NCBI RefSeq assembly: GCF_000243335.1
Contig: NZ_JH597773.1
Location: 3,466,156 to 3,530,155, forward strand
Direction: 5' to 3'
DNA: 64,000 bases
Source: Leptonema illini DSM 21528
GTDB lineage: Bacteria; Spirochaetota; Leptospiria; Leptospirales; Leptonemataceae
Part shown: positions 1-64,000 of the stretch, piece after piece
How positions within the stretch are numbered: the stretch's first letter is position 1
Layout of the letters: each line of letters begins with the position of its first letter
Translations under genes and position numbers: made by a program
The notes under the pieces: generated by a model
The model's database searches: none
What the model saw: only the letters and a program-made list of their open reading frames with translations
What the model was told of the DNA's origin: nothing

Positions 1-331
1 CACGTACATGAAACGCGGTATCCAGAGGCGTCGCCTTGTGATAGTTCATGTGCAGTTTTTCGGTCATCACGACATGACCGACGTGGAAACAGAGGCATCC
101 CTGGGCCTCGTCGAGAAGGGTAGCCAGCATACCGCCATGTGAGAAACCCGGCGCCCCCTCAAAATGCTGTGCAGGCGTGTAGGAGAACCGCACTTCACCC
201 GTTTTTTCGTCGAAGGTGAAGTCCGCATGGAGTCCTTTCTCGTTCTCCTCCCCGCATCCATAGCAGTTCGGGTGATGCCAGTCTCTTCCCGTCAGGCTGG
301 CGCCCTGAAAATGGGACTGGTTCAGATTCAT
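1..331 (-). CDS. Hotdog-fold (PaaI/THEM4-like) acyl-CoA thioesterase, partial at window edge
   Basis: The minus strand reads open from an ATG at 331 to the window edge, giving 110 residues with no stop. The protein has an early CYGCG motif (residues 23-27), then the hotdog-thioesterase stretch with HGG at residues 65-67 followed by an alpha helix (MLATLLDEAQG). These match small PaaI/THEM4-type thioesterases that hydrolyse acyl-CoA in the cytoplasm. The C-terminal third lies outside the window, so the substrate cannot be judged. It lies upstream of prmA on the same strand in reverse order: prmA ends at 362, 30 bases before this start, so the two may be co-transcribed. Family is fairly sure, substrate unknown. 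Confidence 0.75.
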   Translation of the reverse strand, partial: MNLNQSHFQGASLTGRDWHHPNCYGCGEENEKGLHADFTFDEKTGEVRFSYTPAQHFEGAPGFSHGGMLATLLDEAQGCLCFHVGHVVMTEKLHMNYHKATPLDTAFHVR

Positions 332-361
332 GCTGCCAGTTTTGGGTGAAGGGGCGTCGGG

Positions 362-1273
362 TCAATGTTCCTGACGATGCAGATCGAGCAGTATCCAGCC
401 GTCATCGGTCTTCTGCTCATGACAGATCCACGACTCTCCAAAAAGTCGCATGAAGGCGTCTCGCGCCTCTTCAAGAACCCCTGAGACGACGAGCCTACCG
501 CAGTTCAATCCGTCGATGATGCGTCGATACTCGACAAAGATGTTCATCGTTATATTGGCAAGGATAACGTCATAGCGACGACTCTGAATCTGCGGAAGAT
601 CCCATCCTCCTTCCAGTATCTCAAAACGATCCGGGGCGATTCCGTTCTCAAGCAGGTTCTCGCGCGAGGCATTGACCGCATTGCCGTCAATATCGAAACC
701 GGTCGCGTACTTCGCCCCTTTCTTGAGAGCGGCCAGTGCAAGGATACCCGAACCACACCCCGCATCAAGCACCGTCTTTCCCTCAAAACAATGTGCGTCG
801 ATGAACTGCACCATCATCTGCGTCGTGGCGTGTCGTCCTGTTCCGAAAGCAAGGCCTGGATCAAGGTAGAGCGGAATGAATCCGTCCGAAAATTGCGCGA
901 TAAACTCGCTCTCTTTTGGCGTTCCGCGGTGCCAGTTGGGAACGACGCCAAAATGTTCTGACAGGCGAAGAGGCTCGTAGTGCTCCTTGTACGCCTCCAT
1001 ATAGTTCTGGCGGTTAACGGAGCTTTCGGCGATCACGTAGTCGTCAAAACCTATCGAAAGCAGAAGACTTTCCAGGTCCCAGCGCGCCATTGCGTATCCG
1101 GCGGGAAAATACAGCTTCATCACCGACCGATCAGATCTGAGTCCTTCTTCATAAAGGACCTCGAAATAACCGGTCATCTTTTCCAGAATGCCGTTGTCAA
1201 GAAGCGGAGTCACTTCAAGGGAACGTTCACGGGGAATGTCGAGGATCACCTCGATAAATACTTCGTCCTTCAT
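362..1273 (-). CDS. prmA: Ribosomal protein L11 methyltransferase PrmA
   Basis: A 303-residue SAM-dependent methyltransferase of normal PrmA length. An N-terminal alpha/beta domain (about residues 1-110) precedes the diagnostic PrmA segment DPGLAFGTGRHATT (138-151) and the SAM-binding DAGCGSG (170-176), followed by the acidic FDID loop and an ANITMNIF catalytic region where many family members have ANI. PrmA trimethylates ribosomal protein L11. Six bases separate it from the upstream 619-codon gene, so the two probably share a transcript. The C-terminal half fits PrmA better than other methyltransferases. Confidence 0.88.
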   Translation of the reverse strand: MKDEVFIEVILDIPRERSLEVTPLLDNGILEKMTGYFEVLYEEGLRSDRSVMKLYFPAGYAMARWDLESLLLSIGFDDYVIAESSVNRQNYMEAYKEHYEPLRLSEHFGVVPNWHRGTPKESEFIAQFSDGFIPLYLDPGLAFGTGRHATTQMMVQFIDAHCFEGKTVLDAGCGSGILALAALKKGAKYATGFDIDGNAVNASRENLLENGIAPDRFEILEGGWDLPQIQSRRYDVILANITMNIFVEYRRIIDGLNCGRLVVSGVLEEARDAFMRLFGESWICHEQKTDDGWILLDLHRQEH

Positions 1274-1279
1274 GCGATG

Positions 1280-3139
1280 TCAGAAGGCCTCGTCACTTTT
1301 TTGAGATTCCTGTCCCGAATCCGACGCGGCCCCCTCTTCTTCGGGAGGAGGAGCGGGAGCGGTAGAATCCTTTGTAGAGGCCTGAAAATCCTCTTCGGAT
1401 AACTCAAGAACGCCGCCGTAAAGATCTCCGTTCTCAAGACGTCTGCCCAGAACGTGAGCGAAGGCATACGTGTCCCGGATGATCTCTTTCATCTTGCGGC
1501 CGTTCATGAGTTTGGACTGATCGGCTTCGAGATCCATCACGAAAACGTCGTTTGGATTGAGCACGACTCTTCCGCCTTCCTTCATATCTTTCAAGAGGAC
1601 GGCAAGCAGCTTCTCGATTCGGTTCATGTAATTCTTGATCGCCATGCGAACCTCTCGCCCCGTTTTGCCGCGGCGAGTTTCGAACATAGAGACCTTCTTC
1701 GCATGCTCCACATAGTTGCCCGTCTTCGAGCCTTCGTCGAGAGCCTTCCTGTACTCTATATAGTCGTGGTAGTAGGCGCGGAACATATCATGGCATGATC
1801 GAATATTCTGGTAGGCATCGGTCAGATCCTGCTTCAGGTTAACGCGCACTCCGCTCTGCACTATGGGCTCGAGCTGAAGGCGATTCGTCGTAAGAATGAA
1901 AGCGAACTGATCATCGAAAAACTTCAGCAGCATGTACGAGAGAAAGGCCTTATCGTGCAGATCGGCCTGGACGTATTCGTTCTTCGCATCGTAAGCCTCG
2001 CGAAGCTGTTCGGGTGTGCGACGGCGATGGAGGCCAAGCCCGTAATCAAAAAGCCGCTGCGCCAGCTCCTGCTTCTTGCGCTCCTTATCTTTTTTTGCCT
2101 GTTCTTCGGGATCGAGAGCCTCTTCTTCCACCTGCGACGCTTCTGCACCCGGCGTTCCAGACTCCGGCTTCTCTTCTGCGACGCCAGTCGCAGGCTCGAC
2201 GGTGACGCCTCCCTGTGGAACCTGCACACGCAGATCGGCGCCAAAGCCGATCATCTCTTCAAAAAGCGGATGGCCGGGCCCTATATTCTTCATTTCAAGA
2301 CGCTGCACAAGGAGCAGGATCTTTGGAAAGGCCTTGTCCATCAACAGCCGCCAGCTTGCCTCGATTCCCTTCTGCTTGGCTACGTAAAGATCGGCGGCCT
2401 TTTTCTGCTGTTTCTGCTGGATCAGAATACCCGTCTGTACCGACTTCAGGTAACTCTCGCGATAGGGCATTAGCGCATAGAGCTTGCGCAGAAGCGAAAA
2501 GAGCGGCACACGCATCGACTCAAGCGGCACCGGCCGAGGATTCGCTTCGCTGTACGAGGCGAGAAGCTCGCTTAACTCCTGGCGATCATAAAGAAGCCTG
2601 GCGCGGTTTACGAGCTCGATATAAAAGGGGTTCTTGAGTTCTTTCTTCATCGAACGGGCCACTTCTGCGTCGTTCACGAGAAGCTCGTTGCCCAGAATAT
2701 TACATTCAATAAGCGCCTTGCGCAGTTCCAGGCTGAAGAAGGAGAGCGCCGAGGGCTGTACCATGGCGCTGCCGAACGGAGTGAGGCCCGCTATGGAACA
2801 TCGAAATTTGATGCCCAGCCGAGCGAAGAAGCTTGATGATTCGCGTCGCATGGCATCTTTACGCTTTCGTTCAAGCGCCTGCCTCTCAAGCTCTCGAGCG
2901 CGCTGCTCCTTTCGCAACTCAGACGGAAGCTTAACATCAGAAACCGGCGCAGAACGTCCCTCTGACGGCGACTCCTTTCCGGAGCGCTTCGCCTCAGCCT
3001 GCTGCCGTCTCAGCGCTTTTTCGTCGAGAACCTTGCCGCCACTGGAGGTGAAGGTGCCCAGCAGTCGCTTGCGCTCCTCTTCCTCAAGGGCTTCGGAGCC
3101 GATAGCCTTCCGTGTTCTGTCGAACTCCATTTCATCCAT
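1280..3139 (-). CDS. Large charged protein of unknown function
   Basis: A 619-residue protein with no domain I recognise. The first 100 residues are strongly charged and rich in Arg, Lys, Glu and Gln, probably helical or coiled. The middle has a Glu/Pro/Ala-rich linker (about 325-350), and the C-terminus ends in a Pro/Glu/Ser-rich low-complexity tail. There is no signal peptide or membrane segment, so a cytoplasmic location is likely. Its position six bases before prmA suggests co-transcription. Conserved hypothetical proteins of this kind occur in leptospires, but I cannot name the family. The start ATG at 3139 is 57 bases from the divergent gene at 3197. Confidence 0.7.
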   Translation of the reverse strand: MDEMEFDRTRKAIGSEALEEEERKRLLGTFTSSGGKVLDEKALRRQQAEAKRSGKESPSEGRSAPVSDVKLPSELRKEQRARELERQALERKRKDAMRRESSSFFARLGIKFRCSIAGLTPFGSAMVQPSALSFFSLELRKALIECNILGNELLVNDAEVARSMKKELKNPFYIELVNRARLLYDRQELSELLASYSEANPRPVPLESMRVPLFSLLRKLYALMPYRESYLKSVQTGILIQQKQQKKAADLYVAKQKGIEASWRLLMDKAFPKILLLVQRLEMKNIGPGHPLFEEMIGFGADLRVQVPQGGVTVEPATGVAEEKPESGTPGAEASQVEEEALDPEEQAKKDKERKKQELAQRLFDYGLGLHRRRTPEQLREAYDAKNEYVQADLHDKAFLSYMLLKFFDDQFAFILTTNRLQLEPIVQSGVRVNLKQDLTDAYQNIRSCHDMFRAYYHDYIEYRKALDEGSKTGNYVEHAKKVSMFETRRGKTGREVRMAIKNYMNRIEKLLAVLLKDMKEGGRVVLNPNDVFVMDLEADQSKLMNGRKMKEIIRDTYAFAHVLGRRLENGDLYGGVLELSEEDFQASTKDSTAPAPPPEEEGAASDSGQESQKSDEAF

Positions 3140-3196
3140 ATTCTTTATAAAGAATGGAGTTGTTGCTCAGCGATCAATCAAAAATCATGTCGGAGC

Positions 3197-3580
3197 ATGA
3201 CAGAAGGCAAAACCTTCGTCCCTTCACCGGAGCAGTTTCAGCACCTGCTTCCCGTACTCAGATCTGTCTGGCCTGTAGCGACTGAGCTGCGCGGTGCGGT
3301 CGTCTTCGGCTCTCGTGCGAAGTTCGCCGATCAGCGACGCAATGCCGACTGGGATGTCGGAGCCATCTATGCCGGTGAGCCTCCACAGCTGGAAGTCCCC
3401 GAGAACTGGGACCTCTTTCTCTGGTCTGAAGAACGATGGCAGGCGGGCTTCGCCCTTCAGGTGGAGATCGCAAAGCACGGCGTCATCCTCTTCGATCCCG
3501 ACGGCATCATAGAAGAACGCTTCGCCATGATTCGCGAGAAGATCCTGCCTTTCTGGGGCGGCTACTTGAAACGATTCTGA
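3197..3580 (+). CDS. MNT-type nucleotidyltransferase domain protein
   Basis: A 127-residue minimal nucleotidyltransferase. The GSR motif (VVFGSRAK) is followed by the metal-binding pair in NADWDVGAI (a D-x-D arrangement), the core of the Pol-beta/MNT fold. Residues further on (LDVE-like VEIAKHGVILFD) match the usual end of these domains. No HEPN partner is adjacent: the neighbours are the divergent 619-residue protein and uvrB. It is therefore not obviously a toxin-antitoxin half. Substrate is unknown; adenylylation or nucleotide transfer is family knowledge only. Confidence 0.75.
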   Translation: MTEGKTFVPSPEQFQHLLPVLRSVWPVATELRGAVVFGSRAKFADQRRNADWDVGAIYAGEPPQLEVPENWDLFLWSEERWQAGFALQVEIAKHGVILFDPDGIIEERFAMIREKILPFWGGYLKRF

Positions 3581-3631
3581 GGCAATTTTGAGAATGGCTG
3601 AGGCAATGCCGGCAGAGTTATCTACGCGGCC

Positions 3632-5680
3632 TTACCTGCGTCGGCGCCGATTCTTCTGAACGAACGGAACGACCGTACTCTGCTGCGGCTTTTTATCACC
3701 GCCTTCAAGATGCTGCATCCAGTCACGCAGGGCGGCCGCCTTCTCGAAATCCAGGTTTTTCGCCGCCTCAAGCATCGCATTGCGGATGATCTCGATCTTC
3801 TCTCTGCTTCCGCGAGCTTTGCGAAAATCGAGCTCTTTCTCAAGATTCTCGAAGCTGCGATCCGCTTCTTCTTCGGTGAGAAACCGCGGCAGTATGTCGT
3901 CGATGCCTTTGCGGATCGTTTCGGGAGTGATGCCATGCTCCTGGTTAAACTGCTCCTGTATGATCCGACGGCGACGCGTTTCGTCTATTGCAGCCTTCAT
4001 GGACGGCGTAATCGTATCGGCATACAGAATGGCGCGCCCTTCGGAGTTTCGGGCCGCACGCCCCATCGTTTGAATCAATGATCGCGTATTACGCAGGAAG
4101 CCTTCACGATCGGCGTCAAGAATAGCGACAAGCGACACCTCGGGTAGATCGAGGCCTTCGCGAAGCAGGTTCACGCCGACGACGACTTGATACAGACCCT
4201 TGCGCAGATCTCGGATGATCTCGACTCGCTGCATCGTATCGACTTCGGCATGCAGATAGGCGACGGGTATTTCAAGCTCGCGCAAATAGTCGGTTAAATC
4301 TTCGGCCATCTTAATCGTCAGCGTCGTCACAAGCGTGCGGTGGCCCTTCGCCATCTGCGCTCGGATCTCGGCAGTAAGATCTTCGATCTGTCCGGCGACG
4401 GGACGCACCTCCACCTCGGGATCAAGAAGCCCCGTCGGTCGGATGAGCTGCTCGACCGTCACCTCGGCGTGATTCGTTTCGTAATCGGCAGGCGTCGCCG
4501 AAACAAAGAGAATCCTCTCGGCCTTCTTCTCGAATTCGGCGAAATTCAAGGGACGGTTATCCAGCGCCGACGGAAGCCTGAAGCCGAAGTCGACGAGCGT
4601 CTGCTTGCGAGCCCGGTCGCCTTCGAACATACCCCGTACCTGGGGCAGCGTGACATGACTTTCATCGACGATCACCCAGAAATCGTCGGGAAAATAACTG
4701 AAAAGCGTGGCCGGCGTTTCGCCCGGTCCGCGACCCGAGAGATGGCGCGAGTAGTTTTCGATGCCGTTGCAGTAACCGACCTCCTGCAGCATCTCCATAT
4801 CGTAGCGAGTACGCATCTCCAGTCTCTGCGCCTCAAGCAGCTTGTCTTTCGACTTGAGATAGGCAAGCTGCTGTTGCAGCTCTTCTTCGATGGCCTTAAC
4901 GGCGTCTTTCAGTCGCGGAGGCGACGTAATAAAGTGCTTCGCCGGATACAGGATAATGCGATCCATACGATCGAGTACACGACCGGTCACAGGGTCGATG
5001 AACGAAAGCGATTCGATCTCGTCTCCGAACCATTCGACGCGCACGGCCTCCTGACGATAGGCGGGAAAAATCTCAAGCGTGTCGCCCCGTACCCGGAACG
5101 TTCCACGGCCGAAGGCGACGTCGTTACGCATATACTGAATATGTATCAGCCGGCGCATGATTTCGTTGCGATCGACGGTTAAACCGCGGTCAAAGATGAC
5201 CATGCTGTCGCGGTAATCTTCGGGAGAACCGAGACCGTAGATACATGAAACGGATGAGACGATGATGACGTCGCGGCGTTCGAGCAGCGACGAGGTCGCC
5301 CGCAGCCTCAACCGGTCGATCTCGTCGTTGATGCTCGCATCCTTTTCAATGTATGTGTCGGAGCTCGGAACATAGGCCTCGGGCTGATAGTAGTCGTAGT
5401 ACGAGACGAAATACTCGACGGCGTTCTCTGGAAAGAACTCCCGGAACTCGCGGTAAAGCTGAGCCGCCAGGGTTTTGTTATGCGTGAGAACAAGCGTGGG
5501 CTTCTGCACCTTTTCGATGAACGAGGCCATCGTGAATGTCTTTCCCGAACCGGTCACCCCGACCAGGCAGAGTCGATGCTTTCCGTTTTCGGCGGCTTCG
5601 GATAGGGTGCGAATGGCCTCGGGCTGGTCTCCGGATGCGCTGTATTCCGAGACAAGCCGTAATCTGCGATCATTGCTCAT
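3632..5680 (-). CDS. uvrB: Excinuclease ABC subunit B (UvrB)
   Basis: A 682-residue UvrB of full length. The Walker A motif GVTGSGKT is at 41-48, and the damage-probing beta-hairpin with its Tyr-rich sequence ([13 protein letters not shown]) lies at about 94-106. Helicase motifs include DESH ([12 protein letters not shown]) and the motif VI region [13 protein letters not shown] domain (about 625-660) near the C-terminus binds UvrC, followed by a very basic tail ending in four Arg. UvrB verifies DNA damage delivered by UvrA and recruits UvrC in nucleotide excision repair. It stands alone here, with uvrA not in view. Confidence 0.97.
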
Positions 5681-5808
5681 GTGTTTTTCCGTTTCATTGA
5701 TAGGGTCGGCAGCACCGGTATGCTACAGAATACAGGCATCCGATTATAGAAGAATCCGCCATGATAAAAGCATAACAGGGCACCGGGACAAATTCGGAAT
5801 GCCAGCGT

Positions 5809-6435
5809 TTAAGAACGAACCAGCTTGCGAGCACGAAACGTGGCCCGACTGACGGATTCGTCGATGCCGATATCCATCTCATCAAATAGCCTGGACATGA
5901 CCATCATGCCACGCATTAAAGTGCGACTGCTGTCGTATTTGCCGAGCTCTATGTCGTGATCTGGCTCGGCAGGCTTCACGTCATTGATGACTTCAAGACG
6001 GAATTCTCCGGGAACGAAATCGAATCGAACAACGATATCGCCAGAGGAAGAGTATTTCACCGCATTCTCGATGGCTTCCACAGAGGCGATGACGATATCG
6101 ACCTCCTGCTCGGGGTGGATGCCCTTCTGTCGCAAGAAGACAAGCAGCAAGGAACGGAAAAATTGAATCGGCGAATCGGAAAGATGACGGGGGCAGTGAA
6201 AGGAATAGGAGTCGGGCAGCCTGGCCATGTGCGTGCTGACGTAATCGTCAGGGTAATCGGCATGTCGCTCGAAGCGACCCGATACAAGCAACGCATCGAG
6301 AGCGGCTCTGACCTGGTCTTCACCGATATCGATTCCTTCTCGAAAGCGAAGCCATTTACTGAAATCAGAGGCCGTTCCGTACAGACCGGAATCACCCAGC
6401 TTCTGCAACGCTTCCTGTAAGACACCGCCGGGCAT
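5809..6435 (-). CDS. RsbW-like anti-sigma/serine kinase ATPase with N-terminal helical domain
   Basis: A 208-residue protein. Residues 1-70 look like a small helical or winged-helix domain. The C-terminal part is a HATPase_c_2 (GHKL) domain with an N box (EAIENAVKY), a short G1-like INDVKP and a G2-like RGMMVMSRLFDEM segment. Such ATPases act as anti-sigma factors or as partners of STAS/PP2C switch proteins in partner-switching systems. None of those partners is adjacent: the upstream neighbour is a DMT transporter whose stop is 6 bases before this start. The ATP-binding fold is clear; the target is unknown. Confidence 0.75.
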   Translation of the reverse strand: MPGGVLQEALQKLGDSGLYGTASDFSKWLRFREGIDIGEDQVRAALDALLVSGRFERHADYPDDYVSTHMARLPDSYSFHCPRHLSDSPIQFFRSLLLVFLRQKGIHPEQEVDIVIASVEAIENAVKYSSSGDIVVRFDFVPGEFRLEVINDVKPAEPDHDIELGKYDSSRTLMRGMMVMSRLFDEMDIGIDESVSRATFRARKLVRS

Positions 6436-6441
6436 ATTTTA

Positions 6442-7344
6442 TCATAGTTTACGTCGGGAAGATTTGAACGCAAGTAAAAGATTTCCTGAGAATATTAATG
6501 CCCCTCCAAGGAGGGCCATAATTGACGTGGGCTCATCCAGAAAGAGCAGACCCGACACGAGTGCAATAGGGATCCGCAATCCGGAAAGCACGCTGCCCGT
6601 CGTAGCATCGAGATTTCGGTAGGATTCCGTTAAAGTCCACTGTCCGAGAAGCCCGCAGGCGGCCGAAAGCAGAAGAAAGGGCAGCTCAGCGCCGAACATC
6701 TGCGGAATCTGATGCATAATGATCGGAAAACTGAGCACCGTTCCCGTTCCAAACATCCACAGAAGAATCAACGAAGAACCCGCCACACGAGCCGCTCCGC
6801 GCAGAGCAAGGACGGCAACAGCGGCCGTGATGCCCGAGAAAACTCCGAACAGATCGCCGATAATATGATCTGATTGCGGGGCGATGAGCGCATCGGAGAA
6901 ATGCATGAAAAGCCCGATCATTCCCAGACCGAGCATAATCAGCGTCATGCGATCGGGCTTCTCTGCAAGCAGCGGCCCGGAAAGCATCGCCACAAAAACG
7001 GGATAGGTCATATTCAAAACGTTGGCTCGTCCGGCATTTCCATACTGAACAGAAAGATAAAACGCGAAAAGAGCAAGAGCGTTGAACACTGCTCTGATGA
7101 AAAGCACGGGCGGAACGCGAAACTTCATCTTCTGAGGATTGAGAGTAAAAAAAACCAGATAGAATAAAAAACCTATAAGATTACGCAAGAAGGCATAACT
7201 GAGGGCACCGACCGATTGATCTCCCGCGACATCAATGCCCCGATAGACCGCCACCGTCGCTCCATAGAAGAAAAAAGCGCTGGCAATATTAAGCAGAATA
7301 CATCGCGATCGTGAAATCTGCGCGGTGGAAATCGGTTGACTCAT
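6442..7344 (-). CDS. EamA/DMT-family permease
   Basis: A 300-residue inner-membrane protein with about ten hydrophobic helices arranged as two EamA repeats, the usual length for drug/metabolite transporters. Typical features are the first-helix Ala/Tyr-rich segment, a GNAGRANVLNMTYPVFVAM stretch at the end of repeat one, and LSGLRIPIALVSGLLFLDEP near the end of repeat two, which matches the EamA C-terminal signature. Substrate cannot be told from sequence. The ATG at 7344 overlaps the annotated start of the divergent nitrilase gene by nine bases. Confidence 0.85.
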   Translation of the reverse strand: MSQPISTAQISRSRCILLNIASAFFFYGATVAVYRGIDVAGDQSVGALSYAFLRNLIGFLFYLVFFTLNPQKMKFRVPPVLFIRAVFNALALFAFYLSVQYGNAGRANVLNMTYPVFVAMLSGPLLAEKPDRMTLIMLGLGMIGLFMHFSDALIAPQSDHIIGDLFGVFSGITAAVAVLALRGAARVAGSSLILLWMFGTGTVLSFPIIMHQIPQMFGAELPFLLLSAACGLLGQWTLTESYRNLDATTGSVLSGLRIPIALVSGLLFLDEPTSIMALLGGALIFSGNLLLAFKSSRRKL

Positions 7345-8091
7345 GAAGCGGTAAAACCCTCTGTACTCCCTATGGGCCTCGTTAAGGTTACGATCTTCCA
7401 GAAACTACTTTCGGATGGGCTTAACCTCGCCACCTTCAAGAAGCTGGCCGCGGTGAAATCCGATTTTCTTCTGTTACCCGAGTATTTTTTTGCAGACGGT
7501 TCGGTCAAAGATCCTCGTGACTTAAAAGAGAAGACGAAGTTCGCCCTTGACTGGCTTGTGAAACTGAACAGCTCTTATCGCGGCGTTATTATCGGCGGAT
7601 CCGTCGTTCTCGAAGAAAACGGCCATCTTTACAACGCCACACCCGTTATATCGGGCGGTCAGATCGTAGACTGGTATCGCAAACGCCACCTCACCGAGAA
7701 CGAAAAGAAGTTCCTCACTCCGGGTAATGATGCGGGCATCTTCATGCTTGGCGGCCATCGCTTCGGAGTCTTGATCTGCAACGACGTGCGCCATCGTCCT
7801 TACTTCGATGAGCTGGCCGAACAGGACGTACGACTGATATTCTCGGTATTCAATTCGCCGTTTCGTGAAGAAAGCGTCGACGAGAAATTCCAGCGCGACG
7901 AAGAGCTTTTCTGTCTACCCGCCAGAGAAAACCGCCAGTGCATCGCCAAATGCTGTTCGACCGGCGAGATCATGGGTCATCGCGTCCAGGGCAGATCACT
8001 TGTCGTCACCCCGCAGGGCATCAGCTGGCGCGTTCCTCCCGCCGAGGAGAGTCAGCAGATTCTTAAAACGGTTATCGTTCAGACGCCTTGA
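7336..8091 (+). CDS. Carbon-nitrogen hydrolase (nitrilase superfamily)
   Basis: A 251-residue nitrilase-superfamily hydrolase with the complete Glu-Lys-Cys triad: E49 in LLPEYFF, K116 in WYRKRHL and C148 in VLICNDVRH. Members hydrolyse nitriles or amides, or act in N-acyl transfer; this subfamily cannot be assigned. The first ATG overlaps the divergent transporter start; ATG at 7372 (residue 13, MGLVKV) is an attractive alternative because the family fold begins just after it. Neither has a strong Shine-Dalgarno sequence. It converges with holB, 14 bases apart. Confidence 0.8.
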   Translation: MTHEAVKPSVLPMGLVKVTIFQKLLSDGLNLATFKKLAAVKSDFLLLPEYFFADGSVKDPRDLKEKTKFALDWLVKLNSSYRGVIIGGSVVLEENGHLYNATPVISGGQIVDWYRKRHLTENEKKFLTPGNDAGIFMLGGHRFGVLICNDVRHRPYFDELAEQDVRLIFSVFNSPFREESVDEKFQRDEELFCLPARENRQCIAKCCSTGEIMGHRVQGRSLVVTPQGISWRVPPAEESQQILKTVIVQTP

Positions 8092-8105
8092 TCATGCGAG
8101 GCCTG

Positions 8106-9095
8106 TTAAACCGTTTCATAGATGGTTCGATGCAGATCGAAGAACAGACGCGAAAGATGAAACGGCAGCATGCCTCCCTGCGCCATGCGCATTCCCGATA
8201 GAAACTGATGAACTGCTTGAGTGATGTCGCCTGCAACCGGCATCCTTCGCGTTCGCTGTAACAGCAGCAACGCAAAGGCTTGCAAGAAATCTTCGTACGT
8301 GTATTCCAGTTCTTTCATCTCGGCGTTGCGCTTTGCTTCCTCACGCACATAGGCCTCAAGCTCCAGCAAACCGAGCTGATGTGAGAGGGCGTCGTCCACC
8401 GCCGCTTTCAGGGAGCGATACGCCTCGCTCTGAATCATATCAAGAAGTTCGAACGAGCCTCCAAGCATTTCAAGATCGTGTACGTCGCGGATGCCCGTCT
8501 GCGCTTCAAGGGCACGTAGCGGTACGTGATGAAACGGAACATGCACTCCCCGACTGAGAATCGTTTCTTTCAGCGACTCTACCGAATCAGCGATAAAGAT
8601 AAAGCGAGTATGATCGGGCGGTTCTTCAAGCGTTTTCAGTAATGCCGTCTCGGCTTCATGATTGATAAGATCGGCGGCAGGAAAGAGCACAAACCGTCGC
8701 TTCGCATGGTACGGCGCAAATGGCAGACGCGTACTGAGAAGCCATCGCACCGTAAAGGGTTCGGGCTTTTTCGCATCGCCGATGGGAGTCTTTTCGGCAG
8801 GGAACTGGATAAAGTCCGGATGCGCTTCGCCGCCGATCTGCTGGAACAATCGGCAGTCCGAGCAGCTTCCACAGGCCGTGCCTGCTTCGCAGAGCTGTTC
8901 CTGGATAAACTGAAGAGCGGCGTCGAGCTTACCGGTACCGTGCGGACCCGTAAAGATCAAAAGCGGTGGAACCGGATGCTGTCGGTAGTAGTCGAGGATG
9001 CGACTGGCGACTCGCTGGTATTTCAGGCCGGAGCTATGCATCAGGACGACTTTTGGATTCCCCCGGATGAACTCAACCGCTTCGCCGAGCGGCAA
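8106..9095 (-). CDS. holB: DNA polymerase III delta' subunit (HolB-like clamp-loader ATPase)
   Basis: A 329-residue clamp-loader AAA+ protein. The P-loop GPHGTGK lies at 50-56, followed by the zinc-binding Cys cluster (C69, C75, C78, C81). The LLKTLEEPP motif and an SRG sequence in place of the SRC arginine-finger motif follow. Delta' is part of the complex that loads the beta clamp. The long frame opens with TTG at 9095; an ATG at 9041 (residue 19) is also possible and would shorten the N-terminus without touching the ATPase. Its length fits HolB better than DnaX, which is longer. Confidence 0.85.
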   Translation of the reverse strand: MPLGEAVEFIRGNPKVVLMHSSGLKYQRVASRILDYYRQHPVPPLLIFTGPHGTGKLDAALQFIQEQLCEAGTACGSCSDCRLFQQIGGEAHPDFIQFPAEKTPIGDAKKPEPFTVRWLLSTRLPFAPYHAKRRFVLFPAADLINHEAETALLKTLEEPPDHTRFIFIADSVESLKETILSRGVHVPFHHVPLRALEAQTGIRDVHDLEMLGGSFELLDMIQSEAYRSLKAAVDDALSHQLGLLELEAYVREEAKRNAEMKELEYTYEDFLQAFALLLLQRTRRMPVAGDITQAVHQFLSGMRMAQGGMLPFHLSRLFFDLHRTIYETV

Positions 9096-9288
9096 TGAAA
9101 ATAAGAAACCCGGCCTTTACAGGGCCGGGCTCGCATGCTTCACTCTACCTTTTTTTTAGCCAGATCGACTGAGGCGACTGGCGGTTGACGGTTAAAAATG
9201 TTTCCCCTCAGCATATCTATAGCAAACCCTGTGCCAGGCATGCCCGAATCCCCGCATTTTTGAATATTTTTGTTTTTTTACAAGATTT

Positions 9289-9307
9289 TAACAATGATTC
9301 TCATTGA
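9289..9307. promoter_or_regulatory. Fur-box-like palindrome
   Basis: The core AATGATTCTCATT reads as an imperfect palindrome. It agrees with the classical 19-bp Fur consensus at about 13 of 19 positions, including both ATGAT/TCATT arms. It lies about 270 bases before the lipoprotein/outer-membrane operon at 9579. Fur control of an outer membrane protein would be natural, but binding is inference, and the distance would require a promoter near 9300 as well as the one near the gene. Confidence 0.4.
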
Positions 9308-9544
9308 AAAGAGGCATGCGAACCCTGTTTTTTTGAACTCCACGGGGAAAAACGCGGCATAACAAGCTGCCATCGGAACTCTCAGGGGGCACTCATCCCA
9401 TTCGAAGCACACTCTCTGAGCGCTTTTTCGCCACTATGCCGAAAGCACATTGTCATACGCACTGATATTGTGCAGGCGCATGGCGCAGAACAATCAACAG
9501 ACGTTCATTAACTTTCGCGAAAACAAAACAGAGCCAAATAGAGA

Positions 9545-9575
9545 TTGACAGCTTTTTTCTTTAAATCCCTATACT
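9545..9575 (+). promoter_or_regulatory. Sigma-70-like promoter abutting the lipoprotein start
   Basis: A perfect TTGACA (9545-9550) is followed after 19 bases by TATACT (9570-9575). The ATG of the lipoprotein gene is at 9579, three bases after the -10 element. Transcription from this promoter would begin at or just inside the start codon, so the message would be leaderless, or a downstream start is used. The 19-base spacer is two longer than ideal. Confidence 0.45.
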
Positions 9576-9578
9576 GCC

Positions 9579-10133
9579 ATGAAAATAAAGATCCTGCTCC
9601 TTGGTTGGCTTGTGTTCATGCCACTTGCTTGCGCTTCTAAGGCTGATGAGCCACAGGAAGACTATAATTTTTTGAATCTTCTTGGAGTCGATGCCGTCGA
9701 CAGCTTCTTCTGGAACGGCAAGGCCGTTCAAAGCCAGTGTGCGAACCTGACCGACGTCGGCGTTTGTGCACTTCTGCCGACTGCCGACGCAGCGTATGTC
9801 GATGACAACCTTAGCATCCTGTTCTCCAATCCTGTCTTACTCGAAGGACAGTTAACGGTAGTTGTCGCGCATCCCGATAACCTTACTCCCACACCGTTTG
9901 TGTTTACGATTCAGGGTAACATAACGCCGGGTTACGAAACAGGAGGCGGCATCAGTCGCATTATGAATCTAACGGCAACGCCGACTCTCGTTACTTCGAA
10001 CGGCGTTCAGGCCAGCCTTGACGGATTCCGGGCAGACGTTCTTGAAGATGGGCTGCGCGGAACCATCACACTCTCCTATCCCGGCACGTCGACCACGTCG
10101 GTCGTTTATAGCTTCAACATGAAGTCGCTCTGA
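9579..10133 (+). CDS. Putative lipoprotein upstream of an outer membrane beta-barrel gene
   Basis: A 184-residue exported protein. The N-terminus MKIKILLLGWLVFMPLAC is a signal peptide ending in a loose lipobox (PLAC, Cys18), acceptable for spirochaetes. The mature part is rich in beta-prone Val, Thr and Gly residues, with no recognised domain. No Shine-Dalgarno sequence precedes the ATG, and a -10-like element lies three bases upstream. It ends 13 bases before the outer membrane protein gene, so the two are probably one operon and may act together at the outer membrane. Function unknown. Confidence 0.65.
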   Translation: MKIKILLLGWLVFMPLACASKADEPQEDYNFLNLLGVDAVDSFFWNGKAVQSQCANLTDVGVCALLPTADAAYVDDNLSILFSNPVLLEGQLTVVVAHPDNLTPTPFVFTIQGNITPGYETGGGISRIMNLTATPTLVTSNGVQASLDGFRADVLEDGLRGTITLSYPGTSTTSVVYSFNMKSL

Positions 10134-10146
10134 TTCGAGGAATAAC

Positions 10147-11550
10147 ATGCTCAAAAAATACATTATAGCGCTGTGCCTCGGCACGCTTTTCGTACACACA
10201 GGACTACATGCGCAGGATAAAGATCCTGCTCCACCGAAGCCCGATCCTGAAGGCTTGAAATTTACGGGGCTGCCGCTTATCAGCTTCAGTAGCGACGACG
10301 GTGTCGGCTATGGCGTGCGCGTCTACGGCACATATTATGAGAAAAACTATGAGCCCTTTAAGTTTCAGACCTACGGACAGTACTATCGTACGACAAAGGG
10401 TTATGAATATCATGAAGCCTCACTTGATGCCCTGAAATTCCTTGGCTCACCTTATCGCGTTCGCATCAACGCCGGTCTCGAACGCTATCTGAACGCACAA
10501 TACTATGGATTCTCGAATTTTCAGGACATCCAGCGGCAGAACCGCATCAAAAACGGAGAGATGCCGATCAACGAAAACGTCACCGGCGTTCCCGATCTCT
10601 ATCATGTATCAGATGACATCACGCTGAACACGAATTTCATCAACAACCCGGGCGCTCCGCTGTCTGAACAGCTCAATCCGTCGAAAAAGCAGCTGAAAGA
10701 CAGTCAGGATAAGTTCTTCAACTATGACAGTATCAAGCCTTTCCTTACGGCTACGACCGAAGACTGGTTCGGCAAAACCAATTTCAAATGGCTTGTAGGA
10801 TTTCGTGCGCAGCGCTATCGCATCCAGTCTTATGCCGGCGATAAAGAGTCGGGTAACGCCTGGGTGAATAACAAAACGCTGATCGACCTCGAAAAACCGA
10901 CGGGCTATGACGCAACGGAAGGTCGTCGCTTCGTGAACAGCATTCGTCTTGCGCTGGCTTATGATTCACGCCCTCGATTGAGAGAGCTGAATCCGAACGG
11001 CGGTACCTTTACCGACCTGCACTATGAAGGCGTCGGCAAAGGCACGGGCAGCCACTACACCTTTCACAAGTACACGCTTTCATGGCGCCAGTACTACGAT
11101 ATTGCACCGTCGTTCTTCAACAAGTTCGATAAAGAGCTGGTTTTTGCCTACCGACTGCTTGGACAGTACACGATCGGCGATGCTCCGTTTTTTGAGATGG
11201 GTCGTATCTATACGATGCGAGAAAGCGCTCTCGGTCTCGGCGGCAACGGCGGTATTCGCGGATATCCGGCGAACCAGTTCGTCGACCGCATGATGACCGT
11301 GTTCAACACCGAGCTGCGTCTTACGTCGTTCAAAGTCAGCGCTCTGGGCGGCATCGACTTCGTCATCCTCGGTTATTATGACGTCGGTCGCGTCGCTCAC
11401 TCATGGGAGGACTGGCAGGCGAAAGATATGCACCGAGCCGGCGGTGGCGGTCTCAGGCTTGTCTGGCAGAAGAACACGATCATCAACATCAGTTCTGGAC
11501 GTTCGAAGTACGAATCGAATACGAACTTCTCGTTCAACCACATGTTCTGA
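10147..11550 (+). CDS. Omp85-superfamily (bacterial surface antigen type) outer membrane protein
   Basis: A 467-residue outer membrane beta-barrel. A signal peptide ends near HAQDKDP (about residue 25). The N-terminal mature segment FTGLPLISFSSDDGVGYG resembles the short domain seen before the barrel in leptospiral relatives. Many amphipathic Tyr-rich strands follow, with the conserved Omp85 lid-loop signature GGIRGYPANQF (about 371-381), and the chain ends in Phe as barrel substrates do. No POTRA domains are present, so this is not BamA or TamA. Its role may be in assembly, secretion or surface exposure. A strong terminator follows at 11561. Confidence 0.8.
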   Translation: MLKKYIIALCLGTLFVHTGLHAQDKDPAPPKPDPEGLKFTGLPLISFSSDDGVGYGVRVYGTYYEKNYEPFKFQTYGQYYRTTKGYEYHEASLDALKFLGSPYRVRINAGLERYLNAQYYGFSNFQDIQRQNRIKNGEMPINENVTGVPDLYHVSDDITLNTNFINNPGAPLSEQLNPSKKQLKDSQDKFFNYDSIKPFLTATTEDWFGKTNFKWLVGFRAQRYRIQSYAGDKESGNAWVNNKTLIDLEKPTGYDATEGRRFVNSIRLALAYDSRPRLRELNPNGGTFTDLHYEGVGKGTGSHYTFHKYTLSWRQYYDIAPSFFNKFDKELVFAYRLLGQYTIGDAPFFEMGRIYTMRESALGLGGNGGIRGYPANQFVDRMMTVFNTELRLTSFKVSALGGIDFVILGYYDVGRVAHSWEDWQAKDMHRAGGGGLRLVWQKNTIINISSGRSKYESNTNFSFNHMF

Positions 11551-11560
11551 TATCCATGCA

Positions 11561-11586
11561 GGCCCTCCGGAAACGGAGGGCCTTTT
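11561..11586 (+). terminator. Rho-independent terminator after the outer membrane protein gene
   Basis: A perfect nine-base-pair stem GGCCCTCCG/CGGAGGGCC with a GAAA loop is followed by TTTT. It lies 11 bases after the stop codon of the beta-barrel gene. Confidence 0.9.
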
Positions 11587-11695
11587 GCTGACAGCAATTC
11601 CCCTCCCAGTAATCCTTTCACGGCGTGCGCGCCAGATCCCTCGCTCTGCTTGACTGGAAAAGCGAACATGCTAAGAGGGGGGGCGTCTGAAATAT

Positions 11696-12193
11696 ATGAT
11701 ACGGAATCCCTTTACTTTTCTCGCCGCTCTTTTCGTTCTTCTCTCTTGTTCAGAACCTGTAAGAGAATCGGCCCCGCCTGCTTCGAATCAGTCGCCCTCT
11801 CTTGAAAGGGCGATCGAGGTCGTCCAGAAGGAATCGGGCGTTTATCTTTACCGGTACGCCGAGACGATCGAGCCCATTGATCCGCGCAAAGACTATACCG
11901 AGAAATACCGGATCTTCAGACAGTCGACCATTGAAGACCTGCGCAATCTCGTCGCAAGCAACAGAGAGTATGAGCCTGAATTCAAGGCTCGCTGCCTGCC
12001 CGTATGGGATGCCGGATTGGAGTTTCGAGACGAAGGGCAGAGCGTGATGTTTCTTTTTTCGTTTCGCTGCAACACGATTCGATACGTGGAAGGAAACCTG
12101 TTTAAAGACTTCACACCGCAACGAACGGCATTCTATAAAATTTTTCAGTATGAGATAAACGATGAAAGCGCCGTACTTATCGAAAAGCGTTAG
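11696..12193 (+). CDS. Small lipoprotein of unknown function
   Basis: A 165-residue lipoprotein. The signal peptide MIRNPFTFLAALFVLLSC ends in a good lipobox (LLSC, Cys18), followed by a Ser/Pro/Ala-rich linker to about residue 35. The mature domain is mixed alpha/beta with Cys at two positions (KARCLP and FRCNT) that could pair. A G7 run lies 12-18 bases before the ATG and may serve as, or overlap, the ribosome-binding site. The following CsgG-like gene is close, so joint transcription is likely. No family recognised. Confidence 0.7.
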   Translation: MIRNPFTFLAALFVLLSCSEPVRESAPPASNQSPSLERAIEVVQKESGVYLYRYAETIEPIDPRKDYTEKYRIFRQSTIEDLRNLVASNREYEPEFKARCLPVWDAGLEFRDEGQSVMFLFSFRCNTIRYVEGNLFKDFTPQRTAFYKIFQYEINDESAVLIEKR

Positions 12194-12211
12194 TTATGTA
12201 CGAGGCTCGGT

Positions 12212-12252
12212 CAGACGCCGTATGCCCGAGCTCTTCTCGCATACGGCGTCTG
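12212..12252. repeat. Perfect 14-bp inverted repeat overlapping the CsgG-like gene start
   Basis: CAGACGCCGTATGC (12212-12225) and its exact complement (12239-12252) are separated by 13 bases. The ATG at 12222 falls inside the left arm, so an RNA hairpin would bury the start codon. No T run follows, so it does not look like a simple terminator. Confidence 0.85.
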
Positions 12253-13166
12253 GACTCACTCTAATTTTCGCCGCCCTGTTTCTTATGCCCGGCTTCCTGT
12301 TTGCGGCGCCGATCGGCATCATGCCCTTTCAGAGCGGATCGCAGACGGATCAGTCCGTCCCTTCGGCTCTGATAACGGCGCTCAAGCAGGCGGGCCGATT
12401 TGAGATCGTCGAACAGAGCAAGCTCGACGCCGTGCTTGACGAATTGAAGCGCGGCCAGAGCGGCCTTGTCGACTCTGAGACCGCAGCTCAGATCGGCCAG
12501 CTTGTCGGCGCTCAGTATCTGATCGTCGGCGAAACAAACCGAACAGAGGCGGGCCTTGAGGCGGCATACAGGGTCGTGCATGTCGAGACGAGCCTGATCG
12601 TCGCCGCAGACAGGGCTTCGGGCAAGAGCGATGACGTCTTACAGAGGTTGCAGGTTTCGCTTCTGCGGCAGCTCGATCTCTATCTTGGCCTTGATAACCC
12701 CGACAGTCCTTACACGGTGCTATTGAAACTTCCTGAGGGTCCTCTGAAGGTCGGCGATACGTTAACCATAAAATTCAAGGTCATCTCGCACAGGCCATCG
12801 GCGCCAAAGCGCGTCTATATTCAGCTTTATTCGATCAACGCGAAAGGCGTGATGACGCTTATTTATCCGAATCGGTTCTCGGGCTTTTCGCCCATCGAGG
12901 TCGATCGCGAATATGAGTTTCCCTCTGAAAAAGACGACTTTGAATGGGAGCTTGTACCACCGACGGGCATGGAGTCGATCCAGGCCGTCGTCACCACCGA
13001 ACCGAGCGATCTATTTCAAACGTTTACAAAGGCCCGCTCTACGTTTCCCGAAACCGGTCGCAACGGCCATGATCCGGCGACGTACCGCGGCATCCAGGTG
13101 CAGCTGAATCGCGATAAAAGAAAGGACTGGAAAGCGCAGCGCGTTACCTATGAATTGCAGCAGTGA
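12222..13166 (+). CDS. Exported CsgG-like protein with C-terminal DUF4384 domain
   Basis: About 314 residues from the ATG at 12222. An N-terminal signal peptide ends near LFAAP. The first domain (API-GIMPF, then RFEIVEQSKLDAVLDELK and LVGAQYLIVGETN) is the CsgG/curli-assembly type fold found in periplasmic or outer-membrane lipoproteins. The second half (LKVGDTLTIKFKV...VYIQLYSINAKGVMTLIYPN) matches DUF4384, often found in surface or secretion-related proteins. No lipobox is seen. An in-frame ATG at 12162 overlaps the previous gene; I prefer 12222 because it gives a normal signal peptide. It overlaps the next gene by four bases. Confidence 0.78.
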   Translation: MPELFSHTASGLTLIFAALFLMPGFLFAAPIGIMPFQSGSQTDQSVPSALITALKQAGRFEIVEQSKLDAVLDELKRGQSGLVDSETAAQIGQLVGAQYLIVGETNRTEAGLEAAYRVVHVETSLIVAADRASGKSDDVLQRLQVSLLRQLDLYLGLDNPDSPYTVLLKLPEGPLKVGDTLTIKFKVISHRPSAPKRVYIQLYSINAKGVMTLIYPNRFSGFSPIEVDREYEFPSEKDDFEWELVPPTGMESIQAVVTTEPSDLFQTFTKARSTFPETGRNGHDPATYRGIQVQLNRDKRKDWKAQRVTYELQQ

Positions 13167-13972
13167 GCCTCACTGACGAAAAGGCAAATACGCTGCACGT
13201 CGCAGCGTTACAGTTCGAGGTCCGTACGGGCGATATCGAGGCGAATCTGCATGAGATCGCCCGGTTGACGGCTGAGTCTGATCCGGCCCTGCACAACGAA
13301 AGGCTCGATCTACTTTTGCTTCCTGAGATGGCGTTAACAGGATTCGACTACGTACGCCTGCCGCAGCTCGCCGACGATGCCGCAGCAGCTACGGACCGCC
13401 TGATCGATATCGTGCGCGAGATCGCTTCTTATGTTGCGCTGAGCATTCCGTTTCGTCATGCAGACGGCATCAGCAACCGCCTGATCGTTCTTTCGACTGA
13501 GTCAGGAGCGTTGACAGCCTTCTACGACAAGATCCACTGCATCGGCCACGGAGGCTTTCGCGAAACGGACTTCATCAAACCCGGTAGCGAAATCAAAACG
13601 GTTCAGCTGAAGGGCTGGCGCATCGGTCTGTCTATCTGCTACGATCTACGATTTGCCGAGCTTTACAGGTTACAACGCCCCGACCTCATTCTACTACCGG
13701 CACAGTGGCCGTCGACGAGGCATGAACATCTTCTCTTGCTGGCCCGTGCCCGAGCCATAGAGAATCAGGCCTGCCTTCTTCTGTGCAACATGACGGGAAA
13801 AGCGGGCAGACTGGATTTCTCGGGCAACAGTCAGATTATTGATGCAAAAGGATCGATTCTTGCCGATGCAGGAAGCACACCCGCCCTTATTCGGGCTAAA
13901 CTCGACCGAAAAGCGTTAACCGATTGGAGAAAAGACTTCCCCGTTCTGGAGGACACGAAGCTGCTCGAATAA
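13163..13972 (+). CDS. Nitrilase/omega-amidase-like carbon-nitrogen hydrolase
   Basis: A 269-residue nitrilase-superfamily enzyme with the full triad: E55 (LLLPEMALTG), K123 (AFYDKIHC) and C159 (GLSICYDLRF). The last motif and overall length are typical of the Nit2/omega-amidase branch, which deaminates alpha-ketoglutaramate-like amides, but specificity is inference. The GTG start at 13163 overlaps the preceding TGA (GTGA), indicating translational coupling to the CsgG-like gene. It converges with the methyltransferase gene 13 bases on. Confidence 0.82.
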   Translation: MSLTDEKANTLHVAALQFEVRTGDIEANLHEIARLTAESDPALHNERLDLLLLPEMALTGFDYVRLPQLADDAAAATDRLIDIVREIASYVALSIPFRHADGISNRLIVLSTESGALTAFYDKIHCIGHGGFRETDFIKPGSEIKTVQLKGWRIGLSICYDLRFAELYRLQRPDLILLPAQWPSTRHEHLLLLARARAIENQACLLLCNMTGKAGRLDFSGNSQIIDAKGSILADAGSTPALIRAKLDRKALTDWRKDFPVLEDTKLLE

Positions 13973-13985
13973 GAACCAGCCCGGG

Positions 13986-14906
13986 CTATCTCTTTCTGAA
14001 ATGCAGCGCCATCATATCGCCCTGCCCGGTCATCTTCACAAGCGGATCGGCCAGGCGCTTTGCTGCCCTGTAAGGCCATGAGGCTCCCGGTCTGGTCGTT
14101 AACCCCGAACCATAAGTAATCTGCTTGATTGCGGTGAATCCGTATTCGCCAAAGAGCTGCACAAGCCCTCGCCGCGAGAAAAAGAACAGATGCTCGGGAA
14201 CGTTCATATAACGCCATGACGGTCCTGTTAACCAGGAGAGAAGTCCGCGGCGGCATGTGGAAAGGATCAGGCTGCCGCCCGGTCGCACGGCGTCGGCCAG
14301 CCGCCGCAAGAGCAGCCGCGGATCTGCAAAATGCTCGAGGGAGGCCCAGAGCGTTACGAGATCATAGCTTGCAGCGACCTCTCCGGCCAGAAAATCCGCC
14401 TGCACGACATCCAGACCCTGGCTGCGTGCATGAGCGGCCATCGGTGCAGAGATCTCCACTCCGCTTGCAGACCACCCGCGCCTCTGCATGAAGTCGACAA
14501 AATAGCCGGCCGCACAGCCCACATCAAGCGATCGTCCCCCTGCCCGTAAGAGAGATGATTCTACCTCGAAAAAACCGAGATCCTTGAGGTTCATGGCAAA
14601 GACACGCTCGATCTGCATGCGCACCGCTTCGGACCGATAGTCTGAGTAGCCGCGATCCGTGCGCTGTTCAAAATACGATCCTTGATAGCACTGCGCCAGC
14701 TGTTCGGCCGTCGGTCTCGGCAGGGTCTGCATGGTCTGACACGAACGGCAAATTACGATGTTGAAAATCGTTCCGTTTTCGGATTTCTTCTGAAAGCAGT
14801 GGCGAAAATCCTGACCGTAGCAGACGCCACACTGCTCAGATGTGGCGTTGCGAATGGACGCCTCCGGAGAAGCCTCGATGGCTATGGATCGCAAAGACTT
14901 TTTCAA
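13986..14906 (-). CDS. Zinc-ribbon class I SAM methyltransferase
   Basis: A 306-residue methyltransferase. The N-terminal four-Cys ribbon (CGVC near residue 26 and CRSC near residue 54) precedes a SAM-binding LDVGCAAGYF motif (about residue 127) and a Methyltransf_11-like core (LWASLEHFADP). Similar proteins methylate sugars, small molecules or cell-surface precursors; none can be named here. The 5' end overlaps the start region of the divergent ferredoxin-like gene by up to 29 bases, so the exact starts of both are uncertain. Confidence 0.8.
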   Translation of the reverse strand: MKKSLRSIAIEASPEASIRNATSEQCGVCYGQDFRHCFQKKSENGTIFNIVICRSCQTMQTLPRPTAEQLAQCYQGSYFEQRTDRGYSDYRSEAVRMQIERVFAMNLKDLGFFEVESSLLRAGGRSLDVGCAAGYFVDFMQRRGWSASGVEISAPMAAHARSQGLDVVQADFLAGEVAASYDLVTLWASLEHFADPRLLLRRLADAVRPGGSLILSTCRRGLLSWLTGPSWRYMNVPEHLFFFSRRGLVQLFGEYGFTAIKQITYGSGLTTRPGASWPYRAAKRLADPLVKMTGQGDMMALHFRKR

Positions 14907-15726
14907 AACAGGCCTCTCTGAAACGGCGAAGTCGCTTTATAACACAAAGATCGGCGGAATCGTCGATCGGCAGCTGCAATCTTTCGCCAACCTGCTGGCT
15001 CCTTTTGCCGAGCCGGCTGACGCCCCTGCTGAAAAATCTTCTTCGGAATCTGGCAAAGCGATCGAGGGTGCCAGTACGTCCGCTGGGGCATCGGGGACAG
15101 CGGATGCACCGGCTCAGGCGCCTGCCATCGCGAACGAGGCCGCTCCGACTGCCCCGGCGCCGCCCAGAAAAAAGCGCGGCTTTGTCCGTCCGCCGGGTTC
15201 GGTACGCGATCCGGAGCGATTCAAGCAGATCTGCACCGAATGCGGAGACTGCATCATCGCCTGCCCTTACGGCGCTATCCTTCGAGCGCCAGGCGTCTAC
15301 GGACCGGTAATGAATCCGAACCTCGTTGCCTGTGCCCTCTGTGAGGATTATCCGTGCATTGAGGCCTGTGATGAAAGGGCGCTGCTGCCCATCCCCGAAG
15401 GCTTCCTGCCAAAATTCGGTCATGCGATGCTTGATCCGCAGCTCTGCCGCAACGTGCACACAGAATCAGGCAGGGCGAAGAAGAAGGCTACAAAAAAGAC
15501 ATCCGGCAAATCGGCAGCCCTGTCAAAAACGTCGGCTGCATCAAAGACGAAGACCTCTTCACAGAAGAAGACCTGCACCGCCTGTGTGGACGCCTGCCCG
15601 ATTCCCGACGCCGTGGCCTTGCTCAAAGGCCCTGTGAAGATCCCCGCCTTTGCTCATCATTGCACGGGCTGCGGCCTCTGCGTGCAGGATTGTCCCGAGT
15701 CGGCCATCCGCATCGAATATGCGTGA
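14878..15726 (+). CDS. NapG/MauM-like multi-cluster ferredoxin
   Basis: About 282 residues from the ATG at 14878, which has a GGAG ten bases upstream; ATG 14884 and 14842 are alternatives. After an Ala/Pro-rich linker come three Cys-rich regions: CTECGDCIIACPYGA, then CALCEDYPCIEAC, and a C-terminal CTACVDACP plus CTGCGLCVQDCPE. This suits four 4Fe-4S clusters in the NapG/MauM type. A Lys/Ser/Thr-rich low-complexity insertion (about 204-235) splits the third cluster region, which is unusual. Probably an electron carrier; its redox partner is not encoded nearby. Confidence 0.78.
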   Translation: MAMDRKDFFKTGLSETAKSLYNTKIGGIVDRQLQSFANLLAPFAEPADAPAEKSSSESGKAIEGASTSAGASGTADAPAQAPAIANEAAPTAPAPPRKKRGFVRPPGSVRDPERFKQICTECGDCIIACPYGAILRAPGVYGPVMNPNLVACALCEDYPCIEACDERALLPIPEGFLPKFGHAMLDPQLCRNVHTESGRAKKKATKKTSGKSAALSKTSAASKTKTSSQKKTCTACVDACPIPDAVALLKGPVKIPAFAHHCTGCGLCVQDCPESAIRIEYA

Positions 15727-15924
15727 GGCATCCGGTTGAAGAGCTGCGAGTCAGGGGCAAAGGCAGAATGGAATTGACAGAAAAATCAATTTTGTGTTCT
15801 TGCAAGTAAGCGATCCGCGCATACAGGATGCGGAAAGGCTGCCTCTCAATCAAAATTGACAATTCAAGCAGGCCGGCGTTCTCTAAGCATGTTTGCATCG
15901 ATGCAATAATACCGGGCAACAGAT
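15727..15924. other. Short intergenic region with dispersed inverted repeat
   Basis: No gene is seen. Two copies of the nine-base word TCAATTTTG occur in opposite orientation (15786-15794 and 15851-15859), and TTGACA occurs twice next to them. These may be promoter or operator elements for the acyltransferase gene, but nothing decides it. Confidence 0.3.
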
Positions 15925-16764
15925 ATGACAAAAACAATCACCTCTCTTCAAAAAGAACTGACCATCCACCAGCGTCGCAAGGCCGGACTCTTTCGTTCTA
16001 TGTTTCTCTGGGTCGGCATGGTTCTTGCCACTCTCTTTTACGGAACGATCGTCGTTCCATCCATTATCAGGAAAAAGCCCGACGGTGTTCACAGATGGGC
16101 GATCCAGTGGGGACGCGTTCTGGCACGCTTTTCGGGCACGCGCATCCATGTGCGGCATACGGAACGTATGCATCAGGCCGGGCCCGTCATTCTGCTCAGC
16201 AACCATCAGAGCCTGTTCGATATTCCCGTACTTTATGCCTTTCTTGACATCCCCTTTCGCTGGATGGCAAAATCGGTACTTTTTAAGATTCCCGTCATCG
16301 GACCGGCCATGGCAGCCGCCGACTACATTCCCGTCGAACGGGGTGATTCAAAGAAGGCGCTGAAAAGTATGTTCGACGCCGCCGAGCAGATTCATAGCGG
16401 CAAATCCGTCATTATCTTTCCTGAGGGGACGCGCGGCGGTATCGATGGCAAGATGCTACCTTTTAAGAAAGGGGCGTTTATTCTCGCGAAGAAGGCAGCC
16501 GTTACCATTCAGCCCGTCGTGCTCTGGGGAAATCAATACGTGCTGCCCCGCGAAGACCAGTATTTTGTTCAGCGTTTTTATTCCGGCGACGTCTTCGTCG
16601 AAATCCTTGATCCTATTCCGCCCGAACGCTACGCCGATCTGAAGGCCGACCAGCTTTCAGATTTGCTGCGTCAGGTCATGGAAGAAGGATTAGAACGTCT
16701 GAAGAAATGGGAGTTTGAAGAGCTTTCTGGAAAAGAAGATAAGACGGCTGAAGTGCGCGACTGA
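15925..16764 (+). CDS. plsC: 1-acyl-sn-glycerol-3-phosphate acyltransferase (PlsC family)
   Basis: A 279-residue membrane-associated acyltransferase. Hydrophobic N-terminal segment (about 20-45) precedes the catalytic NHQSLFD (an HX4D motif, about 92-98) and the substrate-binding FPEGTRG motif (about 165-171), both intact. Members transfer the second acyl chain to lysophosphatidate in phospholipid synthesis. Its length is longer than minimal PlsC proteins, with about 40 extra charged residues at the C-terminus. Other HX4D acyltransferases are possible. Confidence 0.85.
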   Translation: MTKTITSLQKELTIHQRRKAGLFRSMFLWVGMVLATLFYGTIVVPSIIRKKPDGVHRWAIQWGRVLARFSGTRIHVRHTERMHQAGPVILLSNHQSLFDIPVLYAFLDIPFRWMAKSVLFKIPVIGPAMAAADYIPVERGDSKKALKSMFDAAEQIHSGKSVIIFPEGTRGGIDGKMLPFKKGAFILAKKAAVTIQPVVLWGNQYVLPREDQYFVQRFYSGDVFVEILDPIPPERYADLKADQLSDLLRQVMEEGLERLKKWEFEELSGKEDKTAEVRD

Positions 16765-16770
16765 TATGCC

Positions 16771-19700
16771 TCAGACGGCGGCGTTGAAGCCGCCTCTCAG
16801 CTGAGCCTCAAACTGCTCTCGATTCAGAGGACTTGAGAATAGATAGCCCTGAAGGTAACGTACGCCCATATTGCGTAGCAGGTTAACCGTTTCAAGATCC
16901 TCAACGCCCTCGGCGACGATCTCAAGATGCAGGGCCCGTGCCATACTCACGATGGCCTCTGCGATCCGCTGACCTTCGTGAGTGTGAATGCGGCGCACGA
17001 AAAGCTTATCGATCTTCAATTCGTCGACGGGGATCTCGTAGAGCTGGCCGAGCGTCGAATAACCCGTTCCGAAATCGTCGATGGCGATCTTGAAACCAAG
17101 CTTCTTGAGTTCGTGCAAACGCTCCGAGGCGTTCTTGATGTCGAGCATGGCAAGCGTCTCTGTAATCTCAAGGCAGATCTGCTTCGGATCGGCGCCCGTC
17201 TTTTCAAGCAAGGCGTGAAACGAATCGATCAGACGGTCGGAATACAGAACCCTTCGCGAAAGGTTAACGCTGAGGCGCAGATCGAATCCGACAGAGGCAA
17301 GATGCTTCTGGAATTCCACCGCTCCCGTCACGATGACTTCAGAAAGCTCTTCGATAATTCCAAGATCCTCGGCGACGGGAATAAAAACGTCGGGACCGAC
17401 TTTAGGAAGCCCTTCGACGTCGGGGATTCTTGCCAGAGCCTCCATGCCGACGACGCGATTCGTCTGAGTATCAAAGATCGGTTGCAGATACGGCTCGATA
17501 AGACCGTTGTTGATCGCATGTGACAATCGGTTACGGATGCTCATACGATCGGCCGTGCCCGAGTTACGGGCCACGTCCTGAGCGAGCAGGAATTGAAAAC
17601 GACCGTTACGTTTGCCGAACTGCAAGGCTCGATCAGCCTGGCCGAAAAGCCCGTCGATCGTCTGAGCATCATCGGGATAAAGCGATACGCCGACGGTGCA
17701 CGTCACATGCAGGCTCTGCTCTTCGATGGTTAACGGCTCGCGCACCCCCTCGCGGATGTCGTTCAGAAGACGACGTATCGAGGTCAGATCGTCGATGTTT
17801 TCAAGGATGAAGACGAATTGATCGCCTCCCCAGCGATACAGCGTTCGCTCGATCTCGCGAAAGCTGCGCAGTTTCTCGGCAAAAAGAGCGATCGCCAGAT
17901 CGCCAAGACGATGCCCGAGAAGATCGTTCACGTCATAGAAACGGTCAAGATCCATAAAACCGACGGCCAGACGTTTCCCGGTTCGGTCGGCCCTGAGAAT
18001 CGCGCGAAAAAGATCTTCTTCAAGACGGTTGCGATTCGGCAGCGAAGTCAGCATGTCGGTGTTCGACATGAAATAGGTCTGCTTTTCAACGATGTATTCG
18101 AAGGTTACGTCTTTAATCAGGCCGCGGATGCGCGAATGGCTGTTACGATCGCGCACGATCACAAACTCCGCTTCGTACCAGTCCATGCCCGTCTGATTGG
18201 AAACGTTCGGAAATCGTATCGTTTTCGTTTTTCTCGTTTCCAGAAGCTCTTCAAGAGTGATCTGCACGTACCACTGGAAATCTTCTGAGGCGACTTCGGG
18301 AAAGAAGATGCCATGCAGATTGCGGCCTACGGTGGCGCCGAATTTCGGTATGGGATTGTTGATGAAGCGAACGCGCAGATCTTCATCGAGTTCGACGACG
18401 ACGACCTGCAACATCGAAAGCGTCTGTAAATATTTTCGGTGTTCTTCAATCGCCTGATAAGAGGCGGTCAGATCCCGTATAATACCGACGACGAGCAGGT
18501 GCTCGTTTTTATTTAGAAGCGTGAAGGCGATCTCGATCGGCGTATAATGCCCGCGATCGTTGGCGATCGTGATCCGGAACTTAAGAGGATGACGTTCCAG
18601 ACTTCTTTTGCGTTTCAGGTATTCAAATATTTTGCGGAACCTGGAGCGATCGGACTCAAGAATCAGGTCGAAATGCGTTCCCTGAAGAATGACGTCTCTA
18701 CTGTGACCTACAAGCCGCGTGAATGACTGATTGCAATCGAGGATACGCCCCGTTTTCCAGTCTGAAAGAAAAATGGCATCGCTTGCGTTATCAAAAATGG
18801 AACGGTACTTTTCTTCGGATTGCTTTAAAGCGATTTCCGTGAGCATCTTCTCTGTGTTATCGCGAATGTTGAGTTGAATACGCCCGTCTGAAAGGATAAC
18901 GCCGCTCAGATCGCAGTACACCCTTGTCATGTCTTTGCGCGTGAGAACGACGTTGGAATGATTGAGCACTCCGTAGCTTTTCTGAAAGAAGCTGCGAAAG
19001 AACGGACGGTGTTCGGCGCCAATCAAGTCGAAAAAATCGCGCAGTTCGCTTTTTGAATACTGTGTGAGGTCGACGGCTCTGTTATTGGCAAGCAGGATGT
19101 GACCGCGAGAATCGAGTACGAACATCGGATCAGCCGACTGTTCGATAATCAGTCGGCTGTCCCGCTCCTGATGTTCGGCCCTTATACGGGATTGCTGCGC
19201 CGTGTACTCAGAAACGAGGCGCACGCCGCAGATGTTCAAAACGAAGGTTATGCCTGCCGTATCATAGATTGGTTTACGCGACACGACGTAAAGACCGAGG
19301 TCCTTTTCGCCCGCCTTCAGGTGCACGCCGATGAATGCCTGAAACTGATTGAGCTGAATAAAATGGTTCTCGGGCTCCTGTATATGCAGATCCTTCTCGA
19401 CGATGAGAATACCCTGACTGCGAAGCCGCTCTGCCATCGAGTTCTTCAGCTCGTAGTAATTGATCTGTAGATCTTCGCCGTCAAGCGTGCCGGCCAGCAT
19501 GAGAACGATGTCTTCGCCCTTCGCGTCTTTGCCGTATTCGATGAAGGCGGCGCCGTCGAGATCATAGTTCTGCGTGAGCGCAGCCATCATCTTTCCGTAA
19601 AGCTCGCGACCGCTCAGAGGAAATGTATCGAGAACGAGTTGAAAGAGACTCTTTTCGCGCACCGACAGTCTGGAAAGATCCTGAAAGGCGATGATCATAT

Positions 19701-20046
19701 AGTTCGTATCGCCAAGCTGCACGGCCCTGGATAACGTGCTCAGATCGAGGATGACATCGTCCGTTCGCACCTTCAGATTGAAGCGATAATAATCGCCGCT
19801 ACGGAATCGATCCAGATGTTCTTCGATAAAGCGTCGCTCTTTACTCTGTACAAAGTCAAGAGCGCTGCGACCTATCAGAGAAGGAAGATCCACGCCGGGA
19901 ATGGCTCTCGTCGACGCCGGGTTAAAATAGACGATCTGCCATCCCCTGCAGAGTATCAGAGGGACGGGTAGCTGTTCCAGAAAAAACTGCAGATCTTTTT
20001 CGGAATCCCGAAAGTCTGTCAGAAACTGAACAAAACCATCGAGCAC
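16771..20046 (-). CDS. Multi-PAS/GAF GGDEF-EAL cyclic di-GMP protein with degenerate GGDQF site
   Basis: A 1091-residue cytoplasmic signalling protein: PAS-like (20-130), GAF-like (145-285), three further PAS domains (about 300-660), GGDEF (about 670-835) and EAL (about 850-1085). The GGDEF signature is GGDQF (residues 740-744), so the catalytic Glu is Gln and cyclase activity is doubtful; no RxxD inhibitory site precedes it. The EAL domain keeps EAL, EITE, DDFGTG and the AEGVE motif, so it is probably an active c-di-GMP phosphodiesterase. The gene starts two bases after the enoyl-CoA hydratase stop, indicating co-transcription. Confidence 0.92.
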   Translation of the reverse strand: MLDGFVQFLTDFRDSEKDLQFFLEQLPVPLILCRGWQIVYFNPASTRAIPGVDLPSLIGRSALDFVQSKERRFIEEHLDRFRSGDYYRFNLKVRTDDVILDLSTLSRAVQLGDTNYMIIAFQDLSRLSVREKSLFQLVLDTFPLSGRELYGKMMAALTQNYDLDGAAFIEYGKDAKGEDIVLMLAGTLDGEDLQINYYELKNSMAERLRSQGILIVEKDLHIQEPENHFIQLNQFQAFIGVHLKAGEKDLGLYVVSRKPIYDTAGITFVLNICGVRLVSEYTAQQSRIRAEHQERDSRLIIEQSADPMFVLDSRGHILLANNRAVDLTQYSKSELRDFFDLIGAEHRPFFRSFFQKSYGVLNHSNVVLTRKDMTRVYCDLSGVILSDGRIQLNIRDNTEKMLTEIALKQSEEKYRSIFDNASDAIFLSDWKTGRILDCNQSFTRLVGHSRDVILQGTHFDLILESDRSRFRKIFEYLKRKRSLERHPLKFRITIANDRGHYTPIEIAFTLLNKNEHLLVVGIIRDLTASYQAIEEHRKYLQTLSMLQVVVVELDEDLRVRFINNPIPKFGATVGRNLHGIFFPEVASEDFQWYVQITLEELLETRKTKTIRFPNVSNQTGMDWYEAEFVIVRDRNSHSRIRGLIKDVTFEYIVEKQTYFMSNTDMLTSLPNRNRLEEDLFRAILRADRTGKRLAVGFMDLDRFYDVNDLLGHRLGDLAIALFAEKLRSFREIERTLYRWGGDQFVFILENIDDLTSIRRLLNDIREGVREPLTIEEQSLHVTCTVGVSLYPDDAQTIDGLFGQADRALQFGKRNGRFQFLLAQDVARNSGTADRMSIRNRLSHAINNGLIEPYLQPIFDTQTNRVVGMEALARIPDVEGLPKVGPDVFIPVAEDLGIIEELSEVIVTGAVEFQKHLASVGFDLRLSVNLSRRVLYSDRLIDSFHALLEKTGADPKQICLEITETLAMLDIKNASERLHELKKLGFKIAIDDFGTGYSTLGQLYEIPVDELKIDKLFVRRIHTHEGQRIAEAIVSMARALHLEIVAEGVEDLETVNLLRNMGVRYLQGYLFSSPLNREQFEAQLRGGFNAAV

Positions 20047-20048
20047 GG

Positions 20049-20816
20049 TCAGAACTGAGGCTTCTTCTTTTCGACAAAGGCAGACAGACCGAGCGATGGC
20101 TCTTTGCCAGAAAAGAGTTCAGAAAAGACGATGATTTCACGCTCAAGAGCCGCCGTAAGCGGTTGCTCCATTCCGCTGTGAACCAGCCATCGTGCCTGCT
20201 TCTGGGCCTCCGGGCCTTTCTCAAGCATCTTCTGCATCAGCGACTCCGCCAGAGGAAGAAGCTCGGCCTGTTCCACGACGCGATTCACAAGGCGCATTTC
20301 AAGGGCGCGAGTGGCATCGATCTGTTCGCCGGTCAGTATCATTTCAAGGGCGTTACCCATGCCGGCAATGCGCGGCAGACGCTGCGTACCGCCAAACCCG
20401 GGAAGAATACCCAATCCGGTTTCGGGAAGAGCAAGCTTCGCATTCTTCGACGCAATGCGGATATCGCAGGCAAGGGCAAGCTCCATGCCTCCGCCGAGGG
20501 CAAAGCCGTTGATGGCGGCGATGGAAAGCAGATCGGAATTGGCGATCATGTTCATCGTCTTATGACCGCGGCGAGCAAACTCCTCGGCGTCATCCGAAGA
20601 AAAATCCTTCATTTTGACGATGTCGGCTCCGGCACAGAAAGCCTTTTCGCCCGCGCCGGTCAGAATCACCCCGCGGATGGCTCGGTCGGAGGAAAGGTCA
20701 TTGATCGCCGCACGCAGATCGCGCAGCACATCGTCGTTCAGGGCGTTGAGAGCGTCGGGTCGATTGATCTTAACCAGCGCGTAGGCCCCTTTTTTTTCCA
20801 GTTCGATGAATGACAT
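20049..20816 (-). CDS. Enoyl-CoA hydratase/crotonase-family enzyme
   Basis: A 255-residue crotonase. It carries the CoA-binding oxyanion motif FCAGADI (about 64-70), the glycine turn ALGGGMELALACD with the first catalytic Glu, and PETGLGILPGFGGTQRL with the second. Both Glu residues are present, which supports true hydration of trans-2-enoyl-CoA in beta-oxidation. The ATG at 20816 has GAGAGGA seven bases before it; a longer frame from 20858 lacks support. The GGDEF-EAL gene follows after two bases. Confidence 0.92.
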   Translation of the reverse strand: MSFIELEKKGAYALVKINRPDALNALNDDVLRDLRAAINDLSSDRAIRGVILTGAGEKAFCAGADIVKMKDFSSDDAEEFARRGHKTMNMIANSDLLSIAAINGFALGGGMELALACDIRIASKNAKLALPETGLGILPGFGGTQRLPRIAGMGNALEMILTGEQIDATRALEMRLVNRVVEQAELLPLAESLMQKMLEKGPEAQKQARWLVHSGMEQPLTAALEREIIVFSELFSGKEPSLGLSAFVEKKKPQF

Positions 20817-21087
20817 GCTAATCCTCTCTCTGTTTTCTTTCTGATGGCGCACCTGCATAGAACAGGAACCCCGTCTGATGCGTCGCGCAGCCTAATTGCA
20901 GACCTTCACGCAGCAAACGGCTACAGCCTGCTTAGCATTTTCCGTCTGAACTAAGATGCAACCCTTTTTATCCTGCTCGGATTCGAGTACTTTCGATTCA
21001 GCTTCTCGGGGCATTACCGATAGTGAAAGAAGCGGCCGGATTGACAGCGATGGACATAAGATAACGCTGACGGCGCGGGAGGGTCCG

Positions 21088-21882
21088 ATGAGCCTGGTAG
21101 GAGAAATGATCGACCGGTTACGTGCAAGGCTGTTCATCCTCAGGGAGGACTTCGGCCTGCGCTCTATGAAGACGGGCACCGAGGTGGAGGATATGTCCTT
21201 TGCCGAGATATCTCTGCTGCGTGAGATATCGGGCGGAATCGTACCGTTATATGTTAAGATCGGCGGCCCCGAGGCGCGCAACGACATCCGCAACCTGATT
21301 CGTATCGGAGTGGATGGCATCATCGCACCTATGGTCGAATCGCCCTACTCCCTCAAGAACTTCATGGCGACGTTTGAAGAGATCTGCACGGAACGATCGG
21401 CGGCAGGAATCGAGGCGGGTATTAACCTTGAAACGATCACCGGCTACCGTCAGATGCATGAGATCCTCGCCGAGCCGCTCGCCGCCGGATTGCATCAGGT
21501 AACGGCAGCTCGGACCGACCTTTCGGGTTCGATGGGCTTGCACCCCGACGACGACCGCGTTCTCGCCATCTGCGAAGATATCGTGCAGACGTGCCGGGCG
21601 CAGGGCCTCGTCACAAGCGTCGGTGGAGCCATTCATCCGGGAATCATCGAAACGCTTATCGAACGCATCGCCTCGGACCGCGTCAACACGCGGCACATGG
21701 TGCTTTCTTGCCGCGACATGGCAAGAGATCCGAAGCGATCGCTGATGGAGAATCTGCGTTTTGAGATCGATCTCTATCGTGCACTCGGGTCAGATCCGTT
21801 TAACGAGAAACGCGATCTGCATCTCAAGAGATACGAGGTTTTAAGCGAACGTCTGCAGAAGCACGCCCATTTTATTGGTTGA
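21088..21882 (+). CDS. HpcH/HpaI-type aldolase or citrate-lyase-like protein
   Basis: About 264 residues from an ATG with GGGAGGG upstream, the best ribosome-binding site here; a longer frame from 20956 is less likely. The sequence runs as a PEP-mutase-like TIM barrel: LREDFGLRSMKTGTEVEDMSF, then IRIGVDGIIAPMVESPYSL (a Glu in the MVES metal site), INLETITGYRQM and SMGLHPDDDRVL. This pattern matches the HpcH/HpaI aldolase and citrate-lyase beta superfamily. The reaction is not known. The N-terminus is a little shorter than usual. Confidence 0.7.
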   Translation: MSLVGEMIDRLRARLFILREDFGLRSMKTGTEVEDMSFAEISLLREISGGIVPLYVKIGGPEARNDIRNLIRIGVDGIIAPMVESPYSLKNFMATFEEICTERSAAGIEAGINLETITGYRQMHEILAEPLAAGLHQVTAARTDLSGSMGLHPDDDRVLAICEDIVQTCRAQGLVTSVGGAIHPGIIETLIERIASDRVNTRHMVLSCRDMARDPKRSLMENLRFEIDLYRALGSDPFNEKRDLHLKRYEVLSERLQKHAHFIG

Positions 21883-21915
21883 CCTTCACTTCGCTGAAAA
21901 GTGTAACGGGGCGAG

Positions 21916-22704
21916 ATGAACGCTCGCCCGAAAACATCGCGCTGGTTCAACTTTCCTCCGCTACCGGGGCGAAAGCGCGACTACTACCTGCTCTTCTTCG
22001 CCGCCCTTGACATCGTTATTCTGCAGCTCACGCAGTCCTTTGACGTGGTGCTCGGTCGCACCGGTCGGTTTGTCGCCATCGGCTTCGACGTCTTTGTGAT
22101 GACACTGTGGGGCCTTGATCTCATCAGCCGGACATACAATCAGGAAAACAAGCTGGAGTATCTGAAGCGGCACTGGTATGAAGTGGCCGGCATCGTGCCC
22201 TTTCAGATTCTGCGCTTCCTGTTGCTTCTTCGCGGCGTCAAGCTTGCCATCGCCTACTACAAGCTCGGGCGCGCCGATGAACAGTTTTCACGATCTTTAA
22301 CGCGAGAGATTACGTTTCGCTTTCGCGACGTCATCGTTGATACGATCGCCGATGCGGTCTTTCTGCAGTCATTACGCCGTGTCGAAGAGGTGATGGTTCG
22401 CCTCAACTATGCGGACCTTGCTCGCAAGGCCTTTCAGAATCACCAGAAAGAACTCAATGAAGCCGTGAAGCGATCGCTGCTCTCAAAAAGCATGATGGGA
22501 GAGCTGGCCCGCGTTCCGTTCATGCAGGGCTTCGTCGAACGCACCGGCGACGACGTTTCGATGGTCATCAGTGAAATCCTTGAAACCGAGGTATCGGGCG
22601 AGATCATGAAAGAGATCACGCGAGGCATCCTTGCCGAGATGTACGAACGTGTGCAGCGACTCGACGTCGAGCGTATTACGGGCGAGCCTGAGGACGAGAA
22701 ATGA
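21916..22704 (+). CDS. Membrane protein with voltage-sensor-like helices and a long cytoplasmic tail
   Basis: A 262-residue protein with about four hydrophobic helices in the first 125 residues. The fourth (FQILRFLLLLRGVKLA) carries Arg/Lys spaced along it in the manner of an S4 segment. No pore region follows; instead, the last 130 residues form a soluble, charged, probably helical tail. This could be a stand-alone voltage-sensor-type membrane protein, but that is inference from pattern only. It overlaps the acetyltransferase start by four bases (ATGA). Confidence 0.6.
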   Translation: MNARPKTSRWFNFPPLPGRKRDYYLLFFAALDIVILQLTQSFDVVLGRTGRFVAIGFDVFVMTLWGLDLISRTYNQENKLEYLKRHWYEVAGIVPFQILRFLLLLRGVKLAIAYYKLGRADEQFSRSLTREITFRFRDVIVDTIADAVFLQSLRRVEEVMVRLNYADLARKAFQNHQKELNEAVKRSLLSKSMMGELARVPFMQGFVERTGDDVSMVISEILETEVSGEIMKEITRGILAEMYERVQRLDVERITGEPEDEK

Positions 22705-23333
22705 AGTTAACCGATCTTGAAATCCGCCCTGCCCGACCGGGCGACGCCGGCGTCGCCTCGCGACTGATCTATCAGTCGGGTCCCGACGCCTTTCGCTTCG
22801 TTTTCAGCTCTGAAAGTGAGGCGCTACGATTTCTTGAATATGCCTTCGAGCGTAAAGAAGGCGAATTCGGATACGGCTGTCATACCGTCGGCCTGCTTGA
22901 CGGTGTCGTCGTCGCGATTGGCGCCCTGCTCGACGGACGCGAGACTCTCAAAAATACGATTGCCGCCGTAAAGCAGTTCGTCGGTTGCTTCGGTCCGCTT
23001 GGCTGGATTCCCGTCGCCGTTCGCGGCTTGCGTACCGAGGCCGTCATCCAGCCTCCGAAAAAGGGTGAGGTCGCTCTTGTGCATATCACCGTCGAAGAAT
23101 CGCTTCGCGGAAAAGGCATCGGTAAGGCAATCATCGCAAGGCTTCTGGAAGAGGTGAATCGGATGTCTACGGCCGGCGCTCAGTCGCTGCCCGTTCTCGA
23201 CGTCGCCGCTCATAATGCAGGCGCCGAGCACGTCTACACTTCGCTGGGGTTTCGCGTGCAAACAGAGCGGATATCGAAGTTGCGCAATGCTGCCGGCCAT
23301 GTTCCGGCGCATAAGAGAATGATTCGAGCTTGA
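22701..23333 (+). CDS. GNAT-family N-acetyltransferase
   Basis: A 210-residue GNAT protein. Motif A with the acetyl-CoA pyrophosphate loop is [19 protein letters not shown] (about 133-151), followed by [19 protein letters not shown], the usual motif B with its Tyr. The substrate is unknown. The ATGA overlap with the preceding membrane protein gene shows translational coupling, so the two may work together. PurE starts 46 bases downstream. Confidence 0.85.
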
Positions 23334-23379
23334 GTTCATTTCCGCTTGCCAGCGTCTGCACGAACGGGAAACCGTTTTC

Positions 23380-23889
23380 ATGTCGTCCGTTGCGCCGCTT
23401 GTCGGCCTCATCATGGGAAGCAAATCCGACTGGGAGACCATGAAAGAGGCCGCCCTTCTACTGAAAGAGCTGAGCATTCCGTATGAGGCGCGCATCGTTT
23501 CGGCGCATCGCACGCCCGAATTGATGTTCGAGTATGCGCGCACGGCGGAATCGCGCGGCATCGAGGTCATCATCGCCGGAGCAGGAGGAGCGGCCCATCT
23601 GCCCGGTATGACGGCGACACAGACCATGCTTCCCGTCATCGGCGTGCCCGTGCAGTCGAAGGCGTTAAACGGCATGGATTCGCTTTTATCTATCGTTCAG
23701 ATGCCTGGCGGCGTTCCCGTGGCAACGATGGCCATCGGTACTGCCGGCGCGAAAAACGCCGCTCTGATGGCCGCACGCATGCTGGGCGCAAAGCATCCGC
23801 AGATTCGCGAAGCGGCGCGTTCACACTTCGAACGTCAGCGCGAGGCGGTGCTTGGCGATGCGTTACCCGACCAGGACCAGCTTAGATGA
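23380..23889 (+). CDS. purE: N5-carboxyaminoimidazole ribonucleotide mutase PurE (class I)
   Basis: A 169-residue class I PurE. It shows the [13 protein letters not shown] motif at the start, IVSAHRTPE (with the active-site His) and [13 protein letters not shown], then [27 protein letters not shown]. It converts N5-CAIR to CAIR in de novo purine synthesis. Its stop overlaps the purK start (ATGA), the common bacterial arrangement. Confidence 0.96.
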
Positions 23890-25085
23890 ATCGTCATATA
23901 TTGCCCGGCTCGACGATCGGCATCATCGGCGGCGGACAGCTCGGTCAGATGATGGCCCATGCGGCGCAGCAGATGGGGTATTATGTATCGGTGCTTGATC
24001 CCGATCCCGATGCTCCGGCCTGTCGCGTCACCGATCGACGCATCATCGGTCGCTATGATGATGCGCGTCACATCGCGCTTCTGCGTCAATCCTGCGACGT
24101 CATCACGTATGAGTTTGAGAACGTCGATCCCGAGCCGCTGCATACTCTGAGCGACGAGGGTTATGCGCTTCATCCGCATCCGAGATCTCTTTTTATTGCG
24201 CGTAATCGATCGCGAGAAAAACGCTTCGCCGAGTCATGTGGCTTTCACTGTGTTCCTTTCGTCGACGGGTTGACGCTTGATCCGGCAGCGCCGCAACAGA
24301 TGCAGAAGATCGTCGAAGCGGCCGTTGCATTCGGCGATAGCATCCTGAAAACGGAAGAAGGCGGCTATGACGGCAAGGGCCAGCTGCCTTTGCGCGATCT
24401 CTCAGAAGAGCAGATTACACAGAGGTTAGCCGAATTTCATACGTCACTCGGCGCGACGTCGGCCGTCCCTGTTGTCTTAGAGAAGCGGATGCAATTTCGC
24501 TTTGAATTCAGCATGATCGCTTCGCGCTTTACCGACGGCAGCTTTCGCATCTTCCCGGCCTTTGAGAACAGCCATCGTAACGGAATCCTGCATCGTACGA
24601 TCTGCCCGGCCGTTCTGCCCGATGAGGAGCTGCAGCACTGCCACGGTTCGATGCGACGCCTGCTCTCTGAGCTCGATTACTTCGGAGTCCTGACCGTTGA
24701 GTTCTTCTTCTCAGAGGACGGACACATCCTGTTTAATGAGATGGCGCCGCGTCCGCATAACTCCGGACATCTTACGATTGAGGGATGCAGCGTCAGTCAG
24801 TTCGAGCAGCACATCCGCTCCATCTGCGGCCTGCCGCCCGGCGAGCCGTCACTTTATCGACCGGCGGGCATGTTAAACATCGTCGCTCCGTATAAACCGA
24901 TCGCAGAGATTGCAGATGCTCTTCTGAAAGAGCGGGATTGCCATCTTCATCTTTACGGCAAAAGGCAAGAGAAGGCAGGACGCAAGATGGGTCATATCAC
25001 CGTGCTTGCCGATTCGCGAGAAGAGCTGGTGGCCCGACTGGACAGAGTGGAAGAGATCGTGTTTGGCCGGATCGAGCGTCTGTAA
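23886..25085 (+). CDS. purK: N5-carboxyaminoimidazole ribonucleotide synthase PurK
   Basis: A 399-residue ATP-grasp enzyme of full length. It begins with the N-terminal [14 protein letters not shown] motif, has the ATP-grasp lysine in [13 protein letters not shown] and the metal-binding ending [22 protein letters not shown]. It makes N5-CAIR from AIR, ATP and bicarbonate. The four-base overlap with purE couples translation of the two subunits of the pathway step. Confidence 0.96.
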
Positions 25086-25133
25086 GCGATCGCCTGTCGG
25101 TTCACGTTCGCTGGCTCGATTGGCGCGAGTGCT

Positions 25134-25550
25134 CTACTCTCCTGGCATGATCGCAGGATTCCAAACCACTTCCCATAAATGGCCGTCCGGATCCTGAAAG
25201 TAGCCGGCATAGCCGCCCCAGAACGTCGGCTGAGCGGGTTTCACGACGACGGCGCCGGCCGACTCTGCCTCAGCCATGACCGCATCGACCTCTTCGCGGG
25301 AACGCACATTATGACCGAGTGTGAACTCCGTCGCACTGCGCTCCGCGCTAAGCCCCGTGTCATGCTCGATGCTCTTTCGCGGCCACAGTGCCAGGCGCAA
25401 TCCGGATTGCAGCTCGAAGAAAACGACGGCACCGAATTCAAACTCAGTGCCGATGATGCCATCCGTCATGAGGCCCATCGCCCGATAAAAGCGCAGCGAC
25501 CGTTCAAGGTCGTCTACGCTAAGCGTGATCACAGAAACGGATGGCCGCAT
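25134..25550 (-). CDS. VOC-family (glyoxalase-like) protein
   Basis: A 138-residue VOC-fold protein: ITLSVDDLERSLRFYRAMGL at the start, a variable middle, and the ending GYAGYFQDPDGHLWEVVWNP, with the Glu and the DPDGHLWE motif usual in the family. A dioxygenase, thiol transferase or resistance protein could look the same. It starts nine bases after the stop of the membrane protein gene upstream, so the two are likely in one operon. Confidence 0.85.
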   Translation of the reverse strand: MRPSVSVITLSVDDLERSLRFYRAMGLMTDGIIGTEFEFGAVVFFELQSGLRLALWPRKSIEHDTGLSAERSATEFTLGHNVRSREEVDAVMAEAESAGAVVVKPAQPTFWGGYAGYFQDPDGHLWEVVWNPAIMPGE

Positions 25551-25559
25551 ACGCCTGCC

Positions 25560-26000
25560 TTACGGGAAGAGCGGACGGAACCAGGGAATGCCGACGGCCA
25601 GAACAAGCAGCAGGATCAGCGAGAGGATCATCTGTAGAAAACTGCGACGGGCTCCTTCTTTCTTCGCGGGAATGACTTTAAGAAGATGGGCGAACGCTAC
25701 GGCCACGATCATAAGGGCAATGTGTTCGACGGCAAAGAAGCGGATGTCGGGCGCCTTCATGGCAGCCTTGAAATCGGCGAAGGCGGCGGCCGTAATGGGG
25801 CTCAAGAAGATATAGAGCACAAGGCCGATCAGGAACTGCACGTCATAAACGACGACGTTTGCTCGCACGAGCTTGATATCGCGCTCGCCGGGGCCCGTTT
25901 TCTGAAGCCATGTCATGGCCGAACGGATGAGGATGATTGCAGGAAGCAGAAGTGCGATCCAGCGGAGAAGGTTGTGAAGAGCCAGTGTCATTTCGTACAT
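25560..26000 (-). CDS. Four-helix membrane protein, cytochrome-b-like
   Basis: A 146-residue protein with four hydrophobic helices (about 6-26, 45-67, 88-108 and 120-140). Conserved-looking His residues sit in or near helices (H9, EH around 92 and AH around 103), reminiscent of the small proteins annotated cytochrome B in Bacteroidetes. Heme binding is inference. The start is 182 bases from the divergent ATPase gene. Confidence 0.55.
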   Translation of the reverse strand: MYEMTLALHNLLRWIALLLPAIILIRSAMTWLQKTGPGERDIKLVRANVVVYDVQFLIGLVLYIFLSPITAAAFADFKAAMKAPDIRFFAVEHIALMIVAVAFAHLLKVIPAKKEGARRSFLQMILSLILLLVLAVGIPWFRPLFP

Positions 26001-26181
26001 CGCTGACAGGATAGCGAAATCGCGATCACAGGGCGACTCAAAATGCTCAAGAGTGCAGACGGGCCTCTATATATTCCTTGTGCCGGGGACAGAGGAGCTG
26101 TAAGAACGGCTTGCGAGCTGAATTCGGCCCGGCCTACTGGTCTTCTACGCGCGGGCCGACCGGAAGTATAGAGGGACTGAG

Positions 26182-27294
26182 ATGCTGGAAAGACTGTATG
26201 TGCACAACTACCGATGCTTTGAGAATTTCGAGCTCAACCTGACAGGTCTTTCCTCTGCGCTTCTCATTGGTCGAAACGGCGCAGGAAAGTCTACAGTATT
26301 GTCCGTTCTGGAGATATTTCAGAAGATCGGCCGGGGAACTAACCGCGTTGGGGAACTCGTCAAGTCAAAGGACTTTTCTCGCGCTCAGCGCGGTCTGCCC
26401 ATGCGATTTGAGCTGGAGGCAAAGCTTGCAGGTCAGGTATTTAAATATACGCTGTTACTCGAGCTACCGGAAAATTTTCAAGAACTACGGGTGTCTGAAG
26501 AAAGTTTACATATTAATGGGCATCCGATCTATGATCGAAAAAAGGCAACGGTCATACTGTCAAAGCGCCCCGGCGAAATAACAGAGTTTAACATTGACTG
26601 GCATCTCATCGCCTTGCCTGTCGTGCAGACGGAGAAAGACGGAAAAGGCCCTTTGAATAATTTCCGAGAGTGGCTCGGGCGGATGCTTATTCTCTCTCCG
26701 TTTCCAGCAACCATTAAAGGGGAATCCAGCGAAGAGACTCTGAAGCCGATTAAATGGGGATTGAATCTTGCCGATTGGCTGTCAGGCCTTCTGCTCCATC
26801 ACCCAAAATCCTACAGTATTATCGAGGACTATTTAAGGCAGGTCATACCGGATTTCAGTGAGTTCAGGAATGAGCCGACAGGCAAGGATTCGCGAAACCT
26901 GATTATTGTCTTCTCTTCTGAGAACAAAAAACTCACTCTCGATTTCAAGGATCTTTCTGATGGAGAGAAATGCTTTTTTCTGTCGGCCGTTGTTCTTGCC
27001 GCCAATGAGACTTATGGGCCGTTATTCTGCTTCTGGGATGAACCGGATAATTACCTTTCCATGTCTGAAGTCGGTCATTTCATTATAGAGCTCCGCCGCT
27101 CCTTTGCCAGGAACGGCGGTCAGATCATTGCCACTTCACATAATCAGGAAACAATCCTGAAATTTTCAGATGAGAATACGCTGGTTCTCGACCGCAAAAG
27201 TCATCTGGAACCCACAAGGGTAAAGACGTTGAAAGAAATTGATATAGAAGGAGACCTGCTGACCTCTCTCGTAACGGGCGATCTGCGCCTATGA
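26182..27294 (+). CDS. AAA_21/OLD-like ABC-type ATPase, first half of a two-gene module
   Basis: A 370-residue SMC/ABC-like ATPase. The P-loop GRNGAGKST lies at 30-38, the signature LSDGEK at 258-263, Walker B with the catalytic Glu at D286-E287 (FCFWDEPDN) and the H-loop SHNQE with H320. The body resembles the ATPase subunits of RloA, AbiL-type and PARIS-type phage-defence modules rather than transporters, since no membrane or substrate domain is present. It overlaps the following gene by four bases (ATGA) and is AT-richer than its neighbours, fitting later acquisition. The family is clear; the defence role is inference. Confidence 0.8.
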   Translation: MLERLYVHNYRCFENFELNLTGLSSALLIGRNGAGKSTVLSVLEIFQKIGRGTNRVGELVKSKDFSRAQRGLPMRFELEAKLAGQVFKYTLLLELPENFQELRVSEESLHINGHPIYDRKKATVILSKRPGEITEFNIDWHLIALPVVQTEKDGKGPLNNFREWLGRMLILSPFPATIKGESSEETLKPIKWGLNLADWLSGLLLHHPKSYSIIEDYLRQVIPDFSEFRNEPTGKDSRNLIIVFSSENKKLTLDFKDLSDGEKCFFLSAVVLAANETYGPLFCFWDEPDNYLSMSEVGHFIIELRRSFARNGGQIIATSHNQETILKFSDENTLVLDRKSHLEPTRVKTLKEIDIEGDLLTSLVTGDLRL

Positions 27295-27779
27295 GCGTAA
27301 ACGCCTATGAACCTCATCTAATCATCATCCCTGAAGATGATGCGACCAGACAGCTTGCCGTAGGGTTTACACTGATCACTGATTTTCCCCGTAGAATCGA
27401 CATCAGACAACCGGAGGGTGGGTGGACAAAAGTCGTCCAGCGATGTCTGGAAGACTACTGCCCGTCCATGAACAGTTTTCCGGAAAGAAAGATACTTCTG
27501 CTCGTGGACTTTGACGGCAATCCTTCGGCTCGCCGAGATCTCTTAAAGAGTCAGCTTCCTGAGGGCCTCCAGGAACGGGTTTACGTTATCGGCGTTTCGA
27601 GTGAGGCAGAAGACCTGAAACGCCGCTGCAACCATAAATCTTTTGAAGTGATCGGCGAGGATCTTGCCAGGGAATGCTCCTCTCAAACACATAACCTCTG
27701 GAAAGACGAGCTCCTCTCGAACAATCAGGCGGAAATTGAGCGCTTTGATAGAGATGTACGTCCGTTTCTCTTCAGATAG
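27291..27779 (+). CDS. TOPRIM-like effector candidate paired with the AAA ATPase
   Basis: A 162-residue protein. The pattern IIIPEDDATRQL (E15), then LLVDFDGN (D73-x-D75) and VYVIGVSSEAEDL (103-109) resembles the Glu/DxD layout of TOPRIM-fold nucleases such as those paired with ATPases in AbiL/RloB and PARIS systems. It does not match them closely enough to name a family. Start overlaps the ATPase stop (ATGA), so translation is coupled. The protein is shorter than RloB-like partners. Confidence 0.55.
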   Translation: MSVNAYEPHLIIIPEDDATRQLAVGFTLITDFPRRIDIRQPEGGWTKVVQRCLEDYCPSMNSFPERKILLLVDFDGNPSARRDLLKSQLPEGLQERVYVIGVSSEAEDLKRRCNHKSFEVIGEDLARECSSQTHNLWKDELLSNNQAEIERFDRDVRPFLFR

Positions 27780-27951
27780 TCCGAGCTATAGCCCCCACCT
27801 TTCTCATCCCGCTCCCGCCTGGGAATATGATTGTGTCTTTGACTTCCGATAAAAAAATCGACCCCGAACAAGCCTTCTTCTTTAAAAGAGGAATCCGTCA
27901 TTAAACGGGTTCAGAACAAGAGGCGAGAAATCATCCCAGAAACACTGAATT

Positions 27952-30477
27952 ATGGCAAAGAAGAAAGAGACCAAACCCACGAAATCCAAATCAATCCCCG
28001 CTCCTGCATCCGGAGGTCTCGTCCGCACAGACATCCAGGCTGCTCTTCAGAAAGGCCTGCGCGTCGTTCCCGTTCAGATCGACGATCAGATGAAAGAGGC
28101 CTATCTCGACTATGCGATGAGCGTCATCGTCGGTCGTGCCCTTCCCGACGTGCGGGACGGTCTGAAGCCGGTTCACCGTCGCATCCTCTTTGCCATGCAC
28201 GAACGTGCCTGGAGGCACGACCGCCCCTTCGTCAAATGCGCGAAGATCGTCGGCGAGGTTATCGGTAACTTCCACCCGCACGGAGACGGCGCCGTTTACG
28301 ACACGATGGTGCGTATGGCGCAGGACTTCGTGATGAAGATGCCTCTGGTCGAAGGCCAGGGGAACTTCGGTTCGATCGACGGCGACAATGCGGCAGCCTA
28401 TCGTTATACAGAGGCCCGACTGACGCGCGCCGCCGAAGAGCTTCTGCGCGACATCGACAAAAACACCGTCGACTTCAGCCCGAACTTCGACGACACCAAG
28501 CAGGAACCTAAGGTTTTACCGGCAGGCCTGCCGAACCTGCTCATCAACGGAGCCAGCGGCATCGCCGTCGGTATGGCGACGAACATCCCGCCGCATAACC
28601 CCGACGAGGTGATCTCTGCCGTCACCGCTCTTATCAAGAATCCCGACCTGTCGCTCAAGGATCTGATGAAGCTGATCCCCGCGCCGGACTTCCCGACGGG
28701 CGGTATCATCATCGGCGGCGAAGGCCTGAAGCAGGCCTATACGACGGGTCGCGGCTCGATTCGCATTCGCGCCAAACTCACCGTCGAGCAGCTGCGTAAG
28801 GGACGCGACACGATCGTCGTCACCGAGATCCCCTATCAGGTAAACAAGAAGAATCTGCTCGAACGCATCGGCGATCTCGTGCAGGATAAGGTTATCGAAG
28901 GCATCTCTGATATTCGTGACCTGTCGGATCGTCACGGCATTCGCGTCGAGATCGAGCTGAAAAAAGATACGAACGCTCAGATCGTTTTGAATCAGCTTTA
29001 CAAGCAAACGCAGCTTCAGGTCAGCTACGGCATTATACTTCTCGCTCTCGTCGACGGACAGCCCCGCGTCCTCAACCTGAAAGAGATCCTCGTTGAGTTT
29101 ATCGCGCACCGCAAAGAGGTCGTCGTCCGTCGCACGAAGTACGAGCTCGATCAGGCCGAGAAGCGGGCCCATATTCTCGAAGGTCTGAAGATCGCCCTCG
29201 ACTTCATCGACGAGGTCATCAAGATCATCCGCTCTTCGAAGACGGTGGACGAGGCCCGTCAGAGCCTGATGAAGCGGTTCAAGTTAACCGAGATTCAGGC
29301 GAACGCCATCCTCGACATGCGTCTGCAGAAGCTGACCTCTCTGGAAAGCCAGAAGATCATCGACGAGCTGGCAGAACTGAACAAGAAGATCAAGGACTTC
29401 AAAGACATCCTCGCAAAAGAGCTGCGTCAGTATCAGATCATCACCGACGAGCTGCAGGCCGTCGGCAAGGCCTACGAGAAGAAGCGTTTTACCGAGATCG
29501 ACCATTCTTCGGTCGATACGACGTCGTTCGAGATCACCGATCTCATCCACGACGAAGACGTCATCATCACCTTCTCAGAAGACGGCTTCATCAAACGCAC
29601 GCCCATCGATACATTCAAACGTCAGAAGCGAGGCGGTAAAGGTGTGAAAGGCGCCTCGATGAAGAAAGAAGACGTGATCAAGCTGATCAGTCATGCATCG
29701 ACGCATGATAACCTTCTGCTCTTCTCAAATAAAGGCAAGATCTTCGCCATGAAGGTGCATGAGATTCCTGAGGCCGGAAAGGATGCGCGCGGCAAGTCGA
29801 TCAAGGCTGTCCTGAACCTCGCCGCCGATGAAAAGATTACGGCGATGACGTCGGTGCGCGAATTCGACGCCGAACGCGCCATCGTTATGATCAGTCGGGA
29901 CGGTATTCTCAAGAAGTCGAACCTAGACCTTTTCGCGAACGCTCGCAAGGGCGGCATCATCGCCATCAGCCTGCGCAAGGACGACGAGCTGATCAACGTA
30001 TGCCTTGTGAATCCGAAAGACGATATTCTCATCGCTACGCGAAACGGACTGGCCCTGCGCACGAATCTCGCGAAGATGAAAAGCCAGGGACGGCAGGCCT
30101 CGGGCATTATCGGCATCAGACTGGAGAAGGGCGACAGCGTCATCGGTATGGATGTTGTCGTCGAGAAATCCGACCTGTTCGTCATTACCGAGCTGGGCTA
30201 TGGCAAACGCATGGCGTTCAAGAACTTCCCCGTAAAAGGTCGCGGCACGAAGGGCATGATGTATGTGAAGCCGGGCGAGAGAATCGGACCGGCCGTCGCC
30301 ATCCAGACTGTGCAGAAAGACGACGACGTTATCATCATCTGTCAGAGCGGTCAGATCATTCGCGTATCGGTGGACGAGATCTCGACGCAGGGACGAAGCA
30401 CGCAGGGCGTGCGCATCGTAACGCTGCATGAGAACGATTCGATCCAGGACGTGGCGATTCTGAAAGGCGATATCTAA
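27952..30477 (+). CDS. gyrA: DNA gyrase subunit A
   Basis: An 841-residue type IIA topoisomerase subunit. It has the N-terminal winged-helix/tower domain with the catalytic Tyr in AAYRYTEAR (about residue 152), and a six-blade C-terminal domain. A GyrA-box version QKRGGKG (residues in KRQKRGGKGVKG) is present, which argues for GyrA rather than ParC. The first 40 residues are a Lys/Pro/Ala-rich extension. In the quinolone-resistance region the residue equivalent to E. coli Ser83 is Gly (G113 here, HPHGDGAVYD), while Asp87 is kept. gyrB is not in view. Confidence 0.95.
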   Translation: MAKKKETKPTKSKSIPAPASGGLVRTDIQAALQKGLRVVPVQIDDQMKEAYLDYAMSVIVGRALPDVRDGLKPVHRRILFAMHERAWRHDRPFVKCAKIVGEVIGNFHPHGDGAVYDTMVRMAQDFVMKMPLVEGQGNFGSIDGDNAAAYRYTEARLTRAAEELLRDIDKNTVDFSPNFDDTKQEPKVLPAGLPNLLINGASGIAVGMATNIPPHNPDEVISAVTALIKNPDLSLKDLMKLIPAPDFPTGGIIIGGEGLKQAYTTGRGSIRIRAKLTVEQLRKGRDTIVVTEIPYQVNKKNLLERIGDLVQDKVIEGISDIRDLSDRHGIRVEIELKKDTNAQIVLNQLYKQTQLQVSYGIILLALVDGQPRVLNLKEILVEFIAHRKEVVVRRTKYELDQAEKRAHILEGLKIALDFIDEVIKIIRSSKTVDEARQSLMKRFKLTEIQANAILDMRLQKLTSLESQKIIDELAELNKKIKDFKDILAKELRQYQIITDELQAVGKAYEKKRFTEIDHSSVDTTSFEITDLIHDEDVIITFSEDGFIKRTPIDTFKRQKRGGKGVKGASMKKEDVIKLISHASTHDNLLLFSNKGKIFAMKVHEIPEAGKDARGKSIKAVLNLAADEKITAMTSVREFDAERAIVMISRDGILKKSNLDLFANARKGGIIAISLRKDDELINVCLVNPKDDILIATRNGLALRTNLAKMKSQGRQASGIIGIRLEKGDSVIGMDVVVEKSDLFVITELGYGKRMAFKNFPVKGRGTKGMMYVKPGERIGPAVAIQTVQKDDDVIIICQSGQIIRVSVDEISTQGRSTQGVRIVTLHENDSIQDVAILKGDI

Positions 30478-30532
30478 GCGGGGGGCGCCAGTCGGCCCCG
30501 GGAGTTGTCCATCTTTCAATCGAGTGTACAGA

Positions 30533-30733
30533 TCAAGGTGATCCAGTACACATTGCTGCTTGTAAAGAGCAATCGCTCGCAGTCACTTTACCTTCGAGTT
30601 TTAAGATATAAAAACAAACGAGGAACTGCTCCTGGCAACGTTTCTGCTTATCTGCTTCGTCATTAGAAGAAAGCACCTCGCAGGAGAGCAGCATAGGGAA
30701 GGAAAGAAATGAGATTACCAACGATTTTTTCAT
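30533..30733 (-). CDS. Tiny Cys-rich lipoprotein, array member A
   Basis: A 66-residue protein from the ATG at 30733. The signal peptide ends in a good lipobox (MLLSC, Cys18). The mature 49 residues carry four Cys, spaced CQEQFLVC then DCSLQAAMC. The same C-x6-C and DC-x5-C spacing recurs in the two paralogues upstream. It is the most downstream member of the array, 56 bases beyond the gyrA stop in convergent orientation. No function is known. Confidence 0.55.
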   Translation of the reverse strand: MKKSLVISFLSFPMLLSCEVLSSNDEADKQKRCQEQFLVCFYILKLEGKVTASDCSLQAAMCTGSP

Positions 30734-30743
30734 AATAGAAGCC

Positions 30744-30820
30744 ACAATGCCCTGTCAATATACAAATACCAATCAGAATCAGTAGGTCATCATCTGCTGC
30801 CGGCAAAGGTGGCGGCTCGG
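30744..30820. repeat. Direct repeat unit, copy 1
   Basis: This 77-base stretch is nearly identical to 31171-31247 (about ten differences). On the minus strand both copies encode PPLPAADDDLLILIGI, which continues as CILTGHC here but hits TGA in the other copy. The matching peptide here sits in an open frame at 30926-30663 that is shifted by one base from the upstream lipoprotein, as if a longer ancestral C-terminus has been broken. Confidence 0.85.
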
Positions 30821-30933
30821 GTGTCCAGTTCGGTGGCTGGCCTGCTGGGAATGTCACACCTGTAGCATAATGACAGCGATCCCCGTATTCCGGCATCGGA
30901 TTGGTACGCCAGCCACGGGCATCCATCTCGGAT

Positions 30934-31149
30934 CTACATAGTACCTACGCAAGACGGCATCCACCGAAAACAATCAGACTCCTTTGTCGGCGATTCCGGA
31001 TAAACTGCATGCAGGCAAATAAAATACAGTTCTACACATTGGTTCAGTCTCTCGGTTTGCTTTGTGTCTTCGTTAGAAGATTGTAAACACCCCGTCAAAA
31101 AAGTAAGAATTATACCGATTCGGAAAACAATTGAAATCATTGAGAACAT
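30934..31149 (-). CDS. Tiny Cys-rich lipoprotein, array member B
   Basis: A 71-residue lipoprotein preceded by AAGGA. The signal ends in FLTGC (Cys21). The mature part shares SSNE, then CVELYFIC and DCFRWMPSC with its neighbours. The frame ends at a TAG, after which related coding sequence resumes in another frame (30926-30663), so this copy may be shortened relative to its ancestor. Confidence 0.55.
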   Translation of the reverse strand: MFSMISIVFRIGIILTFLTGCLQSSNEDTKQTERLNQCVELYFICLHAVYPESPTKESDCFRWMPSCVGTM

Positions 31150-31170
31150 CCTTAAAGAAAATCAAAAATC

Positions 31171-31247
31171 GCAATGACCTGTTAATATTCAAATACCAAT
31201 CAAAATCAATAGATCATCGTCTGCTGCCGGCAGCGGTGGCTCCGGGC
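31171..31247. repeat. Direct repeat unit, copy 2
   Basis: The partner of 30744-30820. It follows lipoprotein C on the minus strand, in the same frame: after that gene's TGA the frame runs on through a C8 run (G8 on the plus strand, 31263-31270) into PPLPAADDDLLILIGI and stops. The 8-base homopolymer is a potential slippage site. Confidence 0.85.
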
Positions 31248-31292
31248 CAATTCGCTCGCAACGGGGGGGGTATTACTCACAGTCCAACGTCC

Positions 31293-31502
31293 TCAATCAG
31301 AACTGCTTGCCGCTGTCTCAGCACACATACCGGCCACACTCCAGCACAAATCTCTGTCATCGGAAGCAGGCATGGTATCGCATACCATAGCCAATGCGAC
31401 ACACCTGATTACTTCATCGGATGGCCCTGTGTTGGGCGAAAGCACAGTGCAGCCCGAGGAGAAAGAGACGAGAAGACTGATCGGAACAAGACAGCCTTTC
31501 AT
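31293..31502 (-). CDS. Tiny Cys-rich lipoprotein, array member C
   Basis: A 69-residue lipoprotein from the ATG at 31502; an upstream in-frame ATG at 31541 would give a long n-region. The lipobox is FSSGC (Cys18). The mature chain has CVALAMVC and LCWSVAGMC, the same four-Cys layout as members A and B. It is the first gene of the array. Confidence 0.5.
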   Translation of the reverse strand: MKGCLVPISLLVSFSSGCTVLSPNTGPSDEVIRCVALAMVCDTMPASDDRDLCWSVAGMCAETAASSSD

Positions 31503-31686
31503 AGACTTATAGAAAGGAACCATATCCTTGACTCTTTTCACATTGTTCTACAATCAGTCAATATTCTTGCCGCTAACAATCAGCAACGTGTGTAAAAAAA
31601 TACCCCGGGACACTTGCCCTATTGCATTTCCGGGCAATCCGTGCGACATTTGCTCTATCGGGCCCGCTGGCCCAGGAGAATCGATT

Positions 31687-32205
31687 ATGAATGAAATTCC
31701 ATTGCATCCGGCTATTGTGCATATTCCCGTCGGACTGGCCATGCTCATGCCGGCCGTCTTCATTGGCCTTTATGTTTTCATCAAGAAAGAGAAGCTGCCT
31801 GCAGCCGCCTTCTTGATCGCCGTCCTTCTGCAGACGGTTCTTGTCGTTTCGGCCATCGCCTCGCTTCGCACGGGTGAGGCTGAAGAGGATCGTATTGAAG
31901 AGGCCGGCATCACCGTGCCGCATGAGGCCATCGAAGAGCATGAAGATCTGGCGAAGATGATGACGGGCGCTGCGTTAGCCACGCTGCTTCTCTCGGGCGC
32001 TTCCCTGAAGAAAAGCCGCTTCAGCGGTGGATTGCAGATCGGCGCCATCGCCCTGTCGTTCGCCGTAACAGGACTTGCCATTACAGCCGGCCATCATGGA
32101 GGCAAGCTCATCTATGTCTATGGTGCGGCAGGCCAGGGGCCGTTTGCCGAGCAGCCGGCGAACATACAGACCGACGAGCACCATAGCGGCGAAAGCGATC
32201 ACTGA
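31687..32205 (+). CDS. DUF2231 membrane protein (putative heme-binding)
   Basis: A 172-residue protein from the ATG at 31687, with AGGAG nine bases upstream. It has four hydrophobic helices. The N-terminal LHPAIVHIPVGLA and the late TAGHHGGKLIYVYGAAG motifs are the hallmarks of DUF2231, a family predicted to bind heme through membrane His residues. The acidic loop (GEAEEDRIEEAG) and the His-rich C-terminus are also usual. Role in electron transfer is inference. Confidence 0.85.
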   Translation: MNEIPLHPAIVHIPVGLAMLMPAVFIGLYVFIKKEKLPAAAFLIAVLLQTVLVVSAIASLRTGEAEEDRIEEAGITVPHEAIEEHEDLAKMMTGAALATLLLSGASLKKSRFSGGLQIGAIALSFAVTGLAITAGHHGGKLIYVYGAAGQGPFAEQPANIQTDEHHSGESDH

Positions 32206-32443
32206 GGGGCCCTCACTAACTTTTTCAATGAATCGGTCTCATCGCCAGGGGCCCAATTGGTGGTCCGGCAGTGGGCCGATTCTGAGCCATTGAAGGCTCT
32301 ATTTCCAGCAAACAGGTTAACAACGCAACCCTGTCAGGGCGGCAGGCTCAACTGTCATCTGGAGTTTCCACTCCGTCACGGTTTTGGTTGACCCAACGAA
32401 AAATATCTCTATCAATTCGACCGTTCCGGGACCTTCCGTTTAT

Positions 32444-32926
32444 ATGAACGAACAGACTCGCGTTGATTGGGAGCCTTACTACCGGTCACGCTCCACTTTA
32501 CTCATTCCGGAATCCTATTTTAAGAGATATTTCTGGCGAAGCCCCTACATTAAGGTCGGGCATCTGGCTCTTGGCGCGTACCTTTCCATACTCATGAACG
32601 ATCCACAGCTTGAATACAAGCTGAGCTGCCTTGAAAGGACCGGTAAGTGGAAGAAGCAGTATCAGGAAGAAGGGCAGGATTTGTGCCGGGTGAATTTTTA
32701 TCCGGATGACCGGGATTGGGGGCGGCTGTCGGCGATTTCGAATGCTACTGGGTATTCTCGCTGCTATATTTTTGTGTACTTAATGCTGATCGCAATGGGG
32801 GTGATATCTCTGGACGATGGAGGAACTTCACCGGTTTGGGTGAAGGGGCACTGGAATCCTGAAGTCTTTTGTTCAATTTGTGTCGATGCAGTCACCAGAA
32901 AACTCACGAGAATCCTGCAAACATAG
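32444..32926 (+). CDS. DUF1564 family protein, copy 1
   Basis: A 160-residue protein of the DUF1564 family, known to me mainly from Leptospira. Typical are LLIPESYFKRYF, then LERTGKWKKQYQEEGQDLCRVNF, DWGRLSAISNATGYSRCYIFVYL. The second copy at 57911 differs at about 24 of 160 residues. I start at the ATG shared with that copy; the frame opens further upstream at a TTG (32384). Function is unknown; the late helix-rich part could bind nucleic acid, but that is a guess. Confidence 0.85.
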   Translation: MNEQTRVDWEPYYRSRSTLLIPESYFKRYFWRSPYIKVGHLALGAYLSILMNDPQLEYKLSCLERTGKWKKQYQEEGQDLCRVNFYPDDRDWGRLSAISNATGYSRCYIFVYLMLIAMGVISLDDGGTSPVWVKGHWNPEVFCSICVDAVTRKLTRILQT

Positions 32927-32946
32927 CATCCCGCGCACGCACCAAT

Positions 32947-32972
32947 AAAAAAGCCGCCCTTTCACGGGCGGC
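32947..32972 (-). terminator. Rho-independent terminator of the PIN/TRAM gene
   Basis: On the minus strand a seven-base-pair stem GCCGCCC/GGGCGGC with a six-base loop is followed by six T residues. It lies 13 bases after the stop of the PIN/TRAM gene, and may stop the convergent DUF1564 gene too. Confidence 0.88.
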
Positions 32973-32985
32973 CTCTCTTCATCGT

Positions 32986-34116
32986 CTAACGCTTCGGTTG
33001 ATCGCGGTCGCCGCGATTTTCATTGCGGTCGCCGCGATCGCCGCGGCCACGATTGCCACGGAAGTGGTCGCGGCGTCCGCCGCCCTTCTGCTGTTGCGCA
33101 CGGCGCTCCTCTTCGCGAGGATCTTCGTGCACCTGGCCTGTTGCCTTGGTGAAGATCATCTTGCCCGCCGCCGTCTGAATGATCGACGTTACGTTTACGG
33201 TGATGTGCTTGCCGAGCAGCGCTCGTCCGTTCTCCACGACGACCATCGTGCCGTCTTCGAGATAGCCGATGCCCTGATTCTCGTCTTTGCCTTCTTTGAT
33301 GACCTCGATCTGAATGTCTTCGCCAGGAAGAACGATCGGCTTGAGAGCGTTCGTAAGGCTGTTCAGGTTCAGAACTTCGACTCCCTGCAATTCGGCGACC
33401 TTGTTCAGGTTGAAGTCGTTGGTGATGAGCTTGCCGCCCGTTTCACGTGACAGCTTCACAAGCTTGGCGTCGACCTCACGCGTATCGGTGTAATCGATGT
33501 AGCTGATCTTCACTTTGATGTTATCGAGCTGCTGCAGTTTGTTCAGCATCTCAAGGCCGCGGCGTCCGCGATTGCGCTTGATCGGATCGGGCGAATCGCT
33601 GATCAGCTGGATCTCACGCAGAACGAAGTTCGGAATGATAAACGGCCCTTCCATGAAATTCGTCTGGGCGATATCGAGGATGCGTCCGTCGATGATGACC
33701 GACGTATCGAGGATCTTCTCGGTCGTCCCCGATACTTCGTCGTCATGGCGGAAGCCGCCGATCAGGCGCAGGCCCGGCGAGTGTGCGAGAAAGATCCCCA
33801 CATAGACGCAAAAGGCAAATGGAACGACATAAACGATGGGGCGATACGGACGCGGAAGTTGCAATGCATCGGCGATCTGGCCGAGAAAGAAGGCGGCCAT
33901 CAGGCCGAAAAGAAGGCCGGTGGCCACATACACAAGGCCGTCGGCGGTCAGTCCTTTGAAAATCGTTTCTGTGTTGAAGAAAACAAAGGCGATGATCAGA
34001 GCAACGGTTCCGTTCACAATCACGGAAATCAGCGATCCCTCAGAAAGAGGTAGGGCTATCGCAGCAGCCACAAGTCCGGCAAGAACCGGACCAAGAATAC
34101 GGTACAGAGATTTCAT
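32986..34116 (-). CDS. Membrane-anchored PIN/TRAM-domain protein (YacL-like)
   Basis: A 376-residue protein. Four hydrophobic helices (1-115) are followed by a PIN nuclease domain beginning [10 protein letters not shown] (D137 and D143 of the acidic site), with [11 protein letters not shown] further on, and a TRAM RNA-binding domain (about 270-340, [18 protein letters not shown]). This order is that of Bacillus YacL. The last 35 residues form an Arg-Gly-Asp-rich tail with [17 protein letters not shown], which is not standard for the family and suggests RNA contact. Probably an RNase or RNA-binding factor at the membrane. Confidence 0.88.
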
Positions 34117-34172
34117 AACTCACTCTCTATAGAATAGATTGAGCTATGGACTTCTTCTCAGACGGCGGGCGA

Positions 34173-34757
34173 TCAGGACAGGATATCAGAAATAAGGTTA
34201 CCGGCCTCTTCCTGCGTGATGCCTTTTGCTATGGCAATCTCGCTGGTGATGAGGTTATAGGCCGATTCATATAGCCTTTTTTCCATCAGGGAAAGTTCTT
34301 TATCTCGCGCTCTTTTGTAAAGATTCCGGCAGACCTCTGCTACGGAATAGATGGAACCGGACTTTATTTTATTCAGATTATTCTGATAGCGGATTTTCCA
34401 GTCCTCTTCCGTGTCCACTTCGTCCTTTTGCAGTAAGTTCGTAACCTTCTTTACATCGGTTTTCTTGATAATGGCACGGATTCCGGTCTCCTTCGCCTTA
34501 TTGACCGGAATAACGACCTTCATCTTATTACTCTGGATTTCAAGAATATAACAGAGCGTTTTGTTTCCCAGGATGGTCTGTTTCTGAATGCCTGTCACTC
34601 TACCGACGCCATGCATCGGATAAACAATGTAATCGCCCTCAGCGAAACCGGTCTCTTCAACCGACTCCTTTTTAACCTTCTGCACAGCAGCCGGTTTGGG
34701 AGCAGTTTTCGGAGCGGATTTAGGAGCCGATTTTTTCTTGGCTTTCGTCTGAGGCAT
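34173..34757 (-). CDS. CarD/CdnL-type RNA polymerase-binding regulator
   Basis: A 194-residue protein from the ATG at 34757. A Lys/Ala/Pro-rich N-terminal tail (1-30) precedes the CarD_CdnL_TRCF domain ([20 protein letters not shown]), and the C-terminal half is helical as in CdnL ([31 protein letters not shown]). CdnL/CarD stabilises open complexes at promoters, notably rRNA promoters. The basic tail is longer than in many relatives. It stands in tandem behind the PIN/TRAM gene, as often seen. Confidence 0.9.
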
Positions 34758-34934
34758 AAGTAGTCCAGGATAGCTCGCAAACAACGAAAACTTAGCGACA
34801 GAATCCGACAAGGCTTTTTTCGATTTGACCGAATTTCCCGCTCTCGAACCGTCGTTTCAGGGGATTGATCTGAATGTCAATTCCCCGAAACGAAGATCCG
34901 GCGGCCGAAAAGGCCCGGAATCCAGGAGAAACGC

Positions 34935-36149
34935 ATGAAAGAAGTTTACGTGTTCGATGCGGTACGTACGCCCCGCGGAAAAGGGAAGAAACGCGGCGTA
35001 CTGGCGCATGTTCATCCGGTTGACCTTGCAGCCGTCCCCCTGAAGGCCCTTCCTCAGAGAAACAATCTCGATCCGTCTGCCGTTGAAGACGTGATCCTCG
35101 GTTGCGTCTCTCAGGTCGGGGAACAGGGAGCCTGCATCGCTCGCAATGCCGTTCTGGCCGCGAAATGGCCTGAAAACGTTCCCGGCTATGTTCTGAACCG
35201 CTTTTGTGGATCTGGCCTGCAGGCCATTCAGAATGCGACCGGTATGATCGGCTCGGGTCAGATGGATCTCGTCGTCGCCGGCGGCGTCGAATCGATGAGC
35301 CGCGTCAAGATGGGAGCCGATATTGAAGGCCTTGACTTTGCCGTCGGTAACGAGGTATTAAAGAACGACTACGCCCTCGTACCGCAGGGCATCTCGGCCG
35401 ATCTTATCGCCACGAAGTATAACATCAGCCGCGAAGAAGTGGACCGCTACGCCGAACAGAGCCAGCAGTTCGCCGATGTCGCCATCAAAGAGGGCCGCTT
35501 CAAGAACAGCATCGTTGCCGTAAAAGGCCCGAACGGCGAAGACATCGTTCTCGACGAGCATCCGCGCATCGAAAGCGACTACGCCTTCCTCTCGGGACTC
35601 GGCGCCATCTTCAAGACGATCGGCGAAAAGGAACTCGATGCCATCGCCCTGCGACGTTATCCGGAACTGAAGGCTATCCAGCATGTACACACCCTGGGTA
35701 ACGCGTCGGGCGTCGTCGACGGATCGGGCATCGTCCTTCTCGGATCAGAAGAGGCGGCGAAGCAGCATAACCTGAAGCCCCGCGCACGCATCGTCGCCAC
35801 GGCCGTCGCCGGCACCGAACCGACGATCATGCTCACCGGACCCGTTCCGGCATCGCAGAAGGCGCTTGCAAAGGCCGGTCTCAAGGCCGACGACATCGAC
35901 CTGTGGGAGATCAACGAGGCCTTCTCTGCCGTCGTAATCTTCGCTATGCGCGAACTGGGCATCCCCCGCGAAAAGGTAAACGTAAACGGCGGTGCGATCG
36001 CTCTCGGCCATCCGCTTGGTGGAACGGGCGCCATCCTGCTCGGCACGATCGTCGACGAACTCGAACGTCGCAAGGCTCGCTACGGTCTTGTAACGCTCTG
36101 CATCGGCGGAGGCATGGGCGTCGCCACGATCGTCGAGCGTATCGGATAA
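34935..36149 (+). CDS. Thiolase (acetyl-CoA acetyltransferase/3-ketoacyl-CoA thiolase)
   Basis: A 404-residue thiolase with AGGAGA ahead of the ATG. The nucleophile is C91 ([10 protein letters not shown]), and [15 protein letters not shown] and LCIGGGMG carry the catalytic His and second Cys. All key residues are intact. It could serve beta-oxidation (FadA-type) or acetoacetyl-CoA formation. No partner beta-oxidation gene is adjacent; a strong terminator follows, so it is monocistronic. Confidence 0.92.
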
Positions 36150-36184
36150 CGCTGGCTTTCGTTGCGCTCCGGCGCCGTTTTAGC

Positions 36185-36215
36185 AAAGGCGGAGGCAATG
36201 CTTCCGCCTTTTTTT
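36185..36215 (+). terminator. Rho-independent terminator after the thiolase gene
   Basis: A nine-base-pair stem AAAGGCGGA/TCCGCCTTT with a nine-base loop runs into seven T residues, 36 bases after the thiolase stop. Confidence 0.9.
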
Positions 36216-36286
36216 GACCTGTAAGGCTATGCAGCGGCAGATCAAAAGTCATTTGACGGGGTCCTTGCCCTGTAAAGTGTTCAGTG

Positions 36287-38491
36287 ATGCTCTCTGCGCC
36301 GCCTGTCTATCGGAACTCCAGAATCAGAATCTTTATCCTGTTTCTCAATCTCATTTTTGTCTTCTTATCTGTAGTCCTTCTCTCCTCTTCCTGCACGAAG
36401 TCCGGCGATGCGCCGCAAGCGTTCTCGGTAAACGACGGCACTATCGACCTTACCCAATGGAATCCCGAGCGCGACGGAGCAGTACCGCTCAAAGGTGAGT
36501 GGAAGTTCTTCTGGAACACACTGCTGCCCGCAAATGAACCGCTGCCCGAAGACGGCTTTATTCTCGCCCCACCGACGATCTGGAACGGACTGCAAACTGT
36601 CGATCCGCGAGAAAACCCGGAAGGCCAGAAATTGAACGGAGAAGGATACGCCTCCTACGCGGTCACAATCCGGCCACCGGCTTCCGTGGCTATACTGGCA
36701 ATCAAGATTCCCGACGCCGGTTCGTCGATGACCGTCATAGCAAACGGCGAAACGGTATATACGGCAGGCAGGGTCGGCACTTCAGAGGATTCTTTCACGC
36801 CCTACTACCGTCCCGGTACGGTGGATCTCATCGTTTCTCCAGGAAAGGACATCGACCTTCGCTTTCAGGTGGCTAACTTTGTCGATCGTCACGGCGGGAT
36901 TCAGGGAGAGGTTCTGGTCGGCACGCCCGCTCAGATCGATGCCGTCGTGCGGCGCAATATCGTTTATGAGATGTTCCTGTTCGGCAGCATTCTCATCATC
37001 GGGTTCTATCATTTCGGATTATACATCCTCAGAAAACAGGATTCCAGTCCGTTCTGGTTCGGGCTCTTCTGTATCGACATCGCTCTGCGCACGATTCTGA
37101 TGGGCGAGAGGCTCTTTCAGACGGCCTTCCCCGGCCTGCCGTGGATCGTCACCAATCGCCTTGAGTTCTTCACCGGTTATCTCTCCATTCCGCTCTTTTT
37201 AACGTTTCTTTATTCGCTGTATCCGCAGGAGGTGAAGCTGCGCGTCGTTCAGGCCTTCTGGTTGATTGCAGCGGCCTTTCTTGCCGTCGTCAGCTTCACG
37301 CATCCAACTTTCTATACCGAGAGCCTGCCCTACTATGAGGTCGTGATCGTCGCCGGCATCGCACTGGTCGTCGCCACGATGGGCCTGGCCGCACGTCGTC
37401 GACGACCGGGCGCCATTCAGGCGCTTGGCGGCATTCTCTTTCTCGGCGGATGCGTCGTACTTGATCTTCTGAGATTGGAGCAGATCTTCACAATAGAGCT
37501 GTTCACGACGCTCACGCCGCTCGGCCTTTTCGTCTTTATCCTGTCGAAATCCTACATCATATCGGAACGATTCTCGCGAGCCTACCGTACGGCCGAACAG
37601 TTAGCCGATGAGATGAAAGAATTGAACTCGGCTTACAGTAAATTCTTTCCCGAGGAGTTTCTGAGACTGCTTGCGAGAGGAAACATCACGGAAATCGGCC
37701 TCGGCGATCATCGCAGCATGGAAATGACCGTACTCTTTTCTGACATCCGATCGTTTACGGAACTGTCGGAGTCGATGACGCCCGAACAGAACTTTCACTT
37801 TTTGAATTCGCTTCTCGGCGAAGCGGGGCCGATCATACGAAAGCATGATGGCTTCGTCGACAAATACATCGGCGATTCGATCATGGCCCTGTTTCCGGGT
37901 AGCCCCGATCATGCTCTTGACGCCGCCGTCGAGATTCAAGCGAAGGTGCGACAGTTTAACCAGGAGCGCATCGACGCCGGCCTTGAACCCATCGACGTCG
38001 GCATCGGCATTCATTTCGGTCCGATGATTCTCGGAACGATCGGCGAAAACGAACGCATGCAGGGCACCGTCATCTCAGATGCGGTAAATCTCGCCTCTCG
38101 TATCGAAGGGTTAACCAGAGCCTACCATTCGACCATCCTGATAACGGGCGAGCTTCTTGACAGGCTCGAACAGCGCGAACGCTTTCATTTCAGAGAAATC
38201 GACATCGTTCGCGTAAAAGGCAAAAAGAACGCCGTGCGTCTCATCGAGGTTCTGGACGGTTTTTCGCCGGCGCAGAGAGAGCTTCACGAGAAACATGCCG
38301 ATGCCTTTCATCGTGCCATAGAGAGCTTCCGTTCCGGGGATTTTACGTCCGCTCAGGCGCAGTTTGAAACGATTCTTTCGGACGACCCGGACGACGGTGT
38401 GGCCAGGATCTACAGCCGGCGTTGCCAGCGTCTCGTTGAAAAGGGTATTCCCGAAAACTGGGAGGGGATCACCGAGCTGCGATACAAATGA
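36287..38491 (+). CDS. 7TMR-DISM-like membrane adenylate cyclase (class III)
   Basis: A 734-residue receptor-type cyclase. The N-terminus ends in a lipobox-like LLSSSC (about Cys36). An extracytoplasmic beta-rich domain (about 45-225) is followed by seven hydrophobic helices (about 225-440) and then a class III nucleotide cyclase domain with FSDIRSFTE (metal Asp), DKYIGDSIMALF (second metal Asp), and SDAVNLASRIEGLT (transition-state residues). A C-terminal TPR-like segment follows (SAQAQFETILSDDPDDG). It senses an outside signal and likely makes cAMP. The stop overlaps the next gene by four bases (ATGA). Confidence 0.88.
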   Translation: MLSAPPVYRNSRIRIFILFLNLIFVFLSVVLLSSSCTKSGDAPQAFSVNDGTIDLTQWNPERDGAVPLKGEWKFFWNTLLPANEPLPEDGFILAPPTIWNGLQTVDPRENPEGQKLNGEGYASYAVTIRPPASVAILAIKIPDAGSSMTVIANGETVYTAGRVGTSEDSFTPYYRPGTVDLIVSPGKDIDLRFQVANFVDRHGGIQGEVLVGTPAQIDAVVRRNIVYEMFLFGSILIIGFYHFGLYILRKQDSSPFWFGLFCIDIALRTILMGERLFQTAFPGLPWIVTNRLEFFTGYLSIPLFLTFLYSLYPQEVKLRVVQAFWLIAAAFLAVVSFTHPTFYTESLPYYEVVIVAGIALVVATMGLAARRRRPGAIQALGGILFLGGCVVLDLLRLEQIFTIELFTTLTPLGLFVFILSKSYIISERFSRAYRTAEQLADEMKELNSAYSKFFPEEFLRLLARGNITEIGLGDHRSMEMTVLFSDIRSFTELSESMTPEQNFHFLNSLLGEAGPIIRKHDGFVDKYIGDSIMALFPGSPDHALDAAVEIQAKVRQFNQERIDAGLEPIDVGIGIHFGPMILGTIGENERMQGTVISDAVNLASRIEGLTRAYHSTILITGELLDRLEQRERFHFREIDIVRVKGKKNAVRLIEVLDGFSPAQRELHEKHADAFHRAIESFRSGDFTSAQAQFETILSDDPDDGVARIYSRRCQRLVEKGIPENWEGITELRYK

Positions 38492-39384
38492 AGCTGCGTT
38501 CCCGACTCGCCCCTTCGCCCACCGGAGAGATGCATACAGGCCATCTGCTGCATCTGATTCACGTATTCGGCATCGCTCGAAAGACGTCGGCCGACATCGT
38601 CTATCGCATGGAAGACCATGATCGATTGCGCTGCCGACCTGAATTTGCCGAACAATGGAAGAGCGACCTGCGCTGGCTGGGCTTCACGACAGGCAATGAG
38701 CAGTGGTCGGTGCAGAGTGAACATGCGGAACGTTATACACGGCTGCTTGAGCGTCTGCGCGAGGCCGGGCTTGTTTATGCCTGTAGCTGCTCGCGAAAAA
38801 TGATCGAGCAGCGCCGGGCTGCGACGAGAATCGTCGGCGACGAAGCAGGCTCCGGCGCCGGCTATGATGGATTCTGCCGCAACCGAGGCCTTCCCTTTTC
38901 GGATCAAAGTGGCGTCCGTCTGCAATTGAATGCCGAATCGCAGGGATTTGTAGATCTGCGCCTCGGCAAGCAAACGTGTGTTACGGATCAGGCAGATCCG
39001 CTTTTGCGCGATAACCGCGGGCTTTTCACGTACCAGTTCTGCGTCGTCGCCGATGACATTGTCGAGGATGTGAACCTCATTATCCGCGGAGAAGACCTGC
39101 TCGAATCGACGGCCCAGCAATTACAGATGCGCCGACTGTTCGCCCCTCTGCTCGGTAAAGAGCTCCAGGACATCGTCTTTTATCATCATCCGCTTCTCTA
39201 TGACGAAAGCGGTCGTAAGCTCAGCAAGACGCATCAGAGCCTGCATCTTCGCGCGATGCGTGCCGCAGGCGAAAAAAGGCCCGAGCAATTGCTCGGGCAT
39301 GCAGCACGGCTGGCAGGGTTAACAACCTCTGAGGTTCTTCATGCAGACGAATGCGCGAAGCTGTTTCAAAACATCAACTTATAG
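38488..39384 (+). CDS. gluQ: Glutamyl-Q tRNA(Asp) synthetase
   Basis: A 298-residue stand-alone GluRS-like catalytic domain. The HIGH-type motif is APSPTGEMHTGHLLH (near residue 8), the KMSKS-type motif is RKLSKT, and a zinc site of the form CSC then YxxxC (YACSCSRK, YDGFCRNRG) fits GluQ-RS, which charges the queuosine base of tRNA(Asp). The anticodon-binding domain of GluRS is absent. The EDHD sequence near residue 42 replaces the usual EDLD. It starts inside the cyclase stop codon. Confidence 0.9.
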   Translation: MKLRSRLAPSPTGEMHTGHLLHLIHVFGIARKTSADIVYRMEDHDRLRCRPEFAEQWKSDLRWLGFTTGNEQWSVQSEHAERYTRLLERLREAGLVYACSCSRKMIEQRRAATRIVGDEAGSGAGYDGFCRNRGLPFSDQSGVRLQLNAESQGFVDLRLGKQTCVTDQADPLLRDNRGLFTYQFCVVADDIVEDVNLIIRGEDLLESTAQQLQMRRLFAPLLGKELQDIVFYHHPLLYDESGRKLSKTHQSLHLRAMRAAGEKRPEQLLGHAARLAGLTTSEVLHADECAKLFQNINL

Positions 39385-39404
39385 ATATGCACGGTTTCAA
39401 ACCG

Positions 39405-40280
39405 TCAATCGCTATGCCCATCGAACCACTGCGCCGTCTCTTCCCACAGGTCTTTCTTGCGATTCGGCTTTAAGAAGCCGAAGTGTCCGATCTCGTCGGT
39501 TTTAAGGTCTCGCGGATGAATGTGGCGATGATTGAGCTTCAGTGTACGAAAGCGCCGCAGTAGCGAGGCCGACGAGTTGGTCGGAGCATACTCGTCATCC
39601 TCGAAGCTGAAGGCCAGCGTAGGCCGATCGTACTGCGCCGCATACTTCGCCGGATGTTCAAGACTCTCATCTTCGATGAAGCCGCTATAGCGACATACCT
39701 TCGCCCAGTCAAGGGCTACGTTAGGCGGAAGCGTTTCGCCGTACCATCCCTTTCCTTTCAGCAAAGCGCCGTTCTTTTTCACATGGCGAGGAAGCGTCCA
39801 CAGCCAGGTAAACAGCATCTTGAAACGCGTCAGACCCGAATAATGCTTCCAGTATCCGTCGGGCACAGCGAGGAAAACCATCGAACGGATCTTCTCGGAC
39901 TGCGGAAGAAAGGCCATCAGCCATCCGCCTCCGGAATGCCCCATGAGATGATACGATGGGTAACGCTCTTCGATCCATTTCTGCACGCCGGCGATATCGT
40001 AGGTCGCCCAGGAATGCATCGGATCAAGCACCTTCTCGGGGCCCGGACCGGCTGATCCGCCCATGCCGCGATAATCGAACGTCAGGACCGGATAACCCTT
40101 CTGCGCCAGAAAACGAGCATAGAAGGCGTAAAAGGCACGCTTCACCCCGAAAGCGGGATTGATCAGCACCGGGGGGCGATCCCTTCCGTTTTCGGGGTGG
40201 TAGAGCGTTGCCGAGAGAGCAAATCCGTCTTTTGCGGCGATCGTGAATTCTTCGAGGCGCTTTTGCGCTACTTCTGCCAT
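39405..40280 (-). CDS. Alpha/beta-hydrolase
   Basis: A 291-residue alpha/beta-hydrolase. The nucleophile elbow is LMGHSGGGWLM (Ser at about 120), and the late GHFGFLKPN carries the catalytic His. The motif FDYRGMGGS is the usual oxyanion loop. The ATG at 40280 has GGAGGAG four bases upstream and is better than the ATG at 40292. The upstream region holds two TetR-type operators, so it is probably repressed by the divergent regulator. Substrate is unknown. Confidence 0.82.
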   Translation of the reverse strand: MAEVAQKRLEEFTIAAKDGFALSATLYHPENGRDRPPVLINPAFGVKRAFYAFYARFLAQKGYPVLTFDYRGMGGSAGPGPEKVLDPMHSWATYDIAGVQKWIEERYPSYHLMGHSGGGWLMAFLPQSEKIRSMVFLAVPDGYWKHYSGLTRFKMLFTWLWTLPRHVKKNGALLKGKGWYGETLPPNVALDWAKVCRYSGFIEDESLEHPAKYAAQYDRPTLAFSFEDDEYAPTNSSASLLRRFRTLKLNHRHIHPRDLKTDEIGHFGFLKPNRKKDLWEETAQWFDGHSD

Positions 40281-40357
40281 AAACTCCTCCATATAGAAGC
40301 GGTCCTCTACAGAACCGCTCAGTCATCGAGAATCCGGCCTGCCGCCCCTGAAGGCAG

Positions 40358-40406
40358 TAGACCGTTCGGTCTATTTAGATTAACAAAAAGTAGTCCGATC
40401 GGTCTA
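40358..40406. promoter_or_regulatory. Two TetR operators between hydrolase and TetR genes
   Basis: TAGACCG-TT-CGGTCTA (40358-40373) is a perfect 7+7 palindrome and TAGTCCG-AT-CGGTCTA (40391-40406) has one mismatch. Their starts are 33 bases apart. On the minus strand TAGACC in the right-hand site can serve as a -35 for the hydrolase, with TAATCT 18 bases on. Confidence 0.8.
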
Positions 40407-40461
40407 CTCTTTTTCTTTCCTTTTCCAGAAAATCGTGTAGAATAGAATGCCGGAGTAAGCC

Positions 40462-41046
40462 ATGAAACACGAAAAGCAGAATCCCCGAGAACGCATCCTT
40501 GACAGCGCCTTTCATCTGTTCCGGGATCAGGGCTATGCCGAAACGGGTATCTCTGAGATTCTGACCGAGGCCGGCGCTTACAAAAAAAGCCTTTACGACC
40601 ATTTCACCTCGAAAGAGGACCTGGCCGTCGAATACCTGGCCAGCCTCACTCACAGCCACGCCGATCTGATCGAGCGAGTCGCCGCCACAAGCGAGGATCT
40701 CGAACGCTTCACCGATCGTTGGGTCGACCTCGTGCGCCGATCGCTGAAACACAGCAAGCGGCAGGATTGTCCGATCGGACTCTTTGCGGGGGAGGTTGCC
40801 TCGATTCCCGAGATGCGTCCGCATGTTCTTGAGACGATCGATCGGTTAATCCGGACGATGCAACGAAGCGTCCAGCAGATTATACCGCTTCCCGATGCCG
40901 AGGCCGAAAACCTGGCCCGTCGCGTCTTCGTCGCCTTTCAGGGAGGCATGCGTCTTTTCTATCTTACAGGCGAGGAGCGTTACCTGACGCTGATGCGCGA
41001 AGAACTCAAGCATATCGCTCGATCGGTGCCGGTCGTGAAGAGTTAG
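40462..41046 (+). CDS. TetR-family transcriptional regulator
   Basis: A 194-residue repressor. The N-terminal helix-turn-helix is GYAETGISEILTEAGAYKKSLYDHF, the classical TetR pattern, and the all-helical C-terminal region binds the ligand. It is divergent from an alpha/beta-hydrolase gene with two operator palindromes between them, so it likely represses that gene and itself. The inducer is unknown. Confidence 0.9.
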   Translation: MKHEKQNPRERILDSAFHLFRDQGYAETGISEILTEAGAYKKSLYDHFTSKEDLAVEYLASLTHSHADLIERVAATSEDLERFTDRWVDLVRRSLKHSKRQDCPIGLFAGEVASIPEMRPHVLETIDRLIRTMQRSVQQIIPLPDAEAENLARRVFVAFQGGMRLFYLTGEERYLTLMREELKHIARSVPVVKS

Positions 41047-41056
41047 GGCATTTCCT

Positions 41057-41734
41057 ATGCACACCCTCATTACCGGCCGACTTCCAGACATTCTACTCGC
41101 CCCCTGCATTGTAGAACTCCGAACCCAAAACCGGGACGTTAATATTGATACCTTTCGGGCCTGGTTGTTTAATTCCGGAATAAAGTATACTGGCTTTGAA
41201 ACTACAGAAACAAGCATTCACCGAGCTCCTATTAAAGCTATCGTTGCTTTTTCAAACAAGGATGACGCCAACCGCCTGATTGAGCACGCGGAAAAAACCA
41301 GAAAGGGTAACCTGGTCTGGTCTGACATCATTATCCCTCCGGTTCTAAAAATTCAGGCTCCTCAGATAAGATCGCAATCCTATTCGGGCGGCCATGAAAG
41401 CTATGCCTCTCTGACCGTTGCCTTTTCTCCGGCGGAACGGCCAGATGGATTCGAGTTTGAATTTGAATCAAAAGCCTTACGCGAAGAACGTGGAATCGAA
41501 AACAACGAAAACTGGTGGTCTGCCGACCTGGCTAGTTCCCTGGCAAAGAAGACAGCCGATCATCTTATTCATCGCTTTGCAGCTTCTGGAAGGCCAGAGA
41601 GCATTCGGATTCAAATTCAAGAGATCCTTTACCGGGAAACATTTCGCTGGGAATGGGGTGCCTATTATTGTTTAGAGCAGTGCCTCACTGAGATGCTAAA
41701 AGATCTCAACATAACTGCACGAGAAGCACAGTGA
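41057..41734 (+). CDS. Protein of unknown function
   Basis: A 225-residue soluble protein with no signal peptide. I recognise no family. A central stretch SYASLTVAFSPAERPDGFEF has a faint resemblance to EF-G domain IV-type beta strands, which I would not rely on. It is the first of three overlapping genes (stop overlaps the next GTG start), apparently of lower GC than the core genome. Confidence 0.6.
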   Translation: MHTLITGRLPDILLAPCIVELRTQNRDVNIDTFRAWLFNSGIKYTGFETTETSIHRAPIKAIVAFSNKDDANRLIEHAEKTRKGNLVWSDIIIPPVLKIQAPQIRSQSYSGGHESYASLTVAFSPAERPDGFEFEFESKALREERGIENNENWWSADLASSLAKKTADHLIHRFAASGRPESIRIQIQEILYRETFRWEWGAYYCLEQCLTEMLKDLNITAREAQ

Positions 41735-42339
41735 GGGCCGTAATTACAATCCTGCTCGCGCTGACAGTACCTGTTATGAGGTGCGCTTCTTCAGCGACGC
41801 AGATTATAGAAACACATACAGACGGCACCGTCGAACAGTACGACCTGACAGGCGCAATCGGCCAGGAGCACGCTATTCCCTGTATCTATGATGATCATGC
41901 AAAATGTCGTGCTTATTTCTTTCCGCTGGAAATCCATCAGCCTTTTCCCTGGACCGTATATATCAACCTTGCTCCAGAGGACAGAGTCCTCACTGTCATT
42001 GTCGGCAGCGGCGGTGACGGTCTTCTTGTGCGCGGAAATCGAGCCGAGGGCGGAATGCTGTCACAGAAAGCCCATGTCACCTGGGGACCGGATAGCGTCG
42101 AAGCATACTCCAGTACGCTTCATTTTCGCGCCGAAGGAATTCATAAAGGCAGTCCGTTAGCGTTATGGTTCCATCATGGAGACAAGCCGTGCGCTGACAT
42201 CAAGCTCTGCACGGATCGAGTAGAACTCTACCCTCAAAGATCGCCGCAGGAGATGCGGATCTATCGGTTCGGGAATGACAGGACGAACTTTAGTCTTAAC
42301 CCTTCTAATTATTCTCTTATGCAGAGATGCCTGTTTTGA
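41731..42339 (+). CDS. Exported protein, possible lipoprotein
   Basis: A 202-residue protein starting with GTG inside the previous stop (GTGA). The N-terminus MRAVITILLALTVPVMRC is a signal peptide; the Cys could be lipidated, but Arg at -1 is poor for a lipobox. Three further Cys pairs (IPCIYDDHAKC, KPCADIKLC) suggest disulphides. No family is recognised. The next gene overlaps its end. Confidence 0.6.
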   Translation: MRAVITILLALTVPVMRCASSATQIIETHTDGTVEQYDLTGAIGQEHAIPCIYDDHAKCRAYFFPLEIHQPFPWTVYINLAPEDRVLTVIVGSGGDGLLVRGNRAEGGMLSQKAHVTWGPDSVEAYSSTLHFRAEGIHKGSPLALWFHHGDKPCADIKLCTDRVELYPQRSPQEMRIYRFGNDRTNFSLNPSNYSLMQRCLF

Positions 42340-42341
42340 AT

Positions 42342-42935
42342 ATGCGGCTAACGATCTTCATGGTCCTTCTGTCGGCATGTACGCCGTTCAAGAAGCAAGA
42401 TTCCTGCGCACTACCAGAGAAATCCGAGCCGGGGCAGAAGTTGCTGCTGATTCCGTTCAGCTGTGAAAGAAACAGCGCTACACAATCAGATTTTTCCATT
42501 TCTGTATGCCCGCGTGTCGAACTTGCCGATAATCGTCAGGCTGTTGTGCATCTCGCTCTCTATCCGGTGCCAGTTGCGACTGCGCATCAGGCCACTTATC
42601 ACAGCCCGGCTCCTGAAACAATAGAGATAGAGTTCCCCTACTCCACTCCGAACTACAATCTGTGCTTCGGTGGCTGCTTCCACGTAGAGTCCGATCTTTC
42701 GGGCAGGGCGTATCGGAATTGTGAACTACAGTGCAAGAGGCAGTTGTTATCCGATTACGGCAAAGTCACAGCAACGTTTCCTGTGAAAATGGTATTACGT
42801 GTCGGCCCGGAGGAGGCGCAGATTACTTCATTAGAAGGAATAGATCCTGATCCGGTTCCCGAAAAGCGAAAATACGAATTCAAGAACCCGTTCGAAGGTC
42901 CGCTGGTGTGCAAGAGGGTCTTAGAGGTTGAATAA
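42342..42935 (+). CDS. Cys-rich lipoprotein
   Basis: A 197-residue protein from the ATG at 42342; an in-frame ATG at 42327 is possible. The signal MRLTIFMVLLSAC ends in a good lipobox. The mature part is rich in Cys (NLCFGGCFH, RNCELQCKR) and in beta-prone residues. It is the last of three coupled genes, so the three may make one assembly at the cell envelope. No family recognised. Confidence 0.6.
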   Translation: MRLTIFMVLLSACTPFKKQDSCALPEKSEPGQKLLLIPFSCERNSATQSDFSISVCPRVELADNRQAVVHLALYPVPVATAHQATYHSPAPETIEIEFPYSTPNYNLCFGGCFHVESDLSGRAYRNCELQCKRQLLSDYGKVTATFPVKMVLRVGPEEAQITSLEGIDPDPVPEKRKYEFKNPFEGPLVCKRVLEVE

Positions 42936-43127
42936 CTCCGTCGAGATACGATGAGGACAGGCTTAGTGCCGGGCCGTTCCATTCAGACCTAAGACACTTC
43001 AGAGGCTGTAGCAGTCCGCCCTGCCCCATTACCCAGCATTTTCTTGACCGTTTCACATCGCCTGCTAAACAAGAATGAACAAGTGGGTCTGTCGGCTGAT
43101 TCGGCTTACTCGCACATAGAACAAACC

Positions 43128-43820
43128 ATGGCCAGCATACTGAGAATTCGATCGCTCCCTTTTTTCGCTCCCATGACCGTACTGGCCGTTTCGTGTGTTG
43201 CAAGCCTGGCCCTGATCGAAGCCCGACAGATATTCTTTCAGAAGTATCAGTACCGCTTTCTTGTCTGGAATCTCTTCCTTGCCATCATTCCGCTGGGCAT
43301 CGCCTATGTGGCTTTTGTTTACTATGAGTTACGGCGTCGCAGGATGGACGTTCTTTTTCTTCTGCTTCTTATTACCTGGCTGCTTTTCTTCCCCAACGCT
43401 CCCTATATCGTAACGGATTTCGTTCATCTAAAGGCGAAGAAAGGCGTTCCGATCTGGTTTGATATCGTCCTTCTTTACTCCTTTTCATGGAACGGCTTGC
43501 TGGCCGGCCTTTTCTCGCTGCGCATCATGCATCTTGTAATCAGTGACCGATTGAATCGCTTCATCGGATGGCTCTTTGTCCTCGCTGTACTGCCGCTTGC
43601 TTCTTTCGGCATCTACCTCGGCCGATTTCAGCGCTGGAATTCCTGGGATGTGGTCGAAAATCCAAGAAGCTTGCTGGTCGACTCCCTGAAACTTTTACAG
43701 ACGTCTCCCTCTGATTTTCATATGGCCTCGATTCTGGGCTTGACCTCTCTTGGCCTGTTTCTTGGCTACGTGATGCTTGTTTCTGTTGCAACAATGCGAT
43801 ACGACAAGGGTGAGCCATGA
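43128..43820 (+). CDS. DUF1361 membrane protein
   Basis: A 230-residue membrane protein from the ATG at 43128. It has about seven hydrophobic helices and both DUF1361 signatures: LFFPNAPYIVTDFVHL (about 87-102) and IYLGRFQRWNSWDVV (about 163-177). Members are of unknown function. No strong ribosome-binding site precedes the start; an in-frame ATG at 43044 is less likely. Confidence 0.85.
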   Translation: MASILRIRSLPFFAPMTVLAVSCVASLALIEARQIFFQKYQYRFLVWNLFLAIIPLGIAYVAFVYYELRRRRMDVLFLLLLITWLLFFPNAPYIVTDFVHLKAKKGVPIWFDIVLLYSFSWNGLLAGLFSLRIMHLVISDRLNRFIGWLFVLAVLPLASFGIYLGRFQRWNSWDVVENPRSLLVDSLKLLQTSPSDFHMASILGLTSLGLFLGYVMLVSVATMRYDKGEP

Positions 43821-43898
43821 ACGGCATTGTTTTTCAGAAAAAGACGAAGCTCTGACTGTTATATGTGTACGTACCAGAAACGGACACAACCAAACCCC

Positions 43899-44582
43899 AT
43901 GCACCAAACAAAAACATTCAAATCGAAGGACGGCCTGTTGATTACGGCCGATTTATATAAAGTAAAAGACGCGAAGGGCCTGATACTGCTCTGCCACAGA
44001 TCTCACTGCAACAGGGCGGAGTATCGTGAGACGGCGCCTTTTTTCAACGAGCTGGGTTATTCATGCCTTGCCATCGACCAGAGATCGGGCATGAACATAT
44101 TCAAAGAGGTCAATCAAACATCGACGCTGGCCAAGCAGAAAGGGCTCCCTACGGGCTACCTTGATGCGCGGCAGGATATTGAGGCCGCCGTCGATTATGC
44201 CTGCAACAAACTGAATCAGGGCAAACCGATCATCCTGCTTGGCAGCTCCTACTCGGCGGCCCTTGCGCTGCTCATTTCATTACAATCCGACAGAATACAA
44301 GCCCTGATGCTATTCAGTCCGGGAGAGCATCTGAAAGGCATCCGGCTGGCCGACGAGATCAAAGCGTTGAAGACGCCCTGCTTTGCCACTGCCGCCCAAA
44401 AGGAATTCGAAGAGATGAAGAGCCTATTCCGGCATTGTGACGCAAAGCATCTGAACCTCTACAAGCCCGCTCAAGAGGGCTTTCATGGATCGAAATGCAT
44501 GTGGCAGGGCGTTCCCGGATTTCAGGGCTACAGAGAGGCGGCCGCTCGCTTCTTGAGTTCGCTCGAATCACAGGCCGTCTAA
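43899..44582 (+). CDS. Alpha/beta-hydrolase (dienelactone-hydrolase-like)
   Basis: About 227 residues from the ATG at 43899; a longer frame starts at 43827 within a few bases of the DUF1361 gene stop. The elbow GSSYSAALAL holds the Ser nucleophile and EGFHGSKCM near the end the His. It lacks signal peptide and membrane anchor. Broad family only; substrate unknown. Confidence 0.72.
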   Translation: MHQTKTFKSKDGLLITADLYKVKDAKGLILLCHRSHCNRAEYRETAPFFNELGYSCLAIDQRSGMNIFKEVNQTSTLAKQKGLPTGYLDARQDIEAAVDYACNKLNQGKPIILLGSSYSAALALLISLQSDRIQALMLFSPGEHLKGIRLADEIKALKTPCFATAAQKEFEEMKSLFRHCDAKHLNLYKPAQEGFHGSKCMWQGVPGFQGYREAAARFLSSLESQAV

Positions 44583-44662
44583 ATCGAGTAAAAGCTCTTG
44601 ACCGTTTTCGGCTCCGATTACGATCGCAACGAAGAAACCGAGCAACCCCTCTGGAGCCCGCT

Positions 44663-45232
44663 ATGAAACAAAAGAAAGGCAACGCCCTTAACGCAACCCA
44701 AACTTCCGAACTGATGAAAATCCTCAAAGCACGCTTTGAAAAGAATATGGCCCGCCATAAAGGCCTTGAATGGGCGACGGTGCTCGGTCGGCTTGAAAAG
44801 AATCCCGAGAAGCTCTGGTCTTTGAACGAGATGGAACGCACGGGTGGCGAACCCGATGTCGTCGATTACGATAAAAAGACCGGCCAGCTCACGTTCTTCG
44901 ATTGCTCGCCCGAAAGCCCGAAAGAGCGACGCAGCCTCTGCTACGACCGCAAGGCGCTTGACGATCGCAAAGAAGCAAAGCCCGCCGATTCCGCTCTTGA
45001 TATGGCAGCTGCCATCGGTATCGATCTGTTAACCGAAGAACAGTACCGAATGCTTCAAACGCTCGGCGAGTTTGATCTGAAAACTTCGAGCTGGATCGTA
45101 ACACCGGCGCCCATCCGCAAACTGGGCGGCGCCCTTTTCGGCGATCGCCGCTACGATCACGTCTTTATCTATCATAACGGCGCTTCGTCGTATTATGCGG
45201 CAAGAGGCTTCCGGGGTGCGTTGAGGGTATGA
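44663..45232 (+). CDS. DUF4256 family protein
   Basis: A 189-residue protein matching DUF4256 throughout: LKARFEKNMARHKGLEW, MERTGGEPDVVDYDKKTG, FFDCSPESPKERRSLCYDRKALDDRK, MAAAIGIDLLTEEQYR and SSWIVTPAPIRKLGGALFGDRRYDHVF. No function has been shown for this family to my knowledge. The ATG has CTGGAG nearby; longer frames upstream are unlikely. Confidence 0.88.
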   Translation: MKQKKGNALNATQTSELMKILKARFEKNMARHKGLEWATVLGRLEKNPEKLWSLNEMERTGGEPDVVDYDKKTGQLTFFDCSPESPKERRSLCYDRKALDDRKEAKPADSALDMAAAIGIDLLTEEQYRMLQTLGEFDLKTSSWIVTPAPIRKLGGALFGDRRYDHVFIYHNGASSYYAARGFRGALRV

Positions 45233-45269
45233 TGAATAACGCTAATCCCATAACTCCGACGAGGAATCA

Positions 45270-45635
45270 ATGCTACGTAGATACGTACTGAGCGCTCTGA
45301 CATTTCTGCTGTTCGCCGTAGCAGCGTTCTTTCTGTTCTCGCCCGATCTCGGTACCATGGAGCTGCGCGCCTACAGGGCATACTGTCTCAAGGCCGCTGG
45401 CATCAGTATCGCCGGCCTCTCGCTGTATGTTGCCGGCACGGCGACGCTGGCCCGCGAGATGAAACACGGTTATTTTCTGACGCTCCTGCCCGTGGTCGGA
45501 TTTGCCGTTACGGGATATCTCACATTCAAGCACAACGATACGTTACGCAAAGAGATTCAAGATCTGCGCCGCCAGGAAGTGGAACGCATTCTGGAACGTC
45601 ATGCCGAAGAAGAATGGTCGGAGCACAGACAATAA
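45270..45635 (+). CDS. Small membrane protein with coiled C-terminus
   Basis: A 121-residue protein with three hydrophobic segments (about 7-26, 42-60 and 70-86), then a 35-residue charged helix (LRKEIQDLRRQEVERILERH). The start follows 37 bases after the DUF4256 gene, so the two could be co-transcribed. No family recognised. Confidence 0.55.
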   Translation: MLRRYVLSALTFLLFAVAAFFLFSPDLGTMELRAYRAYCLKAAGISIAGLSLYVAGTATLAREMKHGYFLTLLPVVGFAVTGYLTFKHNDTLRKEIQDLRRQEVERILERHAEEEWSEHRQ

Positions 45636-45664
45636 ACCCGAACCACACCCGTCACTACCCCTAA

Positions 45665-46015
45665 CTACGGAACGAAGGCATCCTGTAGATCGACGGCGCC
45701 CGGAAGGTTCTGGCCGTACATACGAACGCAGATGAGCGGATACTCCGTCATCGGGCACGGCGCAGACATGATAGCAATGACGCAACCGGCAAGGGCGTTC
45801 TTCTCCAGCTCATCGATCACAAACAGCGGAATGGGCGGAACGGACCCGCACTCCGAGCGCTTGTATTCGATGGCGACTAAGAGATCAATATTGGCCTCAG
45901 TCGGCTCTATCTTCTCGACGACGCAGGACGAAAGAAGCGGAACAAAAATAATCAAGACAAAAAACACAAAATGGCGCGTGCGGAACGGCTTACGCATATT
46001 TAAGAATCGCTTCAT
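45665..46015 (-). CDS. Small lipoprotein
   Basis: A 116-residue lipoprotein from the ATG at 46015. The n-region is long and basic, and the lipobox is LLSSC (about Cys31). The mature part has four more Cys (SECGS, GCVIA, PCPM, ICVR). It starts just past the stop of the CPBP-protease gene, so the pair is likely one operon. Function unknown. Confidence 0.6.
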   Translation of the reverse strand: MKRFLNMRKPFRTRHFVFFVLIIFVPLLSSCVVEKIEPTEANIDLLVAIEYKRSECGSVPPIPLFVIDELEKNALAGCVIAIMSAPCPMTEYPLICVRMYGQNLPGAVDLQDAFVP

Positions 46016-46017
46016 GA

Positions 46018-47226
46018 TCAAAACCTCATCGTATACGAGATGGGCATGAAGTTCACTTCCATCTTACTGCGTGAATGACGTCTGTCGGCCTTGTAGGCCT
46101 GGAATTGATAGGCGAAGATGATCACATCCCACCAGAAATGCAGGGCGATGCCTTCGCGAATATCGCCGCCGTTCTTATGCTGCATGAAAGCAAAGTAATA
46201 ACCGTACATCGTCTGCGGTAGAACGGAACCGACCGGAGCGCCACCCTGTAGATGCGCGAGGCCGAACAGCGTGCCCGAAATGAGACCGCCTGTGAACGGA
46301 CCGTGACGTCGCGAAAGCGTATGGTTCATATAGCCGCGAAAAAACGCCTCTTCGGCGACGGCGGCGTTCATAGACTGATAGACCGTTAAGAACTCCCGGG
46401 TGCCGTCGTTCATAAATCGATCGTTAACCAGTGTTGTGTCATTATACGGACCGCTTGATCCGATGGCGCCGGCAAGAACGGCAAGCGGCACATATACCCA
46501 GGGGCTTGAAAGATACTTCCATTGAAAAGGAGCGATCAGCAACTCTTCGATGCGCTCATCATGCCGTCCGGCGCCGGCGTCCCGATAGCTCGAATATACG
46601 GAATAAAAGATCGTGCTCTGCGCCATCAGCCCGTAAGCGCCCGCCATCTCGGTGCGCGTGTTGGTACGGTTGTATTCACCGTATTCGACCAGCGGATTTG
46701 TTTCGGCGATCTTTCCGTCTTTGATCATGCGCATCTGCCGATCGTAGGCAGTCTCAAGCGAAAAAGGAGCCATCGTATACAGTGCGTTATCTGAATAAAG
46801 AACGCCCTGTCTGGCTAACTCTCGTCCGAGCAGCACCTCTTCCAGATCATAGGTCACACGACGATCCTCGAATTCGATGTAGTCATCTTTAGAGGCAAGC
46901 GTGCCCGCCGATGCGATCGAGCCTGAAAAAAGCCCGAACTGAAACATGGCCGTGCCGTAGTTTCCGAGAGCGGCCTGCCCGAGTCCGGGCACGATACCGA
47001 GAAGAGCGGCCTTATTCGGGCTGATGCTGCCACGATGCGGCGCCGGAATCGAGCGATCCCACCAGGCGGGTTTTTCCGGGGCGGGTTGCGGCTCGTCGGG
47101 GCTCTGCGCGAAAAGCGACGTCGGCCCGACGAAGAAAGGCCCCGCGAACAGGAGCAAAGTAATAAGAGAACAGAGATATGTACGCTGCACCACGTCTTTA
47201 TTCCAATGACGGAGAAATCCCGTCAA
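46018..47226 (-). CDS. CPBP-family intramembrane metalloprotease
   Basis: Up to 402 residues. After an N-terminal signal or anchor (ending LFAQSP) and an N-terminal region of about 230 residues, the C-terminal part has the CPBP/Abi motifs: AAVAEEAFFRGYM (metal-binding Glu pair), FGLAHLQGG (His) and ALHFWWDVI (His). Such enzymes cleave prenylated or signalling substrates in the membrane, or act in self-immunity. The frame opens with TTG at 47226; GTG codons near 47193 are alternative starts. The N-terminal half is unlike other CPBP proteins I know. Confidence 0.8.
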   Translation of the reverse strand: MTGFLRHWNKDVVQRTYLCSLITLLLFAGPFFVGPTSLFAQSPDEPQPAPEKPAWWDRSIPAPHRGSISPNKAALLGIVPGLGQAALGNYGTAMFQFGLFSGSIASAGTLASKDDYIEFEDRRVTYDLEEVLLGRELARQGVLYSDNALYTMAPFSLETAYDRQMRMIKDGKIAETNPLVEYGEYNRTNTRTEMAGAYGLMAQSTIFYSVYSSYRDAGAGRHDERIEELLIAPFQWKYLSSPWVYVPLAVLAGAIGSSGPYNDTTLVNDRFMNDGTREFLTVYQSMNAAVAEEAFFRGYMNHTLSRRHGPFTGGLISGTLFGLAHLQGGAPVGSVLPQTMYGYYFAFMQHKNGGDIREGIALHFWWDVIIFAYQFQAYKADRRHSRSKMEVNFMPISYTMRF

Positions 47227-47268
47227 TCGATTTCTCTATATAGATCATCTGCCTCTAAGCAGAATGTT

Positions 47269-47724
47269 TTATTCTCCCACGATCGGATGCGGCAGCTTCA
47301 GTCTGGCAAAGCGACGCAGATCCTTTTCGGCGAACCAACCGGCGTTCATCTCGATGGCGTAGAGCGCCGGCGACGAAGAGCTGTAGATCCGCGCGCCGTC
47401 GTCGGGATCCATACGCTGCACGTCGACGAGAAAGCCCTGCGAATCAAAAAAGGCGACATCAAGGGGGACGAGCGTGTTCTTCATCCAGAAAGACTGGATC
47501 TTCTCTTCGGGAAAGACGAAAAGCATGCCCTCATCCTTTCCGAGGGAGGTGCGATGCATGAGGCCCTGCTGTCGCTCTTCTTTTGTGCGAACGACCTCGA
47601 CCCGGGCGGGAATGCCGCCGATCTCGATTTCGATGCGGCTTCGCGGCCACAGATCTCCGGAAACAAGAGAACAGGAGGATGCAAGGAAGAGCAGCAGTAC
47701 AATCGCCGGTCGGATCAGTGGCAT
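47269..47724 (-). CDS. DUF192 lipoprotein
   Basis: A 151-residue protein. The signal peptide ends in LASSC (Cys18). The mature part is a DUF192 domain: VEVVRTKEERQQGLMHR, DEGMLFVFPEEKIQSFWMKNTLVPLDVAFFD, which is the family hallmark. DUF192 function is not established. It stands alone, 43 bases upstream of the CPBP gene start on the same strand. Confidence 0.85.
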   Translation of the reverse strand: MPLIRPAIVLLLFLASSCSLVSGDLWPRSRIEIEIGGIPARVEVVRTKEERQQGLMHRTSLGKDEGMLFVFPEEKIQSFWMKNTLVPLDVAFFDSQGFLVDVQRMDPDDGARIYSSSSPALYAIEMNAGWFAEKDLRRFARLKLPHPIVGE

Positions 47725-47871
47725 AGAACTCTCTTAGCCGGATCAGAGCGGCTGGCAAGCAAAACTGTGTCCCATATTTTCGGATGCCGCAGAGTGCTTC
47801 TGATCAAGCCCGTTCGAGTCCGCACTGGCTCACGCCAACCCGCGCTCTATACGCTTTGTGCGCTTAACGAA

Positions 47872-47902
47872 AACGGGCCGCCTCTGATGCAGGCGACCCG
47901 TT
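47872..47902 (-). terminator. Terminator of the LPP20-like lipoprotein gene
   Basis: On the minus strand an imperfect stem (six pairs AACGGG/CCCGTT, one mismatch, then five pairs CGCCT/AGGCG, seven-base loop) is followed by TTTTCGTT. It lies about 68 bases beyond the stop at 47970. Confidence 0.65.
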
Positions 47903-47969
47903 AGCCGACGATACTCAAGCGGATGTCAGGCAGCCATCGAACCAACGCAGCCACCCGTTCTTCTAAAGC

Positions 47970-49241
47970 TTACTGGAAGTGCAGGATGATCTCACCGCGC
48001 TTCACCGCATCGACGACGATCTTTTTGCCCGTATCACGCACGACAAAGAACATGCGCGGATCTTCGCCATAAAAAGCGAGCGTATCACGCAGCGCAAACT
48101 CACGTCCCGGATACGTCACCTCCCAGATCAGCTCGTTTGAGTCGGCGCTGATCTCGTTCACCTCTTTTACGGCGGTACGCTCGACCAGGTCGTCGCGGAA
48201 CGTTCCGGCGCCTTTCTGATCGAGTCCGCGTACACGCATGACGATGACGTTATTGCGCGTCATCTCGGACCACTTCGATTTCAGAGTACTGTCGAGAAAC
48301 TTTGCAAATCCACCTGGTTGCTTGATCGGATCCTTCGCCGTTCCGACAGAGAATCGAATCACTGAAGCCTGCGCGGCCGCTATATCGGTCACATGCGCTC
48401 CGCCCATCGCTTCACGATAGCTTCCAAGCACGCTGCCGCGTCCCCAGAGCGCAAGGATCGTCAGCGTTCCGGTCGCCTGATAACTTTTCATCTGCGGTTG
48501 TGCCGATGCCTGCGGGTTGGAATCGATCGTCCCGATGACAAGCACGTCAGCGCCCGCTGCCATGGCGCGATCTTTCAAAATATCGGGCAGTTTGGACGGA
48601 TCGGCGGCTGCCAGCTCTTCGTTGAAGCCGCCGGTGACGACCGATCGCGAATCGATGATTGTATAACCCTTCGAGATCAGGAAGTTCTGCAACTGAGACG
48701 ACGCCTGTCCGCTGCGCGAGGTGAAGCCTTCGACTTTTTTGGCGGCGCCGGCAAGGTTGTACTCTTCGCGAATCAGAATCATGACTTTAGGGTTACCGAC
48801 AAGCTTCTTCATCGTGTCGATCGTGCTCTGGATATCGACCTTGCTGACGTTGAAGCGCACGAAAAGCTTCATCATCTTGATCGTATCAAGCATGTATTCC
48901 TTTTCGTCGATGATCTGATCGTTCTTGCAGATGCCCTGAGCCTGAGCAAAGATCTCTGTGCCCGTCGACTGTCCGTCGCCGACGCCGCTATGGGCGGCCA
49001 CGGTGCTGCCGATGCATTTCTCAACGGCCTTACGGCAGGCATCTTCTTTCGCCTTCATACGAGTAGCCGATACGCTTGTGAACAGAGGGGCCTCGCCGTA
49101 GACGGTGATCTGCCCGTTTAAACATTCGGATTGAAAACTGCCGCGCTGACCGGAATCGTCGGTCGTGCTTCCGCTGCCGCAATGAGCGGTAAATGCAAGC
49201 ATCAGGGCAAGGCCTGCGCTCAGAACAAGAGGTCTTTTCAT
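47970..49241 (-). CDS. Lipoprotein with LPP20/FlgT-like N-terminal domain
   Basis: A 423-residue lipoprotein from the second ATG of a pair (49241), with GGAGCT just upstream. The signal ends in a loose lipobox (FTAHC). The mature N-terminus has GQITVYGEAPLF, then AKEDACRKAVEKCIGSTV, the LPP20/FlgT-type fold with its early Cys-containing helix. A second mixed domain follows (DVLVIGTID). Function is unknown. FlgT-like domains are linked to flagellar or envelope proteins, which is only a hint. Confidence 0.7.
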   Translation of the reverse strand: MKRPLVLSAGLALMLAFTAHCGSGSTTDDSGQRGSFQSECLNGQITVYGEAPLFTSVSATRMKAKEDACRKAVEKCIGSTVAAHSGVGDGQSTGTEIFAQAQGICKNDQIIDEKEYMLDTIKMMKLFVRFNVSKVDIQSTIDTMKKLVGNPKVMILIREEYNLAGAAKKVEGFTSRSGQASSQLQNFLISKGYTIIDSRSVVTGGFNEELAAADPSKLPDILKDRAMAAGADVLVIGTIDSNPQASAQPQMKSYQATGTLTILALWGRGSVLGSYREAMGGAHVTDIAAAQASVIRFSVGTAKDPIKQPGGFAKFLDSTLKSKWSEMTRNNVIVMRVRGLDQKGAGTFRDDLVERTAVKEVNEISADSNELIWEVTYPGREFALRDTLAFYGEDPRMFFVVRDTGKKIVVDAVKRGEIILHFQ

Positions 49242-49386
49242 CATAGCTCCGATTAGACGGGCCCTGCAAGGAAAAGCAATAGTTTTTTGTAAGTCGGAGA
49301 TGGGCCGGCAGAGCAGCTGGTGGCCTCGTTTGAGTAATCCGATCGCCTTTCTGAACAATTGCCGGATTTCGCTTGCGCGGCGCGGA

Positions 49387-50379
49387 TCACCCCGTTTTCT
49401 TCGCGCGCTTCTGTGAATACATGCGTCTGTCGGCAATTTCAATGAGGGATTCGAGGCCTTCGGCATCTTCCGGAAAAGAGGCATAGCCTGTGCTTCCACT
49501 CAGTGTGACGGTCATATTTTCAAAAGAGAACGGTCTGGCAACCCGCTCGTCGATGCGCTCCAGAAGCCCCAGAATATCCATATCACGCTCCACTTTGTAG
49601 AAAATAATCCCAAACTCATCGCCGCCCAACCTCGCGACCGTATCGGTATCTCCCACAGCGGCCTTGAGACGCAGGGCAAACTCTCTGATCGCCGCATCAC
49701 CCGCCCTGTGGCTCAGCGTATCGTTGATCGATTTCAATCCGTCCATATCAATCATAAGAACGGCGAATCTCTCTTTTTGGCGAACGGCCTGAGCGAGGCG
49801 CTGGCGCATCCGATCATAAAACAACGCTCTGTTCGCCACATCGGTCAGGTGATCGTATGTGGCGCGACGGAACATCTCGTCAGATTCAAAGCGAGCGGCG
49901 TTATACATGGAAGATGCGATCAGATCAGAGATCAGATTGAGCACTTCCATATCGGCTTCGTCGAAAGCATGAGGCTGCGCCGAAAGCACCTTAATGACGC
50001 CGACGACGATATCGCCATCCTTGAGCGGCATAACGATCATGGATCGAAGACCAACCTTGCGGCATGCCTCCCTGTCGACTCGTGAATCTGACTCAGAGTC
50101 CTTGCAAAGCAAAGCCTCTCCTACGGTAACGCAAAGACCTGAAAGACTGCCATGTACCGGAACACGCAGACCCAGCTGTCCCTCTGCAATGCCTGATGCA
50201 GCCCTGTAAACCATATCATCGCCTTCAGCCAATTCAATCACCGCTCCGTCGGCCTTCATCAGAGTCTGCATGCGCATCACAACGAGAGCCATGACGGCGC
50301 CAAGGTCCAGCCCGAGCCTCACAACCTCGGTTTGAATCTGAATGATTCGAAGCATCTTTTCGGGGAGAATACTCATCAT
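49387..50379 (-). CDS. GAF-GGDEF diguanylate cyclase
   Basis: A 330-residue cytoplasmic protein. A GAF domain (about 15-165, with the ending GVIKVLSAQPHAFDEADMEVL) precedes a GGDEF domain (about 175-325). The active-site sequence VARLGGDEFGI is intact and the substrate region DHLTDVANRALFYDRM is normal, so c-di-GMP synthesis is expected. The RxxD inhibitory site is not seen. It could be antagonised by the GGDEF-EAL protein at 16771. Confidence 0.93.
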   Translation of the reverse strand: MMSILPEKMLRIIQIQTEVVRLGLDLGAVMALVVMRMQTLMKADGAVIELAEGDDMVYRAASGIAEGQLGLRVPVHGSLSGLCVTVGEALLCKDSESDSRVDREACRKVGLRSMIVMPLKDGDIVVGVIKVLSAQPHAFDEADMEVLNLISDLIASSMYNAARFESDEMFRRATYDHLTDVANRALFYDRMRQRLAQAVRQKERFAVLMIDMDGLKSINDTLSHRAGDAAIREFALRLKAAVGDTDTVARLGGDEFGIIFYKVERDMDILGLLERIDERVARPFSFENMTVTLSGSTGYASFPEDAEGLESLIEIADRRMYSQKRAKKTG

Positions 50380-50500
50380 ATATCAATAATCAGAGGAGAT
50401 ATGTGCGTCAATTCATGAAACCTATTTCGAAATTCTACCGAGTCATAGTTCGAGAATTGCCAAAGAGCCGTATTCCTGAGAGTCAACGGCACTCTGGGGG

Positions 50501-50638
50501 ATGAAACAACAGTCTGGCCAGGCGCAGGCCGCCCCGACGCCGGCGACGATCTTTTCGCTCTTTCATGACGGACGCTTCGTAACGACCGATCTCAGCGTCT
50601 GCATGGATAGCCGGTTCGACAGGATTGTGGGAGGGTGA
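50501..50638 (+). pseudogene. Remnant of a YoaP-like N-acetyltransferase C-terminus
   Basis: A 45-codon frame beginning GGGGGATG ends in TIFSLFHDGRFVTTDLSV and then DSRFDRIVGG. Its C-terminus resembles the C-terminal domain of YoaP-type GNAT proteins (pattern ..F..FY.DGKFVT.E..), but the acetyltransferase domain that should precede it is missing, with an in-frame TGA seven codons upstream. A short free-standing gene cannot be excluded. It forms the left edge of the toxin-antitoxin region. Confidence 0.4.
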
Positions 50639-50650
50639 ACTTTTTCGTGT

Positions 50651-50665
50651 GGACAAAGTCCGGAC
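50651..50665. promoter_or_regulatory. Palindromic candidate operator of the DUF1778/GNAT pair
   Basis: GGACAAAGTCCGGAC contains GGAC-AAA-GTCC and the overlapping palindrome GTCCGGAC, 19 bases before the antitoxin ATG at 50684. TacA-type antitoxins repress their own promoter, so this is the best operator candidate. Confidence 0.4.
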
Positions 50666-50683
50666 GTATGCCATCATTGCATC

Positions 50684-50959
50684 ATGGCCCTTCGAGAAAC
50701 CACCAAGCAGGACCGAATCGAGCTCAGAGTCAACCAGCGCCAGAAGGCCCTCATAGAAGAGGCGGCGAGTCTGAGCGGCATGAGTTTAAGTTCCTACATG
50801 CTTGCAAAAGCGCTCAAATCGGCGCGACAGGAGATCCAGGAAGCCGAAATCATCCGGCTTTCTGATCGTGATCGCGATCTGTTTCTCAAAGCTCTGGATA
50901 CGGCCCCAAAACCCAGCGCCAGACTAAAGAAAGCGGTAAAAAGGTTTCACGACCGGTGA
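50684..50959 (+). CDS. DUF1778 (TacA-type) antitoxin
   Basis: A 91-residue ribbon-helix-helix antitoxin of the DUF1778 family: RIELRVNQRQKALIEEAASLSGMSLSSYML, then a C-terminal helix that masks the toxin active site. Its stop overlaps the toxin GTG by four bases (GTGA). It would neutralise the GNAT toxin and autoregulate the operon. Name by family only. Confidence 0.88.
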   Translation: MALRETTKQDRIELRVNQRQKALIEEAASLSGMSLSSYMLAKALKSARQEIQEAEIIRLSDRDRDLFLKALDTAPKPSARLKKAVKRFHDR

Positions 50960-51459
50960 GTGAATTTCGGATTGTCCCGTTTTCCAGAGCGATCGACCTG
51001 CAACAGTTCGACGCCGGAGTCGATGCGCTGACCGAGTATCTCAAGAAATATGCCCGACAGAATCAGGACAGAGGCATCGGCAGGACCTACGTACTGACAG
51101 ACTCCAACAACAGAGCCATCGGATACTACGTTGTGAGCATGGCCGAAGTCTCATTCGCATCCTTGCCCGACTTGGTTAAAAAGCGTGTTCCTCGCTATCC
51201 TTTACCTGCAATGCGAATTGGAAGACTTGCCGTCGATCATCGCTACCGCGGCCAGAAACTCGGCGAGATGCTTCTCGTAGACGCTTTGCAACGCTCCGTC
51301 AATCTGTTCCATCAGGTCGGTCTCTTTGCGGTGATTGTCGATGCGAAGGATGCGGTAGCAGAAGGATTCTATGAACACTTCGGCTTCAAGCATTTCGTCG
51401 ATCGGCCCGCCTCGCTATTCCTGCCAATGGGAAGCATTGTGAAAGCGTTTGAATCCTGA
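50956..51459 (+). CDS. GNAT toxin (TacT/AtaT-type)
   Basis: A 167-residue GNAT toxin. The acetyl-CoA loop is HRYRGQKLGEMLL (motif A), and the late AVAEGFYEHFGFKHF carries the conserved Tyr of TacT/AtaT. These toxins acetylate the aminoacyl group of charged tRNA and block translation. Translation is coupled to the antitoxin through the GTGA overlap. The pair is intact and probably functional. Confidence 0.88.
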   Translation: MSEFRIVPFSRAIDLQQFDAGVDALTEYLKKYARQNQDRGIGRTYVLTDSNNRAIGYYVVSMAEVSFASLPDLVKKRVPRYPLPAMRIGRLAVDHRYRGQKLGEMLLVDALQRSVNLFHQVGLFAVIVDAKDAVAEGFYEHFGFKHFVDRPASLFLPMGSIVKAFES

Positions 51460-51465
51460 GGCGAC

Positions 51466-51774
51466 TCAGGCCGATATCAAACCCAGTGCCTTCGCAGTTT
51501 GGATGCTTTTTATATCTTTCTCATGCAGCCGTTCCGCTTCCTCCAGGTCATACAGATTTTGTAGATTGAGCCAGAAGGCCGCGGGAATCTCGAAGAACTT
51601 GCCGAGCTTCAGCGCTGTTTCAGCAGAAATGCCGCGTTCGCCTCTAACGATCTGCCCGAGGCGAGTCTGCGATAGGCCTGTCTCTTGAGAGAGACGGTAG
51701 ACCGATATCTCCATCGGAACCAGAAACTCTTCTTTAAGGATTTCGCCGGGATGTATATTCTTCAGTCGCTTCAT
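51466..51774 (-). CDS. higA: HigA-family antitoxin
   Basis: A 102-residue HigA antitoxin with the family opening HPGEILKEEFL and an XRE helix-turn-helix (ISVYRLSQETGLSQTRLGQIVRG). The normal partner higB would lie just upstream on the same strand, but only a stub is left there. The antitoxin is therefore an orphan, or acts in trans. Confidence 0.9.
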   Translation of the reverse strand: MKRLKNIHPGEILKEEFLVPMEISVYRLSQETGLSQTRLGQIVRGERGISAETALKLGKFFEIPAAFWLNLQNLYDLEEAERLHEKDIKSIQTAKALGLISA

Positions 51775-51785
51775 ATTCGCCTCAT

Positions 51786-51821
51786 TCAGTGATAGTCTGT
51801 GATCTCTACGTCATGCAGACC
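51786..51821 (-). pseudogene. higB: C-terminal stub of a HigB toxin
   Basis: Immediately upstream of higA, the minus strand reads GLHDVEITDYH followed by a TGA. The ending DVEITDYH is the typical HigB C-terminus, followed after 11 bases by the higA ATG, the usual spacing. An in-frame stop lies four codons before the stub, so the toxin body is gone. Confidence 0.65.
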
Positions 51822-51875
51822 TTGCCCTATCAACTACGGTAGACTGTATCGCTATTGAGCCAGCGCCGAAATCTA

Positions 51876-52766
51876 CTAAAGCAACCGAGCAATTGCGGCT
51901 TGATCTTGAGCAGAAATCTGCGGAACCCGCCTCTCTCGATCCTTTTTGATCTGATTTATTAGCTGGTCAAAATCATATAGGGTAACCTTACCGATGTCCA
52001 GACCGAGCTTGCGAACAGATAGCTTAAAAATGATGGATTGCCCCCTTTTTGGATCGAAAACCGTGGAAGTGGTTTCCTTGGGAAAGCTGTCATCAATCAC
52101 CATCCGTACATTTCGAAGTTCTGTCGCCTCCCATAGGAAGGTAAGCAAGGTCTCACGTCCAAACCAGCCAAAACCATTACTCTCCCAGTGGTCCTGTCGG
52201 TCCGTCGTGGCCCTGTCGCACAGTATCAAGATTTCTGCAAGTATCGTGTAAGGAAAATCCTGATAGGAATGAACCGCAATGATTCGCATAAAGAAGAGAT
52301 CATCGTAATCCTTTCCCCAATCCAAGCCCCAATCAGTATAATGACGCAAGTCAGCTATTCTGCCCTGAGATGAATTCGCAGCTTGCGCTAATGATTCGCT
52401 TAGCTGTTGAAAGCCATCATCGAAAGATCTACGGAAGTCAGCATAGAGTTTCTCTCTTAGAAAGAGAGGAATTTTACAATCATCAATCAAAATTGGGAGG
52501 AGTATGATATGACGCTCTTCAAGCTCGCGCATTAAACCTGCATTCAACTCCTTTCTGCACCACTCTGATTCGACTGCTGCTTTCGAAAGTACGATACACA
52601 AGTAATCAGCATTTTGAATAGCCTGCTGAATTCGGTCCAAGAGCGAATCACCGACTTTCAGTTCCCAGCGATCGAGCCAAACATTCATGCGCTCTTTGAC
52701 AAGCTCTACTGCGAGCTTATCGACAAACGCGCTATCAGTTCTCGAGTAACTAATAAATACCGACAT
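51876..52766 (-). CDS. Stand-alone TIR-domain protein (putative NADase)
   Basis: A 296-residue protein. The TIR domain (1-130) opens FISYSRTDSAFVDKLA, and the catalytic Glu of NAD-cleaving TIRs is E73 in SEWCRKEL. The BB-loop-like region (WELKVGDSLLD) is also usual. Residues 150-280 form a second domain that I do not recognise and that could sense phage or a signal. Bacterial TIR proteins cut NAD in antiviral defence. It sits in the toxin-antitoxin island beside a small membrane protein on the same strand and looks AT-richer than the core genome. Confidence 0.82.
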   Translation of the reverse strand: MSVFISYSRTDSAFVDKLAVELVKERMNVWLDRWELKVGDSLLDRIQQAIQNADYLCIVLSKAAVESEWCRKELNAGLMRELEERHIILLPILIDDCKIPLFLREKLYADFRRSFDDGFQQLSESLAQAANSSQGRIADLRHYTDWGLDWGKDYDDLFFMRIIAVHSYQDFPYTILAEILILCDRATTDRQDHWESNGFGWFGRETLLTFLWEATELRNVRMVIDDSFPKETTSTVFDPKRGQSIIFKLSVRKLGLDIGKVTLYDFDQLINQIKKDRERRVPQISAQDQAAIARLL

Positions 52767-52964
52767 TTGTTAACTCCACTCCGCTGATATTGTTACCGTC
52801 GCCTGCAAGGTGTACCCGAGTCCGGACGGTCCGGTCCATGGAATCCATAAACTCCAGACGTTATCTACGACCCATGTGCCTCGTCCTCTCGAGCCGAGTC
52901 CTAGGTGGCAAATCGGTAGTTATCGGCATGGAATAACGCAGTGGCTACTGGATGCGAGTATCGG

Positions 52965-53198
52965 CTATTTGATCCAGACCGAAATCAACTGCAGAGCAAA
53001 ACCAGCTATCAATGCAACGAGCCCGCTTTTTGTCCATATGTGCCGCTTGCTCTCTGCTCCCTCTTCGGCTTTCTGAATGTCGCCCTCGTCCCAGGTTTGA
53101 CCTGACGGGCGCCACGGCACCTCTTTCCACCAAAGTATGGACACACCCACGATATCAAGACATAGGCCTGCACTGGCAAAGATTGTACTGCTTTCCAT
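52965..53198 (-). CDS. Small two-helix membrane protein
   Basis: A 77-residue protein. Two hydrophobic helices (about 4-23 and 57-75) flank a charged loop with DEGDIQKAEEGAESKRH. The pattern LDIVGVSILWW near the start and GFALQLISVWI at the end recalls a widely spread family of small membrane proteins of unknown role. It is upstream of the TIR gene on the same strand, 198 bases away. ATG at 53198 is chosen over an earlier in-frame ATG at 53246. Confidence 0.55.
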   Translation of the reverse strand: MESSTIFASAGLCLDIVGVSILWWKEVPWRPSGQTWDEGDIQKAEEGAESKRHIWTKSGLVALIAGFALQLISVWIK

Positions 53199-53291
53199 CC
53201 TTCTACACTCTTCTCGACCGCTCTCCAGCGCTCGTCCCTTGTACACACTTATCTACGCACTTGTCAATAACAAAATATTGACCAAGGATAC

Positions 53292-53837
53292 TCATCCCCC
53301 TCTCACCAGCCGCTCCATCGCATCGATGGCAAGGGCATAGTTATCCGAAGTGCGGCCGATCTTCGCGCCGAGTATGCCGCCTTCAAGCAGCATGAAGGCG
53401 ACCGTGGCCAGCTTCTCTGTATCGGTCGGAGGCATCTCGGCGGCGGCGATGGCTGCGTCAAAGACGGACTTGAAACGCGCCCTTGCATCGCCATAGATGC
53501 GATGCAGGATGCGATGGAAGTCCTCGTCGACGTTGCTCATCTCCTGAATGAGATTGGCGACGGGGCATCCGCGGCTGAGATCCAGTCGTCCCATTTCGCG
53601 AAGGCTTGCGAAAAGGTTATCAAGATAGGGAGGCTCCACATCCGGAACGAGGATCTGCAGTCTCTCTTCCATCATTGCCATCGCCATCTCTTTCTTACTC
53701 TGAAAGAAATGATACATCGAGCCTTTGTTGATGCCGGCCTTGCCGAGGATGGCCGACAGCGACGCTCCCTGATAGCCATGCGTGAAGATCTCGTCGAAGG
53801 TGATGTCGATCAGTCGTGCCCTTGTATCGTGCCTCAT
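53292..53837 (-). CDS. TetR-family regulator divergent from qorB
   Basis: A 181-residue TetR protein from the ATG at 53837, which has GGAGG nine bases upstream; in-frame ATGs at 53846 and 53870 are weaker. The helix-turn-helix GYQGASLSAILGKAGINKGSMYHFF is typical, and the C-terminus (VAFMLLEGGILGAKIGR) suits the NemR/AcuR-like group. Two operator palindromes lie between it and qorB. Probably represses both. Confidence 0.9.
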   Translation of the reverse strand: MRHDTRARLIDITFDEIFTHGYQGASLSAILGKAGINKGSMYHFFQSKKEMAMAMMEERLQILVPDVEPPYLDNLFASLREMGRLDLSRGCPVANLIQEMSNVDEDFHRILHRIYGDARARFKSVFDAAIAAAEMPPTDTEKLATVAFMLLEGGILGAKIGRTSDNYALAIDAMERLVRGG

Positions 53838-53870
53838 TTTTCTCATCCTCCGAAAAAAATCCGCGCCCAC

Positions 53871-53919
53871 TTGACCGATCGGTCAGATTACACTATACTG
53901 AATTTGACCGATTGGTCAA
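53871..53919. promoter_or_regulatory. Two TetR operators with overlapping divergent promoters
   Basis: TTGACCGATCGGTCAG (53871-53886) and TTGACCGATTGGTCAA (53904-53919) are near-perfect palindromes starting 33 bases apart. For qorB, the -35 TTGACC (53871) lies in the left site and the -10 TATACT (53894-53899) 17 bases on. For tetR on the minus strand, the -35 TTGACC (53919-53914) lies in the right site, and TATAGT (53897-53892) 16 bases on. Confidence 0.85.
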
Positions 53920-53952
53920 GTCACTTATCACACCACCAGAGAGGATTTCATA

Positions 53953-54801
53953 ATGATAGTAGTAACAGCAGCATCGGGCCAGCTCGGACGGCTTGTCGTC
54001 CAGGAGCTCTTAAAATCGGTGCCGGCCGCAGAGATCGTTGCCGGAGTCCGTTCTCCCGAAAAGGCGAAGGATCTTGCGGGCACAGGCGTGCAGGTGCGCG
54101 AACTCGACTACACAAAGCCAGAGACGATTCAGGCCGCCCTTGCCGGCGTGAAGAAACTGCTTCTGATCTCGTCTAACGCAGTCGGATCGCGGGCCGCCGA
54201 ACATAAAAACGTAATTGATGCGGCAAAAAAGGTCGGAGTGGAGCTCATCGCCTACACGAGCATATTGCATGCCGACACGACTCCGATGATTCTCGCGCAG
54301 GAGCATAAAGAGACCGAGGCCATGATCAAGGCGTCGGGACTGCCTTACGTTTTTCTTCGCAACGGATGGTACACCGAGAACTACACGGCCAATATCGCTC
54401 CAGTCCTTCAGCATGGCGCCGTTCTCGGATCGGCGAAAGACGGTAAGTTTTCGTTAGCCGCCCGGGCCGACTACGCAGCGGCCGCGGCGAAGGTTCTAAC
54501 GCTGGATAACCAGGCCGGCAAGATCTACGAGCTGGCCGGCGACGTCGCCTATACGCTTGCCGATTATGCCGCCGAGATCGCGAAGCAGACGGGCAAGACC
54601 ATCGTTTACAGTGATATGCCCGAGGCCGACTACGCGAAAGTTCTGGTCAGCGTCGGACTGCCCGAAGGCTTCGCGAGCGTGCTCGCCGACTGCGACACCG
54701 GCGCCTCGAAGGGAGCGCTCTTTGAAGACAGCAAAACGCTGAGCAAGCTGATCGGTCGTGCGACGACTCCGATCGCCGAGTCGATTAAGGCTGCGCTGTA
54801 A
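53953..54801 (+). CDS. qorB: NAD(P)H-quinone oxidoreductase QorB/YtfG-like
   Basis: A 282-residue SDR/NmrA-type enzyme closely resembling E. coli YtfG along its length. Marks are the Rossmann VTAASGQLGRLVV, LLLISSNAVGSRAAEHKNVI, FLRNGWYTENYTANI, and the ending FEDSKTLSKLIGR. It reduces quinones with NADPH. Its promoter lies between two TetR operators, so it is probably induced by a quinone or electrophile via the divergent regulator. Confidence 0.92.
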   Translation: MIVVTAASGQLGRLVVQELLKSVPAAEIVAGVRSPEKAKDLAGTGVQVRELDYTKPETIQAALAGVKKLLLISSNAVGSRAAEHKNVIDAAKKVGVELIAYTSILHADTTPMILAQEHKETEAMIKASGLPYVFLRNGWYTENYTANIAPVLQHGAVLGSAKDGKFSLAARADYAAAAAKVLTLDNQAGKIYELAGDVAYTLADYAAEIAKQTGKTIVYSDMPEADYAKVLVSVGLPEGFASVLADCDTGASKGALFEDSKTLSKLIGRATTPIAESIKAAL

Positions 54802-54901
54802 GAGCTTTGCAAGATAGTAGATGCCCTGGTCGCGCTATACTGGCCAGGGCTTGTGCTGTATCGATGCAGATACTCTGGTCTATGCTGTGTGATCCTGCAT
54901 C

Positions 54902-55510
54902 TTAGTTCGTGAGCCTAATCAGCGTTGCACGCCCGCCGGGCACCTTCATGAAGATCTGGCAGACGCAGGTCTCGGCGGTGGCAGTGGCCGCGGTTCGAGA
55001 GATGCAATCAGATGAATCGTTATCGGCAGCACAACATGCTGTGACACCACGCTGCCATCCTCGGGTTACCGGAGTGACCCGATCCATCCAGCGTTTTTCT
55101 TCCGGGTTTACAAAGCCTGACGGACTTTCCTCCTGCATATTCTGAATAGAGTACAGTAAAGCGGCAACAAACTTTTCTTCTTGCACACGTTTTCGGACCG
55201 ACAACTCACAGCTTGCAGCCATCTCCGCCAAATCACCGTGGTCTATGGCTCGCTGAGATGAAGCGCCGTACTCTATCAAATAAAGATACTCCGACAATCG
55301 GTCCCTATCATCACAGTGAGCTGGGATATGCGCCTCGCTTGCCGCTGCATAGGGAGCGCACGACCAGCCCTCGAAGTAGCGCTCCAGAACAGCGGGCTCA
55401 ACTTGCCCGTGAACACAAGACGCAAAGAGAAGAAGCATGACAATGGACCATGCTGTGTGATGCTTGGGATTCGTTTTCATTTCGCGGATACGGTTCACAG
55501 TTTTACTCAT
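54902..55510 (-). CDS. Exported Cys-rich protein, possible lipoprotein
   Basis: A 202-residue protein. The ATG at 55510 directly follows the preceding stop (TAAATG). The signal from the internal ATG at 55480 is MKTNPKHHTAWSIVMLLLFASC, whose end is a plausible lipobox (FASC). The mature part has many Cys (ACCAADNDSSDC, ETCVCQ). No family recognised. It pairs with the next gene upstream. Confidence 0.62.
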   Translation of the reverse strand: MSKTVNRIREMKTNPKHHTAWSIVMLLLFASCVHGQVEPAVLERYFEGWSCAPYAAASEAHIPAHCDDRDRLSEYLYLIEYGASSQRAIDHGDLAEMAASCELSVRKRVQEEKFVAALLYSIQNMQEESPSGFVNPEEKRWMDRVTPVTRGWQRGVTACCAADNDSSDCISRTAATATAETCVCQIFMKVPGGRATLIRLTN

Positions 55511-56287
55511 TTATTTTTCACGAGAAAGCGGCTTATACGGGATGCTATTATCGAGAGGCTCTTCACTGAACCAGCGATAGAAGACCTGATTCTCTGGCTT
55601 CAAGCGTTCTTCAAGGGGTACAGCTTCGTCCTCGAATGACTCGCATAGTTTGATCAGCTTTGTTCGATCTTCAAACGTATGCGACCAAAACCGGCCGAGC
55701 GAATCCCTGTAAGTATTCAGGCGATAACTTTCAAAGTACGAAGCATGCTCACGAAGGTTCAAGAAGCCTATAAATTTGCCATTCATAGTATAAGCAGCTG
55801 CTCGTTTCGGTACAAAGGTCATCCGCCTTGCATCGACAACGACATCACCGACCGTAACTAATTGAAGTTCGTCATAGTTCTGGCCGTCTAACCGCAACCG
55901 GGGCAGAAATGGTAGGTGATGACGCCATTCCACAAAATGCCGAGCGCCCATCAGGGGGATAGGGCCATCGTCCCATTCAGAGAAAATGTTGCATTCAATA
56001 AGATGCGGAACCAACTTCCGGTCTATCCGATCCTCCAGAAGAAGATCTGATCGCTGCACCCAGCAACCAGCCGAAAGGGAAAACCAGACTGCGGACCCGC
56101 TTCGCTTCAGGGAATGGCTGCCCGTGATGCTGTAGATTTCGCCGAAGCGAAGATCCAAATTTGTGGCTGCGTCTATGCGAGGCTGTGCGCGACAGGGAAC
56201 GCCCTCGCCATAAACGATGGCCAGCCGCGGTACTGCCAGAAGGGGCGCTCCGAAGAGCATTATAACCATGAACAGTAATTGTTTCAT
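55511..56287 (-). CDS. Exported protein with SH3-like N-terminus
   Basis: A 258-residue protein. The signal peptide ends at APLLAVP. The mature N-terminus, VYGEGVPCRAQPRIDAATNLDLRFGEIYSITG and then WFSLSAGCWVQRSDLL, has the pattern of bacterial SH3 domains. The rest is a Tyr/Phe-rich region (RHHLPFLPRL, then VDARRMTFVPKRAAAY). Possibly periplasmic. The stop is directly followed by the next gene's ATG, so translation is coupled. Confidence 0.65.
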   Translation of the reverse strand: MKQLLFMVIMLFGAPLLAVPRLAIVYGEGVPCRAQPRIDAATNLDLRFGEIYSITGSHSLKRSGSAVWFSLSAGCWVQRSDLLLEDRIDRKLVPHLIECNIFSEWDDGPIPLMGARHFVEWRHHLPFLPRLRLDGQNYDELQLVTVGDVVVDARRMTFVPKRAAAYTMNGKFIGFLNLREHASYFESYRLNTYRDSLGRFWSHTFEDRTKLIKLCESFEDEAVPLEERLKPENQVFYRWFSEEPLDNSIPYKPLSREK

Positions 56288-56461
56288 ATGCCCCCACTAT
56301 CAGCCACTACCCTTCGTCTGGATCGCAGGCCGAAATCTTTTTGTTTCCCTTTTCCACGCGTTGTCGCCCGAGCTACTCCGGCCAGTATCTCTGCCAGATT
56401 TTCCTCTTGCCTGTCCGGACTCCGTCGTGTATTCATAGGACATTCTGCACGGGAATCCACG

Positions 56462-57871
56462 ATGGCTCAACAAAAGTTTTCTTCTCTCAGCGACGATCTT
56501 GACGAGGTAATACGACTGCTTCCTGTCGCCGCTTTTCTGATGGACGAACTGGGACGCATCCTTTTCGCAAACGAACGATTTCGTTCTATGGTCGCCCCTC
56601 CCGCCGCAGAGGATTTGACCATTTTCGATCTCATGCAGCTCGGGACGAGCGACACACAACGCGACACCTTCAGGGACATCCTTGCGCAAAGTCATGATGT
56701 TCTTTCCGTGAATGCAGACGGCAAGGCACGGCATCTGCACATCCGATTTTCGGATGCGCCTCTTCAATCCAGCCAGCTGTACATCGGCATAGTCGAAGAC
56801 CGCACCGATCAGTTTACGACGCTCGCCGGTCTGCGCCAGAGCGAGGATCGCCTGGAAGCGATCTTTCAGTCCACTCCGCTTGGTATGTGTATTACCGATT
56901 CAAAGGGATACTTCGAAACCGTTAACCAGGCCTACTGTCGATTGTACGGCTACACGCCCCAGGAGCTGATCGGCCGTCACTTCACCATCGTCGTTCCTGA
57001 ATCCCATAAGGCGCAGCTTGCGGATCTGCATGATCGTTTTATAGAAGAGGGCGCGGAGATTCGCGGCGAGTGGGATGTGCAACGCAAAGACGGCTCGATT
57101 CTGACCATCCTCGCCGACGCCGTGCGCATCGTCGGCAGCGACGGTTCCTATAAAAAGGTGACGTTCGCTATGGATATCACCGACAAGAAACGCGCCGAAC
57201 GTCTGAAAGAAGATATCGAACAGATTACGCGTCACGATATCAAGTCGCCTCTGTCGGGCATCATGAGCCTTGCTCGATTCTCTAAAACGCAGGCAGGCAT
57301 TCCCGAAGACGCTCGCAGAAAATTTGGCATGATTGAAGAATCGTGTCGCAAGATCTTCGATCTGCTCAACCTCTCGCGAGGAGTGTATCTGATGGAACAG
57401 GGCGAGTACACGCTTGACGTCTCTGAGGTTAACCTTCTCTCGCTTCTTGATCAGATTGTGAGCGATCTGCATGCAGAGACGGTGGCCCGGAACATCGATC
57501 TCCGGATCGAAAATGAAACGAATCAGGCGCTCATCTTTTATGGTGAAGAGTTGCTGCTCTACTCCATGCTCAGCAATCTCATACGCAACGCCGTCGAGGC
57601 CTCTCCGGAAGGCGAGAAGATCACCGTGCGTGTCATCCCACCTCAACGAAGAGACGAGACGTTGCGGATCTGCATCCATAACAAGGGTGCCATCCCCGAA
57701 TCCATCCGACCCGTATTCTTTAACAAGTATGTGACATATGGTAAAACCGGCGGGACCGGCCTCGGGACCTACAGCGCCATGCTGATTGCGCGGAGTCACG
57801 GCGGGACCATCCGCTTTGAAACGGACGATGATCGCGGCACGGAGGTCGAGGTGCTTCTGCCGACGGGATGA
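56462..57871 (+). CDS. PAS-PAS sensor histidine kinase
   Basis: A 469-residue cytoplasmic kinase from the ATG at 56462. PAS domain 1 (about 10-120) and PAS domain 2 (about 125-245) precede the HisKA H-box QITRHDIKSPLSGI (phosphorylated His), the N-box SNLIRNAVEAS and the G-box TGGTGLGTYSAM. No response regulator is adjacent, so the partner is elsewhere. No membrane helices. Confidence 0.92.
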   Translation: MAQQKFSSLSDDLDEVIRLLPVAAFLMDELGRILFANERFRSMVAPPAAEDLTIFDLMQLGTSDTQRDTFRDILAQSHDVLSVNADGKARHLHIRFSDAPLQSSQLYIGIVEDRTDQFTTLAGLRQSEDRLEAIFQSTPLGMCITDSKGYFETVNQAYCRLYGYTPQELIGRHFTIVVPESHKAQLADLHDRFIEEGAEIRGEWDVQRKDGSILTILADAVRIVGSDGSYKKVTFAMDITDKKRAERLKEDIEQITRHDIKSPLSGIMSLARFSKTQAGIPEDARRKFGMIEESCRKIFDLLNLSRGVYLMEQGEYTLDVSEVNLLSLLDQIVSDLHAETVARNIDLRIENETNQALIFYGEELLLYSMLSNLIRNAVEASPEGEKITVRVIPPQRRDETLRICIHNKGAIPESIRPVFFNKYVTYGKTGGTGLGTYSAMLIARSHGGTIRFETDDDRGTEVEVLLPTG

Positions 57872-57910
57872 TATATTGCGGTCTGGTTCAGCAGTGATAG
57901 GGGAGGTTGG

Positions 57911-58393
57911 CTATGTTTGCAGGATTCTCGTGAGTTTTCTGGTGGCTGCATCGACACAAATAGTGCAAAAAACCTCAGGATTCCAGTGGCCCTTCACCCA
58001 AGATGGTGAAGTTCCTCCATCTTCCAGCGAGATCACCCCCATTGCGATCAGCATCAGATAGACGAATATATAACAACGAGAATATCCTGTAGCATTCGCA
58101 ATCGCCGACAACCTTCCCCAGTCGCGGTCATCCGGATAAAAATTCACCCGGCACAGCTCCTGCCCTTCTTCCTGATACTGCTTTTTCCATTTGCCGGTCC
58201 TCTCAAGGAAGCCCAGCTTGAAATCCAGCATAGGATCATTCATAAGCCCGGCCAGATACGAAGAAAGCGCATGATGCCCTATCTTTAGGTAGGGGCTGCG
58301 CCAGAAAAACCGCTTAAAATACGATTTCGGAATCAGCAAGGTGGAGCGGGTCCGGTAGTAGGGCTCCCCATCAATGCAAGTCTGCTCGTTCAT
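57911..58393 (-). CDS. DUF1564 family protein, copy 2
   Basis: A 160-residue protein. It matches the copy at 32444 at about 136 of 160 positions, is on the opposite strand 25 kb away, and shares upstream sequence before the ATG (TCCGTT around the PSV codons). The 3' half is almost the same at DNA level. Recent duplication or gene conversion is likely. Function is unknown. Confidence 0.85.
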   Translation of the reverse strand: MNEQTCIDGEPYYRTRSTLLIPKSYFKRFFWRSPYLKIGHHALSSYLAGLMNDPMLDFKLGFLERTGKWKKQYQEEGQELCRVNFYPDDRDWGRLSAIANATGYSRCYIFVYLMLIAMGVISLEDGGTSPSWVKGHWNPEVFCTICVDAATRKLTRILQT

Positions 58394-58651
58394 ACGAACG
58401 GAGGGTCGAAGAAAGATCGATTTGATAGAAATTTTTTTCCAGAAAAGAAGAAAACGGCAGCCACCACGCCATTACGCCCCTGTTCGTTCTCAATCATGCG
58501 CCGCTAAAAAGCCCCGCTGGGCGAAATCACAATGTCGATCGGGCAATTCACATCATATAAATATTGAAAACCTCGCGATTGAAAATCAAGCGTTCGGATT
58601 CCTTCCTGCGCCTCCTTCCATGATTCAGCCCTGAGTGAGCAAAGAAAATGG
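58394..58651. other. Intergenic region with no recognised feature
   Basis: This region holds an AT-rich stretch and a T7 run, with no coding frame of note. It includes the 5' region of the DUF1564 gene (minus strand) and ends near the small-gene operon. Confidence 0.35.
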
Positions 58652-58903
58652 CTATCCCTCTTGATGCATCCCTGATCCAGATCTGATCCAGATCTGATCC
58701 AGATCTGATAGGGCGAATGTCAGACTCAAACCATCACCATTCTCAAACAATATCTTTCCTGTTACCACAATCTCTCTCTCGACGAAAAGGCATTCAATTG
58801 TTTGATGAAGCAGCATCGCCCCATCGCTGTCAAAATGAGAAATAAGTAAAATAGAATCCTCGGGATGCGCCATGGTCACGCCCTGCAAGAAGGAGATCTT
58901 CAT
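58652..58903 (-). CDS. Small protein of unknown function, third gene of the amidase operon
   Basis: An 83-residue protein from the ATG at 58903, overlapping the previous stop by four bases (ATGA). The sequence HPEDSILLISHFDSDGAMLLHQTIECLFVE, then FENGDGLSLTFALSDLD looks like a beta-rich soluble domain. The last 15 residues are encoded by the tandem repeat at 58674. No family recognised; it may act together with the 56-residue neighbour. Confidence 0.5.
   Translation of the reverse strand: MKISFLQGVTMAHPEDSILLISHFDSDGAMLLHQTIECLFVEREIVVTGKILFENGDGLSLTFALSDLDQIWIRSGSGMHQEG
58674..58709. repeat. Three tandem copies of an 11-bp unit
   Basis: The unit GATCCAGATCT occurs three times in a row plus a partial GAT, inside the 3' end of the small gene at 58652. 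Eleven is not a multiple of three, so loss or gain of a copy would change the C-terminal tail. Confidence 0.9.
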
Positions 58904-59070
58904 GTGCTCTCTTCGGTCCATTCCGGCCATGACCACGATACTTCAGGGTCCACTCTACCAACAAAATCATGAAAGGGGCTGCCTTCATAGCCTCCAACAA
59001 ACGGCTCGACTTCATTGCAGACTGCGACCATGCAATCGATGAATTTTCGGTATATCTCAGGCTTCTTCAC
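58900..59070 (-). CDS. Very small protein of unknown function, second gene of the amidase operon
   Basis: A 56-residue frame starting with GTG inside the amidase stop codon (GTGA). It encodes VKKPEIYRKFIDCMVAV, then EPFVGGYEGSPFHDFVG and DPEVSWSWPEWTEEST. The four-base overlaps on both sides argue for a real gene. It is acidic and Trp-rich at the end. No family recognised. Confidence 0.5.
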   Translation of the reverse strand: MKKPEIYRKFIDCMVAVCNEVEPFVGGYEGSPFHDFVGRVDPEVSWSWPEWTEEST

Positions 59071-60515
59071 ATCCTCTCCATATTGGCGATAAGCCTGCCG
59101 TGCCAGGGAGCTGCCTGTTCCAGCTGATAGGCTAACCCGAGCAGCAGGGCTTCTTCACCTCGGCGGGCGGCGAAGTGAGATCCGCAGGGCATGCCGTCGG
59201 GCAACTGGAACAGAGGCACAGACATGGCCGGCATGCCTGCAATGTTGTGCACGGGTGTGAATCCGGCAAACACTTCTGTACGTCGGATGAGTTCCTCCCG
59301 TCCGAGAGTCGGAGCCAGAAAGCCGATCTCGGGCGTTGGAATGCCTGTGACCGGACTCAGGAAGATATCACATTCCGGAGCATACCGTTGCATGAGAAGG
59401 GACGTCCTCTGAAACAGCTCTGCAGGAAGGCTCCGGGCCTCGATGGATAACGATCGATACCATTCGATCAGCGACAGTGTGAACGGCTCAAGCATCGACT
59501 CGACGCCGATGGGTCCGACGATGCCTTCCATGAATCGGGCGACTCCGTCCATGGCTGCGCCTGCAGCCGTAAAAAAAGCGTCGGAGAGTCCTCGACCATC
59601 CACGGCAGGCGGTGCAATGGGTCGCACATCATGACCGAGCTCTTCGCAGAGTCTCACTGTTTTCAGGAGAATGTCTTCGATTTCCGCCGGGACGTCGGCG
59701 CCGAGAAGCGTACGACTATAGTATCCGATCCGAAGCGGGCGGACTTTCGGATTGCCCAAATGCGTGACCGAATGATCGGATGAAGACTGAACCGGGCTCT
59801 CGATGAAGCCGACTGGAGGATAACCCTTTTCCTTCTTCTCAAAAAGATCGAGAAAGGCGGCGCTATCACGCACGGAGCGCGTCACGACGTGATCGACGAC
59901 AAGATCCGAGAAGTCGTTCGTATAAAAGGATGTGGGAACGATGCGCCCGTTAGACGGCTTGAATCCGAACAGGCCGCAGGCCGAGGCCGGGATGCGAATG
60001 GAACCGCCGCCGTCGTTTGCATGAGCAAGAGGCACCATACCCGCTGCAACGGCGGCTGCCGATCCGCCCGACGATCCCGTCGCCGAACGAGCGGCGTTCC
60101 AGGGGTTTCGACTAACGCCCGATAGCAGCGATTCGGTGCTGCCCAGCAGTCCGAACTCCGACGTCGTCGTCTTGCCAAGCATGCGCAGGTTCGCTTCCTG
60201 AATCCGCGCCGTAAACGGAGAAACCTCGTCGGTCTGATTCATCCTGAAAAGGCGCGATCCGAATGTCAGCGGCATGCCCGGATACGAGATCAGATCTTTA
60301 ACAAGAAAGGGCACTCCTCCGAGTCGGCCTTCAGGAACCTGATCATCAACGGATTGCAACGCCTGCTCAAAGCGAGTTGCCGTGAGAGCATGGATCTGTG
60401 GCTCGATGCGTTCGATGCGCCGAATAGTCGCCTCAAGTAGCTCTCGCGGCGATAACTCGCCCCTCTTTAGCAGATCGGCCTGCCCGACTCCGTCATACTT
60501 CCAGATTTCGTTCAT
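59067..60515 (-). CDS. Amidase-signature enzyme (GatA-like fold)
   Basis: A 482-residue amidase-signature protein from the ATG at 60515, preceded by GAGGAGGAGC. The Ser-cisSer-Lys triad is present: K in PFLVKDL, the GSSGGSAAA loop and the GGGSIRIPAS nucleophile. It could hydrolyse aliphatic or aromatic amides; as GatB and GatC are absent, a role in transamidation is unlikely. Its stop overlaps a 56-residue gene, which makes this the first gene of a three-gene set. Confidence 0.88.
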   Translation of the reverse strand: MNEIWKYDGVGQADLLKRGELSPRELLEATIRRIERIEPQIHALTATRFEQALQSVDDQVPEGRLGGVPFLVKDLISYPGMPLTFGSRLFRMNQTDEVSPFTARIQEANLRMLGKTTTSEFGLLGSTESLLSGVSRNPWNAARSATGSSGGSAAAVAAGMVPLAHANDGGGSIRIPASACGLFGFKPSNGRIVPTSFYTNDFSDLVVDHVVTRSVRDSAAFLDLFEKKEKGYPPVGFIESPVQSSSDHSVTHLGNPKVRPLRIGYYSRTLLGADVPAEIEDILLKTVRLCEELGHDVRPIAPPAVDGRGLSDAFFTAAGAAMDGVARFMEGIVGPIGVESMLEPFTLSLIEWYRSLSIEARSLPAELFQRTSLLMQRYAPECDIFLSPVTGIPTPEIGFLAPTLGREELIRRTEVFAGFTPVHNIAGMPAMSVPLFQLPDGMPCGSHFAARRGEEALLLGLAYQLEQAAPWHGRLIANMERM

Positions 60516-60591
60516 CCTGCTCCTCCTCAGTATCAAGACTCCATCAGAAGTCTTATGAGACCATCTATAACAGAAAGAGCGCGAAGAACGC

Positions 60592-60607
60592 CTTAACCGC
60601 GGTTAAG
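60592..60607. promoter_or_regulatory. Perfect 16-bp palindrome between amidase and DUF4242 genes
   Basis: CTTAACCGCGGTTAAG reads the same on both strands. It lies 77 bases before the amidase ATG and 103 before the DUF4242 ATG, in the shared intergenic region. It is a likely operator for an unknown regulator. Confidence 0.7.
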
Positions 60608-60639
60608 ATTTTGCCGTTTCTTTGGGAAAAGTCAGTTTT

Positions 60640-60655
60640 TGTGATCAATGTTACA
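60640..60655. promoter_or_regulatory. CRP-like site upstream of the DUF4242 gene
   Basis: TGTGA-TCAATG-TTACA matches the consensus TGTGA-N6-TCACA at nine of ten defined positions, 55 bases before the DUF4242 ATG. The Crp/Fnr gene two genes on could bind here. Confidence 0.55.
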
Positions 60656-60709
60656 TACCCTCTTTCCGGATTTCTGTATGCTCCTTCTTATCACATCAAG
60701 GAGTTTTGT

Positions 60710-60997
60710 ATGAAGCTTTTTATCGACACACATGATAAGAACAAGGAAACCTTTCCCGCGCAGATCTCGCCCGAGCAGTTAAGCGAGTTCTATGCGAATT
60801 ACCGCAAGATCTTCGCCGAAGAGGGTGTCGTTATCGTGCGGACGTTTCTCGGTCTTGGCGAAGGACGGGCCTTCTGCCTGAACCTGGCAAAATCTACTGA
60901 TGACGTAAAGCGAGCCCATGATCGAGTCGGACTTCCCTATGACTCCATTACGGAGGTTACGGGAGTCTCGCCGAACGACCTTCTCCTGAATCTATGA
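60710..60997 (+). CDS. DUF4242 (SCO4226-like) protein
   Basis: A 95-residue protein from the ATG at 60710, with AAGGAG six bases upstream. The opening MKLFIDTHD and the GEGRAFCLNLAKSTDDVKRAHDRVG segment are hallmarks of DUF4242; SCO4226 of Streptomyces binds nickel. Metal binding here is inference. It is followed by the Crp/Fnr regulator, and has its own CRP-like site. Confidence 0.85.
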   Translation: MKLFIDTHDKNKETFPAQISPEQLSEFYANYRKIFAEEGVVIVRTFLGLGEGRAFCLNLAKSTDDVKRAHDRVGLPYDSITEVTGVSPNDLLLNL

Positions 60998-60998
60998 G

Positions 60999-61031
60999 AT
61001 GGAAGCTCTCATATACGGAGGATTCTCGTAA
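60999..61031 (+). other. Ten-codon frame with TAA overlapping an ATG preceded by GGAGG
   Basis: Between the DUF4242 gene and the terminator, MEALIYGGFS is encoded from the ATG at 60999. Its TAA (61029) abuts an ATG at 61032 that has GGAGG ten bases upstream. That ATG is in frame with the Crp/Fnr gene across the terminator. It may be a leader peptide, or chance. Confidence 0.3.
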
Positions 61032-61053
61032 ATGATATTGCGTCCGATTCACG

Positions 61054-61080
61054 GCCCGCTTGAAAACAAGCGGGCTTTTT
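61054..61080 (+). terminator. Rho-independent terminator upstream of the Crp/Fnr gene
   Basis: GCCCGCTTG-AAAA-CAAGCGGGC is a perfect nine-base-pair hairpin followed by TTTTT. It separates the DUF4242 gene from the regulator start at 61119, which supports the shorter start for the regulator. It might also attenuate read-through. Confidence 0.9.
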
Positions 61081-61118
61081 CCGTTGCCACAAAAACGCAT
61101 TCCGGCGCAGAACGGATT

Positions 61119-61835
61119 ATGAAAAGGCATCAGGATGCTACGAACGACGTTATAAACAGTCGCATTGCCGGACTTGTCGAATACTTCCCCTTTTTGCGCT
61201 CAGTTTCAAACGACGGACTTGCCCTGATCGGGGAGTCTCTTGAAACCGTACAGGCAAGCGGCAAACAAACGCTTATCCATCGCGGAGACGCAGTGGGTGG
61301 CGTTTATCTTGTCGAAGAGGGAGCGCTTCGCGTTTACAGTATCAGTCCACGCGGAAAAGAAAGCACTCTTTACTGGATCGAGCCCGGACAGTCCTGTATC
61401 CTTGCAATGAACTGCGTTTTCTCAAATATTCTGTACCCGGCCTGGGTGGAGAATGACCGCCCGCGATCACGTATCTCTGTGATTCGCGGAGATGTCTTCC
61501 GAAAGCTCCACGAATCCGAACGTGGGATTCAACAGTTCACGGTGGACGTTCTGTCGTCACGCATCTTTGATCTCATGTCGACAATAGAAGAAATCTCAAC
61601 GCTTCCCGTCGGACATCGTCTCGCTAACCTTATTCTGAAAAAGAGTAAACCGCCCGGCCATCTTGCGATGAGCCACGACCAGATGGCCTCGCATCTGGGC
61701 ACGGCTCGCGAAGTCGTTACGCGAAACCTTAAACAACTGGAAAAACTCGGCGCTATCCGTGTAGAACGGGGTTATACAACGCTGATTTCGACGAAAACTC
61801 TCGAGCAATATATCAACGGCGAACTGCCGGATTGA
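61119..61835 (+). CDS. Crp/Fnr-family transcriptional regulator
   Basis: A 238-residue Crp/Fnr regulator. The cNMP-like beta-roll sensor domain (about 20-140) has Cys93 and Cys99 in the stretch QSCILAMNC, typical of a subgroup with conserved GxSC and YPA, but not the Fnr Fe-S Cys set. The HTH (about 183-215) has R197-E198 and R202 in the spacing of CRP R180, E181 and R185, predicting TGTGA half-sites. It likely controls the respiratory genes around it. A longer frame from 61032 crosses the terminator, so the ATG at 61119 is preferred. Confidence 0.9.
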   Translation: MKRHQDATNDVINSRIAGLVEYFPFLRSVSNDGLALIGESLETVQASGKQTLIHRGDAVGGVYLVEEGALRVYSISPRGKESTLYWIEPGQSCILAMNCVFSNILYPAWVENDRPRSRISVIRGDVFRKLHESERGIQQFTVDVLSSRIFDLMSTIEEISTLPVGHRLANLILKKSKPPGHLAMSHDQMASHLGTAREVVTRNLKQLEKLGAIRVERGYTTLISTKTLEQYINGELPD

Positions 61836-61901
61836 TCCCGGCGGAGCGTCACTTCATTTGCGGTTATCTGGATGGTTTGAGTTTACCGGTTAGCTCGAAA
61901 C

Positions 61902-62597
61902 CTATTCCTGCACAGTCAGCTTCTTCTCCTTTCTTAATCCGTCGATGCTCTCGCGACGATCTCGTCCAAGCTTCATCATGTACGCAACCATACCGTCGAT
62001 CTCGCGCTTTCCCTCAAGTTCCGCTCGCGCTCTGCTGATGTAAACGGCATTCTGCCCGGCATACGTTCCAAACAGGTCAAGAACCTCCATGCTGCGAACG
62101 ATCTCCTCAACATCGATTCGTTTCTCATAAAGCCAGGGATAGGCGGGATGTGTGGAATACGCCATCTCTCCCTGCATCGTCGGATCCTTGAAATGCCTGT
62201 AATGCCATTCCGCGTTTCGCAAGTCCGATTCGCGCCATAGATCAGGGCCCGTTCGCTTTGAGCCCCACAGGAACGGACGATCATAAACGTACTCGCCGGC
62301 CGTTGAGTACACGTTCTCGTCATTATCGTCCCGTCCAAAGCGAACGGCCTCCCAGTGAAACGGTCGGATCATCTGCGAATGACATCCGCTGCATCCTTCT
62401 CGTATATAGATATCGCGACCGGCCAGCTCGAGCGCCGAATAAGGCTTCACGCCGGGCTCAGCGGGAACGCTGGATCGTATAAAAAGAGGCGGAATGATTT
62501 CAATCATGCCGCCTATGGCAATGGCAACGGTCACTCCTATCGTCAAAAGCAGGCCGTTTATCTCAAGACGCTGATGCTTCTTCAGTAGCTGTTCCAC
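61902..62597 (-). CDS. ccoO: Cytochrome cbb3 oxidase subunit II (CcoO)
   Basis: A 231-residue membrane-anchored cytochrome c. One N-terminal helix (about 14-32) is followed by the heme c site CSGCH (69-73, then SQMIRPF with the axial Met), and GPDLWR, as in CcoO/FixO. It transfers electrons to CcoN. It is on the minus strand, 142 bases from the ccoN start, in divergent orientation. Its 3' end meets the Crp/Fnr gene tail to tail. Confidence 0.93.
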   Translation of the reverse strand: MEQLLKKHQRLEINGLLLTIGVTVAIAIGGMIEIIPPLFIRSSVPAEPGVKPYSALELAGRDIYIREGCSGCHSQMIRPFHWEAVRFGRDDNDENVYSTAGEYVYDRPFLWGSKRTGPDLWRESDLRNAEWHYRHFKDPTMQGEMAYSTHPAYPWLYEKRIDVEEIVRSMEVLDLFGTYAGQNAVYISRARAELEGKREIDGMVAYMMKLGRDRRESIDGLRKEKKLTVQE

Positions 62598-62646
62598 AGG
62601 ATCTTACCTCAGGCACCATCTCTACTCTGAAAGCTGCTCATTGTAA

Positions 62647-62705
62647 GTGACAACGGTCACGAACGAAAGACTTCTTTTTGTTTTATCTATGTGACCGGAA
62701 TCACG
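62647..62705. promoter_or_regulatory. Two CRP-like palindromes between ccoO and ccoN
   Basis: GTGAC-AACG-GTCAC (62647-62660) and TGTGA-CCGGAA-TCACG (62690-62705) lie in the 142-base divergent intergenic region. The second matches the CRP consensus TGTGA-N6-TCACA at nine of ten positions. They fit the recognition helix of the Crp/Fnr regulator next door. Confidence 0.6.
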
Positions 62706-62739
62706 GTTTCGTCCGAAGATCTATGGCACGATGCCTGTC

Positions 62740-64000
62740 ATGAGGTACATCATGCAAGCATTTGCCAGGCTCAGACAGCATCCGAACCTGCCGTTAATCG
62801 GATTTCTTTTCAGCGCAATCTTCTGGGGCGGCCTGTCCGGATTCAGCGGACTCTCCGTTGCGATGAAACTTCTCATCCCCGGCGTCGAGCTTGCCGGTGA
62901 GTATTTATCGTTCGGACGGTTCCGCACGATTCACACGCACGTAGTTCTCCTCGGTTTTGCCGTTTCCATCATCTTTGCCGGTATCTATCATTCAATGCCG
63001 GCCTTACTTCGCACTTCGATGTACTCGCGAAAGCTTGGACTGATTCATGTCATTATGTATAACGCCGTCGTGCTTGCCGGAACGGTAAGCTTTGCGCTCG
63101 GTATCAATCAGGGAAAAGAATATGCTGAGATGGAATGGCCGTTCGATATCGCCTTTATCGTCATGTGGATCGTCTTTGCCGTGAATTTCTTCGGAACGAT
63201 CGCCATCAGAAAAGAGAAGCATTTTTACGTATCTATCTGGTTCTATCTGGGATTCGTCGTAACCGTTCCCATTATGTTTGCCATAAACAATCTCGCCGTT
63301 CCCGTAACGCTCTGGAAATCCTATTCTCTCTATGCCGGCAGTACGGACGCCAACATCCAGTGGTGGTATGGCCATAACGGAGTGGCTTTTATTCTGACGA
63401 CTCCGTTTCTTGGACTTCTGTATTATTATCTGCCAAAGCAGATACAGAGTCCGGTTTATTCCCATCGCTTTTCCATCATTCATTTCTGGTCGCTGATCTT
63501 CTTCTACGTATGGGCCGGCCCGCATCATCTGCTCTATTCTCCGTTGCCGGAATGGGTGCAGATGCTCGGCATGGCCTTCAGCGTGATGCTCATCCTTCCG
63601 TCCTGGCTTGGCATCTTCAACGGCTTCCTGACACTCACACATGCGAAGCGTCGCGTCGTCTATGATCCAATCGTGAAATTTATCGTCATAGCCATGTCGT
63701 TCTATCTTGTAACGACGATGGAAGGAAGCCTGCTCGCGATAAAGAGCATCAACGCACGCCTGCACTACACCGACTGGATGATCGCGCATGTGCATGCCGG
63801 CGGGCTTGGCTGGGTCAGCGGAATCAGCTTTGCCATGCTGTACTATATCGTGCCGCGTCTGGTGAAGAAGCCTTTGTATTCTATGGAGCTGGCCGACACG
63901 CACGCATGGATGACCTTTCTGGCCGCCTTTCTGTATGCTGCTGCAATCTGGCTCTCCGGCATCGGTGAAGGGACGATCTGGAGCACGCTCTCATACGACA
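62740..64000 (+). CDS. ccoN: Cytochrome cbb3 oxidase subunit I (CcoN), partial at window edge
   Basis: A frame open from the ATG at 62740 to the window end gives 420 residues with no stop. It is heme-copper oxidase subunit I of the cbb3 class, with about ten membrane helices in view. The low-spin heme b ligand lies in TIHTHVVLLG (H65 or H67), Cu-B ligands H212 (WWYGHNGVAF), H262 and H263 (GPHHLLY), and heme ligands H350 and H352 (IAHVHAGG). An ATG at 62752 is an alternative start. The end of the protein lies beyond the window. It is the catalytic core reducing oxygen at low oxygen tension. Confidence 0.95.
   Translation, partial: MRYIMQAFARLRQHPNLPLIGFLFSAIFWGGLSGFSGLSVAMKLLIPGVELAGEYLSFGRFRTIHTHVVLLGFAVSIIFAGIYHSMPALLRTSMYSRKLGLIHVIMYNAVVLAGTVSFALGINQGKEYAEMEWPFDIAFIVMWIVFAVNFFGTIAIRKEKHFYVSIWFYLGFVVTVPIMFAINNLAVPVTLWKSYSLYAGSTDANIQWWYGHNGVAFILTTPFLGLLYYYLPKQIQSPVYSHRFSIIHFWSLIFFYVWAGPHHLLYSPLPEWVQMLGMAFSVMLILPSWLGIFNGFLTLTHAKRRVVYDPIVKFIVIAMSFYLVTTMEGSLLAIKSINARLHYTDWMIAHVHAGGLGWVSGISFAMLYYIVPRLVKKPLYSMELADTHAWMTFLAAFLYAAAIWLSGIGEGTIWSTLSYD

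Follow-up and report, generated by a model that had tools for sequence, protein, structure and literature searches.

A gene in the window, as we call the whole 64,000-nucleotide stretch of DNA that was analysed, encodes a TIR domain followed by a conserved C-terminal domain (CTD), and we read its product as a TIR NADase of anti-phage type that works without a partner gene and was acquired by horizontal transfer. The probability that we attach to this reading is a little under 0.6. The TIR domain would cleave NAD+ once activated, while the CTD would hold the TIR domain inactive, or would permit its assembly only upon a phage-related cue, and the infected cell would then stop growing or die. The gene would have moved between genomes together with phages and defence genes.

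TIR enzymes are common to bacterial, plant and animal immunity, and the activators of the bacterial ones are mostly unknown. In the protein described here the catalytic domain is a known one, the CTD is unnamed, and the family is unreported as far as the libraries searched show. Being a compact, one-gene TIR system with a conserved and unnamed candidate sensor, located in a phage hotspot and in restriction operons and present in several phyla, it should be an easy object for experiment.

Defence by a single gene is supported by the conserved catalytic residues, the fusion of the CTD to the TIR domain, the low GC content of the gene, the defence and prophage contexts of its relatives, and the lack of a common partner gene. 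Against this, the neighbours within the window are toxin-antitoxin-like and regulatory genes, and do not form a classic defence island. TIR domains can also make signals rather than deplete NAD, which counts against a reading based on NAD depletion. The features discussed are listed in Table 1.

Table 1. Coordinates of the TIR-CTD gene, its domains and the upstream gene, numbered from the first nucleotide of the window.
Feature	Position	Strand	Basis
TIR-CTD protein gene, 296 aa	51876..52766	-	Open reading frame; architecture shared with 11 further full-length relatives
TIR domain, residues 1-125	52392..52766	-	PF13676; structural match to the TIRs of AbTir, BtTir and SPARTA (Z 12-15)
WxxxE motif W69-C-R-K-E73, predicted NADase glutamate	52548..52562	-	Aligned with AbTir W204/E208
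CTD, residues 134-296; candidate sensor or regulator	51876..52367	-	Conserved family, AlphaFold2 model, no Pfam match
Two-helix protein of 77 aa, a neighbour that is probably unrelated	52965..53198	-	Hydropathy; unlinked to other TIR-CTD members

The TIR domain and the CTD

The Pfam TIR_2 model (PF13676) matches residues 3-122 with an E value of 1.6e-32 and a score of 113 bits, compared to a curated cut-off of 28. Residues S6, D32, W69, E73 and R80 align on S140, D167, W204, E208 and R215 of AbTir, and all five are invariant in the aligned TIR-CTD sequences (11/11). In AbTir, mutation of these residues lowers NADase activity (PMC11374754). The original prediction held that the TIR domain keeps the NADase glutamate, E73, and this is borne out, since E73 closes the W69-C-R-K-E73 motif and aligns with the WxxxE glutamate of AbTir. 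Judged from its sequence, the TIR domain is predicted to be catalytically competent as an NADase, able to cleave NAD+.

The tryptophan of the same motif would also fit a different outcome of catalysis. AbTir W204, which W69 matches, is needed for production of 2'cADPR (PMC11374754), and messengers of this type are made by the ThsB proteins of Thoeris, which are TIR sensors (PMC11204291). The protein could then be a Thoeris-like signaller, whose TIR domain responds to infection by producing an isomer of cyclic ADP-ribose, which activates an effector encoded at another place in the genome. However, no effector gene is common to the TIR-CTD loci, and no SIR2, SLOG or Macro effector occurs among the ten window proteins that were scanned. 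A scan of the window's own genome for STALD (ThsA-type SLOG) was also empty, but so were its controls, so that it argues only weakly in the same direction. A signaller of this kind is considered unlikely.

From about residue 134 onwards, the protein has no match in Pfam, NCBIfam, PADLOC models or PDB sequences, and a sequence profile of the CTD also failed to find a match in the PDB. The C-terminal domain had been described as unfamiliar when the gene was first noticed, and these searches agree. The CTD is a conserved module without a named family. A CTD profile that was built without the member from a P2-like phage (L141) scores that member at 175 bits, which shows that the CTD is a genuine family and not the result of alignment drift. 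The mean pairwise identity within the family is 59.5% for the TIR half and 25.3% for the CTD, as is expected if the enzyme core is kept while the sensing part diverges.

A structure model made from the single sequence was poor, with a pLDDT of 38. The AlphaFold2 model made from nine alignment rows had a pLDDT of 78 and a pTM of 0.56. Over residues 134-296 its block mean pLDDT was 69-92, and this region is modelled as four strands, two helices, four strands and two helices. Fold searches with the whole model returned lists filled by TIR structures (Z 12-15 over residues 1-135), and the absence of an entry for the modelled CTD from lists that are filled by the TIR half does not show that its fold would be new. 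Foldseek gave no match below 1e-3 against viral models.

In 274 genomes of Gammaproteobacteria and 198 of Desulfobacterota, the CTD was not found without a TIR domain, secretin-like matches aside, so there is no domain swap to back a sensor role. We infer a sensing role and a trigger for the CTD, which is a candidate sensor or regulator.

Some weaker matches were discarded. Those of the CTD profile in three Desulfobacterota genomes were weak, proved on inspection to be secretin-like (PilQ), and were rejected. Within one Spirochaetota genus, four genomes gave weak matches to 480-aa proteins whose frames show no TIR domain; these were judged to be due to chance. A guessed motif pattern, DPxRG..LGxDxG, gave chance matches only.

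Relatives and their genomic context

Relatives with the same TIR-CTD architecture number 11, with one more that is split in two frames, making 12 full-length members when the window's own protein is included. They come from Bacteroidota, Pseudomonadota, one genome of the Desulfobacterales and a contig of a P2-like phage. The full-length relatives have 38-47% identity, which excludes chance as an explanation for the TIR-CTD protein. Single-sequence queries with the CTD only found no relatives among plasmids, phages, viral contigs and genome contigs. The first full-length homologue, in a viral contig, came from an alignment of TIR relatives, and a two-sequence query made of this homologue and the window's protein gave further relatives in the genome collection. 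These are from a Desulfobacterales MAG, Pseudomonas aeruginosa PA7 (where the prophage gene is the same as the viral-contig homologue) and six Bacteroidota, one of them being the split copy (L070/L147). Profile searches gave three more Pseudomonadota genomes, and a viral scan gave the P2-like phage contig, which is present twice (L140/L141). The split copy is from Lunatimonas (L147:7134-7907) and may represent a pseudogene or result from faulty assembly.

The family is spread sporadically. It was found in 4 of 398 Pseudomonadota genomes (centre included), no full-length member was found in about 394 other sampled Bacteroidota genomes, and among 393 Spirochaetota genomes it occurs only in the window's own. 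The GC content of the TIR gene is 45.2%, as against 53.5% for the window, which places it in the lowest 1.4% of 600-bp windows.

In the P2-like phage (L141), the TIR-CTD gene is flanked on one side by gene A, the P2-type replication initiator (phrog_91), and on the other by the genes for portal and terminase, at a locus that also has an Ogr/Delta-like regulator. The gpA-gpQ locus of P2-like phages is a described anti-phage hotspot, at which phage AC1 carries a validated defence locus made of TIR and transmembrane proteins (PMC9122126). In P. aeruginosa PA7 (L066) the gene is in a prophage, among methyltransferase and SbcC-like genes. The remaining contexts of note are type I restriction-modification operons. 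At L142 the gene order is hsdM, a small orf, hsdS, TIR-CTD, a 400-aa orf, Abi_2, a small orf and GmrSD; at L068 a gap of 40 bp separates the TIR-CTD gene from hsdM before it, and upstream there are also hsdS, an unnamed gene and the gene for an AAA ATPase; and at L146 it adjoins hsdM.

An all-vs-all comparison of the neighbouring ORFs identified hsdM as common to three loci, and an ATPase gene and a second gene as common to two, and found no partner gene common to all of the TIR-CTD loci. The antiviral role proposed from the window alone gains from the antiviral contexts of the relatives, that is the P2-like phage hotspot and the type I restriction-modification operons; the membrane partner proposed with it does not.

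The gene lies next to or among hsd genes at 3 of 13 loci, which could mean that it guards type I restriction-modification: an Hsd complex that is blocked or inhibited, or else an anti-restriction protein, would be detected by the CTD, which would then free the TIR domain. There are, however, no hsd genes close by at the remaining loci that were examined, namely those of the phage, the prophage, several Bacteroidota and the window itself, and type I restriction-modification operons commonly carry unrelated defence genes as cargo, and we regard a guard as distinctly unlikely. A related and tentative suggestion, against which the odds still lie, is that this is an unnamed and widely scattered single-gene TIR defence family, in which the CTD would have a novel sensor fold and would watch for one specific phage event, perhaps an attack on type I restriction enzymes.

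Several other genes in the window and in its genome were identified in passing. At 50684-51459 (+ strand) the gene of a TacA-like antitoxin precedes that of a GNAT acetyltransferase, and the two are likely to be a TacAT toxin-antitoxin pair. Directly downstream of the TIR gene is a HigA-family antitoxin (TIGR02607; 51466-51774, - strand), with no HigB toxin ORF evident beside it. At 53292-54801 a TetR regulator (- strand) is divergent from an NmrA-like NAD(P)-binding protein (+ strand), a typical regulator-target pair. The gene at 57911-58393 (- strand) encodes a DUF1564 protein (PF07600), a family found mainly in Leptospira relatives. Elsewhere in the genome there are two further TIR domain genes, at G000:C1:1186869-1187153 (in a 337-aa frame) and G000:C1:1255740-1256012 (in a 253-aa frame).

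The upstream two-helix gene

A two-helix protein of 77 residues had been reported upstream of the TIR gene on the same strand, and the ORF is present as described, 198 bp from the TIR gene, and its two hydrophobic segments have Kyte-Doolittle values of 1.8 and 2.0. The one homologue found, with 36% identity in a pairwise alignment, is encoded next to a terminase gene on a plasmid of Salinibacter; the existence of this distant homologue implies that the ORF is probably a real gene. No homologue was found near any TIR-CTD relative among the loci examined, in 60 sampled Spirochaetota genomes, or in phages and viral contigs. The GC content of the gene is 51.7%, which matches the host, whereas that of the TIR gene does not.

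The two genes had been proposed to form a two-component antiviral set. In such a set the TIR protein would signal to or contact the two-helix protein, which would open the membrane. They are adjacent and on one strand, and the design does exist, in the TIR and transmembrane-protein set of the P2-like phage AC1 (PMC9122126). However, the lack of a linked homologue at any of the relatives' loci examined, the position of the only relative beside a phage-like terminase, and the mismatch in GC content with the TIR gene leave the idea unsupported, and there is no sensor domain within the 77 residues. Absence of linkage to TIR genes elsewhere had been named with the original proposal as an outcome that would speak against it, and this is the outcome at the loci examined. 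The two-component set is the least likely of the explanations considered, and very improbable, and the two genes are best regarded as chance neighbours in the window.

One relative does have a membrane protein gene nearby. At L143:5929-6492, 65 bp upstream of the TIR-CTD gene, is a DUF4760 protein with seemingly two N-terminal membrane helices. It is unrelated to the 77-residue protein of the window, and its position just upstream leaves some room for partners.

Comparison with known TIR systems

The TIR-CTD protein has the TIR fold and the catalytic residues, including WxxxE, in common with the AbTir and BtTir NADases (PDB 7uwg, 8g83 and 7uxr). The match ends at the TIR domain, and these PDB sequences show no sign of the CTD. 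In structure, the TIR half matches SPARTA TIR-APAZ best, with Z 14-15 over 121-126 residues, but the match is confined to residues 1-130, and inspection of the neighbouring ORFs revealed no short Argonaute (pAgo) gene near the TIR-CTD genes.

Thoeris ThsB likewise has a TIR domain, and PADLOC gave weak matches to it over residues 2-105 of the window's protein. In contrast to ThsB, the protein has an additional conserved CTD that is not covered by the PADLOC models, and no ThsA partner (SIR2-SLOG or Macro) was seen, either among the ten window proteins or as a gene common to the relatives' loci.

The comparison with phage AC1 is by description. The AC1 set consists of three genes with transmembrane partners, as against no common partner here, but in both cases a TIR gene occupies the gpA-portal hotspot of a P2-like phage, as it does in L141.
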